Shown: positions 1 to 39,847 of the stretch, one piece after another
How positions within the stretch are numbered: the first letter of the stretch is position 1
How the letters are laid out: each line of letters starts with the position of its first letter
Origin: a virus
DNA: 39,847 bases
Virus record (IMG/VR): IMGVR_UViG_3300006990_000068
Location: 1-39,847 of that record
Direction: 5' to 3' (one strand)
The notes under the pieces: model-generated
The model's database searches: none
Told to the model about the DNA's origin: nothing
The model's input: only the letters and a program-made list of their open reading frames with translations
Made by a program: the position numbers and the translations under genes

Positions 1-2
1 AA

Positions 3-3000
3 AGGCCAGTAACTCCCGGATCACGAGCCGCTTATGAATCCGGTAAAACTATGGCGGGGGCTATCGGCTGGCTTCCAATGCCCTACATGATTGCTAAAAA
101 CGTGTCTTTTGGGGGAGCTCAATATTTAGACAATTTAGCTAAACTATCTCCTGATGCAAAAGGCCCGATTAGTACCCGACTAATTGCAGGGGCAGAACGG
201 CTTCTTAGCAAAACAGGGACCGCGGCCCGCGCAGCCCCTATACCTACCGCCCTTATTGAGACGGGGGCCGGAGCAGGTTCCGCAGGTGGTGCTTATATCG
301 CAGAGTCGTTGGACCCCGGCGCAGGCGGGACACGCCTTTCTTTTGAGCTAGGTGGCGGATTTTCCGGTGCTATTATAGCTAATAGAGTAGTTAACCTTTT
401 GCCAAATTTGAAGGCTTTAAAGGAAGGCACGGGAAAATTTGTCCGCGGAGAATACAAAATTAAAGGCCGTCGTCAGCAAGCGGCAGTAAATCGAATTGTA
501 GATATATTAGAAGCTGAAGGCGAAGACGTAGAGGCAATCATTGAGCGGTTAGCTTCTAATGAGATGGCCGACGCTTTGATCGACCCCGACACAGGGAAAC
601 CTATTACTCTTACCGCAGGAATGAAAGCAAACAGCCCTGCCCTGATGGCTATTGAGGCGTCTTTGGCGCAAACTAGCCCCGGTTTGGGTAAAGAGAGAAG
701 CGCAAAGAACGTACAGGCTAACAACGCTTTGCGTAACACTATCGCCGCCTTAGTTGCTACTGGTGACCCTGAAGCTTTGCAAATAGCTTCTCAGCTAACC
801 GAAGATGTTTTTGCAGCGGGTATGACTAACCGAATGCAGCGGGCCGCCGACAATGTTCTAAGCGCCGCTCAACGTGTCGGAGGCACTGACCCTAAAAGCA
901 ACATGGTTCTGTCTACAAAACTTTTTGATTTAGCGCAAACTCAGCTTATTCAAGCGCGAAACCAAGAGAAAAAATTGTGGGGGGCAGTAAACGACGTAGA
1001 TATTACTGTTTTCCGCGATGCCGACGGGAACGAAATTGGGCTGCCTAACTTTCTGACCTCTTGGGAACGCTCTATGCCCAGAACGGAAGAGGCGGCCGCT
1101 GAAATCAATAAGAAACTCAGCCCCCTTGCTCGTTTTATTGACCGTAAGCGTAGTGAGTTAGGGCTAGATGGGGACGGCGTAGACCTCCCACCGCTGAGCG
1201 ACGAGTTTCAAAGTCGCTTTGACTCTGTCAGAGCCGCACTAAAAGACGTTCCGGCGGATCAGCGTGATGCGTTTATCAAAACAGAGCAAGACAAACTGCT
1301 TCGTACCTCCCCGGAAACAGAAGAAGGTAAGTTTTTTGCAAATTTAGAAGGTTTGCGCGGGGCCGATTTGGATGCTGCTGATCTTCCCCCGCTTACCACC
1401 ACTGAGGCTACAGAGATGCGGCAGCTTGCGCTGAACTTATCTCGTCAGCTTACGGCAACAGGTGACTATAATGCAGCGCGGGTTGCCTCTAACTTTGCCG
1501 ACGGTTTGTTAGATGATCTGAATTACAGTATTCCTGAAGGCGAAAGTGCGGCATACGACATAGCCCGCTCTTACTCAAAAGCTTTGAACGACACCTTTAC
1601 ACGCGCTTTTGCAGGCCGTGCTTTGGAAAAAAGCAAGACCGGTGCTGAGCGCATTGCGCCAGAACTGTTGGCTCAGCGTCTAATGACGGGCGGGTCTGAT
1701 CCCACCTATCTGCGTATTAAAGAGATAAACGACATTGGCCGGTTTGCTATCGACAACGGTTTTGAGGGCGCAGAAAACGTAGCGGCTACTATTCGCGGCA
1801 CTCAAGAAATGATTATTCGTAATGCACGGGCCGCGGCCTTTGACTCCCAAACAGGGGAGATTAACCAGAAAAGCTTGCGTAATTGGATGGAGTCAAACAC
1901 AGAGCTTTTGGATGCTTTTCCGGCTCTTAGGGCAGACCTTAATAACGCGCAACGCGCAAACACTGTGTTAAAGGGTCGTCAGGCTCAAAATAAAAGTGCA
2001 GAATCTGCAATGAAGGGTCAAGTTACTTTTCGGGATTTGCTACCAGCAAACACAGAAAGCCCTACTTTTGTGGTAGGACGAGCGTTATCCAGTGGGCAAA
2101 AAGCCCCTATTCGATCCCTCAACAATTTGTGGGATGTCGTAGAAAACGCTCCGGAAGAGCTTCGTGATAGCGCGGCATCTGGTTTGAAGCACTCCGTTTT
2201 GGAGTGGGCTATGACAAAAGGCGGCGCAACTAGCCGTAGCTTTAGCCCGCGCAGTATGTACGACAACTTGTTTAGCAAGATTCCAAACGCTAACTCTAAC
2301 ACCAGTGTTATGGATTGGATGCTTAGTAAAGGAGCCATAGACGAAAAGCAGGCGGGGCAGCTTAAAAAGTACCTAACTGAAATGGTTCGGCTTGAAGTTA
2401 TGGACTCACAAGGAACACTTGGGGAAGTGGCGGAGAGCGCAGGCCCAATGCTTGATTTCTATTTACGCATTACAGGTTCGGCTTTGGGCACAAGAATGCA
2501 GGCTCTTCTTCCCGGTGGAGGAGGCTCTGGAAGCCTTGTCGCCGCATCGGCTGGTTCAAAAGCTATGCGTAACATTTTTGATAAAGTGCCTGAAAGCATG
2601 AAGATGGACGTTATGTCCGAAATGATGGAAAACCCAGAGCTTCTTGCAGCTATGATGAGAAAACCCCGCAACGATAAAGAAAAAATAAGAGTTGCAGGCG
2701 TGGTTGGAACTATCCTAGATAAGCTTGGGTTTGTTGATCCCGTTGTACAAGCTCCTCGTCGTGCTGTACCACAAATTCTAAGTGATGACGATGTTGAGCC
2801 GATACCGGTTGAGCCCGAAGTTATTGAAGAAAGCTCTTTACAGTTACCGACGCCTCCTGCGGCACAACCCACAACCGCTCTGGCGTCGGCTGCTCCTGTT
2901 CAACCACAACCCGTCGCGCCTCCTCCCGTGGCTAGCGGGCCGGTGGACAGGAGCCGTTTTGCAGCGATGTTCCCAGAAGATCGCGACCTTATTCAAGGCA

Positions 3001-3020
3001 TCGGGAGCCTGATGGGATGA
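3..3020 (+). CDS. Large internal virion-like protein, 5' end outside window
   Basis: The frame is open to the window edge: in-frame codons precede the first ATG (51) without a stop, so the gene is truncated at its 5' end and at least 1,000 residues long. The visible N-terminal part has Gly/Ala-rich hydrophobic stretches (about residues 1-20 and 70-130 from the first Met). The rest is largely helical and charged, and a Pro/Ala-rich linker leads to a short conserved-looking C-terminus (RFAAMFPEDRDLIQGIGSL). Size, composition and position at the end of the structural module fit an internal or ejection protein of podoviruses. No catalytic motif was recognised. It overlaps the next gene by 4 nt (ATGA). 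Confidence 0.7.
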   Translation, partial: RPVTPGSRAAYESGKTMAGAIGWLPMPYMIAKNVSFGGAQYLDNLAKLSPDAKGPISTRLIAGAERLLSKTGTAARAAPIPTALIETGAGAGSAGGAYIAESLDPGAGGTRLSFELGGGFSGAIIANRVVNLLPNLKALKEGTGKFVRGEYKIKGRRQQAAVNRIVDILEAEGEDVEAIIERLASNEMADALIDPDTGKPITLTAGMKANSPALMAIEASLAQTSPGLGKERSAKNVQANNALRNTIAALVATGDPEALQIASQLTEDVFAAGMTNRMQRAADNVLSAAQRVGGTDPKSNMVLSTKLFDLAQTQLIQARNQEKKLWGAVNDVDITVFRDADGNEIGLPNFLTSWERSMPRTEEAAAEINKKLSPLARFIDRKRSELGLDGDGVDLPPLSDEFQSRFDSVRAALKDVPADQRDAFIKTEQDKLLRTSPETEEGKFFANLEGLRGADLDAADLPPLTTTEATEMRQLALNLSRQLTATGDYNAARVASNFADGLLDDLNYSIPEGESAAYDIARSYSKALNDTFTRAFAGRALEKSKTGAERIAPELLAQRLMTGGSDPTYLRIKEINDIGRFAIDNGFEGAENVAATIRGTQEMIIRNARAAAFDSQTGEINQKSLRNWMESNTELLDAFPALRADLNNAQRANTVLKGRQAQNKSAESAMKGQVTFRDLLPANTESPTFVVGRALSSGQKAPIRSLNNLWDVVENAPEELRDSAASGLKHSVLEWAMTKGGATSRSFSPRSMYDNLFSKIPNANSNTSVMDWMLSKGAIDEKQAGQLKKYLTEMVRLEVMDSQGTLGEVAESAGPMLDFYLRITGSALGTRMQALLPGGGGSGSLVAASAGSKAMRNIFDKVPESMKMDVMSEMMENPELLAAMMRKPRNDKEKIRVAGVVGTILDKLGFVDPVVQAPRRAVPQILSDDDVEPIPVEPEVIEESSLQLPTPPAAQPTTALASAAPVQPQPVAPPPVASGPVDRSRFAAMFPEDRDLIQGIGSLMG

Positions 3021-3490
3021 TCGGTGACGTACTAGAATTGATGCTCAAGTCAGATATGCACCGCGATTGGTATATAGCTGACCTTGAGCGGCTGGTACTG
3101 CCCGCCATCGAAGCAAATAAGATGACGGTTGTGTACGAAAACAAGCTGACATCTAAGACGGCAATCTATCCGCGGCCCACGGGCCTGTTCAGCCATGCGT
3201 TTCTTACTGAGGAAGCGGCAGAGGGATATGAGACAGGAGGCCGCCTGTTACAGCCGGAGGACTGGTCTTACGGCCCTCGTCATGGTAAGCTGTATGTCAT
3301 AGACTTCATAGCGCCGTATCAGAACGCTCTTAAAATAGGTAGATTTGTACAACAAGAACTGACGGGCCGTTACATTGAAGTCTATCCATATGATGGCGCG
3401 AGTTTTTTGCGACAGGCTAACGGAAAGAAAAAAGGGTACGCTACAGGCGTACAGGAAGATATTATGGGACGGAGGCTAAGCTGTGTTTAA
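3017..3490 (+). CDS. HlyC-like toxin-activating lysine acyltransferase
   Basis: 157 residues, the usual HlyC/CyaC size. HlyC enzymes move a fatty acyl group from acyl-ACP to internal lysines of RTX toxins. The family landmarks are in order: MHRDW with the presumed catalytic His15, LPAIEANK (28-35), EDWSYG (81-86), then VIDFIAPY (94-101) with Asp96 matching the second catalytic residue. The basic C-terminal part is variable. No RTX toxin is visible in the window. The gene is translationally coupled (ATGA) to the large virion gene and overlaps the next gene by 8 nt, so it is probably expressed late. Its substrate may be a virion or host protein, which is inference. Family call is strong; function in a phage is unknown. 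Confidence 0.8.
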   Translation: MIGDVLELMLKSDMHRDWYIADLERLVLPAIEANKMTVVYENKLTSKTAIYPRPTGLFSHAFLTEEAAEGYETGGRLLQPEDWSYGPRHGKLYVIDFIAPYQNALKIGRFVQQELTGRYIEVYPYDGASFLRQANGKKKGYATGVQEDIMGRRLSCV

Positions 3491-4217
3491 TAAAAGACGT
3501 TGGTCAGACGGACTCCATGATGATTTCGACCACCTAGACGAGTTTGAAGCCAAGTTTTACTGCTTTGGTGGTGACGGTGGCGGAAATTCTGGAGGTAGCT
3601 CCAATTCTAATTCTGACCAAAACAAACGTGCAGACGCGCAAGAACCCGTCCGCGGTGGACGCCGCGCAGCGGCTGCCCCTGCTCCGTCTTTGTCGCCGTC
3701 ACAACAAGCGACAATGGATCAAGTGTCGGCTGCGGCGCAACAATCACTTGATGCCAAAAACCCTGCTGTACAAGATTTCCAAGACCGCTTGGCGGCGGGT
3801 CAATTTGATGCGGCACCGCAGTCAATGGCAACGGCACCTTCCGCGCCTTCCGCATTTGATGCGGTAAGCTTCTCACAACCAACGTCGTCTGGTATAGGCA
3901 GTTTGCCGGATTTCTCAAACCTGTCTATCGGTAGCGTAAATGCCCCGGTAAATACAGAGCAGGCGTACTCCGCGGCCACCGCGCCACAAACCGTTGGCGG
4001 TTTGGCCAATGCGTTGGGCATAGACACTTCAGCTAACATTGGTGGGTTCAACATCGGGTTTGGTTCTACCCCCGGAGTAAGCGGAGTATCAGGTCCTACG
4101 GTAAATGTTGGCCCCGGTCAGTTAGGTGTCGGTACAAATATGGCCGGGGATCGATTTGGTGTGGGTTATAACATGAAGTTTGCCAACGGCGGCATCGTTA
4201 GCTTACGGAGACGATAA
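3483..4217 (+). CDS. Low-complexity Gly/Ser/Ala/Asn-rich protein, possible virion component
   Basis: Starts at GTG 3483 with GGAGG at 3472-3476 and overlaps the acyltransferase stop. 244 residues: an acidic N-terminus, a Gly/Ser/Asn-rich stretch (about 30-46), an Ala/Gln/Pro-rich middle and a Gly-rich C-terminal half with repeated G-V-G/N-V-G patterns. It ends FANGGIVSLRRR. That tail resembles the one of the next protein (YGGVV, GIASL). No known domain was recognised. Gly-rich repeats of this kind are common in phage tail or fibre-associated proteins, and the location supports a structural role, which is inference. Confidence 0.65.
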   Translation: MFNKRRWSDGLHDDFDHLDEFEAKFYCFGGDGGGNSGGSSNSNSDQNKRADAQEPVRGGRRAAAAPAPSLSPSQQATMDQVSAAAQQSLDAKNPAVQDFQDRLAAGQFDAAPQSMATAPSAPSAFDAVSFSQPTSSGIGSLPDFSNLSIGSVNAPVNTEQAYSAATAPQTVGGLANALGIDTSANIGGFNIGFGSTPGVSGVSGPTVNVGPGQLGVGTNMAGDRFGVGYNMKFANGGIVSLRRR

Positions 4218-4660
4218 TGCCTTTACCTCAAGGACGTATATTTCTACCAGCCCGATACACTGCTGAGGATTTAGCTCAGCAGTCTAGCTATCAGACGCAG
4301 ATTGACGACTACAACAGAATGTATGACCAGTACAAGGCTGATCTGGATGCTTATAATGAGCAGATAAGAAAGTACAATGAGGGTCCCCGCCTAGAAGATT
4401 TTACTGGCGTAGAGCCTACCGCTCCCGGTCAGCCCGGAGTTACACAAGAAGAAATAGACCAGTTTAACGAGCAGGCACAACAGCGGGCAACCAGCAATCG
4501 TAATATGATGACCACGGCATTGAACGTAGCGCGTAATCCTGAAGCTTATGGCTTTGGTGGCTTTGGTTTCCAGTATGGCGGTGTTGTACCTATGCAACAG
4601 GGTATTGCATCTTTACAACAGCCAGTCCCTAGTATCTTCCCCCAATACTTTCCCCGCTAA
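4217..4660 (+). CDS. Unknown virion-region protein with YGGVV...GIASL tail
   Basis: 147 residues starting at ATG 4217, overlapping the previous stop by 1 nt (TAATG). The N-terminal half is a Tyr/Asp/Gln-rich predicted helix (about 20-52: QTQIDDYNRMYDQYKADL), followed by a Pro/Gln-rich linker and a Gly/Phe-rich tail (GFGGFGFQYGGVV) ending in GIASL and FPQYFPR. It is the last plus-strand gene before the replication module, and its 3' end overlaps the convergent SNF2 gene by 48 nt. No function recognised; a minor structural role is a guess from position. Confidence 0.65.
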   Translation: MPLPQGRIFLPARYTAEDLAQQSSYQTQIDDYNRMYDQYKADLDAYNEQIRKYNEGPRLEDFTGVEPTAPGQPGVTQEEIDQFNEQAQQRATSNRNMMTTALNVARNPEAYGFGGFGFQYGGVVPMQQGIASLQQPVPSIFPQYFPR

Positions 4661-6061
4661 GTCAATTTTACCGCGCAGGGCTTTAAGTATCTTCTCGTCA
4701 ATAGTCTGAGGGGACACAAGATCAATGTAAGTCACCTTGTTCTTCTGCCCGATACGATGCGCTCTGTCTTCAGACTGAAGCCGTATCTCAAGGTCATAGC
4801 TGTTGCTGTAATATATGACAGTGTTAGCCGCAGTTAGGGTGATGCCGTAGCCGCCTGTTTTGGGCTGACCGACAAAGAACCGCAACGGGTTAGCCTTGTC
4901 CTGAAATTGATTAACAATATCCTGCCGCTCATCTTGCTCCGTCGCACCGTAATAGGTTGCGACCGCTTCGGGCCCAAAGCGGTCGCGCAGGGCAGAAGCT
5001 ATCTGTTGAATGTCATGTGTATATGACGCCCAAATGATGGCCTTTCCCTGTAACTCGTCCGTAATCTCCATCAGTTCCTTCAAGCGGTTGCTATCCAGAG
5101 CCTGTATCTCGCCGTCATCCGGCTGGAGATGTCCACAACATATCTGCTGTAGGCGCATGATCTGCGTCAGGACGCTAGCTGTCGTAGCCAGTTCACCGTT
5201 TTCTAGCTTGGCCAAAGCTAACTTTTTCATCTGCGTATAAACGCGCTTCTGTTCTTCCGTCAGGGCAACGTCCCGCCGGATGTACATCTTATCTGGCAGA
5301 TCAAGGCATTCTTCCTTCAGTATGCGGTTACTAAACCGGTCTAGTTTCAGGTTGAGCTCATCTAGCCTGCGGTAGCCTACAATCTCTTGGAACGCACGGT
5401 TGCCCATCTTGCGCTTTTGTACCAGCGCATAACGGTTCTGGAACGAGTAATAACTGTTAAAGCCCAGAGCTTCTGTTGACAGAAACACACACTGGCTAAA
5501 CAAATCCATCGGAGACTTAGTCACCGGAGAGCCTGTCAGGATGCGCTTATATTTAGCGTCTTTAGCCAGCATCATTATGTTCTTGGTGCGCGTAGCCTTG
5601 CGGTTTTTGATAGTGGTGCTTTCGTCCACCACCATGATATTGGCAGGGTTCTTCACCATAAACATATAAGCCGCCTTGGTGCCCCGCGGCGTGGACAACG
5701 CCTCGACGTTCATTACAAACACCTTCAGCCCGTCAAACGGTTCGTACACCAGTTCCTTCATCTCTTCTTGAAACTTTTTAGCGGTAGACGGCGTCCAACG
5801 CACAACCATACGGTTGATGTCATCCGGCAGGTGGGCAGGTATCTCGCCCTTGACCCAGTTGTCATACACGCCTTTTGGTGCCAGTATAAGAGCAGCACTT
5901 ATCTTCTTGGCCTTATATAATGCGCCAATAGTGTCAATCGCGACTTTACTTTTGCCTGTTCCCATCTCCATGAACAGCGCGTAATAGTCCGCGGCCCACG
6001 AGTCTTCCCATGCTTTGCGCTGGTGATCGAACGGCTCTGTCTTAAATTTGTAATCCCGCAT
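4613..6061 (-). CDS. SNF2-family (superfamily 2) DNA helicase/ATPase
   Basis: 482 residues from ATG 6061, chosen because AAGGAG lies just upstream of it; the frame is open for a further 44 codons, but those would cover the promoter. Motifs: Walker A MGTGKSK (33-39), motif II DEST (146-149) instead of DEAD/DEAH, LTGSP (motif III), a C-terminal RecA-like domain with GYGITLTAANTVIYY, and RAHRIGQ (433-439), the SNF2 signature. Such short phage SNF2 proteins remodel DNA-protein complexes or assist replication and recombination. It is the only confident minus-strand gene in the window, convergent with the virion genes and divergent from the replication operon. Confidence 0.92.
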   Translation of the reverse strand: MRDYKFKTEPFDHQRKAWEDSWAADYYALFMEMGTGKSKVAIDTIGALYKAKKISAALILAPKGVYDNWVKGEIPAHLPDDINRMVVRWTPSTAKKFQEEMKELVYEPFDGLKVFVMNVEALSTPRGTKAAYMFMVKNPANIMVVDESTTIKNRKATRTKNIMMLAKDAKYKRILTGSPVTKSPMDLFSQCVFLSTEALGFNSYYSFQNRYALVQKRKMGNRAFQEIVGYRRLDELNLKLDRFSNRILKEECLDLPDKMYIRRDVALTEEQKRVYTQMKKLALAKLENGELATTASVLTQIMRLQQICCGHLQPDDGEIQALDSNRLKELMEITDELQGKAIIWASYTHDIQQIASALRDRFGPEAVATYYGATEQDERQDIVNQFQDKANPLRFFVGQPKTGGYGITLTAANTVIYYSNSYDLEIRLQSEDRAHRIGQKNKVTYIDLVSPQTIDEKILKALRGKIDLAGKVLGEDTRDWLL

Positions 6062-6070
6062 ATTTTTCTC

Positions 6071-6113
6071 CTTGACACTGCGATAATATAAGCATATATA
6101 TGACAATGTCAAG
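6071..6113. promoter_or_regulatory. Divergent sigma70-type promoter pair inside an inverted repeat
   Basis: Plus strand: TTGACA (6072-6077), 17 nt, TATATA (6095-6100). Minus strand: TTGACA (6112-6107), 18 nt, TATTAT (6088-6083). The two -35 boxes form the arms of an imperfect inverted repeat (CTTGACACTG facing CTTGACATTG), so the two promoters overlap. They would drive the SNF2 gene and the replication operon. Confidence 0.7.
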
Positions 6114-6151
6114 AGCCGAAAGGACTCTTTAACCACGAAGGAGAAAACGCG

Positions 6152-6730
6152 ATGAGCGATATTTTCGATCAAATGGAAGAAGACTTTGAACAAAGTCTAG
6201 CTACTTCCGTAGAAAAACTGGACCAAGGTGACCTGACTACGGTTGCTGGCATGGCCAGAGCAATCCGTGACAAAGAGAAAGCAGTTGCCGATCTTGAGCA
6301 AAAGCTCAAGGAGGAAAAGAAAGTTTTACTCAAAATGACGGATGAAGACCTGCCTACTATGCTAGCCGAAATTGGATTGGCCAGCATGAAACTAGATGAC
6401 GGCTCTGAGGTCACCGTCAAACAAACTTACGGGGCTTCAATCCTCGTAGACAACAGGCCAGCGGCATATGACTGGCTGAGAGACCACGGGTATGACGACA
6501 TCATCAAAAATACGGTTGCCTGTCAATTTGGTAGGGGCGAAGACGACCAAGCGTCGGCCTTCAAAGCCATTGCGGAAAAGCAAGGCTACCTTGCCGAACA
6601 GAAAACTGAAATCCACCCCCAGACACTCCGTGCGTTCGTTAAAGAACGGGTGGAAAGTGGTGACGAGTTCCCGATGGAACTTTTCGGAGCCTACATAGGC
6701 CAACGTGCAGTTGTTAAGAGGAGCAAATAA
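6152..6730 (+). CDS. Unknown coiled-coil early protein
   Basis: 192 residues from ATG 6152 with AAGGAG just upstream. The N-terminal third is acidic; residues about 40-66 form a charged predicted coiled coil (DKEKAVADLEQKLKEEKK). A mixed alpha/beta C-terminal domain follows. No catalytic motif recognised. It is the first gene of the plus-strand replication operon, 1 nt before the SSB-like gene, which suggests a DNA-transaction or host-takeover accessory role (Gam-like nuclease inhibitors have similar coiled coils, but I cannot assert homology). Confidence 0.8.
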   Translation: MSDIFDQMEEDFEQSLATSVEKLDQGDLTTVAGMARAIRDKEKAVADLEQKLKEEKKVLLKMTDEDLPTMLAEIGLASMKLDDGSEVTVKQTYGASILVDNRPAAYDWLRDHGYDDIIKNTVACQFGRGEDDQASAFKAIAEKQGYLAEQKTEIHPQTLRAFVKERVESGDEFPMELFGAYIGQRAVVKRSK

Positions 6731-7522
6731 ATGGCTGACAAAAAGAATGCTGTAGCAGAGCAGAAAACTGCTGAAATCGTCCAGTTCGACCCCACCATGT
6801 TTGAAGAAGATGCTGGTGTTGGTCTGGAGAATATGGGTCAAGATGATCTTGCCCTGCCGTTCCTGAAGGTACTGGGCGGCATGAGCAAGGAGCTTGATAA
6901 TCTGGAAGATGCCCGCAAGGGTGATATCCTGAATAGCGTCACAAACGCCGTTTACAAGGGCAAGGACGGCATTCGGGTAATTCCGGTAGCCTACCAGCGT
7001 CGGTTCATCCAATGGGCCCCCAGAGGCGAAGGTACGGGCGCACCGACGGCTATTTATAGCCCCGGTGAGGCCATGCCTAAGACCGAACGCTCAACCGAAG
7101 ATAACAAAGAATACGTCATGGACGGGTCTGGTCAGTACATCGAAGAGACCCACCAGCACTTTGTTATCGTCATCCATGAAGACGGGTCAGCAGAGACCGC
7201 GTTGATTGCTATGAAGTCTACGCAACTTAAAAAGTCGCGTAAGTGGAACAGCATGATTTCGTCGCTGACCATGCAAGGTAAGAACGGCCCGTTCACACCA
7301 CCACGCTTTAGCCATGTGTATCTGCTTAAGACACAACTTGAAGAGAACAGCAAGGGTAGCTGGCACGGTTGGGAAATGAGCCGCGAAGGCCCCGTAAAGG
7401 AGATGAACCTCTACAACAGAGCCAAAGAGTTTGCCAAGAGCATTACCGAAGGTGACGTTGTTGTGAAGCATCAGGACGAAAGCGTGGGCGGGGCAGAAAG
7501 CTCTGACGACGTACCGTTCTAA
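6731..7522 (+). CDS. Putative single-stranded DNA-binding protein with SSB-like acidic tip
   Basis: 263 residues. The core is beta-rich (about 55-220) with several basic/aromatic segments (VIPVAYQRRFIQWAP; MKSTQLKKSRKWNSM). The C-terminus is a flexible acidic tail ending SSDDVPF, close to the DDDIPF tip by which bacterial SSBs recruit replication and repair partners. It lies directly between the coiled-coil protein and the primase. ssDNA binding is inferred from tail and context; no classical OB-fold signature can be asserted by eye. A hairpin terminator or attenuator follows 6 nt after the stop. Confidence 0.7.
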   Translation: MADKKNAVAEQKTAEIVQFDPTMFEEDAGVGLENMGQDDLALPFLKVLGGMSKELDNLEDARKGDILNSVTNAVYKGKDGIRVIPVAYQRRFIQWAPRGEGTGAPTAIYSPGEAMPKTERSTEDNKEYVMDGSGQYIEETHQHFVIVIHEDGSAETALIAMKSTQLKKSRKWNSMISSLTMQGKNGPFTPPRFSHVYLLKTQLEENSKGSWHGWEMSREGPVKEMNLYNRAKEFAKSITEGDVVVKHQDESVGGAESSDDVPF

Positions 7523-7528
7523 ACTGTT

Positions 7529-7569
7529 GGGGTGGTGAGACTGTACCATCTCGCCGCCCCATCCTTTTT
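7529..7569 (+). terminator. Hairpin terminator/attenuator before the primase
   Basis: A 12-bp stem with two G-U pairs (GGGGTGGTGAGA, 7529-7540, with TCTCGCCGCCCC, 7549-7560), an 8-nt loop and then ATCCTTTTT. It sits between the SSB-like gene and the primase, so it may cut expression of the downstream operon relative to the SSB. Confidence 0.65.
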
Positions 7570-7579
7570 GGGGGCAACA

Positions 7580-9121
7580 ATGTCTGTAGATAAATTCTCT
7601 GCCATATTTGATGGGCTACAACTAGCCTATGGCACATATAAAATTGAAAAGACTCAGGCTAACGGTAAGAATACTGGCCGCGCCGCCATTGTGCGCGAGA
7701 CACGGACCACGGCGCTTTGGGAAGGGCACCTGTCTGGTAAAGGCCGTTCAGTCGGAATTATCCCGATTAACGAAGAAAACAAATGCGTCTGGGGCTGTAT
7801 CGACGTAGACCAGTACCCGCTCGACCATAAGTTACTTGTTGAAAAAATTAGGAAGCTCAAGCTTCCCCTTGTTGTCTGCCGGTCAAAGTCCGGCGGCGCA
7901 CACTGTTTTCTGTTCACCACAGAGTGGATAGATGCCAAAGATATGCAGGCCACCCTGCAACAGATATCTGCCGCGCTGGGTTACGGTGGGAGCGAAGTGT
8001 TTCCAAAGCAGGTTAAACTGCACCTAGACCGCGACGATGTAGGTAACTTTCTTAACCTGCCGTATTACGACGCAGAGGACGGCTTACGCTACGCTATCAA
8101 AGATGATGGCACCTCCGGCACCCTAGACGAGTTCATCGACCTGTACGAAGCTCACAAGCAGACTCCAGAGCAGGTGACCAAGCTACAGATAGGCGATGAG
8201 GCAGAAACCTCGCCGATGCGTGACGGGCCGCCGTGCTTGCAGTTCCTGATGAAGGAGAAGATCAGCGAGGGCGGGCGCAATAACGGCCTGTTCAACATAG
8301 GCGTTTACCTGCGTAAGGCGTATCCAGATAGCTGGGAAAACGAAATCCTGAAGTACAATATGGAGTATCTTGTTCCGCCCCTGCCGCTGAACGAACTTAA
8401 CATTGTTGCCAAGCAGTTAGAAAAGAAGGAGTACGCCTATAAATGCGGCGATGCTCCAATCAACGCGCATTGTAACAAAGAGCTCTGCCAAACCCGTAAG
8501 TTCGGCATCGGTGCGGCTATACAGGGGGCCAGCATAGCTAACCTGCGTAAGTACGATTCTGTGCCGCCCGTCTGGTTCCTAGACGTAAACGGTGAGCCGT
8601 TGGAGCTAGACACCGAAGCTTTGCAGTCTCAGCCCACGTTTCAGAAGGCGTGTATGGAGCAGCTTAACTTTATGCCTCGTACTGTCAGCAAGATCGTGTG
8701 GGAAAACCGCATCAGCGGCCTGATGAACGAGATGAAAGACAATGAGAGCGCGATAATGGAAGTGGCAGAAGATGCCAGCATTAGCGGTCAGTTCTACGAC
8801 TATCTGGAAGAGTTCTGCGCTCATATGCAGAAAGCGGCGGACAAGGAAGAAATTCTGTTGAAGCGCCCGTGGACTGACGAAGAAGAGGGTCTGACCTATT
8901 TCCGGCTCAAAGACTTTGAGTCTTACCTAAAGCGTAACAAGTTCTTTGAGTACAAGACGCACAAGATGGCTCAACGCCTACGCGACAGGGGCGGGGAAAG
9001 CAAGCTGTTAAAGATAAAAGGACGACCTGTTCGGGTGTGGACAATCCCATCTTTTGAGTCCGGCGATATAGACTTTAACAAACCTAATTTTGGAACCAAG
9101 CAAACGGAGGCACCTTTTTAA
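7580..9121 (+). CDS. Archaeo-eukaryotic-type primase (TOTE-like AEP) with C-terminal Cys motif
   Basis: 513 residues from ATG 7580; an upstream GTG at 7532 would lie within the terminator hairpin. The AEP core is clear: GIIPINEENKCVWGCIDVD with metal ligands Asp75 and Asp77, RSKSGGAH (101-108), FPKQ (141-144) and GNFLNLPYYD (155-164). This matches the primase domain of TOTE conflict elements and phage prim-pols. The C-terminal region has a PriCT-like helical part (about 215-290) and a Cys cluster (YKCGDAPINAHC...C followed by RKFGIG) that probably binds Zn. It should synthesise primers for PolA. No helicase motif is fused, so unwinding would come from the separate UvrD-like or SNF2 proteins. 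Confidence 0.85.
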   Translation: MSVDKFSAIFDGLQLAYGTYKIEKTQANGKNTGRAAIVRETRTTALWEGHLSGKGRSVGIIPINEENKCVWGCIDVDQYPLDHKLLVEKIRKLKLPLVVCRSKSGGAHCFLFTTEWIDAKDMQATLQQISAALGYGGSEVFPKQVKLHLDRDDVGNFLNLPYYDAEDGLRYAIKDDGTSGTLDEFIDLYEAHKQTPEQVTKLQIGDEAETSPMRDGPPCLQFLMKEKISEGGRNNGLFNIGVYLRKAYPDSWENEILKYNMEYLVPPLPLNELNIVAKQLEKKEYAYKCGDAPINAHCNKELCQTRKFGIGAAIQGASIANLRKYDSVPPVWFLDVNGEPLELDTEALQSQPTFQKACMEQLNFMPRTVSKIVWENRISGLMNEMKDNESAIMEVAEDASISGQFYDYLEEFCAHMQKAADKEEILLKRPWTDEEEGLTYFRLKDFESYLKRNKFFEYKTHKMAQRLRDRGGESKLLKIKGRPVRVWTIPSFESGDIDFNKPNFGTKQTEAPF

Positions 9122-9363
9122 TGTTATTAGCAGATGGATTTGAAAAAGCTTTTGTTGGCGTTGGGAGCAGAGCATCTCAGCCGGACATAGCTGTCTACGA
9201 CTTCGACAAGTGCGTTGCAGTTCTATGTGAGCGGGATGGGATGGATTTAGACGATGCCGTGGAGTTTATGCACTACAACGTCGTCGGGGCTTGGATGGGG
9301 GACAACACCCCGCTCTTTATCCGGCTAATGAATAGCATAGAGGAGCTATATAACGATGACTAA
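9121..9363 (+). CDS. Small conserved-looking replication-operon protein
   Basis: 80 residues, ATG overlapping the primase stop by 1 nt (TAATG), acidic. Contains YDFDKCVAVLCERDG and AVEFMHYNVVGAWMG, a pattern I associate with small uncharacterised proteins in replication modules of diverse phages. No enzymatic motif. Overlaps the HTH gene by 8 nt, so it is translationally coupled on both sides. Confidence 0.75.
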   Translation: MLLADGFEKAFVGVGSRASQPDIAVYDFDKCVAVLCERDGMDLDDAVEFMHYNVVGAWMGDNTPLFIRLMNSIEELYNDD

Positions 9364-9544
9364 TCACGAGCGAAATAAAGCTATCTATGTGGATCGCGTC
9401 ATTGAAAAGCGCACCCTCAAAGCAATAGCCGACAAATACAACCTCTCCCGCCAACGCATTTATCAGATAGTTTCCGAACAACAGGCTATCGTAGACCACA
9501 CCAAGGATTGGGAAAAACCCTATAGGCCAGAAGATGGAAACTAA
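9356..9544 (+). CDS. Small helix-turn-helix protein (sigma region 4-like)
   Basis: 62 residues. The segment RTLKAIADKYNLSRQRIYQI (about 19-38) is a good helix-turn-helix of the sigma-70 region 4/Trp repressor type: a helix, the turn after KYN, and a recognition helix starting SRQR. A short basic/acidic tail follows. It is probably a DNA-binding regulator of the phage or host. It overlaps both neighbours by about 8-11 nt in the replication operon. Confidence 0.75.
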   Translation: MTNHERNKAIYVDRVIEKRTLKAIADKYNLSRQRIYQIVSEQQAIVDHTKDWEKPYRPEDGN

Positions 9545-11063
9545 GATATTCCGCATATACGGCCCGCCCGGAACGGGGAAGACTACCGCGCTGCTTAACA
9601 AAGTAGATGAGGCCCTTGCCGCCGGAGTTGACCCCGCGCATATCGGTTACTTCGCCTTTACCCGTCAAGCGGCTAACGAAGCTGTCGAACGCGCCTGCAC
9701 ACGGTTCAAGCTAGATAAATCACAACTGCCTTGGTTTCGTACCTTGCACAGTTTTGCTTTGAAGCTGTCCGGCATCCGTCAAGAGCAGGTAATGCAACCA
9801 GAGCATTACAAAGAGCTAGGCCACGCCTTGGGCGGTATCGACCTGCGGGTAGACGCATCCCAAGTTAGCGGCGAGGAACTGTTCGACCTGAACAAAAACA
9901 GTAACCCGCTAATCAGCCTGATAAACCTAGCCCGCCTGCGTAAAGTAGACTTGCGCGAACAGTACGATGAAAGCCACATGGATATGCCGTGGAGCAACGT
10001 GAAGTATGTGGCAGATAGCCTGATAGAATATAAGAACCGATTTAGCCTGTATGACTTTACAGATATGCTGGATGTCTTTGTGCGAGAGGGCGCGGCCTTC
10101 TGCCCACGGCTGGCACTAACCTTCATTGACGAAGCACAGGACCTGTCACCCCTGCAATGGGACGTAGCTCACGTTCTGGAGCAACACTCAGAGCGCATAT
10201 ACTGCGCCGGAGATGACGACCAAGCCATCTACCGCTGGGCGGGTGCCGATGTTGAACACTTTATTAGCCTCAACGGTGGCTACGAAGTGCTGGAGCAATC
10301 CTACCGCGTACCAGCTTCCGTACACCCGTTGGCCGAACGCATAGTCAAACGCATCAATCGCCGCGTACCAAAGACCTATTTACCACGCCAAGATGCAGGT
10401 AACGTCCAGCGCATCATTGATACGGGGCAGATAGATTTTTCTGAGGGATCGTGGCTCGTGCTGGCTCAAGCCGGATACTTTCTCGACGCTACCGCAAGTG
10501 ATCTAAAAAGCAGGGGCTTCTTGTTTAGCCGTCGCGGGTATCGGTCAATCTCAGAAAGTTTGAGCGAGGCCGTCAATGGCTGGGAACAAATGAGGAAGGG
10601 CAAGCGTATTACCGGCAAGGCCGCACGAACCGTGTACAGTTATATGTCTGTCGGAGATAGAGTCAAGCGCGGATTTAAAAAATTACCTGCCTTAGATGAC
10701 GACGAGACAGTCTCACTGGAAGAGTTGCAACGCGACCACGGCCTTGTCGCCACCGTTGATATGATATGGCACGAGGCTATGGATAAGATGCCCAGTGGCG
10801 AACGTGCGTACATCACGGCTCTGCTACGACGCGGCGAAAAGTTTAACGCCATACCCCGCATAGAACTGTCCACGATCCACGGCTCTAAAGGCGGTGAGGC
10901 AGAAAACGTCGTGCTCTACACCGATTTGTCCCCTGCGGCGGCCAAAGCGGCTGAATCCGCGCCGGATGATTTGCACCGCGTATTCTACGTCGGTGTCACC
11001 AGAACCAAGCAAAACCTCTACTTGGTTGAGCCCGAAGATGCAAATAGGAGCTACTGGATATGA
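9534..11063 (+). CDS. UvrD/PcrA-like superfamily 1 DNA helicase
   Basis: 509 residues. SF1A motifs in order: Walker A GPPGTGKTT (10-18, Lys16), motif Ia region TRQAANEA, motif II IDEAQD (about 198-203), motif III GDDDQAIYRWAGAD, motif IV QSYRVP, motif V STIHGSKGGEAENVV and motif VI YVGVTRTKQNLYLV. It is shorter than bacterial UvrD (about 720 residues), with reduced 1B/2B subdomains as in other phage versions. It is a 3'-5' translocase by family knowledge and the likely replicative or recombination helicase here. The start overlaps the HTH gene by 11 nt. Confidence 0.93.
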   Translation: METKIFRIYGPPGTGKTTALLNKVDEALAAGVDPAHIGYFAFTRQAANEAVERACTRFKLDKSQLPWFRTLHSFALKLSGIRQEQVMQPEHYKELGHALGGIDLRVDASQVSGEELFDLNKNSNPLISLINLARLRKVDLREQYDESHMDMPWSNVKYVADSLIEYKNRFSLYDFTDMLDVFVREGAAFCPRLALTFIDEAQDLSPLQWDVAHVLEQHSERIYCAGDDDQAIYRWAGADVEHFISLNGGYEVLEQSYRVPASVHPLAERIVKRINRRVPKTYLPRQDAGNVQRIIDTGQIDFSEGSWLVLAQAGYFLDATASDLKSRGFLFSRRGYRSISESLSEAVNGWEQMRKGKRITGKAARTVYSYMSVGDRVKRGFKKLPALDDDETVSLEELQRDHGLVATVDMIWHEAMDKMPSGERAYITALLRRGEKFNAIPRIELSTIHGSKGGEAENVVLYTDLSPAAAKAAESAPDDLHRVFYVGVTRTKQNLYLVEPEDANRSYWI

Positions 11064-11236
11064 AACATAAACCAACATACGTAATCCTTGATGACGTAAT
11101 AGAAGGTTTCTGTGGGAAAGTTGAAACCAGTTTTAATCTTTCAATCGGTCCGGAGATGAAGTCTGCGGTAAGGCAGGCATACCAAAAAGGCTTTGACAAC
11201 GGCATCCGCCATGAAAAAGAAAGACAGAAAAAATGA
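11060..11236 (+). CDS. Small unknown protein
   Basis: 58 residues, read directly from the sequence; too short to be obvious. ATGA overlaps join it to the helicase upstream and the next gene downstream, which supports translation. Hydrophilic, Lys-rich C-terminus (HEKERQKK), one short hydrophobic segment (YVILDDVIEGF). No function recognised. Confidence 0.65.
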   Translation: MKHKPTYVILDDVIEGFCGKVETSFNLSIGPEMKSAVRQAYQKGFDNGIRHEKERQKK

Positions 11237-11487
11237 AGCGTGAAGAAATCCTGTCTAAGGCAGAGTCCTTAGTCAACGGCCCACGGGCCAAAGCTTATGG
11301 CGATGCCCATGACAACCATGAGCGCATTGCTAAAATGTGGTCAGTGCTTCTGGGTAAGGAAGTATCTGTGTCACAAGTCTACCAGTGCATGGTTGCCGTT
11401 AAACTGGCGAGGCTTACTGTAACACCGGAGCATGAAGATAGCTGGGTAGATATCTGCGGATATGGCGCATTAGGAGGAGAAGACTAA
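11233..11487 (+). CDS. DUF6378-like small phage protein
   Basis: 84 residues. The pattern EEILSKAESLVNGPRAKAYGD, HNHERIAKMWSVLLG, QVYQCMVAVKLARL and DSWVDICGYGAL closely matches a small all-helical phage family I know as DUF6378, which often sits near replication genes. Molecular role unknown; the fold recalls nucleotide pyrophosphohydrolases of the MazG/all-alpha type, but the metal-binding EExxE pattern is not evident. Coupled (ATGA) to the preceding gene, with 1 nt overlap to the next. Confidence 0.7.
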   Translation: MKREEILSKAESLVNGPRAKAYGDAHDNHERIAKMWSVLLGKEVSVSQVYQCMVAVKLARLTVTPEHEDSWVDICGYGALGGED

Positions 11488-11618
11488 TGGTTAAATTCAT
11501 TCGCATCGAAATGCTCGACCACTATATAAAAACGGGCTGGACGGTTATACTCCAAGGCACAGAAATGGCCGCAGTTAGGAAAAACGATGGCACTACAAAT
11601 GACAATGTTCGGGCCTAA
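11487..11618 (+). CDS. Microprotein overlapping the polymerase start
   Basis: 43 residues: VKFIRIEMLDHYIKTGWTV is followed by a hydrophilic tail. Start is ATG 11487 within TAATG after the previous gene, with AGGAGG upstream; the stop lies 32 nt inside the DNA polymerase gene in another frame. Translational coupling and the good ribosome site support it. Function unknown. Confidence 0.5.
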   Translation: MVKFIRIEMLDHYIKTGWTVILQGTEMAAVRKNDGTTNDNVRA

Positions 11619-13479
11619 AAGCGAGTGGGTGCCACCCGCTGAGCTACCCAACATCTTCGATGCGAAGCAAATAGCCATCGACGTAGAAACCCGCGACCCC
11701 AACATTAAGACCAACGGGCCCGGATGGCCTACCGGTGATGGCGAAGTCGTAGGCTACGCAGTAGCTGTTGCAGACTGGGCAGGATACATCCCCATCCGCC
11801 ACCTTGGCGGGGGCAATCTTGACGAGCGCATAGTTAACAAGTGGCTCAAGAAAGTGTTTGAGTGTCCGGCGGACAAGATCATGCACAACGCACAATATGA
11901 TGCAGGGTGGATACGCCGGATGGGGTTCAAACTAAACGGGCGCATTATCGACACCATGCTGGTAGCCGCTCTGCTAGATGAGAACCGCTTCAGCTACAGC
12001 CTGAACGCGCTTTGCTATGACCTGCTGGGCAAGATCAAGACAGAGAAAACTTTGCAAGAAGCTGCCCGTGAGTTCGGACTCGACCCCAAGGCAGAGATGT
12101 GGAAGATGCCTGCCATGTATGTCGGGCCCTACGCACAGAATGATGCAGAGATCACGCTCGATTTGTGGAACTACCTGTCCACACAACTAACTAAAGAAGA
12201 GCTCTGGCCCATAGCAAATCTTGAACTACAGCTTCTACCGTGCCTGATTGACATGACTTGGCGCGGTGTCCGTGTTGACCAAGACCGTGTCGAGCGCACC
12301 AGAAACCATCTAATTAAACAAGAAAAAGAAATTATTAAACGCATCAAAGATGTGGCAGGCACCGAAGTAGAGCTCTGGGCCGCCGCGTCTATATCTAAAG
12401 CTTTTGATAAATTAAGCATACCGTATCCAAAAACAGAAAAGGGCGCACCGTCATTTACAAAGGCGTTCCTATCCGACCACCCGCATGAGCTAGCTCAGCT
12501 AATCGTCAAAGCCCGCAACCTGAACAAGACCAGCGGCACGTTTATCAACACGATTATGAAGCATTGTCGCTCAGATGGGCGTATCCACGGCCATATTAAC
12601 CAAATCCGGTCAGACGATGGCGGTACGGTTTCGGGGCGCATATCAATGTCAAACCCCAACCTACAGCAAATCCCTGCCCGCGACCCAGAGTTGGGGCCGA
12701 TGATACGCAGTCTGTTCCTGCCGGAAGAAGGTGAGCAGTGGGCGGCGATTGATTTCTCGCAACAGGAACCGCGCATCTTGGTGCACTACTCCTATGTCTA
12801 CGGCAAATCCCGCGGCAAGCAGATGGCTGGCGTGGAAGAATTTGTCGAGGGATACCGCAACGACCCAGATATGGACTTCCATACAATGGTGGCAGAGATG
12901 GCTAGCATCCCGCGAAAGCAGGCCAAGACAATCAATCTGGGCATGATGTACGGGATGGGCGTTAATAAACTGTCCGACCAGCTAGATATTGATGTAGATG
13001 AGGCCAAAGGACTGGTTAAGCAGTACCACGACCGCGTCCCGTTCGTTAAAGGACTGATGAATGGCGTCCAATCACGGCTCAATGACCGCGGCTCAAGCGG
13101 CTCTATCCGGTCAATACTAGGCCGCAAATGCCGCTTCGATCTGTGGGAACCCGACACGTTCGCCATGAACAAGGCTATGCCGTATCAAGATGCTGTCAAA
13201 GAGTACGGCGAGACCACCAGACTGAAGCGGGCATACACATATAAAGCCCTGAACAGGCTTATCCAAGCGTCCGCCGCGGACATGACCAAGCAGGCAATGG
13301 TGAATATTTATGAACAAGGGCGCATCCCCCTCATTCAAATTCACGACGAAATAGCCATTTCTGTGAAAAATCGTGAAGATGCAGAAGGAATTGCCAACAT
13401 AATGGAAAATGCTATACCCTTGGAGATACCAAGCAAATGCGATGTTGAGATCGGCCCAAGCTGGGGCGAGGCTGAATAA
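11587..13479 (+). CDS. polA: Family A DNA polymerase with 3'-5' exonuclease domain
   Basis: 630 residues. N-terminal DEDD exonuclease: DVET (Asp32, Glu34), HNAQYD, and YAQNDAEITLDLW. Polymerase domain: RISMSNPNLQQIPARDP, motif A DFSQQEPR (Asp389; bacterial PolA has DYSQIELR), O-helix RKQAKTINLGMMYG with Leu451 at the place of E. coli Phe762, and motif C IHDE (Asp587). There is no 5'-3' exonuclease domain, and no DnaJ-like central insert of the kind reported for HMO-2011 phage PolA. It is the last gene of the replication operon and is followed by a strong terminator. Leu at this position has been linked in viral ecology studies to slower or temperate replication. Confidence 0.96.
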   Translation: MALQMTMFGPKSEWVPPAELPNIFDAKQIAIDVETRDPNIKTNGPGWPTGDGEVVGYAVAVADWAGYIPIRHLGGGNLDERIVNKWLKKVFECPADKIMHNAQYDAGWIRRMGFKLNGRIIDTMLVAALLDENRFSYSLNALCYDLLGKIKTEKTLQEAAREFGLDPKAEMWKMPAMYVGPYAQNDAEITLDLWNYLSTQLTKEELWPIANLELQLLPCLIDMTWRGVRVDQDRVERTRNHLIKQEKEIIKRIKDVAGTEVELWAAASISKAFDKLSIPYPKTEKGAPSFTKAFLSDHPHELAQLIVKARNLNKTSGTFINTIMKHCRSDGRIHGHINQIRSDDGGTVSGRISMSNPNLQQIPARDPELGPMIRSLFLPEEGEQWAAIDFSQQEPRILVHYSYVYGKSRGKQMAGVEEFVEGYRNDPDMDFHTMVAEMASIPRKQAKTINLGMMYGMGVNKLSDQLDIDVDEAKGLVKQYHDRVPFVKGLMNGVQSRLNDRGSSGSIRSILGRKCRFDLWEPDTFAMNKAMPYQDAVKEYGETTRLKRAYTYKALNRLIQASAADMTKQAMVNIYEQGRIPLIQIHDEIAISVKNREDAEGIANIMENAIPLEIPSKCDVEIGPSWGEAE

Positions 13480-13508
13480 GCTTTTTCATGGTATTCCTCC
13501 CTTGAACT

Positions 13509-13534
13509 GGTTCCGCTTCGGCGGGGCCTTTTTT
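13509..13534 (+). terminator. Intrinsic terminator of the replication operon
   Basis: 8-bp stem GGTTCCGC/GCGGGGCC closed by a UUCG tetraloop and followed by six T. It lies 30 nt after the polymerase stop. Confidence 0.9.
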
Positions 13535-13535
13535 C

Positions 13536-13564
13536 TTGTGCAAATACAATATCTCTTATATAGT
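13536..13564 (+). promoter_or_regulatory. Putative promoter for the RHH gene
   Basis: TTGTGC (13536-13541), 17 nt, TATAGT (13559-13564), directly after the terminator. The following AT-rich stretch repeats CTTATATA twice (13555 and 13567), a possible operator. Confidence 0.45.
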
Positions 13565-13597
13565 CGCTTATATAAATACCATATCTAGGAGTTTTTT

Positions 13598-13747
13598 ATG
13601 GATGTAACGCGATGGAAGTCTGTTTTGGTGCCGATTGAGGTGTACGAACAGATAAAAACAATGGCAAAAGCAGAGGGACGAACAATTTCGGGCCAGCTTC
13701 GTATTATGTGGGAAGTTTACCGCGTAAAACAGCTTCAAGACAAATAG
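13598..13747 (+). CDS. Ribbon-helix-helix (CopG/Arc-like) DNA-binding microprotein
   Basis: 49 residues. WKSVLVPIEVYEQIKTMAKAE and GRTISGQLRIMWEVYR give the RHH layout: a beta strand (about 6-12), helix A (13-26), a GRTIS turn and helix B (31-45). AGGAG sits at 13587-13591. RHH proteins dimerise and bind operators; this one could autoregulate its own promoter or act on the other accessory promoters. It forms a separate short transcription unit after the replication operon. Confidence 0.75.
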   Translation: MDVTRWKSVLVPIEVYEQIKTMAKAEGRTISGQLRIMWEVYRVKQLQDK

Positions 13748-13764
13748 GCAACTACTATATGTGG

Positions 13765-13798
13765 TTGACCTATTTTTTTAGCTATGGTATGGGATAAT
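13765..13798 (+). promoter_or_regulatory. Putative promoter for the AT-hook gene
   Basis: TTGACC (13765-13770), 17 nt, TATGGG (13788-13793), overlapping GATAAT (13793-13798). TATGGGAT also occurs in other accessory-gene promoters (16945, 18482, 22228). Confidence 0.4.
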
Positions 13799-13828
13799 TA
13801 ACATTAAGTCTTATAGGAAGGATTACCA

Positions 13829-13978
13829 ATGTTGAAATCACTGTTGAAGATGTTCTTTCCGATGTTCTTTGTTGAGCCGGAAAAGCCCAAAGTTGCTCCG
13901 ACTCTAGTCAAGAAGTCGGATGCCCCAAAGAAGCGGGGCAGGCCAAAAGGCAGTAAGAATAAAAAGAAAGCGTCTTAG
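13829..13978 (+). CDS. AT-hook-like basic microprotein
   Basis: 49 residues with a hydrophobic start (MLKSLLKMFFPMFFVEP) and a strongly basic tail, KKRGRPKGSKNKKK (35-48). RGRP followed by basic residues is the AT-hook minor-groove binding core. AGGAAGG lies at 13815-13821. The hydrophobic N-terminus could associate with membrane or partner proteins. A nucleoid or promoter-binding role is inferred from the motif only. Confidence 0.7.
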   Translation: MLKSLLKMFFPMFFVEPEKPKVAPTLVKKSDAPKKRGRPKGSKNKKKAS

Positions 13979-14001
13979 TCGATCAAATACGGGAGAACCA
14001 A

Positions 14002-14394
14002 ATGAGTATCGAAAAGCATAGTATTCTGTACGCAGTACAGTTCGCTCTTCACGAGTATGACGAAACAGGGGCCGTGTCCCGCCGCACAATGGAAATGCTG
14101 GGCGCACGAGCCATCCTGCTCCGCTACGAAATAGAGGGTGAAATCGCCGCCACAATGGCGGAAAATAAAACCCCGCCTAAAAAGGTGGAAAGAGCCCCTG
14201 TAGTCAGCCGCGAAGTAAAGCGCAAGAACGGCAGGAAAAACTGCGCCCAATGCGGCACACGGCTCACGGGTCAACAGCGCAAGTTCTGCTCTAAAAAGTG
14301 TTCCAGAAAGCATTGGAACAAAAATAATAAAGAACTGGTGCGGAAGCATAACCTAGACTACTACGACCGGCAAAAGGCTCTAGGCCGTGCTTGA
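14002..14394 (+). CDS. Zn-ribbon protein with helical N-terminus
   Basis: 130 residues. Residues about 1-55 are helical; a basic C-terminal domain holds CAQC (81-84) and CSKKC (96-100) with His104, a four-Cys or Cys3-His zinc finger like the short treble-clef fingers next to HNH-type proteins. The tail is Lys/Asn/Arg-rich. No HNH catalytic triad is evident. Preceded by ACGGGAG (13989-13995), the non-standard leader shared by accessory genes. Overlaps the SleB-like gene by 8 nt. Confidence 0.75.
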   Translation: MSIEKHSILYAVQFALHEYDETGAVSRRTMEMLGARAILLRYEIEGEIAATMAENKTPPKKVERAPVVSREVKRKNGRKNCAQCGTRLTGQQRKFCSKKCSRKHWNKNNKELVRKHNLDYYDRQKALGRA

Positions 14395-14815
14395 TGCCGC
14401 TCTAGTGTGCCTCGCTACGGCAGTCTACTTTGAAGCAAGGGGCGAACCCTTTGTCGGGCAGTCTGCCGTAGCCCACGTTGTGTTAAACCGTGTAGAAGAT
14501 GCACGGTTCCCCAACACAATCTGTGATGTAGTTAAGCAGGGGCCAACTTATGCTTGGAAGGCAGATTTCCCCGTCCGGCATAAGTGTCAGTTCAGCTATT
14601 ATTGTGATGGCAAGTCAGACAAACCTCGTGATGACCGCGCATGGCAAGTGGCCGTGATGGCATCCTTCGGGGCAATGTCTAACCGAACATACGATCCAAC
14701 TGACGGCGCAACACATTATCACGCCAATTACGTCAACCCAGCTTGGGCAGATGTCAAATACCAAACCGTCCGGATAAATGACCACATCTTCTACAGATGG
14801 GAAGGTAACCGATGA
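14387..14815 (+). CDS. SleB-like cell-wall hydrolase (Hydrolase_2)
   Basis: 142 residues starting at GTG 14387, since no in-frame ATG fits. The domain spans the whole protein: LATAVYFEARGEP (Glu16 the likely catalytic acid), GQSAVAHVVLNRV, RFPNTICDVV, CQFSYYCDG, THYHANYVNPAW and HIFYRW. SleB-type enzymes are lytic transglycosylases cutting peptidoglycan glycan strands. There is no clear signal peptide. It lies in the early/accessory region, far from the holin and GH108 endolysin at 30.7-31.7 kb, so the phage has two muralytic enzymes. Confidence 0.9.
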   Translation: MLDAALVCLATAVYFEARGEPFVGQSAVAHVVLNRVEDARFPNTICDVVKQGPTYAWKADFPVRHKCQFSYYCDGKSDKPRDDRAWQVAVMASFGAMSNRTYDPTDGATHYHANYVNPAWADVKYQTVRINDHIFYRWEGNR

Positions 14816-14982
14816 CATATAAAACTTGTCCAGAATGTGGCGGTGAGGGAGAGTGTGAATATGAAGTAGCTGTCCCCGCACCAATGGCATGGCGCGGCGG
14901 AGAGTTAGAAGGCCGCATCATGGAGTGTGAGCTATGTCACGGATCAGGAGAAATCGAAGATGATGAAGAGACCGAAGAATAG
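14812..14982 (+). CDS. DnaJ-type CxxCxGxG zinc-binding microprotein
   Basis: 56 residues. Two motifs, CPECGGEG (6-13) and CELCHGSG (39-46), reproduce the CxxCxGxG pairs of the DnaJ zinc centre; there is no J-domain. The C-terminus is acidic. ATGA-coupled to the hydrolase gene. HMO-2011-type phages are known for a DnaJ-like zinc module inside DNA polymerase; here the module is a separate protein. Role unknown, possibly protein binding or disulfide chemistry. Confidence 0.8.
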   Translation: MTYKTCPECGGEGECEYEVAVPAPMAWRGGELEGRIMECELCHGSGEIEDDEETEE

Positions 14983-15175
14983 GGAACTGCAATACCCAAG
15001 TTTTGGCGATGCCGGACGTATCCAAAAAGCACTGGACTCCGGTAGATGCCCAAAATGCTTAGTTACTATGCCGCCCGCCGCGGATGACGGCTCTTTAAAA
15101 TGTTATGTATGTAAATTAAGTATTGGAGGCCAAAGTGATATGCCCGAAGTGTCAATCAAAAAGCAAAGTTTATAA
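14960..15175 (+). CDS. Small protein with a CxxC zinc ribbon
   Basis: 71 residues from ATG 14960, chosen because AGGAG ends 9 nt upstream (14946-14950); an upstream in-frame ATG at 14927 lies deep inside the previous gene. CPKC (about 30-33) and CYVC (about 48-51) make a rubredoxin-like four-Cys ribbon. Overlaps the previous gene by 23 nt and the next by 41 nt. Function unknown. Confidence 0.65.
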   Translation: MMKRPKNRELQYPSFGDAGRIQKALDSGRCPKCLVTMPPAADDGSLKCYVCKLSIGGQSDMPEVSIKKQSL

Positions 15176-15419
15176 CTCACGGCCTACGGATGACGGCACA
15201 ATACGCCGGAACAGAGAATGCCTGAAGTGTAAACACCGGTATGCCACCATCGAAGTGTCTGCCGATATTAAAAAAGTTGTTGAATTTCCAAAAGTTGTTA
15301 CCAAAAAGAAGAAGGCACCTAAACGCAAGTTCGCCGCCCGTGAGATAGACCGCCTGTCAGATGATGAACTGCTGGATGCGTTAGAGAAAGGACTTATAAA
15401 TCCTGACGAGTTAGACTAA
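15135..15419 (+). CDS. NrdR-like zinc-ribbon protein without ATP-cone
   Basis: 94 residues from GTG 15135, preferred over TTG 15123 because GGAGG (15125-15129) ends 5 nt upstream. ICPKCQSKSKVYNSR, DDGTIRRNRECLKCKHRYATIE matches the N-terminal zinc ribbon of NrdR (two CxxC pairs and the DSR...RRRREC layout). NrdR represses ribonucleotide reductase genes through an ATP-cone, which is missing here; a Lys-rich linker and an acidic helix (DRLSDDELLDALEKGL) replace it. It could bind NrdR boxes without nucleotide control, or it may be a general DNA-binding protein. Confidence 0.75.
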   Translation: MICPKCQSKSKVYNSRPTDDGTIRRNRECLKCKHRYATIEVSADIKKVVEFPKVVTKKKKAPKRKFAAREIDRLSDDELLDALEKGLINPDELD

Positions 15420-15428
15420 AAATATATG

Positions 15429-15456
15429 TTGCAATTCCCATACAGTCGTATATAAA
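15429..15456 (+). promoter_or_regulatory. Promoter of an orphan short transcription unit
   Basis: TTGCAA (15429-15434), 16 nt, TATAAA (15451-15456). No ORF follows before the terminator at 15499-15529. Confidence 0.5.
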
Positions 15457-15462
15457 GGGACT

Positions 15463-15529
15463 TGTAGAGCCCCCAAGCTTTACATTCCCGTAGTGAAGCC
15501 CCCAGAGCGTCAAGTTCTGGGGGTTTTTT
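15463..15529 (+). ncRNA. Candidate small RNA of about 65 nt
   Basis: A promoter-like TTGCAA-N16-TATAAA is followed by about 65 nt without an ORF, ending in a strong intrinsic terminator. The transcript contains AGCCCCCAAG (15468 onward) and AGCCCCCAGA (15497 onward), both of which could pair with the terminator arm TCTGGGGG, so two folds compete. No known RNA family recognised. Confidence 0.35.
15499..15529 (+). terminator. Intrinsic terminator
   Basis: Perfect 8-bp stem CCCCCAGA/TCTGGGGG, 9-nt loop, six T. It ends the Zn-ribbon operon and/or the candidate small RNA, just upstream of the GIY-YIG gene promoter. Confidence 0.88.
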
Positions 15530-15534
15530 ATGTG

Positions 15535-15564
15535 TTGACAATATGTAGTATAAGAACATATAAG
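15535..15564 (+). promoter_or_regulatory. Promoter of the GIY-YIG nuclease gene
   Basis: TTGACA (15535-15540), 18 nt, TATAAG (15559-15564). The stretch ATATAAGAGTTATGTTAA following the -10 recurs almost exactly in the next promoter (16955 onward), both leading into TACGGGAG. Confidence 0.65.
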
Positions 15565-15577
15565 AGTTATGTTAACT

Positions 15578-15584
15578 ACGGGAG
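15578..15584 (+). promoter_or_regulatory. Non-standard conserved ribosome-binding leader ACGGGAG
   Basis: ACGGGAG, usually preceded by T, lies 6-9 nt before the start codon here and at 13989, 16981, 18573, 20217, 20925 and 23276. ACGGGAA variants lie at 22254 and 29443. Most replication and late genes instead use AGGAG/AAGGAG. Only GGAG would pair with a normal anti-SD, so conservation of the full TACGGGAG suggests an extra role. Confidence 0.6.
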
Positions 15585-15590
15585 AATAAA

Positions 15591-16934
15591 ATGCCATCTA
15601 GAAAATTTTCTGATGAACAAGTCCGTGAGATGTATGAGTACGCGGCACAAAAGAAAGTCTCTATCCTGCAAGCCTGCCGCAACCGTGGACTGTCTAACAA
15701 CGACTACGGCATCGTGCGTAATTGGGGCAAACAACTTGGCCTCAAAGGCTTAACCCCCGCTGAAGTGTCCGGCAACGCTGAGCGAGAAAGCCAGCTATAT
15801 GTCTTGATTGTCCACGGCGTAAAGACCGGTATCTATGTCGGGTCAAGCACTGACCCTAACCTGCGCTTTAAGCAACACATCACAAAAGCCCGAAACAAGG
15901 GTGAAACCAGCGTCAATAAACGTGACCGTTTCATGTTTGAGGCAATGCAAGACCGCGAAGACTGTTTTTCTTTTAAAGTGTTTCCTAAAAAATACCGCGC
16001 ATCACGGATCGCGCCCTTTGAAACTGCGCTAATTGCAAAAATGAAGAAAGCATTCCCCGATGTTGTTTTTCTTAACAGCCTAGTCGGCGCACCAATGGGC
16101 GGCTACGGCGTGAAGTTGTCTGGAGACCAAACACAGGCAATCATCGACGATTATACCAGCCATCAAATTACCACCGAAGATTTGGCCGAAAAGTATGGCG
16201 TCGGGCGCGGCACCATAAATCGCATCCTGCAACGGTCAGGGGCGACCAAAAAACCGGCTGAGTATTTGTTGCGTTTCGATAAAAATATCCGCCAAAAGAT
16301 ACTCGACGAGCTTAAAGAAGGGGCAACGTGTAAACAAATAACTAAAAAATACGGGATGTCCAATCCCACTCTTTTTAAACTTAGAAAAGAACACGGGCTG
16401 ACTAAGTTTAAAATCCAGAAAATAACAGATGTTGAAGTGTGCGGCACCGTCTTCCCCACCTTAAAAAAAGCCGCTGACCAATATGGCATCGACTATAAAA
16501 CCGCACACCGTAGGATAAAGAAGCTCGGCTGGTCTGTAGAGCAAGCCCTCGAAATCGAACCGCGCATCACGCCTTACAATAAAAAGCTGACGCCCGTTAC
16601 CGCCTTCAATGTCGAATATAAATCCATGACCCACGCATCACGAGCCTTTGGAATGAACCCTCAACTGGTTGCTCAGCGCGTCCGTGAGGGCTGGTCTATT
16701 GAACAGGCTCTAACCACAAAAGTAGGTGGCGGACAATCGTGTGGTTGGAATCCACCACCCGAAACACAAAACCGCTTAGAGCAGGTGCGGGAACTGGGAT
16801 ACCGCTCGTTAGCTGAAGCGGCCAGAGTTCACGACATAACCGCTAATGCGCTAAGCCGCCGTTTAGCTTCAGGTATGTCCGTAAAAGATGCGCTGGAAAC
16901 ACCGCGGATGCACCGCTGGAGTAACCGCGCTTGA
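15591..16934 (+). CDS. GIY-YIG endonuclease with an array of HTH/NUMOD-like modules
   Basis: 447 residues. An N-terminal HTH-like part (about 5-50) precedes a GIY-YIG domain: LYVLIV (69-74), IYVG (81-84), Arg92, His96, Glu144 and Asn162. Then come two HTH modules (about 180-215 and 228-262) and three repeats each ending in a GWSVEQAL-type motif (GWSVEQAL, GWSIEQAL, GMSVKDAL). Such architecture is typical of homing or site-specific nicking endonucleases. The first GIY motif is degenerate (LYVLI). It is free-standing with its own promoter and leader and is not inside an intron or another gene. Confidence 0.85.
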   Translation: MPSRKFSDEQVREMYEYAAQKKVSILQACRNRGLSNNDYGIVRNWGKQLGLKGLTPAEVSGNAERESQLYVLIVHGVKTGIYVGSSTDPNLRFKQHITKARNKGETSVNKRDRFMFEAMQDREDCFSFKVFPKKYRASRIAPFETALIAKMKKAFPDVVFLNSLVGAPMGGYGVKLSGDQTQAIIDDYTSHQITTEDLAEKYGVGRGTINRILQRSGATKKPAEYLLRFDKNIRQKILDELKEGATCKQITKKYGMSNPTLFKLRKEHGLTKFKIQKITDVEVCGTVFPTLKKAADQYGIDYKTAHRRIKKLGWSVEQALEIEPRITPYNKKLTPVTAFNVEYKSMTHASRAFGMNPQLVAQRVREGWSIEQALTTKVGGGQSCGWNPPPETQNRLEQVRELGYRSLAEAARVHDITANALSRRLASGMSVKDALETPRMHRWSNRA

Positions 16935-16960
16935 CATATCTAATGTATGGGATTATATAA
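16931..16960 (+). promoter_or_regulatory. Promoter of the 16994-18363 operon
   Basis: TTGACA (16931-16936), 17 nt, TATATA (16954-16959). The -35 overlaps the stop codon of the GIY-YIG gene. The downstream AGAGTTATGTTAA matches the 15535 promoter. Confidence 0.7.
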
Positions 16961-16993
16961 GAGTTATGTTAAATATCACTACGGGAGATAAAA

Positions 16994-17215
16994 ATGGAAA
17001 AGTTTATCGAATTGGAATTGGAGCTTCGTGATGGGGGTTCGTATTATTTATGCGACTCGCGGTTTGTGGTTATGTCGGGAAGTATTAAACGCCCAATTAA
17101 TGCTATCGAATACGAAATCCAACATTATTCGTCGGTCAACGGGATTGCTGTAAAGCACACCTATGAAGAGTCGGTTGAAATGATCCGTAAGGCAAGGGAG
17201 AGCAACAATGGCTGA
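16994..17215 (+). CDS. Unknown small accessory protein
   Basis: 73 residues after ACGGGAG (16981-16987). Mixed alpha/beta, acidic N-terminus (FIELELELRDGGSYYL) and a C-terminal helix (YEESVEMIRKARES). No family recognised. First gene of a tightly packed operon of small acidic proteins (16994-18363). Confidence 0.7.
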   Translation: MEKFIELELELRDGGSYYLCDSRFVVMSGSIKRPINAIEYEIQHYSSVNGIAVKHTYEESVEMIRKARESNNG

Positions 17216-17660
17216 ATTTGATGTAAAAATTGAAGTTATTCAATACCACGATAGAAACTTCTCTATCACGGCAGATAACGAAACAAAGGCAGAAGAAATT
17301 GCTAGGCAACTAGCCGCCGAACAAACCCAACATCTAATTGGCATCGACATAGATGTCGAAAACGACGGCGGTTGGTCTTTCGGACTGCTAGACCTGCACA
17401 CCTGCTATGTTCAATGCGAAAGCGAAGAAGAACCCGAACTGAAGCTGTCCGAATATGAGTCCGGCTTCCTGACCGCAAATGCTTTTGTATTCCGCGAAGA
17501 CGTAGACTCTATCGGCGCGGATGACGACTGGCGCGGCGTCCACTGCGGCTCACGGGTCTTCGATCTAAATGCTTGGGACGATGATGGCGTCACACGCGTC
17601 ACGGCCTACGAAGTTATCGGCGGCCAAACCAATGCGCTCATTTTCAAACGGTTGGTGTGA
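17208..17660 (+). CDS. Unknown acidic accessory protein
   Basis: 150 residues, start overlapping the previous gene by 8 nt. Strongly acidic, beta-rich by eye, with IDVENDGGWSFG and ADDDWRGVHCGSRVFD. Phage-encoded acidic proteins of this size are often DNA mimics or host inhibitors, but nothing here proves that. No conserved domain recognised. Confidence 0.7.
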   Translation: MAEFDVKIEVIQYHDRNFSITADNETKAEEIARQLAAEQTQHLIGIDIDVENDGGWSFGLLDLHTCYVQCESEEEPELKLSEYESGFLTANAFVFREDVDSIGADDDWRGVHCGSRVFDLNAWDDDGVTRVTAYEVIGGQTNALIFKRLV

Positions 17661-17661
17661 T

Positions 17662-17949
17662 ATGGTTAAAGACTGGACAGATGCCGCATGGGCAATCTCT
17701 AACATCTCAGCACTAGCCGGAGAATTTACCGCTAGTGCCAGCGAAGGACGCCACCTGTCATGGGCTTCAGAAAAAGACTACTGGATGCACCTGATAATCT
17801 GCGATGCCGGAAAACCACGCGTCCTAATCTACGAATGGTTCGCCCCAGCTAACAAAATGTGGGGCGTTATCGGATATTGTAAATATAACGATATCCATCT
17901 GGAAATTGATGGCAATATGTATGAGGACGACAGCAATGAAGAAAAATGA
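17662..17949 (+). CDS. Unknown accessory protein
   Basis: 95 residues from ATG 17662, the first Met after the preceding stop; longer in-frame starts would lie inside the previous gene. Trp/Tyr-rich: MVKDWTDAAWAIS, EKDYWMHLIICDAG, YEWFAPANKMWGVIG. Acidic end (YEDDSNEEK). No ribosome site of note, so it is probably coupled to the upstream gene. Function unknown. Confidence 0.65.
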   Translation: MVKDWTDAAWAISNISALAGEFTASASEGRHLSWASEKDYWMHLIICDAGKPRVLIYEWFAPANKMWGVIGYCKYNDIHLEIDGNMYEDDSNEEK

Positions 17950-18121
17950 TATTGTTAAAGAGAAAGCGCGGACAATGGACTGGCAAACAGCAACAGCGAT
18001 TGTAGCCAGAGCCGTAGACCTCCACGCATCACATACCGCGGCTCACGGGCAATTTAGCCATGACGCCGTGGAAAAATCCGCCGAAATTCAAGCGGCTTGG
18101 CAAAGGATACAAAGAGGATGA
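17936..18121 (+). CDS. Small helical accessory protein
   Basis: 61 residues from ATG 17936, overlapping the previous gene by 14 nt and the next by 4 nt (ATGA). Predicted mostly helical (ATAIVARAVDLHASH; EKSAEIQAAWQRIQRG). No function recognised. Confidence 0.6.
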   Translation: MKKNDIVKEKARTMDWQTATAIVARAVDLHASHTAAHGQFSHDAVEKSAEIQAAWQRIQRG

Positions 18122-18363
18122 GCAAAGATTTAGAAAAAGATTTCGATCTGGCTAGCGATATGATGAACGAACTGCTGGACGATTTCGATGCCAGCGATCT
18201 GCAAGCAGGTGCCGCAATGGGCGGCGCACTGACCGCGCTACTGTTCCGCCTCATGGTGTCCAGCCCAGATAACTCAACCACAATGGGGATGCTATCGTCC
18301 GCCATGAACCAAGCCGCAACCTTCGCATCCGCCTACGAAGTGGAAGAAGAAACCAAACACTAA
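18118..18363 (+). CDS. Unknown helical accessory protein
   Basis: 81 residues from ATG 18118 (ATGA overlap, AGAGG upstream). Acidic helix (SKDLEKDFDLASDMMNELLDDF), then a small-residue-rich helix (QAGAAMGGALTALLFRLMV, about 36-54) that could be a weak membrane or packing segment, then a polar tail. Last sizeable gene of the operon; a terminator follows at 18398. Function unknown. Confidence 0.65.
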   Translation: MSKDLEKDFDLASDMMNELLDDFDASDLQAGAAMGGALTALLFRLMVSSPDNSTTMGMLSSAMNQAATFASAYEVEEETKH

Positions 18364-18455
18364 TGGACGGCGGCTCAATTTTTATAATCTCATATCTGGC
18401 CAGCGGGTTCGCCCTGCTGGCCTTTTTAATTTGGGATGCGTGGAAAAATGGATAA
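18363..18455 (+). CDS. Possible 30-residue single-pass membrane microprotein
   Basis: ATG within TAATG after the preceding gene gives 30 codons: MDGGSIFIISYL, then ASGFALLAFLIWDAW and KNG. Residues 5-24 are hydrophobic enough to span a membrane once, and coupling favours translation. Against it, the same bases form an intrinsic terminator (18398-18427), so the frame could be accidental. Confidence 0.35.
   Translation: MDGGSIFIISYLASGFALLAFLIWDAWKNG
18398..18427 (+). terminator. Intrinsic terminator with UUCG loop
   Basis: Stem GGCCAGCGGG/CCCTGCTGGCC (one bulged base), TTCG loop, five T. Ends the 16994 operon. Confidence 0.85.
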
Positions 18456-18473
18456 CTTTTTAAAAATATTAAC

Positions 18474-18502
18474 TTGACATATATGGGATTGTATGTTATA
18501 GT
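18474..18502 (+). promoter_or_regulatory. Promoter of the 18586 gene
   Basis: TTGACA (18474-18479), 17 nt, TATAGT (18497-18502). The predicted start site, about 18509, coincides with the first base of a stem-loop. Confidence 0.7.
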
Positions 18503-18508
18503 ATAAGA

Positions 18509-18546
18509 ACAATCAGGAATGATTGTGCTTGCCCCGATGGGCGGGG
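18509..18546 (+). promoter_or_regulatory. Structured 5' leader with two stem-loops
   Basis: ACAATCA/TGATTGT (18509-18526, GGAA loop), then CCCCG/CGGGG (18532-18546, ATGGG loop). No ORF in the leader; the gene's ACGGGAG follows at 18573-18579. Confidence 0.45.
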
Positions 18547-18585
18547 TGCGCTGTTTCACATTGTTAATTTCTACGGGAGGGTCTT

Positions 18586-18885
18586 ATGACCAATTCTATT
18601 CGTCCTATCGTCCGCGATGCTTTCAAGTGCGATGAACTGGTTTACCAGTTCGGAACCATTGATGTTGAAGACGGCCTACTAGCCGCCGACAACTTGGAAG
18701 CCGAAGTCAACGACAAATACTCAAATGAGTATATTATCGGTGAAGCGGAAAACAGGCTGGATATTGCATACCACAATATCCGTGACCTAACTAGCTGGGA
18801 CGGCTCCACAGGTTACCCCGAAATGCTGAGCATCCACAAAAAGGAAGCCCGTCAAATCGAACGGTTCCTGAAAAAATACAAGTGA
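18586..18885 (+). CDS. Unknown accessory protein
   Basis: 99 residues, single-gene unit with its own promoter, structured leader and terminator. Acidic N-terminal half (QFGTIDVEDGLLAADNLEAEV) and a basic C-terminal helix (SIHKKEARQIERFLKKYK). No family recognised. The independent cassette layout suggests a moron-like early gene. Confidence 0.7.
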   Translation: MTNSIRPIVRDAFKCDELVYQFGTIDVEDGLLAADNLEAEVNDKYSNEYIIGEAENRLDIAYHNIRDLTSWDGSTGYPEMLSIHKKEARQIERFLKKYK

Positions 18886-18907
18886 GCCGCGGCTCACGGC
18901 TCTTAGA

Positions 18908-18932
18908 GGGCGGCCTTCGGGTCGCCCTTTTT
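18908..18932 (+). terminator. Intrinsic terminator with UUCG loop
   Basis: GGGCGGCC/GGTCGCCC stem (one G-U), TTCG loop, five T, 22 nt after the stop of the 18586 gene. Confidence 0.88.
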
Positions 18933-18939
18933 GCTTGTA

Positions 18940-19102
18940 GTAACGCGTTACACCTATATAGGAGCAAAATTAAGAAAAATAAAAAACGATGAAAAATAGG
19001 TGTTACCAGCGTTACCGGTGTTACCTGTCTCTGTAATGTATAGTACACAACAAAAAAGAGGGTAACATAAAGGGTAACACCACAGATTACTAAAATGTTA
19101 CC
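18940..19102. repeat. GTTACC iteron cluster, candidate origin, operator or packaging site
   Basis: This 342-base gap (18886-19227) holds the terminator above and then a repeat cluster. GTAACGCGTTAC palindrome at 18940-18951. GTTACC lies in three direct copies exactly 9 bp apart (19002, 19011, 19020); GGTAAC (inverted) at 19061 and 19073; GTTACC again at 19097. Palindromic CCTATATAGG occurs at 18953-18962 and ACCTATATAGGT at 19167-19178, with A-rich tracts around 18968-18995 and 19139-19160. It directly precedes terS. Confidence 0.75.
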
Positions 19103-19227
19103 AGTTAAATACAAGATTTCCCTTAATGCGCCCAAAATCAAAAAAAATAAAAAAACTTTTTTCTGACCTATATAGGTGTATCCGTGTATAACTATGGGAG
19201 TAGGCCGTTTTAACTGGAGAAAGATTT

Positions 19228-19860
19228 ATGACTAATACCGGCAAAAGCAAAGTCACTGGAAAGCCCCGTGACCGGCGGGGTCGTCCCCCTGCCACAATCG
19301 AACAGCCCCTGACTCGCAAGCAGGAGCTTTTTGTTAAAGAGCTTGTCAGTAAGGACGGGCAGATAACTTTACGGGAAGCGGCAATCAATGCTGGTTACGC
19401 CGCAGGCTCTGCCCACTCTAGGGCGTATGAGCTAACAAACCCTCATATGTCCCCGCACGTTGTTGCGGCAATCAATGCGTATCGCAGGGAACTGGACGAA
19501 AAGTTTGGGGTAACCTACCAAAGGCATTTACGGGACTTACAAAGCATACGGGATTTGGCCATTCAGAACGGGGCTTACTCTGCCGCCGTTCAAGCTGAGT
19601 ATCGCAGGGGGCAAGCGCAGGGTGACATCTATGTCAGCAAATCAGAAATCCGTCATGGGTCAATCGACAGCATGAGTAAGGATGACGTTTTGAAAGCACT
19701 TGAGGAGATAAAGAACAGCTATGCCCCGATCACAATCGACATCACTCCCGAAGAAAAAGACAATGCCAGCAATCGCGACAAAGCGAGAGGCAGGCTTTTA
19801 CAAGCAGGTGAAGGAAGCGGCGCAGAGAACGCGGAAGAAATGGAACTTAACGAGGATTGA
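19228..19860 (+). CDS. terS: Terminase small subunit
   Basis: 210 residues. A basic N-terminus (RDRRGRPPATIEQP, AT-hook-like RGRP) precedes the TerS DNA-binding core: LTRKQELFVKELVSKDGQ, LREAAINAGYAAGSAHSRAYEL (HTH, about 48-70), then a helical oligomerisation part (HLRDLQSIRDLAIQNGAYSAAVQAEYRRGQAQGDIY) typical of this family. TerS recognises the packaging site and regulates TerL. The gene is unusually placed 4.4 kb upstream of terL, with accessory genes in between. Start ATG 19228 with GGAG upstream. Its last 140 nt overlap the nuclease gene in another frame. Confidence 0.88.
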   Translation: MTNTGKSKVTGKPRDRRGRPPATIEQPLTRKQELFVKELVSKDGQITLREAAINAGYAAGSAHSRAYELTNPHMSPHVVAAINAYRRELDEKFGVTYQRHLRDLQSIRDLAIQNGAYSAAVQAEYRRGQAQGDIYVSKSEIRHGSIDSMSKDDVLKALEEIKNSYAPITIDITPEEKDNASNRDKARGRLLQAGEGSGAENAEEMELNED

Positions 19861-20185
19861 AAACTACATCGGGGCAGGTATTCCTGACCTGATGATATGT
19901 GATGAGTCCGGCCTGTTTCATTTTGTTGAGTTGAAGTTTACCACCAGCAACCGTGTTGACCTGAGACCATCCCAAGTTGCGTGGCTTACCAAGCACCAGC
20001 ACGGTTCCTGTTGGATACTGATTAAGAAACAAACCAAGCCGACAGAACCGGCAGAATGTCTTTTGTATCCAGCAAATGCGGCAGTTGATTTGAAGATGGA
20101 CGGCATAGCAGATGTTGAACCGTTGCTCCGGTGCCAACAGCCTTTTCATTGGGAAACTGTTTTTGACTTGATTAGTCCTAGATAA
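19721..20185 (+). CDS. VRR-NUC domain nuclease
   Basis: Up to 154 residues; the start may be ATG 19721 (GAGGAG upstream) or 19763, both inside terS. Core PD-(D/E)xK motifs: NYIGAGIPDLM (Asp of GxPD), HFVELKF (ELK) and LRPSQVAWL (Gln). This is a stand-alone VRR-NUC, a family with Holliday-junction resolvase or flap/structure-specific activity, common in phages. It could resolve branched replication or packaging intermediates, which fits its overlap with the small terminase gene. Confidence 0.85.
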   Translation: MPRSQSTSLPKKKTMPAIATKREAGFYKQVKEAAQRTRKKWNLTRIENYIGAGIPDLMICDESGLFHFVELKFTTSNRVDLRPSQVAWLTKHQHGSCWILIKKQTKPTEPAECLLYPANAAVDLKMDGIADVEPLLRCQQPFHWETVFDLISPR

Positions 20186-20196
20186 TCGCATATATA
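20168..20196 (+). promoter_or_regulatory. Putative promoter of the 20231 operon
   Basis: TTGATT (20168-20173), 17 nt, TATATA (20191-20196), overlapping the end of the nuclease gene. TATATATGAGAC follows, close to the sequence at 20859. Confidence 0.5.
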
Positions 20197-20230
20197 TGAG
20201 ACATCGTTCACAAACTACGGGAGTAAAACG

Positions 20231-20575
20231 ATGTTCGATTCAAATAAAGAATATACGATTGGGGTTTATGACCTATCGTTTATGGTAATAGACGAAGCGG
20301 ATAACGTGCTGTCTCACCCTGACGGTCAAACAATGGAATTTACTATTCCAAATTATGACCTTTCGTATTTGGGGGACGGGGCGGAAGTTGGTGAGCTTGT
20401 TTTGCGTCAACCGAATCCTGATTACCTGAAGCAAGCTTTGTCGCATTTAGCCACTGTCTGTGACCACGCTAATGAAGATTGTCCGGAAGAGTACCGGACA
20501 AAATGGTTCAACCCTGCTTTAGAAGAGGCATATTCTTTTCTTCAGAAAATGAGCGAGGTTGAGACCAATGGCTGA
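20231..20575 (+). CDS. Unknown accessory protein
   Basis: 114 residues after ACGGGAG (20217-20223). The N-terminal half is beta-rich (YTIGVYDLSFMVIDEADNVL; MEFTIPNYDLSYLG) and the C-terminal half helical and acidic. No family recognised. First of three coupled small genes. Confidence 0.7.
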   Translation: MFDSNKEYTIGVYDLSFMVIDEADNVLSHPDGQTMEFTIPNYDLSYLGDGAEVGELVLRQPNPDYLKQALSHLATVCDHANEDCPEEYRTKWFNPALEEAYSFLQKMSEVETNG

Positions 20576-20738
20576 AACAATGGAACAGCGGATGCTAAAG
20601 GGATTGCGCCAGTTGATTGATTACAACTGGTGTAGTGAACAGCAACACTTTTATGAAGAGGGTGAGCCCCAGAACCACGTTTTTCGGGTGTTGCAGGATT
20701 TAAACTTCATTCTGGAAACACGGGAGAATAATAACTGA
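20568..20738 (+). CDS. Small unknown protein
   Basis: 56 residues, starting 8 nt before the end of the previous gene. Helical, with EQRMLKGLRQLIDYNWCSEQ and VLQDLNFILETREN. Coupled to the next gene by a 1-nt TGATG overlap. Function unknown. Confidence 0.55.
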   Translation: MAETMEQRMLKGLRQLIDYNWCSEQQHFYEEGEPQNHVFRVLQDLNFILETRENNN

Positions 20739-20836
20739 TGTTCATATTCACGCTTATCGGCCGCCTGCTTTATGGCAAAGACTATGCGGAGCTCAGCCGC
20801 CGCGCCAGTAAACCAGCCAGACGAAGGCGAAGATAA
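20738..20836 (+). CDS. Arg-rich microprotein
   Basis: 32 residues: a hydrophobic start (MFIFTLIGRLLYGK) and an Arg-rich end (RRASKPARRRRR). TGATG coupling to the previous gene supports translation. It looks like a short amphipathic, cationic peptide that could bind membrane or nucleic acid. Function unknown. Confidence 0.45.
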   Translation: MFIFTLIGRLLYGKDYAELSRRASKPARRRRR

Positions 20837-20884
20837 CTTTTTTGAAAAATAAGCTTGCTATATATGCGAGTTTATGAGACAACC

Positions 20885-20917
20885 AAACCAGCGGTGCAAT
20901 CATGCCCGCTGGTTTTT
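20885..20917 (+). promoter_or_regulatory. Leader hairpin with U-tract (possible attenuator)
   Basis: Perfect 10-bp stem AAACCAGCGG (20885-20894) with CCGCTGGTTT (20906-20915) and T-rich 3' side, 8 nt before the ACGGGAG (20925-20931) of the DUF932 gene. It looks like a terminator upstream of a start codon. Confidence 0.55.
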
Positions 20918-20939
20918 CACATTTACGGGAGTTAAAATC

Positions 20940-22166
20940 ATGGAAAACATTATCGAAAACACATCCTCTGCCCCAGTAACCGGCGCATATCAGACCAATG
21001 CTTTTCAGCATGGCATAGGTAACAGCGCAGTTTCATCACAATGGTTCAGCCGTCCGGATGACCAAAAGTTTCTGTCGCTGGATGATATGCTGGCACATAA
21101 GAAACAGGACGCGCAGGCAATGAATAGCCGCATCGTCAATACGCATAAGATGCAGATTGTTGGCCAGCTTGATGAAGCCAACCCTAGCCGTGGTGATATC
21201 TTTGTTGAATACACTGACGAGCAGGGGCAAGAGGCGTTCAACACGCCGACAAACTGGTCATTCGGGCAGCTTGCCCAGTTGGCCGGTGCGCCTGCCGGTT
21301 ACCTTAAAGACCTGCCCGCACCTATTGCGGCGGATGCCCTGCAATGGGGTTTGCGTTATAACCGGTCAAAAGAATTGGTGAAGGCATACGGCCATGCAAC
21401 CGAAGGCGGTGACCTGCGGGCGGCAACCGGTGCCGATTATGGCCGCATCTTTGATTATGAAATCATTGAGGCCGTGCAAAAGTTTGCTGACCCTGACCGC
21501 TGGAAGATTCCGGGCATGATGACCGGCATGAAAGACGGCCGCGCCATTTATGACCCGTTCGTCCCAGTGACCAAAGACACGACAACCCTGTTTGCCAGTG
21601 ACCGTGATGTGTTCCTGTTTTTGGTAGATGACACGCACCCCATTGAAGTTGGCAAGCTGGCCAATGGTGACCCTGACCTAATGTTCCGCGGCTTTTATGC
21701 GTGGAACAGCGAGACCGGCAGTAAGACCGCAGGCATTGCGGCAATGTATCTGCGCGGGGTTTGCATGAACCGTAATTTGTGGGGCGTGGAAAACTTTCAG
21801 GAAATCAAAATCCGGCATACTAAGTTTGCCCCTGACCGGTTTGCATATGAAGCCGCGCCAGCCCTGCAATCATTCGCACATGGTGCAACCGCTAATTTCT
21901 TAGACGGCGTGACCGCCGCGCAGGATGCTATCGTTGCCCGCAGTGACGAAGACCGGTTAGAGTTTTTGACCAAGCGGGCAGGGCTAAGCCAGCGCATGGC
22001 CAAGGCCGCCGCCGCCCGTCACATTGAAGAAGAAGACAAGCCGGTTCGGTCAGTCTGGGATGCGGCGCAGGCAATCACCGCGCTTGCCCGTGATATCCCG
22101 CATCAGGATAGCCGCATAGACCTAGAGCGCAAAGCGGGCGCATTGCTGGACAAGGTGGCCGCTTAA
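20940..22166 (+). CDS. DUF932 phage/plasmid-like protein
   Basis: 408 residues from ATG 20940, just after ACGGGAG; an in-frame ATG at 20874 would translate the leader hairpin. The pattern TNWSFGQLAQLAGAPAGYL, GADYGRIFDYEIIEAV, ALFASDRD-like TTLFASDRDVFLFLVDD, FRGFYAWNSETGSKTAG and LRGVCMNRNLWG is that of DUF932, widespread on plasmids and phages and of unknown biochemical role. Noticeably richer in G+C and GCC/GCG codons than the structural genes, suggesting transfer. Single-gene unit with its own terminator. Confidence 0.8.
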   Translation: MENIIENTSSAPVTGAYQTNAFQHGIGNSAVSSQWFSRPDDQKFLSLDDMLAHKKQDAQAMNSRIVNTHKMQIVGQLDEANPSRGDIFVEYTDEQGQEAFNTPTNWSFGQLAQLAGAPAGYLKDLPAPIAADALQWGLRYNRSKELVKAYGHATEGGDLRAATGADYGRIFDYEIIEAVQKFADPDRWKIPGMMTGMKDGRAIYDPFVPVTKDTTTLFASDRDVFLFLVDDTHPIEVGKLANGDPDLMFRGFYAWNSETGSKTAGIAAMYLRGVCMNRNLWGVENFQEIKIRHTKFAPDRFAYEAAPALQSFAHGATANFLDGVTAAQDAIVARSDEDRLEFLTKRAGLSQRMAKAAAARHIEEEDKPVRSVWDAAQAITALARDIPHQDSRIDLERKAGALLDKVAA

Positions 22167-22188
22167 CCGGCCAGCACATAACACTGAA

Positions 22189-22216
22189 AAAGCCCCGCTA
22201 TTGACGGGGCTTTTTT
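22189..22216 (+). terminator. Intrinsic terminator
   Basis: AAAGCCCCG/CGGGGCTTT, 7-nt loop, run of T, 22 nt after the DUF932 stop. Confidence 0.9.
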
Positions 22217-22217
22217 A

Positions 22218-22247
22218 TTGCTCTATATATGGGATAAATCTTATATA
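22218..22247 (+). promoter_or_regulatory. Putative promoter of the 22270 unit
   Basis: TTGCTC (22218-22223), 18 nt, TATATA (22242-22247), directly behind the terminator, with TATGGGATAA between; then ACGGGAA at 22254. Confidence 0.5.
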
Positions 22248-22269
22248 ACTTTTACGGGAAATTAAAACG

Positions 22270-22437
22270 ATGTTGAAATATGACGATTTAGCGGTTGCCA
22301 TTGCCGAACATAGGCAAAGCCCTAATAATATCACCATTGAAATTGACGGCGAATTTTACCAAGGCGCTTTTAAGATAGTGTCAGATGATGACCGTTTAGA
22401 AGACGGCCATTTAGTTTTAATTATTCAGGGGGCTTAA
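22270..22437 (+). CDS. Small acidic unknown protein
   Basis: 55 residues, ATG 22270 after ACGGGAA (22254-22260). Beta-rich: NNITIEIDGEFYQGAFKIV and EDGHLVLIIQGA. Four nucleotides before the Cys-rich gene, so co-transcribed. No function recognised. Confidence 0.6.
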   Translation: MLKYDDLAVAIAEHRQSPNNITIEIDGEFYQGAFKIVSDDDRLEDGHLVLIIQGA

Positions 22438-22441
22438 AACC

Positions 22442-23152
22442 ATGTTGAAAACTACAGCAATCAGCACCGCTAAGAAAACCGCCGGATGCGCCGTTACATA
22501 TCGCGCAGGCAATCAAGATAAGTTTGGCACCTGCCCCGCGTCCTGCGAATTGAACGCCAGCGGGCGGGGTTGTTCGGAATCTCAAATTGATTTTGAATAT
22601 CTGGATGCCGTTTTGGATGCCAAGCCCCGCCGCGGTGAAAGCTTTACCTATTCACATTTTCACCCGCTATTCTGGGCGCATAAACTAAGCCCTAAAAAAA
22701 CCGTGATTAATTATAGCGCGGCGAATCCCGCCGCCGCCGTGCTGGCCATGCAAGCCAGCCCCGCGCCGGTTGTGACCGTTGTTCCGGAAAACTATTTTGA
22801 AAACGGGAAAAACGCCGAACATGACGGCGTCCGGTTTATCCGATGCCCTGCCGAATATAACAGCGCGGTGACCTGCAATAATTGCGGCGGGGATAAAGCC
22901 CCGTTGTGCGCCCGCCTAGACCGGTCTTTTGTTGTGACCTTTACAGCGCACGGGGCAGGCAAGCGCAAAGCCGGAACCAGTGAGCGCGGCGGATGTTATG
23001 CGGACGGGGGCAATGTAAATATACACTGGCAGAACACCGCTAAGCAGGAACAGACAGAAACCGACGGCGAACGGTTGCGGGCTTTTGTTAAAACCCTGCC
23101 ATCCGGAACCGTCCTGCGTCACCATGTGGCCGGTGATATCGGGCAGGAATAA
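22442..23152 (+). CDS. Cys-rich mobile-element protein (DUF7227-like)
   Basis: 236 residues. FGTCPASCELN, GRGC, RCPAEYN, TCNNCGGDKAPLCAR and FTAHGAGKRKA form a conserved-looking Cys/His pattern, suggesting one or two metal sites. I associate it with an uncharacterised family on phages and plasmids (DUF7227, from memory). High G+C with GCC/GCG codons like its DUF932 neighbour, hinting that both came in together. Function unknown; the metal chemistry is inference. Confidence 0.65.
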   Translation: MLKTTAISTAKKTAGCAVTYRAGNQDKFGTCPASCELNASGRGCSESQIDFEYLDAVLDAKPRRGESFTYSHFHPLFWAHKLSPKKTVINYSAANPAAAVLAMQASPAPVVTVVPENYFENGKNAEHDGVRFIRCPAEYNSAVTCNNCGGDKAPLCARLDRSFVVTFTAHGAGKRKAGTSERGGCYADGGNVNIHWQNTAKQEQTETDGERLRAFVKTLPSGTVLRHHVAGDIGQE

Positions 23153-23172
23153 ACCCGCCCTAGACCATGCCC

Positions 23173-23202
23173 GCCCCGCCCTAATCCGGCGGGGCTTTTT
23201 TT
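23173..23202 (+). terminator. Intrinsic terminator
   Basis: Perfect 8-bp GCCCCGCC/GGCGGGGC stem, 7-nt loop, seven T. Confidence 0.9.
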
Positions 23203-23208
23203 GTGGGG

Positions 23209-23239
23209 TTTACATTTATATAATATTATCGCATATTAT
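23209..23239 (+). promoter_or_regulatory. Putative promoter of the 23293 gene
   Basis: TTTACA (23209-23214), 19 nt, TATTAT (23234-23239), directly after the terminator; ACGGGAG follows at 23276. Confidence 0.4.
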
Positions 23240-23292
23240 CCCAAGGCGGCCGGATTGGCTGGCCGCCGGAAAACTACGGGAGACTATCCAAA

Positions 23293-23670
23293 ATGGAAAA
23301 TCAAAACTTTATTCCAGCCGAAACCATTGATCCACGCGATGCCGAAATTGAAAACCTGCGTCAGCAGGTGGCCAGCGCGGACGCCGCGGCAACCCGCAAA
23401 TCACAAGAGCTGGACGCGATATTATCCCCGCTCTTTTCTGCTATGGAATCGCGCATTGAAGCCCTAGCCGAAGAGGTGGCGCATAGGGTGGCCGGTGATG
23501 CGGCGCGGGAAGAAATCGAAAATCTGAGCATTTCAGATTTTGAATATGAGATCGGCGAAATGATAGATGACCGGATGCCAGAACGGGAAGACGAAGACGA
23601 ACAGCGCGAAGCGGTGGAATCCATCGTTAAAGAAGTGTTATCCGGCGCAACCGTCACAATCGACATTTAA
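23293..23670 (+). CDS. Unknown acidic coiled-coil protein
   Basis: 125 residues. A predicted coiled coil (AEIENLRQQVASADAAATRK, about 16-35) is followed by helices and a very acidic stretch (EIGEMIDDRMPEREDEDEQRE) before a hydrophobic end. No family recognised. Last gene of the GC-rich accessory block; single-gene unit with its own terminator. Confidence 0.65.
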   Translation: MENQNFIPAETIDPRDAEIENLRQQVASADAAATRKSQELDAILSPLFSAMESRIEALAEEVAHRVAGDAAREEIENLSISDFEYEIGEMIDDRMPEREDEDEQREAVESIVKEVLSGATVTIDI

Positions 23671-23691
23671 GCCCCACACAAGCCCATAACG

Positions 23692-23724
23692 CCCCCGCTG
23701 GTACATAACCGGCGGGGGTTTTTT
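23692..23724 (+). terminator. Intrinsic terminator
   Basis: CCCCCGC (23692-23698) with GCGGGGG (23712-23718), inner pairing GGT/ACC, six T. Confidence 0.85.
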
Positions 23725-23820
23725 AATGCCCGCCAGCGGCCGCCCTAGCCCCCAGAATTAACCAGTTAAACCGGCCGCGCCCCGCCGCCCGTTAATCCCC
23801 TGAAACATACCGCGCCCCGT

Positions 23821-24038
23821 GATGCGCTGGCCGCCGGTTAACTTTTCCGGAAAGTTAGCCCCGCCGGATGCGCCGCCAGTGACCGGCACCGGATGCGCTG
23901 GCCGTGGTGACCGGTGATTGAACCGGCACCGGCTGGCCGTGAAACACGGGCTTTGATGCGCTGGCCGCGCTTGCCGGTTGCAGGAATCCGGATTCCGGCA
24001 TGGAACCAGAAATCCGCGGAAATCCGCCAAAAATCCGC
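23821..24038. repeat. GC-rich direct repeats in the non-coding region before terL
   Basis: The stretch 23671-24231 has no credible gene. Its first part, about 65-70% G+C, contains GATGCGCTGGCCG three times exactly (23821, 23892, 23955), ACCGGCACCGG twice (23882, 23922), the palindrome GGAATCCGGATTCC (23983-23996) and AATCCGC three times about 10 bp apart (24011, 24021, 24032). Frames across it exist on both strands but look like GC-biased noise. Confidence 0.75.
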
Positions 24039-24122
24039 GCACCCCGCGCCGCCGCCCACGGCTGGCGGGACGGGGGCTAGGGCCATGTTTCTCACAAATA
24101 ATCATGTGAAAAATGATATAAA

Positions 24123-24138
24123 TGTTTCACGTGAAACA
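24123..24138. other. Exact consensus parS (ParB-binding) sequence
   Basis: TGTTTCACGTGAAACA matches the bacterial chromosomal parS consensus at all 16 positions and extends to a 20-bp perfect palindrome (24121-24140). It sits in an AT-rich intergenic stretch 94 bp before terL. No parA or parB gene occurs in the window. Half-sites occur at 18552-18559 (TGTTTCAC) and 23939-23946 (GTGAAACA). ParB of the host, or of an unseen phage gene, would be expected to bind. A TetR-like operator is the main alternative. Confidence 0.7.
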
Positions 24139-24140
24139 TT

Positions 24141-24229
24141 GCCTAATAATTAGGCAGATACGCGGGGCTTGTTAACTGTCTAATTATTGTGCATATTTGT
24201 GCACATAATATGTGCAATTTAGGGGCCCC
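24141..24229. promoter_or_regulatory. Palindromes and TGTGCA repeats upstream of terL
   Basis: GCCTAATAATTAGGC palindrome (24141-24155); an inverted second copy of its half plus flank (24145-24157 versus 24176-24188); TGTGCA at 24188, 24198 and 24211, the middle one within palindromic TGTGCACA; and GGGGCCCC (24222-24229), ending 2 nt before the terL start. The upstream flank holds TCTCACA...TGTGAAA (24090-24109). No standard SD is seen for terL. Confidence 0.6.
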
Positions 24230-24231
24230 CT

Positions 24232-25677
24232 ATGGATGTATCCGATCAGGAGTTAAAGCTTCGCCTGCGACTCGCTCAAATCGAGAAGAATGAAGCCTGT
24301 AGAGAGACGTTTTTACCTTTTGTAAAATCTATGTGGCCGGAGTTCATTGCCGGTCGGCACCATAAAATCATTGCTGAAAAGTTAGAGCGGGTAGCTTCTG
24401 GTGAGTTAAAGCGTTTGATTATCAACATGGCCCCTCGTCATACGAAGTCAGAGTTTGCATCCTTCTTGTTTCCCGCTTGGATGATGGGCAAGAACCCGCG
24501 AATGAAGATCATTCAGGCCACGCACACGACAGAACTTGCGGTCAACTTTGGCCGTAAGACAAAAAATCTTTTGGACAGTGACGAATACAGAGAGGTGTTT
24601 CCTGATGTTAAACTGGCTTCTGATAGTAAAGCTTCTGGTCGTTGGGACACTGCTGCTGGCGGGATGTACTACGCCGTTGGTGTGGGATCGAACCTTGCCG
24701 GGCGTGGTGGCGACTTGGTAATTATTGACGATCCACATTCTGAGCAGACGGCGATGTCGGTAAACGGTTTTGACGATGCTTGGGATTGGTACACAGGGGG
24801 CCCCCGGCAGAGGCTCCAGCCGGGTGGGTCGATTGTTTTGGTCCAGACCCGGTGGTCAGAAAAGGATATGACGGGACAGCTTTTAAGGGCGATGGCTAAA
24901 GACCCCCTAGCTGACCAATGGGAAGTTGTGGAGCTTCCGGCTATTTTTGAAGATGACAAACCGTGCTGGCCGGAGTTTTGGTCTTTGGAAGACCTGACCG
25001 CGGTCAAGGCATCTATCCCGCCGAGCAAGTGGAACGCTCAGTATCAGCAGAACCCTACGGGTGAAGAGAACGCGATTATTCCCCGTGAGTGGTGGAACAA
25101 GTGGGAGAAGGACAGCATCCCTAGCTTGGAGTATGTCATTCAGAGTTATGACACGGCGTTTAGTAAGCGCGAGACGGCTGACTTTAGCGCGATAACAACG
25201 TGGGGTGTATTTCGTCCAGAGGAGGTTGGGGGCCCTCCGGCACTCATACTTTTGGACAGTAAGAAGGATAGATGGGATTTTCCGGAGCTCAAGAAGGAGG
25301 CTTTGGAGCAATATCAATACTGGGAGCCTGATACGGTAATTGTTGAGGCGAAGGCTTCTGGTTTGCCGCTGACGCAGGAATTAAGAAATATGGGCATACC
25401 TGTTGTTAACTTTACGCCGAGCAAGGGAAATGATAAGCTAACGCGAGTTCACTCTGTGTCGCCTCTTTTTGAGTCCGGTATGGTTTGGGCCCCCGACACC
25501 GTCTTTGCTGATGAGATGATAGAGGAGGTGGCGGCATTTCCAAACGGGGAGCACGACGATTTGGTTGATAGCATGACACAGGCATTGATGCGTTACCGGC
25601 AGGGTAACTTTGTTCAACTGCCTAGTGATGACTGGGACGAGTCGGACGGTAACGTACAAGTTAGGGCTTATTATTGA
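24232..25677 (+). CDS. terL: Terminase large subunit
   Basis: 481 residues. ATPase: Walker A-like MAPRHTKSE (66-74), Walker B LVIIDDP (162-168), LVQTRW coupling motif. RNase H-like nuclease: SYDTAFS (about 304-310), VEAKASG (about 376) and HDDLVDSM (about 443). The enzyme cuts concatemeric DNA and pumps it through the portal. The start ATG 24232 follows a GGGGCCCC palindrome rather than a clear SD, so translation may be restrained. First gene of the late operon; its stop overlaps the next start. Confidence 0.97.
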   Translation: MDVSDQELKLRLRLAQIEKNEACRETFLPFVKSMWPEFIAGRHHKIIAEKLERVASGELKRLIINMAPRHTKSEFASFLFPAWMMGKNPRMKIIQATHTTELAVNFGRKTKNLLDSDEYREVFPDVKLASDSKASGRWDTAAGGMYYAVGVGSNLAGRGGDLVIIDDPHSEQTAMSVNGFDDAWDWYTGGPRQRLQPGGSIVLVQTRWSEKDMTGQLLRAMAKDPLADQWEVVELPAIFEDDKPCWPEFWSLEDLTAVKASIPPSKWNAQYQQNPTGEENAIIPREWWNKWEKDSIPSLEYVIQSYDTAFSKRETADFSAITTWGVFRPEEVGGPPALILLDSKKDRWDFPELKKEALEQYQYWEPDTVIVEAKASGLPLTQELRNMGIPVVNFTPSKGNDKLTRVHSVSPLFESGMVWAPDTVFADEMIEEVAAFPNGEHDDLVDSMTQALMRYRQGNFVQLPSDDWDESDGNVQVRAYY

Positions 25678-26675
25678 TGGGTGATTCTGCGGTAAATCTT
25701 GGGGCGGGCGGAACTGATTTTTCAGGGATGTCTATGGATGAAATGATGTTTGGGGCCAGCGACCCGGCAGCCGCGTACCGCGCAACACGGCCCTCGTATG
25801 ATGAGTTTGGTCAGGGTTATGATTACCGTGACGGGCAGTTTCAGCCTGCGGTTGATGAAGAAGGCTACAATTTAGAAATTATGAACCCTTCCCGCAGTGC
25901 GGCCATTCAAGGGCGTGAATTTGAGCAGGAGTATGGTCGCGCCGATCCGTATGAAGGTTTAGCAAAGCCTGCTAAGCTTCGTGGTTTTTCCGAGGCAACA
26001 GAGTTATATTTGCAGGACGGCGGCAATCCGGTGGTAGAGGAAGCGGGCATTATGTCCGCTTTGTTGGACCCCCGCATAGATTTGCCTAGTTCTGAGGAGC
26101 AGGGCCTAGTTCGTGAGTCGGCTCGTACTGGCAGCGAGGGCGCTGCTATGTATTATCCGGAAGGGTCCCCGACATTTGAGCAGGTTTTGATGGATCAGTA
26201 TGGGTATCCGGATGTAGACCGCGAGATAGAATATGGCACCAGCACTACGGCGCAGATGCGGGCGGAGCGTCCACGGCATGATATGCCCACGTATCAGGAG
26301 TTGGAAGATGCACGGGCTCATGCGTTGCAGACAGCTTTGTTGGCCAAGGACATGGGTCCTGAGACGGCTACCAAGGTAGGCGGTCTGGGAGAGATGTTTG
26401 ATCGTTATATGCCTATTTTGGGCACTGCGACGGATGCGGATGTTGTGATGGACAAGCGGAATAATGCTTTTGGTGCACAGCTTTTGGCAAAGGCTGGTGT
26501 AGATGCTACGCCGCAGCAGCTAACTAAGATGGTAGATCAGGCTGTTTTTGACCAGTTGGATGTAGTTTTGGGCCGTGAGCCGGGGGAGAGGCGCTTTAAG
26601 TCGCCGGACACGGGCATAGATATTTTCTTCCCGCGTGATGCACAGGGATTTTTTGATATTAACAGGTACGACTAG
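25677..26675 (+). CDS. Unknown protein between terminase and portal
   Basis: 332 residues from ATG 25677 (TTG 25674 is also possible), overlapping the terL stop by 1 nt. Gly/Met/Asp-rich N-terminus (GGTDFSGMSMDEMMFGASDP), Tyr/Glu-rich middle, C-terminal more folded part (about 200-332) with VFDQLDVVLGREPGERRF. No family recognised. Location suggests a head-assembly or DNA-packaging accessory protein. Confidence 0.75.
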   Translation: MGDSAVNLGAGGTDFSGMSMDEMMFGASDPAAAYRATRPSYDEFGQGYDYRDGQFQPAVDEEGYNLEIMNPSRSAAIQGREFEQEYGRADPYEGLAKPAKLRGFSEATELYLQDGGNPVVEEAGIMSALLDPRIDLPSSEEQGLVRESARTGSEGAAMYYPEGSPTFEQVLMDQYGYPDVDREIEYGTSTTAQMRAERPRHDMPTYQELEDARAHALQTALLAKDMGPETATKVGGLGEMFDRYMPILGTATDADVVMDKRNNAFGAQLLAKAGVDATPQQLTKMVDQAVFDQLDVVLGREPGERRFKSPDTGIDIFFPRDAQGFFDINRYD

Positions 26676-26742
26676 GCCCGCGGCCCACGCGCCTAGAAAA
26701 ACGAGCGGGTCTATGATACGGTGGGCTTAGAGGAGAATTTAA

Positions 26743-29181
26743 ATGGCACGTAAACCGATTGCTGGAATGGTGGACAAGAATGTCCCGTCGCAGCTTGATC
26801 CGGAGGATTTGGCCGCTGAAGTGGAGCTAGAGGTTCCGGGCAGCATGGACGACAACGTCGTAGCTTTTGAGGGCATGGCGGAGAACATGGACATTGAGGT
26901 GACGCCGGAAGAAGATGGTGGTGTTACTATTGATTTTGATCCTGAAGACCAGCGTGGGATGAGTGATGATTTTTACCTGAACTTGGCTGAAGAGATGCCG
27001 GAGCGTGAGCTTGGGCGGATTGCTGGCGAGTTGTTGGGTGAGTTTGATGCCAACAAGGCGGGAAGGCAGGAGTGGGCAGATGCTTATGCTAACGGTTTGG
27101 AACTTTTGGGATTCACTTACGACGAGAGAACGCAACCTTTCCGGGGTGCGTCCGGTGTCACGCACCCGTTGCTTGCCGAGGCGGCTACGCAGTTTCAGGC
27201 GCAGGCGTTCAATGAGTTGTTGCCAGCCAGCGGCCCCGTGCGAACTACTATTATGGGAAGCGAGACCAGAGAAAAGCAGTCCCAAGCTCAGCGCGTAAGG
27301 CAGTTTATGAATTATTATGTCACGAGTGTGATGGAAGATTACACGCCTGACATGGACCAGATGCTGTTTTATTTACCCTTGGCGGGCAGCACATTCAAAA
27401 AAGTTTACTATGATGAAACAATGGGCCGTGCGGTAAGCAAGTTTATCCCGGCTGAGCACCTTGTTGTGCCGTATGACACGGCTGATTTGGACACTTGTCC
27501 TAACATTACGCAGGTTTTGCGTATGTCGTTGAACGATTTGCGTAAGAAGCAGGTAGCTGGGTTCTATTTGGACATACCGGTGATCCCGGCCCAAGAGGAA
27601 ATGGACAGTGTGGACAGTGAGTTGGACCGTATTGACGGTGTTTCGCCCACACAGATTGACTATGACTGCACCATTTTGGAGTGTCATGTTGATTTGGACA
27701 TTGACGGGTATGAGGATGTTGACGAGGACGGTGAGCCGACGGGCATTAAAGTACCATATGTTGTCACAATTAGTCAGGACAACGGGCAAATTCTGGCGAT
27801 TAGGCGTAATTACCGCGAAGACGATGAACTGAAGCGCAAAATTGCATATTTTGTGCATTTTAAGTTCCTTCCGGGCTTTGGTTTCTATGGTTTGGGTCTT
27901 ATTCACACCATTGGCGGGTTGTCACGCACCGCCACGGCGGCACTGAGGCAGTTGATCGACGCTGGTACGTTGTCCAACCTCCCAGCGGGTTTCAAAGCCC
28001 GCGGACTACGGATCAGAGATGACGATGACCCGCTTCAGCCCGGTGAGTTCCGCGATGTGGACGCTCCCGGAGGGGCTATTCGTGACAGCCTGATGCCGTT
28101 GCCATTCAAGGGGCCTGACCAGACGCTATTTGCGCTGTTGGGTTTTGTTGTTGATGCTGGTCAGCGGTTCGCGACCATTACTGACATGAAGGTTGGCGAC
28201 GGAAATCAGGGCGCGGCGGTCGGAACGACTATTGCGATGCTGGAGCAGGGCTCTCGTGTGATGAGCGCGGTGCATAAGCGGCTTCATTACGGCATGAAGC
28301 AGGAGTTTAAAATCCTAGCTCGTGTGATGAGTGAGAGTTTGCCGCAGGAATATCCGTATTCTGTAGAGGGTGCGGACGCTACGGTGATGCGGACGGATTT
28401 TGACGACCGGATAGACGTAGTTCCGGTGTCTGATCCTAACGTATTCTCGCAATCTCAGCGTATTGCTTTGGCTCAGACCAAGTTGCAGTTGGCTGGTGCG
28501 GCTCCGGAGATGCACAATATGTATGAGGTGTATCGTGATATGTACGATGCGCTTGGTGTACGGGATGTAGACCGGATTATGAAGCGGATTCCGGACGATG
28601 AGCCGACACCTAAAGACCCTGCACAGGAGAACATTGATTCGATGGACATGGTTCCATTGCAGGCTTTTGAGGGTCAGGAGCATGAGGCGCATATTATGGC
28701 GCATATGGTTTTCGGTTCGACGCCGATGGTTGCCGGTATGCCTGCTATTGCAATGGCTTTGCAGAAGCACATTATGGAGCACGTAAGGATTGCAGCGCGT
28801 GAGCGGGCGGCGGTTCAGTTTATCCAGAGCCGTCAGGCGGCGGGTGGTGAAGCGGCTACTGAGGAAGAAATGCTGCAAATTGAGGGACTTACTGCACAGT
28901 TTATTGCGGAAGGTATGCAGATGGTCAAGCAGATGTCACAGCAGGTATCGGGTGAAGGGCCTGATCCTCTGGTACAACTCAAAGAGCAGGAGCTTCAGAT
29001 TAAGGCACAGGCCGAACAGGCGGATGCACAGAATGACCAAGCGAAGCTCAACTTGGATGCACAGAACCAAAGGTTGCGGGCGGATCAGTTCCAGCAGCGG
29101 CTTGCGGCGCAAGAGCGGCAGACGGACAAGCGCATTCAGTCTGCTATGGAACGTGAAATGCTTAAACAGCGAGGAGACTAG
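26743..29181 (+). CDS. Portal protein (P22-like, head-tail connector)
   Basis: 812 residues. After an acidic N-terminal stretch come segments typical of large podovirus portals: PFRGASGVTHPLLAEAATQF, MNYYVTSVMEDYTPDMDQM, LPLAGSTFKKVYYD, IPAEHLVVPYD, GFGFYGLGLIHTIG and the glycine/charged part near GDGNQGAAVGTTIAMLEQG. The last ~100 residues are a Gln/Ala-rich predicted coiled coil, the barrel-like extension seen in long portals. AGAGGAG precedes ATG 26743. It forms the dodecameric DNA channel to which TerL docks. Confidence 0.9.
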   Translation: MARKPIAGMVDKNVPSQLDPEDLAAEVELEVPGSMDDNVVAFEGMAENMDIEVTPEEDGGVTIDFDPEDQRGMSDDFYLNLAEEMPERELGRIAGELLGEFDANKAGRQEWADAYANGLELLGFTYDERTQPFRGASGVTHPLLAEAATQFQAQAFNELLPASGPVRTTIMGSETREKQSQAQRVRQFMNYYVTSVMEDYTPDMDQMLFYLPLAGSTFKKVYYDETMGRAVSKFIPAEHLVVPYDTADLDTCPNITQVLRMSLNDLRKKQVAGFYLDIPVIPAQEEMDSVDSELDRIDGVSPTQIDYDCTILECHVDLDIDGYEDVDEDGEPTGIKVPYVVTISQDNGQILAIRRNYREDDELKRKIAYFVHFKFLPGFGFYGLGLIHTIGGLSRTATAALRQLIDAGTLSNLPAGFKARGLRIRDDDDPLQPGEFRDVDAPGGAIRDSLMPLPFKGPDQTLFALLGFVVDAGQRFATITDMKVGDGNQGAAVGTTIAMLEQGSRVMSAVHKRLHYGMKQEFKILARVMSESLPQEYPYSVEGADATVMRTDFDDRIDVVPVSDPNVFSQSQRIALAQTKLQLAGAAPEMHNMYEVYRDMYDALGVRDVDRIMKRIPDDEPTPKDPAQENIDSMDMVPLQAFEGQEHEAHIMAHMVFGSTPMVAGMPAIAMALQKHIMEHVRIAARERAAVQFIQSRQAAGGEAATEEEMLQIEGLTAQFIAEGMQMVKQMSQQVSGEGPDPLVQLKEQELQIKAQAEQADAQNDQAKLNLDAQNQRLRADQFQQRLAAQERQTDKRIQSAMEREMLKQRGD

Positions 29182-29182
29182 A

Positions 29183-29380
29183 ATGAAAAGCGTAGTTAAA
29201 ATTGTAACAAATAAGCCGGGGGCGGCCCCAAAAGCGGCTGAATATGCCCAGATTGACAATCAGGGTCGTATTCCTTACGGCAAGACAGCGGACGTAAAGG
29301 TTCCAACTAGCATGAGCCGCCAGACGGCTCGTGGCATGGGTGCTGCGGTAAAAGGTGGTGGTTACAACGGCTGTAGCTAA
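29183..29380 (+). CDS. Small protein with ARGMGAA-KGGGYxGC tail
   Basis: 65 residues, ATG 29183 with GAGGAG upstream (29171-29176). Basic; ends with RQTARGMGAAVKGGGYNGCS. A similar ARGCGAIM motif ends the protein at 36899-37285. Such short ARG-G-GA tails recur in small marine phage proteins of unknown role. A larger open frame upstream of this start is only a shadow of the portal gene. Confidence 0.65.
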   Translation: MKSVVKIVTNKPGAAPKAAEYAQIDNQGRIPYGKTADVKVPTSMSRQTARGMGAAVKGGGYNGCS

Positions 29381-29455
29381 TACTGTTACTTGGGGGCTCA
29401 AGCATTGCTGGAGGAGCGTGACAGGGAAAAACAAACATGAATACGGGAATTATTT

Positions 29456-30112
29456 ATGGAACCATTATCAGCTTTGGCGGCAGCTTCTGCCGCTTTTGGA
29501 GCACTTAAAAAAGGCTTTGCAGTCGGAAGAGACATTGAGTCGATGGCGGGCGATCTATCCAGATGGATGGGCGCTCTTTCTGATATTGAGCAAGCAAATA
29601 AAGAAGCAAAAAACCCGCCGATTTTTAAGAAAATTCTAAGTGGAAAGAGTGTTGAGCAGGAAGCTATTGAGGCTTTTGCTGCTAAACAGAAGGCGGAAGC
29701 TCAGCGTTATGAACTCCAGCAATGGATTAGCCTGACTATGGGCAAGTCTAAATGGGATGAGTTAATACGTATGGAGGGTCAAATCCGTAAACAACGTCAG
29801 GACACGTTGTATCGTCAACGTGAGCGGAGGCAAAAGTTTGTTGAGGTGGTTGCTTGGATTGTAATGGTGGGCCTTGGGGCGGCTATTATGATTGGATTTA
29901 TAATGTTTTTGAAGGCCAGTCAGGCCAAGGCGGACACTGCTTGGGTGGAGTGCCGGTTGGCTAAATACGAAAAAGTAAAAAATGAGTGGCATTGTTACTA
30001 TTTGGGGGCAAACAACACGACAGAGTCTATGATAATCACGGAATTTTGTCCGCGGTCATATATGTGTGAATACAGCCCTAATTCAGACCGCAAGATAACT
30101 AAATGGGAGTAG
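29456..30112 (+). CDS. Unknown single-pass membrane protein
   Basis: 218 residues after an ACGGGAA leader (29443-29449). Ala-rich N-terminus, helical basic middle (EGQIRKQRQDTLYRQRERRQK), one strong transmembrane segment (about 131-152: VAWIVMVGLGAAIMIGFIMFL) and a C-terminal domain with four Cys (ECRL, HCYY, EFC, MCEY) that may form disulfides outside the membrane. Placed upstream of the lysis genes; a role in envelope interaction is inference. Confidence 0.75.
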   Translation: MEPLSALAAASAAFGALKKGFAVGRDIESMAGDLSRWMGALSDIEQANKEAKNPPIFKKILSGKSVEQEAIEAFAAKQKAEAQRYELQQWISLTMGKSKWDELIRMEGQIRKQRQDTLYRQRERRQKFVEVVAWIVMVGLGAAIMIGFIMFLKASQAKADTAWVECRLAKYEKVKNEWHCYYLGANNTTESMIITEFCPRSYMCEYSPNSDRKITKWE

Positions 30113-30118
30113 TGAGCT

Positions 30119-30433
30119 ATGGCTCAAAAGAAATTAGAAAAAAACAGTGGTTTTGACCAGTATGATATGGACGGTGACGGGGTAGTCACTGACGAGGAGC
30201 TAGAACACGCGAAGCTGATTAAAGAAACAGAGCGTCAATTACGTAAAAGTTTGGCTCAGTTGCGTATGGCGAGGTTTACTTTGATAGCTATGGGGGTTTT
30301 TACCGCGGCAATGTTCTTTATTCCGATTGAGCGGGTGGAGGCTCTTAGCGATATTAGTAATTTATTTTATATCAGCGGAGCAGGCATTGTTGGCGCGTAT
30401 ATGGGCACCGCTGCTTGGATGAGTAGAAAGTGA
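30119..30433 (+). CDS. EF-hand membrane protein
   Basis: 104 residues. One canonical EF-hand loop, DMDGDGVVTDEE (16-27), with ligands at positions 1, 3, 5, 9 and 12. An amphipathic helix follows, then two hydrophobic segments (about 52-70 and 83-101). The EF-hand would bind Ca2+ on one side of the inner membrane. It precedes the holin/endolysin genes and overlaps the next start by 4 nt (GTGA). A role in Ca-dependent timing of lysis is speculation. Confidence 0.8.
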   Translation: MAQKKLEKNSGFDQYDMDGDGVVTDEELEHAKLIKETERQLRKSLAQLRMARFTLIAMGVFTAAMFFIPIERVEALSDISNLFYISGAGIVGAYMGTAAWMSRK

Positions 30434-30657
30434 TAGATGCCTTCTTGCTACTGGTTTACTTGGGAACAGGTGATTTCCGTAAGCTAGAAAGCGGGAATAT
30501 GTATTTTTATTCGATTACGGAGTGTAACTACTTTGCATCACAGGCGACAAAAAGGTATGGAAATTATGTGTCGTCGCAGTACATTGATCCGCGGGACAGG
30601 GTCACTTCTTATTGTCTACCGCGACAAGTCAACCCAGATGTGGTAAAGGTGTACTAA
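30430..30657 (+). CDS. Unknown small, possibly exported protein
   Basis: 75 residues from GTG 30430. Hydrophobic start (IDAFLLLVYLG) resembling a short signal or anchor, then a polar domain with two Cys (ITECNYFASQ; TSYCLPRQV). Coupled to the EF-hand gene. I recall similar small proteins beside lysis genes of marine phages; function unknown. Confidence 0.7.
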   Translation: MIDAFLLLVYLGTGDFRKLESGNMYFYSITECNYFASQATKRYGNYVSSQYIDPRDRVTSYCLPRQVNPDVVKVY

Positions 30658-30917
30658 TGGATTTGGAGCAGCGCATAGCGGACTTGAAGTTTCGTATTGC
30701 GGAAGCTAATGCAAGGATAAGGAGTAAAACCGATGATGAGCCTATTGGGGAGCCTGTTGGGCTTCGGGACGAGTTTTCTGCCGGAGGTGCTGAATTTCTT
30801 CAAGGCGGGTCAGGAGCACAAGCAAAAGCTAGAGACCATGAAAATGGAAGCGGAGTTGATGGAGAAACGCTCCGCGCTCAAATTGCAAGAGCTCGACAAG
30901 CAAGCCGATATCGCTGA
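30657..30917 (+). CDS. Possible overlapping gene, coiled-coil N-terminus
   Basis: 86 codons from ATG 30657 (TAATG after the previous gene). The first 24 residues (MDLEQRIADLKFRIAEANAR) form a plausible coiled coil outside the holin gene, but the last 61 codons run in another frame inside the holin gene and look like low-information Gly/Ala/Arg sequence. It may be a real short-plus-overlap gene, as nested lysis genes occur in phages, or only translational filler. Confidence 0.35.
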   Translation: MDLEQRIADLKFRIAEANARIRSKTDDEPIGEPVGLRDEFSAGGAEFLQGGSGAQAKARDHENGSGVDGETLRAQIARARQASRYR

Positions 30918-31191
30918 AACAAAGGGGATATACGAGCATGATCGAAGTATTGACGCTGGGGGATTTGTCAACGCTCTTCGCGGCAGTGTTCGCCCTGTTA
31001 TTACTTATGCCTTCTTCTTGATGTTTGTAGCTACGGAAGCCGTCATCATTGTGAAGGTACTTGAAAGCGGCGGTGACTGGAAGGATGCGGTAGAGCTCAT
31101 GTGGTCTCCAGAGACGCAGGGTCTGTTTGCGGCGATCATGTCTTTCTGGTTTGGTAACCGTGCTGTAAGCAAATACATGAAAGGTAGATAA
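30733..31191 (+). CDS. Holin, GTA-type three-TM family
   Basis: 152 residues with AAGGAG upstream. Hydrophobic N-terminus (LLGSLLGFGTSFLPEVLNFF), charged helix (HKQKLETMKMEAELMEKRSALK), conserved-looking block RGSVRPVITYAFFLMFVATEAVIIVKVL (about 80-107, membrane) and GLFAAIMSFWFGNRAVSKY near the end. This agrees with the GTA_holin_3TM family from alphaproteobacterial gene transfer agents and phages. It should permeabilise the inner membrane to let the next gene's endolysin out. The endolysin start overlaps its stop. Confidence 0.82.
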   Translation: MMSLLGSLLGFGTSFLPEVLNFFKAGQEHKQKLETMKMEAELMEKRSALKLQELDKQADIAETKGIYEHDRSIDAGGFVNALRGSVRPVITYAFFLMFVATEAVIIVKVLESGGDWKDAVELMWSPETQGLFAAIMSFWFGNRAVSKYMKGR

Positions 31192-31703
31192 TGGAAGCCA
31201 GTTTTTTTAAAAGCCTCGATATGGTGTTGCACCATGAAGGCGGTTTTGTAGACCACCCGAATGATCCGGGTGGCGCTACTAACAAGGGTATCACGCACAA
31301 GACTTACGCTGATTTTTTGGATCGGCCATTAGAAGATGTGAGTGAGCTTGAAAACATCCCCGATGACCACGTTCAGACGATATACAAGACAGGTTACTGG
31401 GATCGTATTCGTGGAGACGAGCTTCCAGCGGGGGTAGATTTCTGCATTTTTGACTGGGCTGTGAACAGCGGGCCGGGAAGGGCTGCTAAAGCTCTACAGA
31501 AGGCCGCAGGAGCGACAGTAGACGGTGCAATAGGGCCTATGACTGTTGCGGCGGTAAACGCCGCTGACGCGGCTCAAATCATTGAAGACGTAACTAAGGA
31601 GCGGGAGGAGTTTTACCGGAGCCTTCGTACTTTTGACACTTTTGGCAAGGGTTGGCTTCGCAGGAATAAAGAAACTCGTGACTTTGCATTAGAGATGGTA
31701 TAA
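31191..31703 (+). CDS. GH108 endolysin with C-terminal PG-binding domain
   Basis: 170 residues. N-terminal GH108 muramidase: VLHHEGGFVDHPNDPGGATNKGIT (Glu in HHEGG is the catalytic residue), YKTGYWDRIRGDELPAGVDFCIFDWAVNSG. C-terminal PG_binding_3-type part: ALQKAAGATVDGAIGPMT and ERREEFYRSL-like KEREEFYRSL. No signal peptide, so holin-dependent. Second peptidoglycan enzyme of the window besides the SleB-like protein. TAATG coupling to the holin. Confidence 0.93.
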   Translation: MEASFFKSLDMVLHHEGGFVDHPNDPGGATNKGITHKTYADFLDRPLEDVSELENIPDDHVQTIYKTGYWDRIRGDELPAGVDFCIFDWAVNSGPGRAAKALQKAAGATVDGAIGPMTVAAVNAADAAQIIEDVTKEREEFYRSLRTFDTFGKGWLRRNKETRDFALEMV

Positions 31704-31735
31704 TACTATATCAGATTTAATGCGGAGATATACGA

Positions 31736-31933
31736 TTGGATGAAATACATTTTGCCGAAGCCGTTTTTCGGATAATTAAAGATCGGCGGGGGGCAGTTCA
31801 AGACTTGTTGTTATACGACAATGTCAAGAACATGGAGCAGTATCGTGAGCTTATGGGCAATTTAACCGCCCTAAATCACGTGGAACAGGAACTCAAGGGC
31901 CTGCTAGAAAAACAGGAGCGATCAAATGACTGA
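31736..31933 (+). CDS. Small helical protein
   Basis: 65 residues from TTG 31736; GGAG lies about 8 nt upstream and no ATG fits. Helical throughout: HFAEAVFRIIKDRRGAVQDLL and HVEQELKGLLEKQERSND. Overlaps the GroES-like gene by 8 nt. Small helical proteins here may be scaffolding or chaperone accessories; no family recognised. Confidence 0.65.
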   Translation: MDEIHFAEAVFRIIKDRRGAVQDLLLYDNVKNMEQYRELMGNLTALNHVEQELKGLLEKQERSND

Positions 31934-32375
31934 CGCAAAGATTGACCTCACAGAGGTTGCGGAAGGTGTAGAAAACATTGCTTCCGCTTATAAAGACGTT
32001 ACCGATAAGGTATTAGACCCTGAAGCTATAACAGGGTCTCTCTTAGACAGACTGCCAAGCCCTACCGGCTGGCGACTGCTCATTCTTCCCTACCGTGGTA
32101 AAGGCAAGACCGATGGCGGAATTTATCTGCCAAATGCGGTTGTGGAAGAACAGACAGTATCTACTCAGGTTGGTTATGTCCTCAAAGTGGGGGATTTAGC
32201 CTTTTGTGACGCGGAAAAGTTTCCTTCTGGACCGTGGTGCGCGAAGGGTGATTGGGTGATGTTTGCCCGATATGCTGGTTCGCGTTTTAAAATTGATGGT
32301 GGCGAAGTTCGGATTCTAAACGATGACGAAGTTTTAGCTAAAATTGAAGAGCCTGAAGATATTTTGCATTTCTAG
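31926..32375 (+). CDS. GroES-like co-chaperonin
   Basis: 149 residues. After a ~35-residue N-terminal extension comes a Cpn10 fold: WRLLILPYRGKGKTDGGIYLP, the mobile-loop position, TQVGYVLKVGDLAF, KGDWVMFARYAGSRFKIDGGEVRILNDDEVLAKI. GroES has KTAGGIVLP, V..GDIVIF and KIDNEEVLIM-type motifs in the same order. Like T4 gp31, it likely replaces host GroES so that GroEL can fold a phage capsid protein. It lies just before scaffold and capsid genes, supporting this. Confidence 0.85.
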   Translation: MTDAKIDLTEVAEGVENIASAYKDVTDKVLDPEAITGSLLDRLPSPTGWRLLILPYRGKGKTDGGIYLPNAVVEEQTVSTQVGYVLKVGDLAFCDAEKFPSGPWCAKGDWVMFARYAGSRFKIDGGEVRILNDDEVLAKIEEPEDILHF

Positions 32376-32384
32376 GAGATAAAA

Positions 32385-33245
32385 ATGGCAGAAGAAAAAG
32401 AACAGATCGAACTCGATTTGGATGAAAGCTCAGAGCAGGAAATAGAGCTTGAGGCGCAGGAAGAGGCGCAAGAGGCGTCGTCAGATGACGATAATTTTGA
32501 AAAAGCGGAAAACGCCACGCAAAAGCGCATTGACCGTTTGACTAAGAAAATGCGCGAAGCGGAGCGTCAGCGTGAGGAAGCGGTAAAGTATGCTCAGAAC
32601 GTGCAGGCTGAAGCTCAGCAGCTAAAGCAGCGCATGGACACTTTGGACACTAATTATGTGTCGGAGTACACTAGCCGTGTTGAAACTCAGATGGGTGCGG
32701 CAGAGCAAGAGCTTGCCAAGTCGATTGAGATTGGGGACACCAACGGGGTTATTGAGGCTCAGCGGAAGATTACTAAGCTGGCTATTGAGAACGACCGTGC
32801 TCAACAGGCGAAGGTTCAGCAGGAGCGTTATGCTCAACAGGCTCAAGCCCAGCGTGAGGCTCAAGTACAGCAGCCTATGCCGCAGCAGCAGGTTCGCAGA
32901 CCTGACCCCAAAGCTGAAGAATGGGCTAACCGCAACAGTTGGTTTGGCGATGACGAGGCCATGACGTATGCGGCATTTGGCATCCACAAAAAGCTTGTGG
33001 AAAACGAAGGGTTTGACCCGCAGTCAAATGAATACTATACTGAACTGGACAAGCGCATTGCGAATGAATTTCCGCATAAGCTTAACGGTGGTAGCAAACG
33101 ACCCGCACAGACGGTTGCTTCCGTATCCCGCAATACCTCTGGGCGCAGTAGTGGGAAAAAGGTTAGACTCACCCCTAGCCAAGTCGCGATAGCGAAGAAA
33201 TTGGGTGTGCCGCTTGAAGAATACGCGAAATACGTGAAGGAGTAA
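32385..33245 (+). CDS. Scaffolding protein
   Basis: 286 residues. Acidic N-terminus (DLDESSEQEIELEAQEEAQE), long charged coiled coil (about 45-150), Gln-rich linker, small folded C-terminal part (EWANRNSWFGDDEAMTYAAF) and a basic end (SGKKVRLTPSQVAIAKKLGV) suited to binding capsid protein. Composition, length and location immediately upstream of head genes fit an internal scaffold. AGGAG lies just upstream of the ATG. Confidence 0.8.
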   Translation: MAEEKEQIELDLDESSEQEIELEAQEEAQEASSDDDNFEKAENATQKRIDRLTKKMREAERQREEAVKYAQNVQAEAQQLKQRMDTLDTNYVSEYTSRVETQMGAAEQELAKSIEIGDTNGVIEAQRKITKLAIENDRAQQAKVQQERYAQQAQAQREAQVQQPMPQQQVRRPDPKAEEWANRNSWFGDDEAMTYAAFGIHKKLVENEGFDPQSNEYYTELDKRIANEFPHKLNGGSKRPAQTVASVSRNTSGRSSGKKVRLTPSQVAIAKKLGVPLEEYAKYVKE

Positions 33246-33249
33246 GTAA

Positions 33250-33738
33250 ATGGCTGAAGAACAAAACGAAATGTTTGAAGGTTCTGTAAAACGGACTTCT
33301 CGCGCAAACCAATCTAGGGAAAAAACGGCAAGGCGTAAGCCGTGGGCTCCCCCGTCTATGTTAGATGCACCACCTGCACCGGATGGTTTTAAGCATCGTT
33401 GGATCAGGGCTGAAACCCGTGGTTTTGACGATACTAAAAACGTAAGCGCAAAAATGCGTGAAGGGTGGGAACTGGTCCGTAAGGATGAGTACCCAGACTT
33501 TGAGTCCCCGGTAGTCGAATCAGGTAAATACGAAGGTGTGTTTGGAGTAGGTGGACTTATTCTCGCACGGATTCCATTGGAAACAGTGGCAGAACGGACA
33601 GAGTATTTCTCTCAGAGAAACGCTGACCAGATGCAGGCTGTAGACTCTGACATGATGCGTGAGAATGCACATTCAACTATGACGATCAGTAAACCTGACC
33701 GTCAATCTCGTGTAACCTTTGGCGGTCCACAGAAATAA
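33250..33738 (+). CDS. Unknown head-module protein
   Basis: 162 residues, 5 nt after the scaffold stop. Basic Pro-rich N-terminus (TARRKPWAPPSMLDAPPAPDGF), then HRWIRAETRGFDDTKNV, MREGWELVRKDEYPDF and GGLILARIPLETVAERTEYFS. I associate this pattern with a small conserved protein between scaffold and capsid in marine podoviruses. Probably a head-assembly or minor capsid protein. Confidence 0.7.
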   Translation: MAEEQNEMFEGSVKRTSRANQSREKTARRKPWAPPSMLDAPPAPDGFKHRWIRAETRGFDDTKNVSAKMREGWELVRKDEYPDFESPVVESGKYEGVFGVGGLILARIPLETVAERTEYFSQRNADQMQAVDSDMMRENAHSTMTISKPDRQSRVTFGGPQK

Positions 33739-33772
33739 TTCAAAGGGCCGCCCTGATTAGGAGAAAAATCAA

Positions 33773-34420
33773 ATGGCAAATCAAGATACTGCCTTTGGCC
33801 TTCGTCCTATCGGGCTAAATGGCGCAGGTGCCAACACTACTGGCGTGACTCAATATGAGATCGCATCCAACAATACAAATGCAATTTTTCAGTATTCACC
33901 GGTAATTCCGTTGGCTGCTGGTGTAATTGACATTGTTGGTAATGCCAATGGTGGTACAGTTCCTGCTCTAGGCGTCCTGATGGGTGTTGAGTACGTAGAT
34001 AGCTCTACAAAAAAGACTGTTTTCAAAAACTACTGGCCCGGTTCTAACAATGTTAGCGTTGATACGAACTTCCCAGTAAAAGCTTTTGTAGCTGACAACC
34101 CGAACCAACTGTTCATGGTAGCTGCTGACGGCGCAACAACAGATCGTGCAACTGCACTTGCTGACGTTTTCGCTAACGCATCACTGGCAACAGCGACTTC
34201 TGGATCAACTTCAAACGGTCGTTCCACTGCTGAACTAGACATTTCTACAGCAGCAACAACAGCAACGCTGTTTATGCGTATTGTTGGCCTCTCACAAGAT
34301 GTGGCTAACCTTGACTACGCATCCGCTGGTGTGAACTTCGTAGTTCGGTTTAATTTCCATCACAACGCGCCTGTGGCAGCTTCGGCTTCACAGACAACGT
34401 CGTTGTCAACCGGCATTTAA
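33773..34420 (+). CDS. Putative head decoration/structural protein
   Basis: 215 residues. Beta-rich, small-residue-rich sequence (AFGLRPIGLNGAGANTTGV; IVGNANGGTVPALGVLMG; FVVRFNFHH) with an Ala/Ser/Thr-rich part (about 140-175). Good GGAG-type ribosome site. Fifteen nt before the major capsid gene, so likely a decoration or minor head protein made in high amount. Codon choice is biased to common codons, in keeping with high expression. Confidence 0.7.
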   Translation: MANQDTAFGLRPIGLNGAGANTTGVTQYEIASNNTNAIFQYSPVIPLAAGVIDIVGNANGGTVPALGVLMGVEYVDSSTKKTVFKNYWPGSNNVSVDTNFPVKAFVADNPNQLFMVAADGATTDRATALADVFANASLATATSGSTSNGRSTAELDISTAATTATLFMRIVGLSQDVANLDYASAGVNFVVRFNFHHNAPVAASASQTTSLSTGI

Positions 34421-34434
34421 GGAGGGGATAGATA

Positions 34435-35340
34435 ATGGCTATTTCTCGCGCACAACTAGCGAAAGAGCTTGAGCCCGGACTAAATGCTTTGTTCGGACTT
34501 GAGTATGACCGCTACGAAAATGAGCATGGTGAAATCTTTGAAGAAGAGTCATCAGATCGCGCATTTGAAGAAGAAGTGATGCTCGGTGGTTTCTCAACAG
34601 CACCAGTTAAAGGTGAGGGCGCTGCCATCAACTTTGACGATGCTCAAGAGACATACACTGCTCGTTACACACATGAGACGATTGCACTGGCATTTTCAAT
34701 CACAGAAGAAGCGATTGAAGATAATCTTTACGACCGTCTTGCGTCTCGTTACACAAAGGCATTGGCTCGTTCAATGGCTCAGACAAAGCAGATCAAGGCT
34801 GCTGCGATCCTGAACAATGCGTTCAGCACAGGCAGCCCTGTCGGTGATGGTGCAGCACTTTGCTCTGCCGCTCACCCGTCTCTGTCTGGTAACCAGCGCA
34901 ACCTGCTGTCAACAGCGGCTGACCTCAATGAGACTTCTCTTGAGCAGATGCTGATTGATATTGCTGGTCTGACTGACGAGCGCGGCTTGAAGATTGCTGT
35001 ACGTGGTACAAAGCTGATTATCCCGAAAGAACTGCAATTCATTGCAGAGCGGGTAATCAACTCTAACCTGCGTTCAGGAACAGCCGACAACGATGCAAAC
35101 GCCATGAAGAACATGGGTATGTTGCCAGAAGGTGCAGTGGTTAACCACTTCCTGACTGACACAGATGCCTTCTTCATCAAGACGGATGCACCGAACGGCT
35201 TTAAGTTCTTCAACCGTTCACCAATCAAGACTGCTATGGAAGGTGACTTTGACACCGGAAATATGCGGTTTAAGGCCCGTGAGCGTTACAGCTTCGGCGT
35301 TTCTGATTGGCGTTGTGTGTTCGGTACACCGGGCGCATAA
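34435..35340 (+). CDS. Major capsid protein (Mu gpT-like, HK97 fold)
   Basis: 301 residues, GGAGGGG ribosome site. LEPGLNALFGLEYDRYENEHGEIF at the start, TARYTHETIALAFSITEEAIEDNLYDRL, AALCSAAHPSL, GLKIAVRGTKLIIPKELQFIAERVI and YSFGVSDWRCVFGTPGA at the end match the Mu-type major head subunit family, with an HK97-type fold expected. No delta domain is fused; the separate scaffold serves instead. A strong terminator follows, allowing separate high-level expression. Confidence 0.9.
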   Translation: MAISRAQLAKELEPGLNALFGLEYDRYENEHGEIFEEESSDRAFEEEVMLGGFSTAPVKGEGAAINFDDAQETYTARYTHETIALAFSITEEAIEDNLYDRLASRYTKALARSMAQTKQIKAAAILNNAFSTGSPVGDGAALCSAAHPSLSGNQRNLLSTAADLNETSLEQMLIDIAGLTDERGLKIAVRGTKLIIPKELQFIAERVINSNLRSGTADNDANAMKNMGMLPEGAVVNHFLTDTDAFFIKTDAPNGFKFFNRSPIKTAMEGDFDTGNMRFKARERYSFGVSDWRCVFGTPGA

Positions 35341-35360
35341 GGTTCTAAATACCTTGACGA

Positions 35361-35390
35361 AAAAGGGCGGCTTCACAGTCGCCCTTTTTT
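35361..35390 (+). terminator. Intrinsic terminator after the capsid gene
   Basis: AAAAGGGCG (35361-35369)/CGCCCTTTT (35380-35388), T-run. A smaller hairpin CAGCCC/GGGCTG follows at 35416-35432 in the leader of the next gene. Confidence 0.88.
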
Positions 35391-35457
35391 ATTGTATAGT
35401 TTTTTATATCCCTGACAGCCCCTAATGGGCTGACACTAGCCACGACAGGAGAAACAC

Positions 35458-35919
35458 ATGGCTACAACTACTTTTTCTGGACCTATTAAGGCCGGAACTA
35501 TCAAAAATACCACGGGCACATCTCTTGGGACTAACATTGCAAATGTTGGCCAAGTTGTTATGGCTCAGACTTTTTCAGCAGACCTCTCTGGTGGCGCACT
35601 TGCCGCGCAAGTAACAGATGTCGTTATCCCTGCAAACTCACAGATTATTGATTGCGTGATAGACGTTATTACCGCTGCAAGTGGTACAACTAACCTCAGT
35701 GTCGGTGACACTGTAGGTGGCGCAGCTACCATTCTGAATACTTTTGCCAGTGGAACAACCGCAGGCCGCAAGTACCCGACAACTGAAGCTGGGGGCGCTC
35801 TTGCTTGGCAAGACACTGGGACAGCAGACATCCGTTTGACTGTAACTGCTTCTGCTGCAACAAGCGCAGGTTTGGTTCGTTTTACAATTCTGTATCAGCA
35901 AAACAACAACCTAGCTTAA
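35458..35919 (+). CDS. Small beta-rich structural protein
   Basis: 153 residues after AGGAG. Thr/Ala/Gly-rich, repeated short beta-type segments (TNLSVGDTVGG; TADIRLTVTASAATSAGLVRFTILYQQ). Composition and location right behind the capsid gene suggest a decoration or tail-fibre-like virion protein. No domain recognised. Confidence 0.7.
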   Translation: MATTTFSGPIKAGTIKNTTGTSLGTNIANVGQVVMAQTFSADLSGGALAAQVTDVVIPANSQIIDCVIDVITAASGTTNLSVGDTVGGAATILNTFASGTTAGRKYPTTEAGGALAWQDTGTADIRLTVTASAATSAGLVRFTILYQQNNNLA

Positions 35920-35931
35920 TAGGAGGCTGTT

Positions 35932-36204
35932 ATGGCTGATTCTGATGTAAAATCAAAACGTGTGACTGCAACAGGTTCGCTTGCTGTAGGTCCTGCCCGG
36001 ATTCGTCAGATACAGTTGAAAACAGCCGCAGGTACACCTCGCCTTACCGTCACTGACGGGAGTGGCGGGGCTACCGTGCTTGATCTGGATTTCAACGCAT
36101 CTACCACGCATTCGGTAAACATCCCGTCGAACGGTATTCGTGTAGACGATATTTTTATATCCGTCGCCACAAACCTTACGGCGATAACGGTGTTCTACAA
36201 TTAG
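35932..36204 (+). CDS. Small beta-sandwich-like structural protein
   Basis: 90 residues, AGGAGG upstream. Alternating hydrophobic pattern (RIRQIQLKTAAG; PRLTVTDGSGGATVLDLDF; THSVNIPSNGIRVDDIFISV) typical of a compact beta-sandwich, similar in style to its upstream neighbour. Probably a minor virion or decoration protein. A terminator follows 5 nt after the stop. Confidence 0.7.
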   Translation: MADSDVKSKRVTATGSLAVGPARIRQIQLKTAAGTPRLTVTDGSGGATVLDLDFNASTTHSVNIPSNGIRVDDIFISVATNLTAITVFYN

Positions 36205-36208
36205 AGCT

Positions 36209-36243
36209 AAAAGATGGGGTTTCAGTAGAAACTCCCATCTTTT
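36209..36243 (+). terminator. Long hairpin terminator, possibly bidirectional
   Basis: 15-bp stem with one bulged T: AAAAGATGGGGTTTC (36209-36223)/GAAACTCCCATCTTTT (36228-36243), AGTA tetraloop, T-rich tail and A-rich 5' side. Confidence 0.88.
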
Positions 36244-36259
36244 CTTTAAGTGAGGAATT

Positions 36260-36544
36260 ATGGCAACTACAAAAAATGTGACCAGAACCCCGTCCGGAAA
36301 AATTAAATACAGGGGAGAAACATTTGCAGGTTATAACAAACCCAAGCGCACTCCGGGGAAGTCCAAAAAGAGTGCGGTCTTGGCTAAAAAAGGTGATCAA
36401 ATTAAGCTTGTACGGTTCGGAGACCCGAATATGTCGATCAAGAAAGATCAACCTAGTCGTAGATCAAATTTTAGAGCGCGGCATAATTGTGACACCGCAA
36501 AAGACAAGTTTAGCGCAAGATATTGGTCTTGCAAGGCGTGGTAA
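36260..36544 (+). CDS. Small basic protein with ARYWSCKxW tail
   Basis: 94 residues. Basic, Lys-rich (KPKRTPGKSKKSAVLAKKGD), C-terminus RSNFRARHNCDTAKDKFSARYWSCKAW. This Cys/Trp-containing tail is one I have seen in small proteins of many cyano- and pelagiphages. The His/Cys pattern (RHNC...SCK) suggests a metal or disulfide site. Function unknown; probably virion- or DNA-associated. Confidence 0.75.
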   Translation: MATTKNVTRTPSGKIKYRGETFAGYNKPKRTPGKSKKSAVLAKKGDQIKLVRFGDPNMSIKKDQPSRRSNFRARHNCDTAKDKFSARYWSCKAW

Positions 36545-36545
36545 A

Positions 36546-36704
36546 ATGAAAGCAGAAGATGTTTTAAAACTTTTGGAAAAGCACGAAGAAGAGTGCACTC
36601 GCAGGTATGCTGACATTCAAAAACAGTTGGATAAACTGGATACGCGCTTGTGGGGCATAGCGGCTTTAATTATTGCCGCAGCAGTCGTGCAGAAGGTGTT
36701 TTAA
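36546..36704 (+). CDS. XhlA-like small membrane protein (possible second holin)
   Basis: 52 residues from ATG 36546; a longer upstream frame is a shadow of the previous gene. N-terminal charged coiled coil (EDVLKLLEKHEEECTRRYADI), then a C-terminal membrane segment (about 36-50: LWGIAALIIAAAVVQ). This is the hemolysin XhlA/holin-accessory layout. It may help lysis or anchor a virion component. Confidence 0.6.
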   Translation: MKAEDVLKLLEKHEEECTRRYADIQKQLDKLDTRLWGIAALIIAAAVVQKVF

Positions 36705-36899
36705 ATGGCGTATTCACGAAAATCAAAAAGCGCTTCGTCTAAGAGTAAAGGCAGTAAGATTTGTCCTGAAGGTAAAGCGTGGGCAAAACGCACTTTTGAT
36801 ACATATCCTAGCGCGTATGCAAACCTTGCTGCATCAAAATATTGTAAAGACCCTAATTATGCCAAGAAGTCTAAGGGCGGCAAAAGGAAGGGCAAGTAA
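36705..36899 (+). CDS. Small Lys/Ser-rich basic protein
   Basis: 64 residues, ATG directly after the previous stop. SKICPEGKAWAKRTFDTYPSAYANLAASKYCKDPNYAK is a compact conserved-looking core with two Cys, flanked by Lys/Ser/Gly-rich ends. I associate it with small cyanophage and pelagiphage proteins. Probably nucleic-acid binding by charge; function unknown. Confidence 0.7.
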   Translation: MAYSRKSKSASSKSKGSKICPEGKAWAKRTFDTYPSAYANLAASKYCKDPNYAKKSKGGKRKGK

Positions 36900-37285
36900 T
36901 GGGTAAGTTGCAGGAGTGGTTAGATGAAGATTGGGTCAGAATTGATAGCAGCGGCAACATTAAGGGCCCATGTGGTACGTCAAAAGATAAGCGTAACCCT
37001 GACCGTTGCCTGCCTAGACGTAAAGCTCAAAGTTTATCAAAGTCTGAACGAGCTTCGACAGCGCGTAAAAAGAAGCGTGAAGGGTCTAAAGGAAAACAAG
37101 TTGTGGCTAACACTAAGGCTGCCAAGGTAAAGAAGATGGCTAACGGAGGCGTAGCGGGTTACGAGACTACGGCAAAACGACCGTTTAGAGGCAGTAGTAT
37201 TCCCGGCACAGCCGTGGCAAGAGGGTGCGGGGCTATAATGGGTAACCGCCGCAAGCGCACGAAGGGATCGGTGTCACAAGCATGA
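36899..37285 (+). CDS. Basic protein with CGxS motif and MANGG/ARGCGA tail
   Basis: 128 residues, 1-nt overlap with the previous gene. N-terminal LQEWLDEDWVRIDSSGNIKGPCGTSKDKRNPDRCLPRRKA resembles a recurring marine phage module, followed by a Lys-rich linker. The end has MANGGVAGY and FRGSSIPGTAVARGCGAIMGNRRKRT. The ANGG and ARG-GA patterns also occur at the ends of the 3483 and 29183 proteins. Function unknown; virion-associated by location. Confidence 0.7.
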   Translation: MGKLQEWLDEDWVRIDSSGNIKGPCGTSKDKRNPDRCLPRRKAQSLSKSERASTARKKKREGSKGKQVVANTKAAKVKKMANGGVAGYETTAKRPFRGSSIPGTAVARGCGAIMGNRRKRTKGSVSQA

Positions 37286-37860
37286 GTAACACGCGGTTTT
37301 ACATAGATAAGGAAAGTCAGATATGCCAAGAGATTATGGCGTGGTCAGACCACACCTTGCATAAACCGAACCCGTTTTACAACGGTATGCCGCCGTGCCC
37401 CTATGCTCAAAAGGCTTGGGAAGATAACAAAGTTCTTATTTTATTTAAATATGACACCAATATGCAAGTGTTATACAGCACGATATCCCAATGGGAAGAC
37501 GCTTTTGACTTAGTAATTATTGTAGACATGGCGTTTCAAAAAGACCCGGATGTTTTCCACGATTACCTAGAGCAGTTAAATGAAGCTATTTCTGACGGCG
37601 TTTTTATTGATAGGGATATGTGGCTAATGGGTTTTCATCCACACGATGAACCAAATGATTTCATTGACGACAACTCATTTATGCAGATAGTTGAAGATGA
37701 GTACGCAATGATTTTCGTTCAGCGCCTTTCTAAGGTACAGGAATCGGCAGACAAACTGGCTAAAAAAGGCTATTATGATAATTACTTGGAAGAGTACGAT
37801 GCTGAACAAATCTTCCAAAAACGTGAACTTTTGTACAGGAGACTGAAATCATGGCAATGA
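37282..37860 (+). CDS. Unknown late protein
   Basis: 192 residues, ATGA overlap with the preceding gene. Acidic and aromatic: an N-terminal block with Cys/His (ICQEIMAWSDHTLHKPNPFYNG, CPYAQKAWEDNK), then FDLVIIVDMAFQKDPDVFHDYL and a helical C-terminus. The HKPNPFYN-GMPPCPYA pattern recurs, to my memory, in marine phage proteins of unknown function. No catalytic motif can be asserted. Confidence 0.7.
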   Translation: MSNTRFYIDKESQICQEIMAWSDHTLHKPNPFYNGMPPCPYAQKAWEDNKVLILFKYDTNMQVLYSTISQWEDAFDLVIIVDMAFQKDPDVFHDYLEQLNEAISDGVFIDRDMWLMGFHPHDEPNDFIDDNSFMQIVEDEYAMIFVQRLSKVQESADKLAKKGYYDNYLEEYDAEQIFQKRELLYRRLKSWQ

Positions 37861-37988
37861 AACCACGTAAAATGATGAAAAAAGGCGGCGCAGTTAAGAA
37901 GATGCGCGGCGGCGGTATGGTTAAAAAAATGCGCGGCGGCGGCATGGTAAAGAAGATGCGCCGTGGTGGCATGGTAAAGAAGAAGTAG
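37851..37988 (+). CDS. Microprotein of tandem KKMRGGGMV repeats
   Basis: 45 residues, read from the sequence: after MAMKPRKMM the unit KK-x-GGG-MV repeats four times (KKGGAV, KKMRGGGMV, KKMRGGGMV, KKMRRGGMV) and ends KKK. ATG 37851 has GGAG about 9 nt upstream and overlaps the previous gene by 10 nt; the connector gene begins 1 nt after its stop. Very basic, with no acidic residue. Possibly DNA-binding, membrane-active or a substrate for modification; all inferred. Confidence 0.7.
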   Translation: MAMKPRKMMKKGGAVKKMRGGGMVKKMRGGGMVKKMRRGGMVKKK

Positions 37989-37989
37989 C

Positions 37990-38658
37990 ATGGCCACTTC
38001 CGGAAGCACAAATTTTGAGCTCGACGTTGCCGACTATGTAGAGGAGGCGTTTGAGCGTTGCGGTCTTGAGGTTCGTACTGGTTACGACCTTAAAACAGCG
38101 AAACGTTCTTTGAATTTGATGCTTGCGGAGTGGGCAAACCGTGGTTTGAACCAGTGGACAATAGCCCAGCGGACGCAAGCCATGACTTCAGGGACAGGTA
38201 ACTACAGCTTGGGGGCAGACATAATTGATATTTTGTCTGTTGTTGTCCAACGGAGCGGGACGGATTATGCACTACAGCGTATTAGCCGTGACACGTATCT
38301 TTCCATCCCGACCAAGACAACGGAGGGTCGGCCATCACAGTTTTTCTTGGATCGGCAGATAACGCCGACTTTGAAGCTTTGGCCGGTCCCTGAAAATAGC
38401 ACAGATGTTGTGTATTACGACGCTTTGACTCGCATGGATGATGCGGATGAGTTTACCAACACTATGGAAGTGCCGTTTCGGTTGTACCCGTGTTTAGCTG
38501 CCGGATTGGCGTACTACTTGTCTATCAAGCGGGCACCTAATCGGGCGCAACTGTTGAAGGCGATGTATGAGGAAGAGTTTGAGCGGGCGATGGCAGAGGA
38601 TCGGGACAGAGCGTCATTCAATGTCACCCCACAGTATAACTATTTTGGTAGAGTATAA
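37990..38658 (+). CDS. Head-tail connector/adaptor (P22 gp4-like)
   Basis: 222 residues. ADYVEEAFERCGLEVRTGYDLKTAKRSLNLMLAEWANRGLNQW is the characteristic helical start of gp4/gp6-like adaptors; a beta-rich middle (GNYSLGADIIDILSVVVQR; FFLDRQITPTLKLWPVPEN) and a helical end (LAAGLAYYLSIKRAPNRAQLL) follow. It should attach below the portal after packaging and receive the tail. Confidence 0.8.
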   Translation: MATSGSTNFELDVADYVEEAFERCGLEVRTGYDLKTAKRSLNLMLAEWANRGLNQWTIAQRTQAMTSGTGNYSLGADIIDILSVVVQRSGTDYALQRISRDTYLSIPTKTTEGRPSQFFLDRQITPTLKLWPVPENSTDVVYYDALTRMDDADEFTNTMEVPFRLYPCLAAGLAYYLSIKRAPNRAQLLKAMYEEEFERAMAEDRDRASFNVTPQYNYFGRV

Positions 38659-39017
38659 TGTCGAGATTTGCCACAGGTAAAGATTCCTTTGCGGTATCTG
38701 ACCGATCCGGGTTCCGGTATCGGTATAAAGATATGCGCCGCGAGTGGAATGGCTTGCTTGTTGGCAAGGACGAGTGGGAAGCAAAACAGCCGCAGCTAGA
38801 GCCTTTTCGTAAGGTTGTGGACGCTCAAGCTCTTCAGGACGCTAGGCCGGAGGTGGTAAACCCTAAAAAGCCTTTCTCTGTGATTACTACCAATGGGATT
38901 ACATACTTGGGAAACGGTAACTGGAGCACCGCGGGCGTAGCCCAAATGCCCTCTGAGCCAGAAAACACCGACGAGCTTTTAGGTCAAGTCGGGCAAGTTA
39001 CGGTGGTGATAACATGA
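38658..39017 (+). CDS. Unknown tail-module protein
   Basis: 119 residues, 1-nt overlap with the connector gene. SDRSGFRYRYKDMRREWNGLLVGKDEWEAKQPQLEP is a recurrent motif I know from small virion proteins next to connectors of marine phages; Gln/Pro-rich end. Likely a minor tail or adaptor protein. Overlaps the next gene by 4 nt (ATGA). Confidence 0.7.
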   Translation: MSRFATGKDSFAVSDRSGFRYRYKDMRREWNGLLVGKDEWEAKQPQLEPFRKVVDAQALQDARPEVVNPKKPFSVITTNGITYLGNGNWSTAGVAQMPSEPENTDELLGQVGQVTVVIT

Positions 39018-39664
39018 GCTTTACACTTACACAGTTGCAGGATGCGATTAAAGATTACACGGAAAATCAAGAGACTACGTTTGTTAACAACCTTAATATT
39101 TTTATTCGGGGCGCGGAAGAGCGCATTTTCAAAAGCGTACAGCTTAACTTTTTCCGTCGTAACCAAACCGGCACACTAACTAGCGGTAACAAATTTCTAA
39201 ACTGCCCTGCCGATTTTTTAGCGCCATATTCTCTGTCAATCATTACGTCTGGCGGGGATAACGTATTTCTGGAGTACAAAGACGTTAATTTTCTGCAAAC
39301 GGCATATCCAGACCCCACAGCTACGGGTGTTCCACGGTATTACGGGTTTTTTGACATTACCAACTTTATTATTGCGCCTACCCCTAACGCGGCGTTATCC
39401 GCAGAATTGCATTACTATTACCGTCCTACCAGTCTTACGGCGGGTGCGGGCGGTGCCACCACGTGGCTTAGTGTTAACGCGCCTCTTGCTATGTTGTATG
39501 GCTCTTTGATTGAAGCATATACTTACATGAAGGGTGAGCAGGACATTATTCAAAATTACCTTCTGCAATTCCAAGAGTCTATTGGTCGCCTCAAGAATTA
39601 CGGCGAAGCTGTTGAAGATACTGATGCGTACCGTACAGGGCTTGTTATGCGGGAGAAGCTGTAA
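39014..39664 (+). CDS. Phage adaptor/tail protein
   Basis: 216 residues. TLTQLQDAIKDYTENQETTFVNNLNIFIRGAEERIFKSVQL at the start, beta-rich middle (FLNCPADFLAPYSLSI; LHYYYRPTSLT) and helical end (APLAMLYGSLIEAYTYMKGEQDIIQNYL). The same helix-beta-helix layout as the 37990 protein suggests a second ring-forming adaptor of the neck. Probable virion component. Confidence 0.75.
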   Translation: MSFTLTQLQDAIKDYTENQETTFVNNLNIFIRGAEERIFKSVQLNFFRRNQTGTLTSGNKFLNCPADFLAPYSLSIITSGGDNVFLEYKDVNFLQTAYPDPTATGVPRYYGFFDITNFIIAPTPNAALSAELHYYYRPTSLTAGAGGATTWLSVNAPLAMLYGSLIEAYTYMKGEQDIIQNYLLQFQESIGRLKNYGEAVEDTDAYRTGLVMREKL

Positions 39665-39847
39665 TGTTTGAGATAAAGACAGACTTTCCTACAAGCCCAA
39701 TAGTAAACGTGGTTACTACGCAAAACCGCGGGTTTACCCCAGAAGAAGTGGCTGAACGGTGCGTAGAAAAGATCATTTCTGTTTCGGATACGGCTCATCC
39801 CGGTATCCGGGATCAAGCGAACGCTTTCAAGGAGCATATTCATAGCC
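39664..39847 (+). CDS. Small structural protein, 3' end outside window
   Basis: ATG 39664 overlaps the previous stop by 1 nt (TAATG) and the frame is open to the window end (61 codons visible). FPTSPIVNVVTTQNRGFTPEEVAERCVEKIISVSDTAHPGIRDQA is a strongly conserved-looking block that I know from small marine phage virion-region proteins. Truncated by the window edge, so its full length is unknown. Confidence 0.7.
   Translation, partial: MFEIKTDFPTSPIVNVVTTQNRGFTPEEVAERCVEKIISVSDTAHPGIRDQANAFKEHIHS

Follow-up and report, generated by a model that had tools for sequence, protein, structure and literature searches.

Phage-plasmids of the P1 and N15 type are phages with a centromere-like site, and they carry their own ParA and ParB together with their own parS. 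In bacteria, the ParB-parS system also loads SMC. ParB itself is loaded at parS as a CTP-dependent clamp, after which it spreads along the DNA (PMC12704722). In Pseudomonas aeruginosa, native ParB represses promoters adjoining the intergenic sites parS3 and parS4 (PMC5521831), and lambda engineered to carry parS forms fluorescent ParB foci within minutes of infection (PMC13190303).

The nearest precedent for a phage that uses the parS machinery of its host is the virulent phage phi29, which has host-type parS sites and no annotated ParB. In a passage of PMC9437464 that cites Meijer et al. (2005), it is reported to use host Spo0J/ParB for spore entrapment. Its four sites (TGTTTCACGTGGAACA; L303, positions 10445, 15903, 17243, and 18760) have one mismatch each; three of them lie inside annotated genes, and the fourth follows shortly after gene 16. 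In phage B103 there are two parS sites, an exact one and one with a single mismatch (L301, positions 15611 and 10120). The mobile element SGI1 likewise carries orphan parS sites, mimics that borrow the ParAB of another replicon, its IncC helper plasmid (PMC10954446).

Here we analyze a parS site in a marine phage genome, IMG/VR record IMGVR_UViG_3300006990_000068; the whole stretch of 39,847 nucleotides is referred to as the window. In contrast to phi29, the window's clade has a single intergenic site, at the leader of the late operon, and the hosts of these marine phages are presumably non-sporulating. SGI1 targets a plasmid ParB with plasmid-type parS, whereas this phage has the chromosomal consensus, the same 16 bp as in Alphaproteobacteria; there the host supplies parAB, and neither gene was found in the phage. 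Unlike in P1 and N15, neither ParA nor ParB was found in the window's clade. The arrangement resembles P. aeruginosa parS3 and parS4, where ParB lowers local transcription (PMC5521831), in that an intergenic parS stands beside a promoter, in the phage a putative one; those sites are chromosomal and tested, and the phage site is known from its anatomy alone. The sequence-only reading had regarded phage use of parS next to the terminase as new. This needs correction, as an orphan host-type parS was already known in virulent phi29 (with Spo0J) and exact parS sites occur widely among phage records.

The parS Site and Its Surroundings

The exact 16-bp bacterial parS consensus, TGTTTCACGTGAAACA, is the core of a 20-bp perfect palindrome, AATGTTTCACGTGAAACATT, 109 bp upstream of terL. 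Features of the region and related genes are as follows.

19228–19860, + strand: terS-like gene (phrog_51, E 5e-11); lies between the parS leader and terL in the L173 subclade (L173, 9026–9673)
19721–20185, + strand: nuclease/helicase-family ORF (phrog_2165, phrog_93) that travels with terS; similar ORF at L173, 9543–10001
23691–23719, + strand: strong intrinsic terminator closing the preceding gene block (12-pair stem, then T run)
23720–24080, no strand: GC-rich (~65%) gap without genes, containing short direct repeats and hypervariable among relatives
24081–24120, + strand: leader block A, GGCCATGTTTCTC..AAATAAT..GTGAAAAATGATAT (also read GGCCATGTTTCTC..AAATAAT..GTGAAAAA), kept also in relatives without parS
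24121–24140, no strand: 20-bp perfect palindrome around parS; outer 2 bp vary among relatives
24123–24138, no strand: parS, exact consensus; kept within one mismatch by 62 of the 76 informative relatives (counting the window)
24141–24155, no strand: GCCTAATAATTAGGC palindrome adjoining parS, variable in relatives and lost along with parS
24169–24197, + strand: putative late promoter, TTGTTA (24169–24174), 17 bp, CATATT (24192–24197)
24232–25677, + strand: terL, encoding the terminase large subunit and opening the packaging/structural block (phrog_38, E 3e-109)

What the sequence-only reading had said of the site itself is borne out: it matches the consensus at every base, it is the core of a perfect palindrome, and it is free of genes, with the terminator, the GC-rich gap, and the leader preceding terL. 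Its view that chance is very unlikely also stands, both from simple arithmetic (~1e-5 for one specified 16-mer to occur exactly in 40 kb) and from conservation among relatives. A scan of the whole window at up to three mismatches found no second parS-like site, and dinucleotide shuffles of the window gave a mean of 0.21 near-sites at this threshold. Other intergenic gaps are present in the window, and parS occurs only in the late leader.

Downstream of the GC-rich gap the leader is AT-rich, and terL comes next. The putative promoter was recognized from low change counts in the leader; it has 8 of 12 consensus matches, which is below the cut-off and hence unreported by a consensus promoter scan. 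Its conserved elements lie 30 bp downstream of parS, the center of which would lie ~73 bp upstream of the transcription start. GC skew rises from ~0.04 to ~0.2 at terL (window 24000–26000), the border of two genome blocks, which places parS where the replication block meets the packaging/structural block.

Leader block A (40 bp) contains an imperfect inverted repeat. A further palindrome, AGGGGCCCC / AGGGGTCCC, directly precedes the start of terL (24221–24230 in the window; also in the L088 leader and most relatives' leaders), and in many relatives it is repeated ~200 bp upstream and followed by TATCGGGTCA.

Conservation and Position among Relatives

A terL search of IMG/VR yielded 80 related loci with 85–100% identity. 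A parS within one mismatch is present in 62 of the 76 informative relatives, the window counted; one of the 14 negatives (L177) is a contig that stops just short of the expected position. The sequence-only reading had proposed looking for parS upstream of terL in related phages and had named loss or decay of the palindrome in close relatives as evidence against a function; decay is not the general picture. When whole records of 20 relatives were searched, 16 had exactly one exact parS and the other four had none anywhere.

Presence of parS changes state at least six times on the TerL tree. Selection on the site was assessed in all leaders that have the two conserved flanking blocks (n = 69), a set not conditioned on parS. 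Fifty-two have an exact parS, two have one mismatch, and none has two or three; the other 15 have at least four mismatches, mostly from a missing segment. The clade of L147, L158–L160, L163, L165, and L166 cleanly lacks everything from parS up to the promoter-like block. By parsimony on the TerL tree, the 16 parS columns together have five changes, whereas the other leader columns average 4.9 each. No other 16-column stretch of the leader has so low a total, which makes parS the part that evolves most slowly. Coding constraint does not explain this, because by inspection the frame of parS relative to a conserved upstream ATG differs among relatives; a short conserved ORF through parS was rejected on the same ground. 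The pattern indicates that parS is kept by selection in the window's clade, and because it is conserved in relatives we take the window's copy to be a real parS-type site and not a chance match. Several subclades have lost parS and kept the remaining leader and terL, so packaging does not require the site.

Without exception, the 62 sites are in the late-operon leader, either at −56 to −327 from terL or immediately ahead of terS-nuclease-terL. Spacing from parS to terL is mostly 107–120 bp, with other values of 56–88, 151–152, 279, or 327 bp. The L173 subclade has terS and the nuclease gene in between, which puts parS 1055–1058 bp upstream of terL, and the same leader (parS, the GTTAACTG block, and the CATATT block) now precedes terS. 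This arrangement implies that parS goes with the start of the packaging operon and not with terL as such. Spacing from parS to the promoter-like elements shifts in L189, L198, and L199, where parS appears to be nearer the gene, on the other side of these elements, and the 16 letters are fixed. Fixed letters with shifting geometry are as would be expected for a protein that spreads.

Among cultured phages, HTVC027P was considered as an example and rejected: its one-mismatch site (L200, position 16412) is inside a nuclease-like open frame coding AFHVKHP, and synonymous changes break it in relatives, pointing to a probable coding coincidence. No site within two mismatches was found in the stretches read of HTVC023P, 023Pt_psg01, DSL-LC04, CRP-901, and CRP-810.

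Partition and Integration Genes

The absence of a visible parA or parB in the sequence-only reading holds for the window's genome and for apparently near-complete relatives. ParB was not detected with PF02195 in 21 records of the clade. Neither ParB (TIGR00180), ParA (PF13614), nor tyrosine integrase (PF00589) was detected in 12 records, five of which are 51–58 kb, about the size of cultured relatives (57.6–61.5 kb). In most or all of the control genomes the same profile searches do recover these families, although a very divergent ParB could escape them. By these searches the locus is not a phage-plasmid ParABS system with its own parA and parB beside the site; nor, without a tyrosine integrase in the 12 records, does anything point to a prophage or a temperate integrating phage. 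A consensus parS with no detected phage ParB or ParA is what characterizes an orphan host-type site.

parS in Other Phages and in Candidate Hosts

A scan of IMG/VR found exact parS in at least 120 contigs, compared to 11 in the whole collection for a control palindrome of the same composition (TTGTCTACGTAGACAA). In INPHARED, a padded 20-mer search returned 212 records for parS and none for the control, although some of the 212 (e.g., the Listeria LM series) resemble bacterial sequence. These comparisons show that parS is not peculiar to the window's phage. In the 120 IMG/VR contigs listed, 46% of sites are outside long open frames (vs. 13% of random positions). Any ParB-domain match was found in five of 40 parS-bearing viral contigs.

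Among the matches listed, 34 of the 120 parS contigs have a TerL homolog. These include 21 distinct ones below 80% identity, from distant phages (TerL 25–76% identical), and in nine of the 21 parS is no more than 1 kb upstream of terL, compared to 3.5 expected (p ~ 0.002, a value that ignores phylogeny); examples are L007, L019, L088, and L044 (five sites). Three to five exact copies, mostly upstream of terL, occur at L044 10535–11462, L017 2657–3444, and L053 240–961, where TerL is ~28% identical.

Exact parS with palindromic flanks is also found in isolated phages, including DSS3P8, vB_RpoS-V10, and DSS3_MAL1 (Ruegeria hosts), phages of Gordonia, Microbacterium, Arthrobacter, and Lactobacillus, and several Microviridae; several of these records have multiple sites. 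Our literature search found no report of parS in these phages and no general survey of orphan parS in phages.

The window's terL occurs in three GTDB contigs, two binned as Verrucomicrobia and one as Maricaulis. Canonical parS is nearly absent from the sampled Verrucomicrobiota: it was found within one mismatch in three of 145 genomes, and one of the three hits is the phage contig itself. In Alphaproteobacteria it is present within one mismatch in 125 of 142 sampled genomes, commonly in two or more copies, so suitable hosts exist. If host ParB is the ligand, a verrucomicrobium would be an unlikely host, mis-binning being likelier, and an alphaproteobacterium would fit; this follows from the parS site and is not an independent host assignment.

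Proposed Role of parS

The orphan parS is a likely candidate loading site for host chromosomal ParB, placed at the head of the packaging/late operon in phages without detectable ParB or ParA. That host ParB is the ligand we consider probable (roughly 0.85). The main effect of its binding may be on expression of the late operon, which we would put at somewhat under even odds. Because parS is fixed to the late leader, we favor this effect over positioning of the phage DNA, a close rival from which the data do not separate it.

Host ParB would bind the phage parS and load as CTP-dependent clamps, which would slide over the adjacent leader and terL as they do at chromosomal parS. While infecting genomes are few and host ParB is plentiful, the late leader would be covered and weakly expressed; once phage copies exceed the supply of ParB the operon would be released, and its packaging and structural genes would in this way be coupled to replication. 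The same ParB complex could pass phage DNA to host ParA and SMC. More specifically, ParB might act as a copy-number sensor: loaded at a single parS, it would keep the late packaging operon low until there are more phage genomes than ParB. Such a device would have arisen or spread among distant phages with parS just upstream of terL. We offer this version tentatively and think it more apt to be wrong than right.

Several observations weigh against a late-operon effect. The promoter is a putative one, and any benefit of parS must be conditional, because several subclades lost the site and kept the leader. The apparent position of parS beyond the promoter-like elements in L189, L198, and L199 would not favor a strict promoter switch. 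As for late-gene timing, phi29 reportedly uses Spo0J for a different end, spore entrapment (as described in PMC9437464).

The strongest alternative is that host ParB on parS positions, tethers, or segregates phage DNA via host ParA, either by polar or origin-proximal placement or by delivering stalled or pseudolysogenic genomes to both daughters. It is possible but distinctly doubtful. The phi29 genome, with four one-mismatch sites, is reportedly trapped in spores via Spo0J (PMC9437464, citing Meijer 2005), and SGI1 is stabilized by its helper's ParAB through two functional parS mimics (PMC10954446). A single parS per genome could suffice in principle, and the small share of parS-bearing viral contigs with a ParB-domain match also counts in its favor. 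A pure partition site would, however, be free to sit anywhere, yet every one of the 62 is in the late leader. The searches turned up neither an integrase nor partition genes that would suggest a persistent state, and the hosts are presumably marine bacteria that do not sporulate.

ParB at parS might instead recruit host SMC/condensin, or mark DNA near the packaging genes, and so aid condensation or packaging of new genomes. SMC loading by ParB-parS is established in bacteria, parS stands beside terL or terS in the clade, and it is enriched upstream of terL in distant phages. We nevertheless consider this unlikely, since relatives that lack parS keep terL and the leader, and contig ends near terL are scattered and not fixed. 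Such ends fall within 650 bp upstream of terL in 24 of 80 related contigs; a fixed packaging terminus at the leader was rejected on this basis, and it is likelier that assemblies broke off in the GC-rich hypervariable gap.

It is also improbable that the ligand is a phage or host regulator other than host ParB, with an operator that happens to equal parS. A palindrome is the normal shape of an operator, and this one adjoins a promoter-like element, but the 16-bp consensus is exact across diverged phages with no intermediate variants, and in phages at large it exceeds the control palindrome at least about tenfold.

A decoy function, in which replicating phage DNA titrates host ParB off the chromosome and disturbs segregation or division, is very improbable: phage copies would presumably exceed chromosomal parS during replication, and extra parS copies in the SGI1 system destabilize the helper plasmid (PMC10954446), but there is one site per genome and titration alone would not fix it in the late leader. 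Chance or coding coincidence, the likely origin of the HTVC027P site, has next to no probability for the window's clade, where conservation refutes it: parS there is non-coding, stands in differing frames, and is nearly invariant.

Implications

An exact, single parS in a large group of marine phages in which no ParB gene was found suggests that a segregation protein of the host is borrowed. If host ParB does bind this site, abundant marine phages would exploit bacterial chromosome segregation through 16 bp and with no protein of their own, and the phi29 case would be extended beyond spore entrapment, to phages whose hosts presumably do not sporulate. The site would also serve as a sequence marker constraining hosts to bacteria whose ParB reads TGTTTCACGTGAAACA. 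The group would then be a test case for what ParB loading controls, the late genes or the placement of phage DNA, for which the natural presence and loss of parS among close relatives provide ready-made comparisons.
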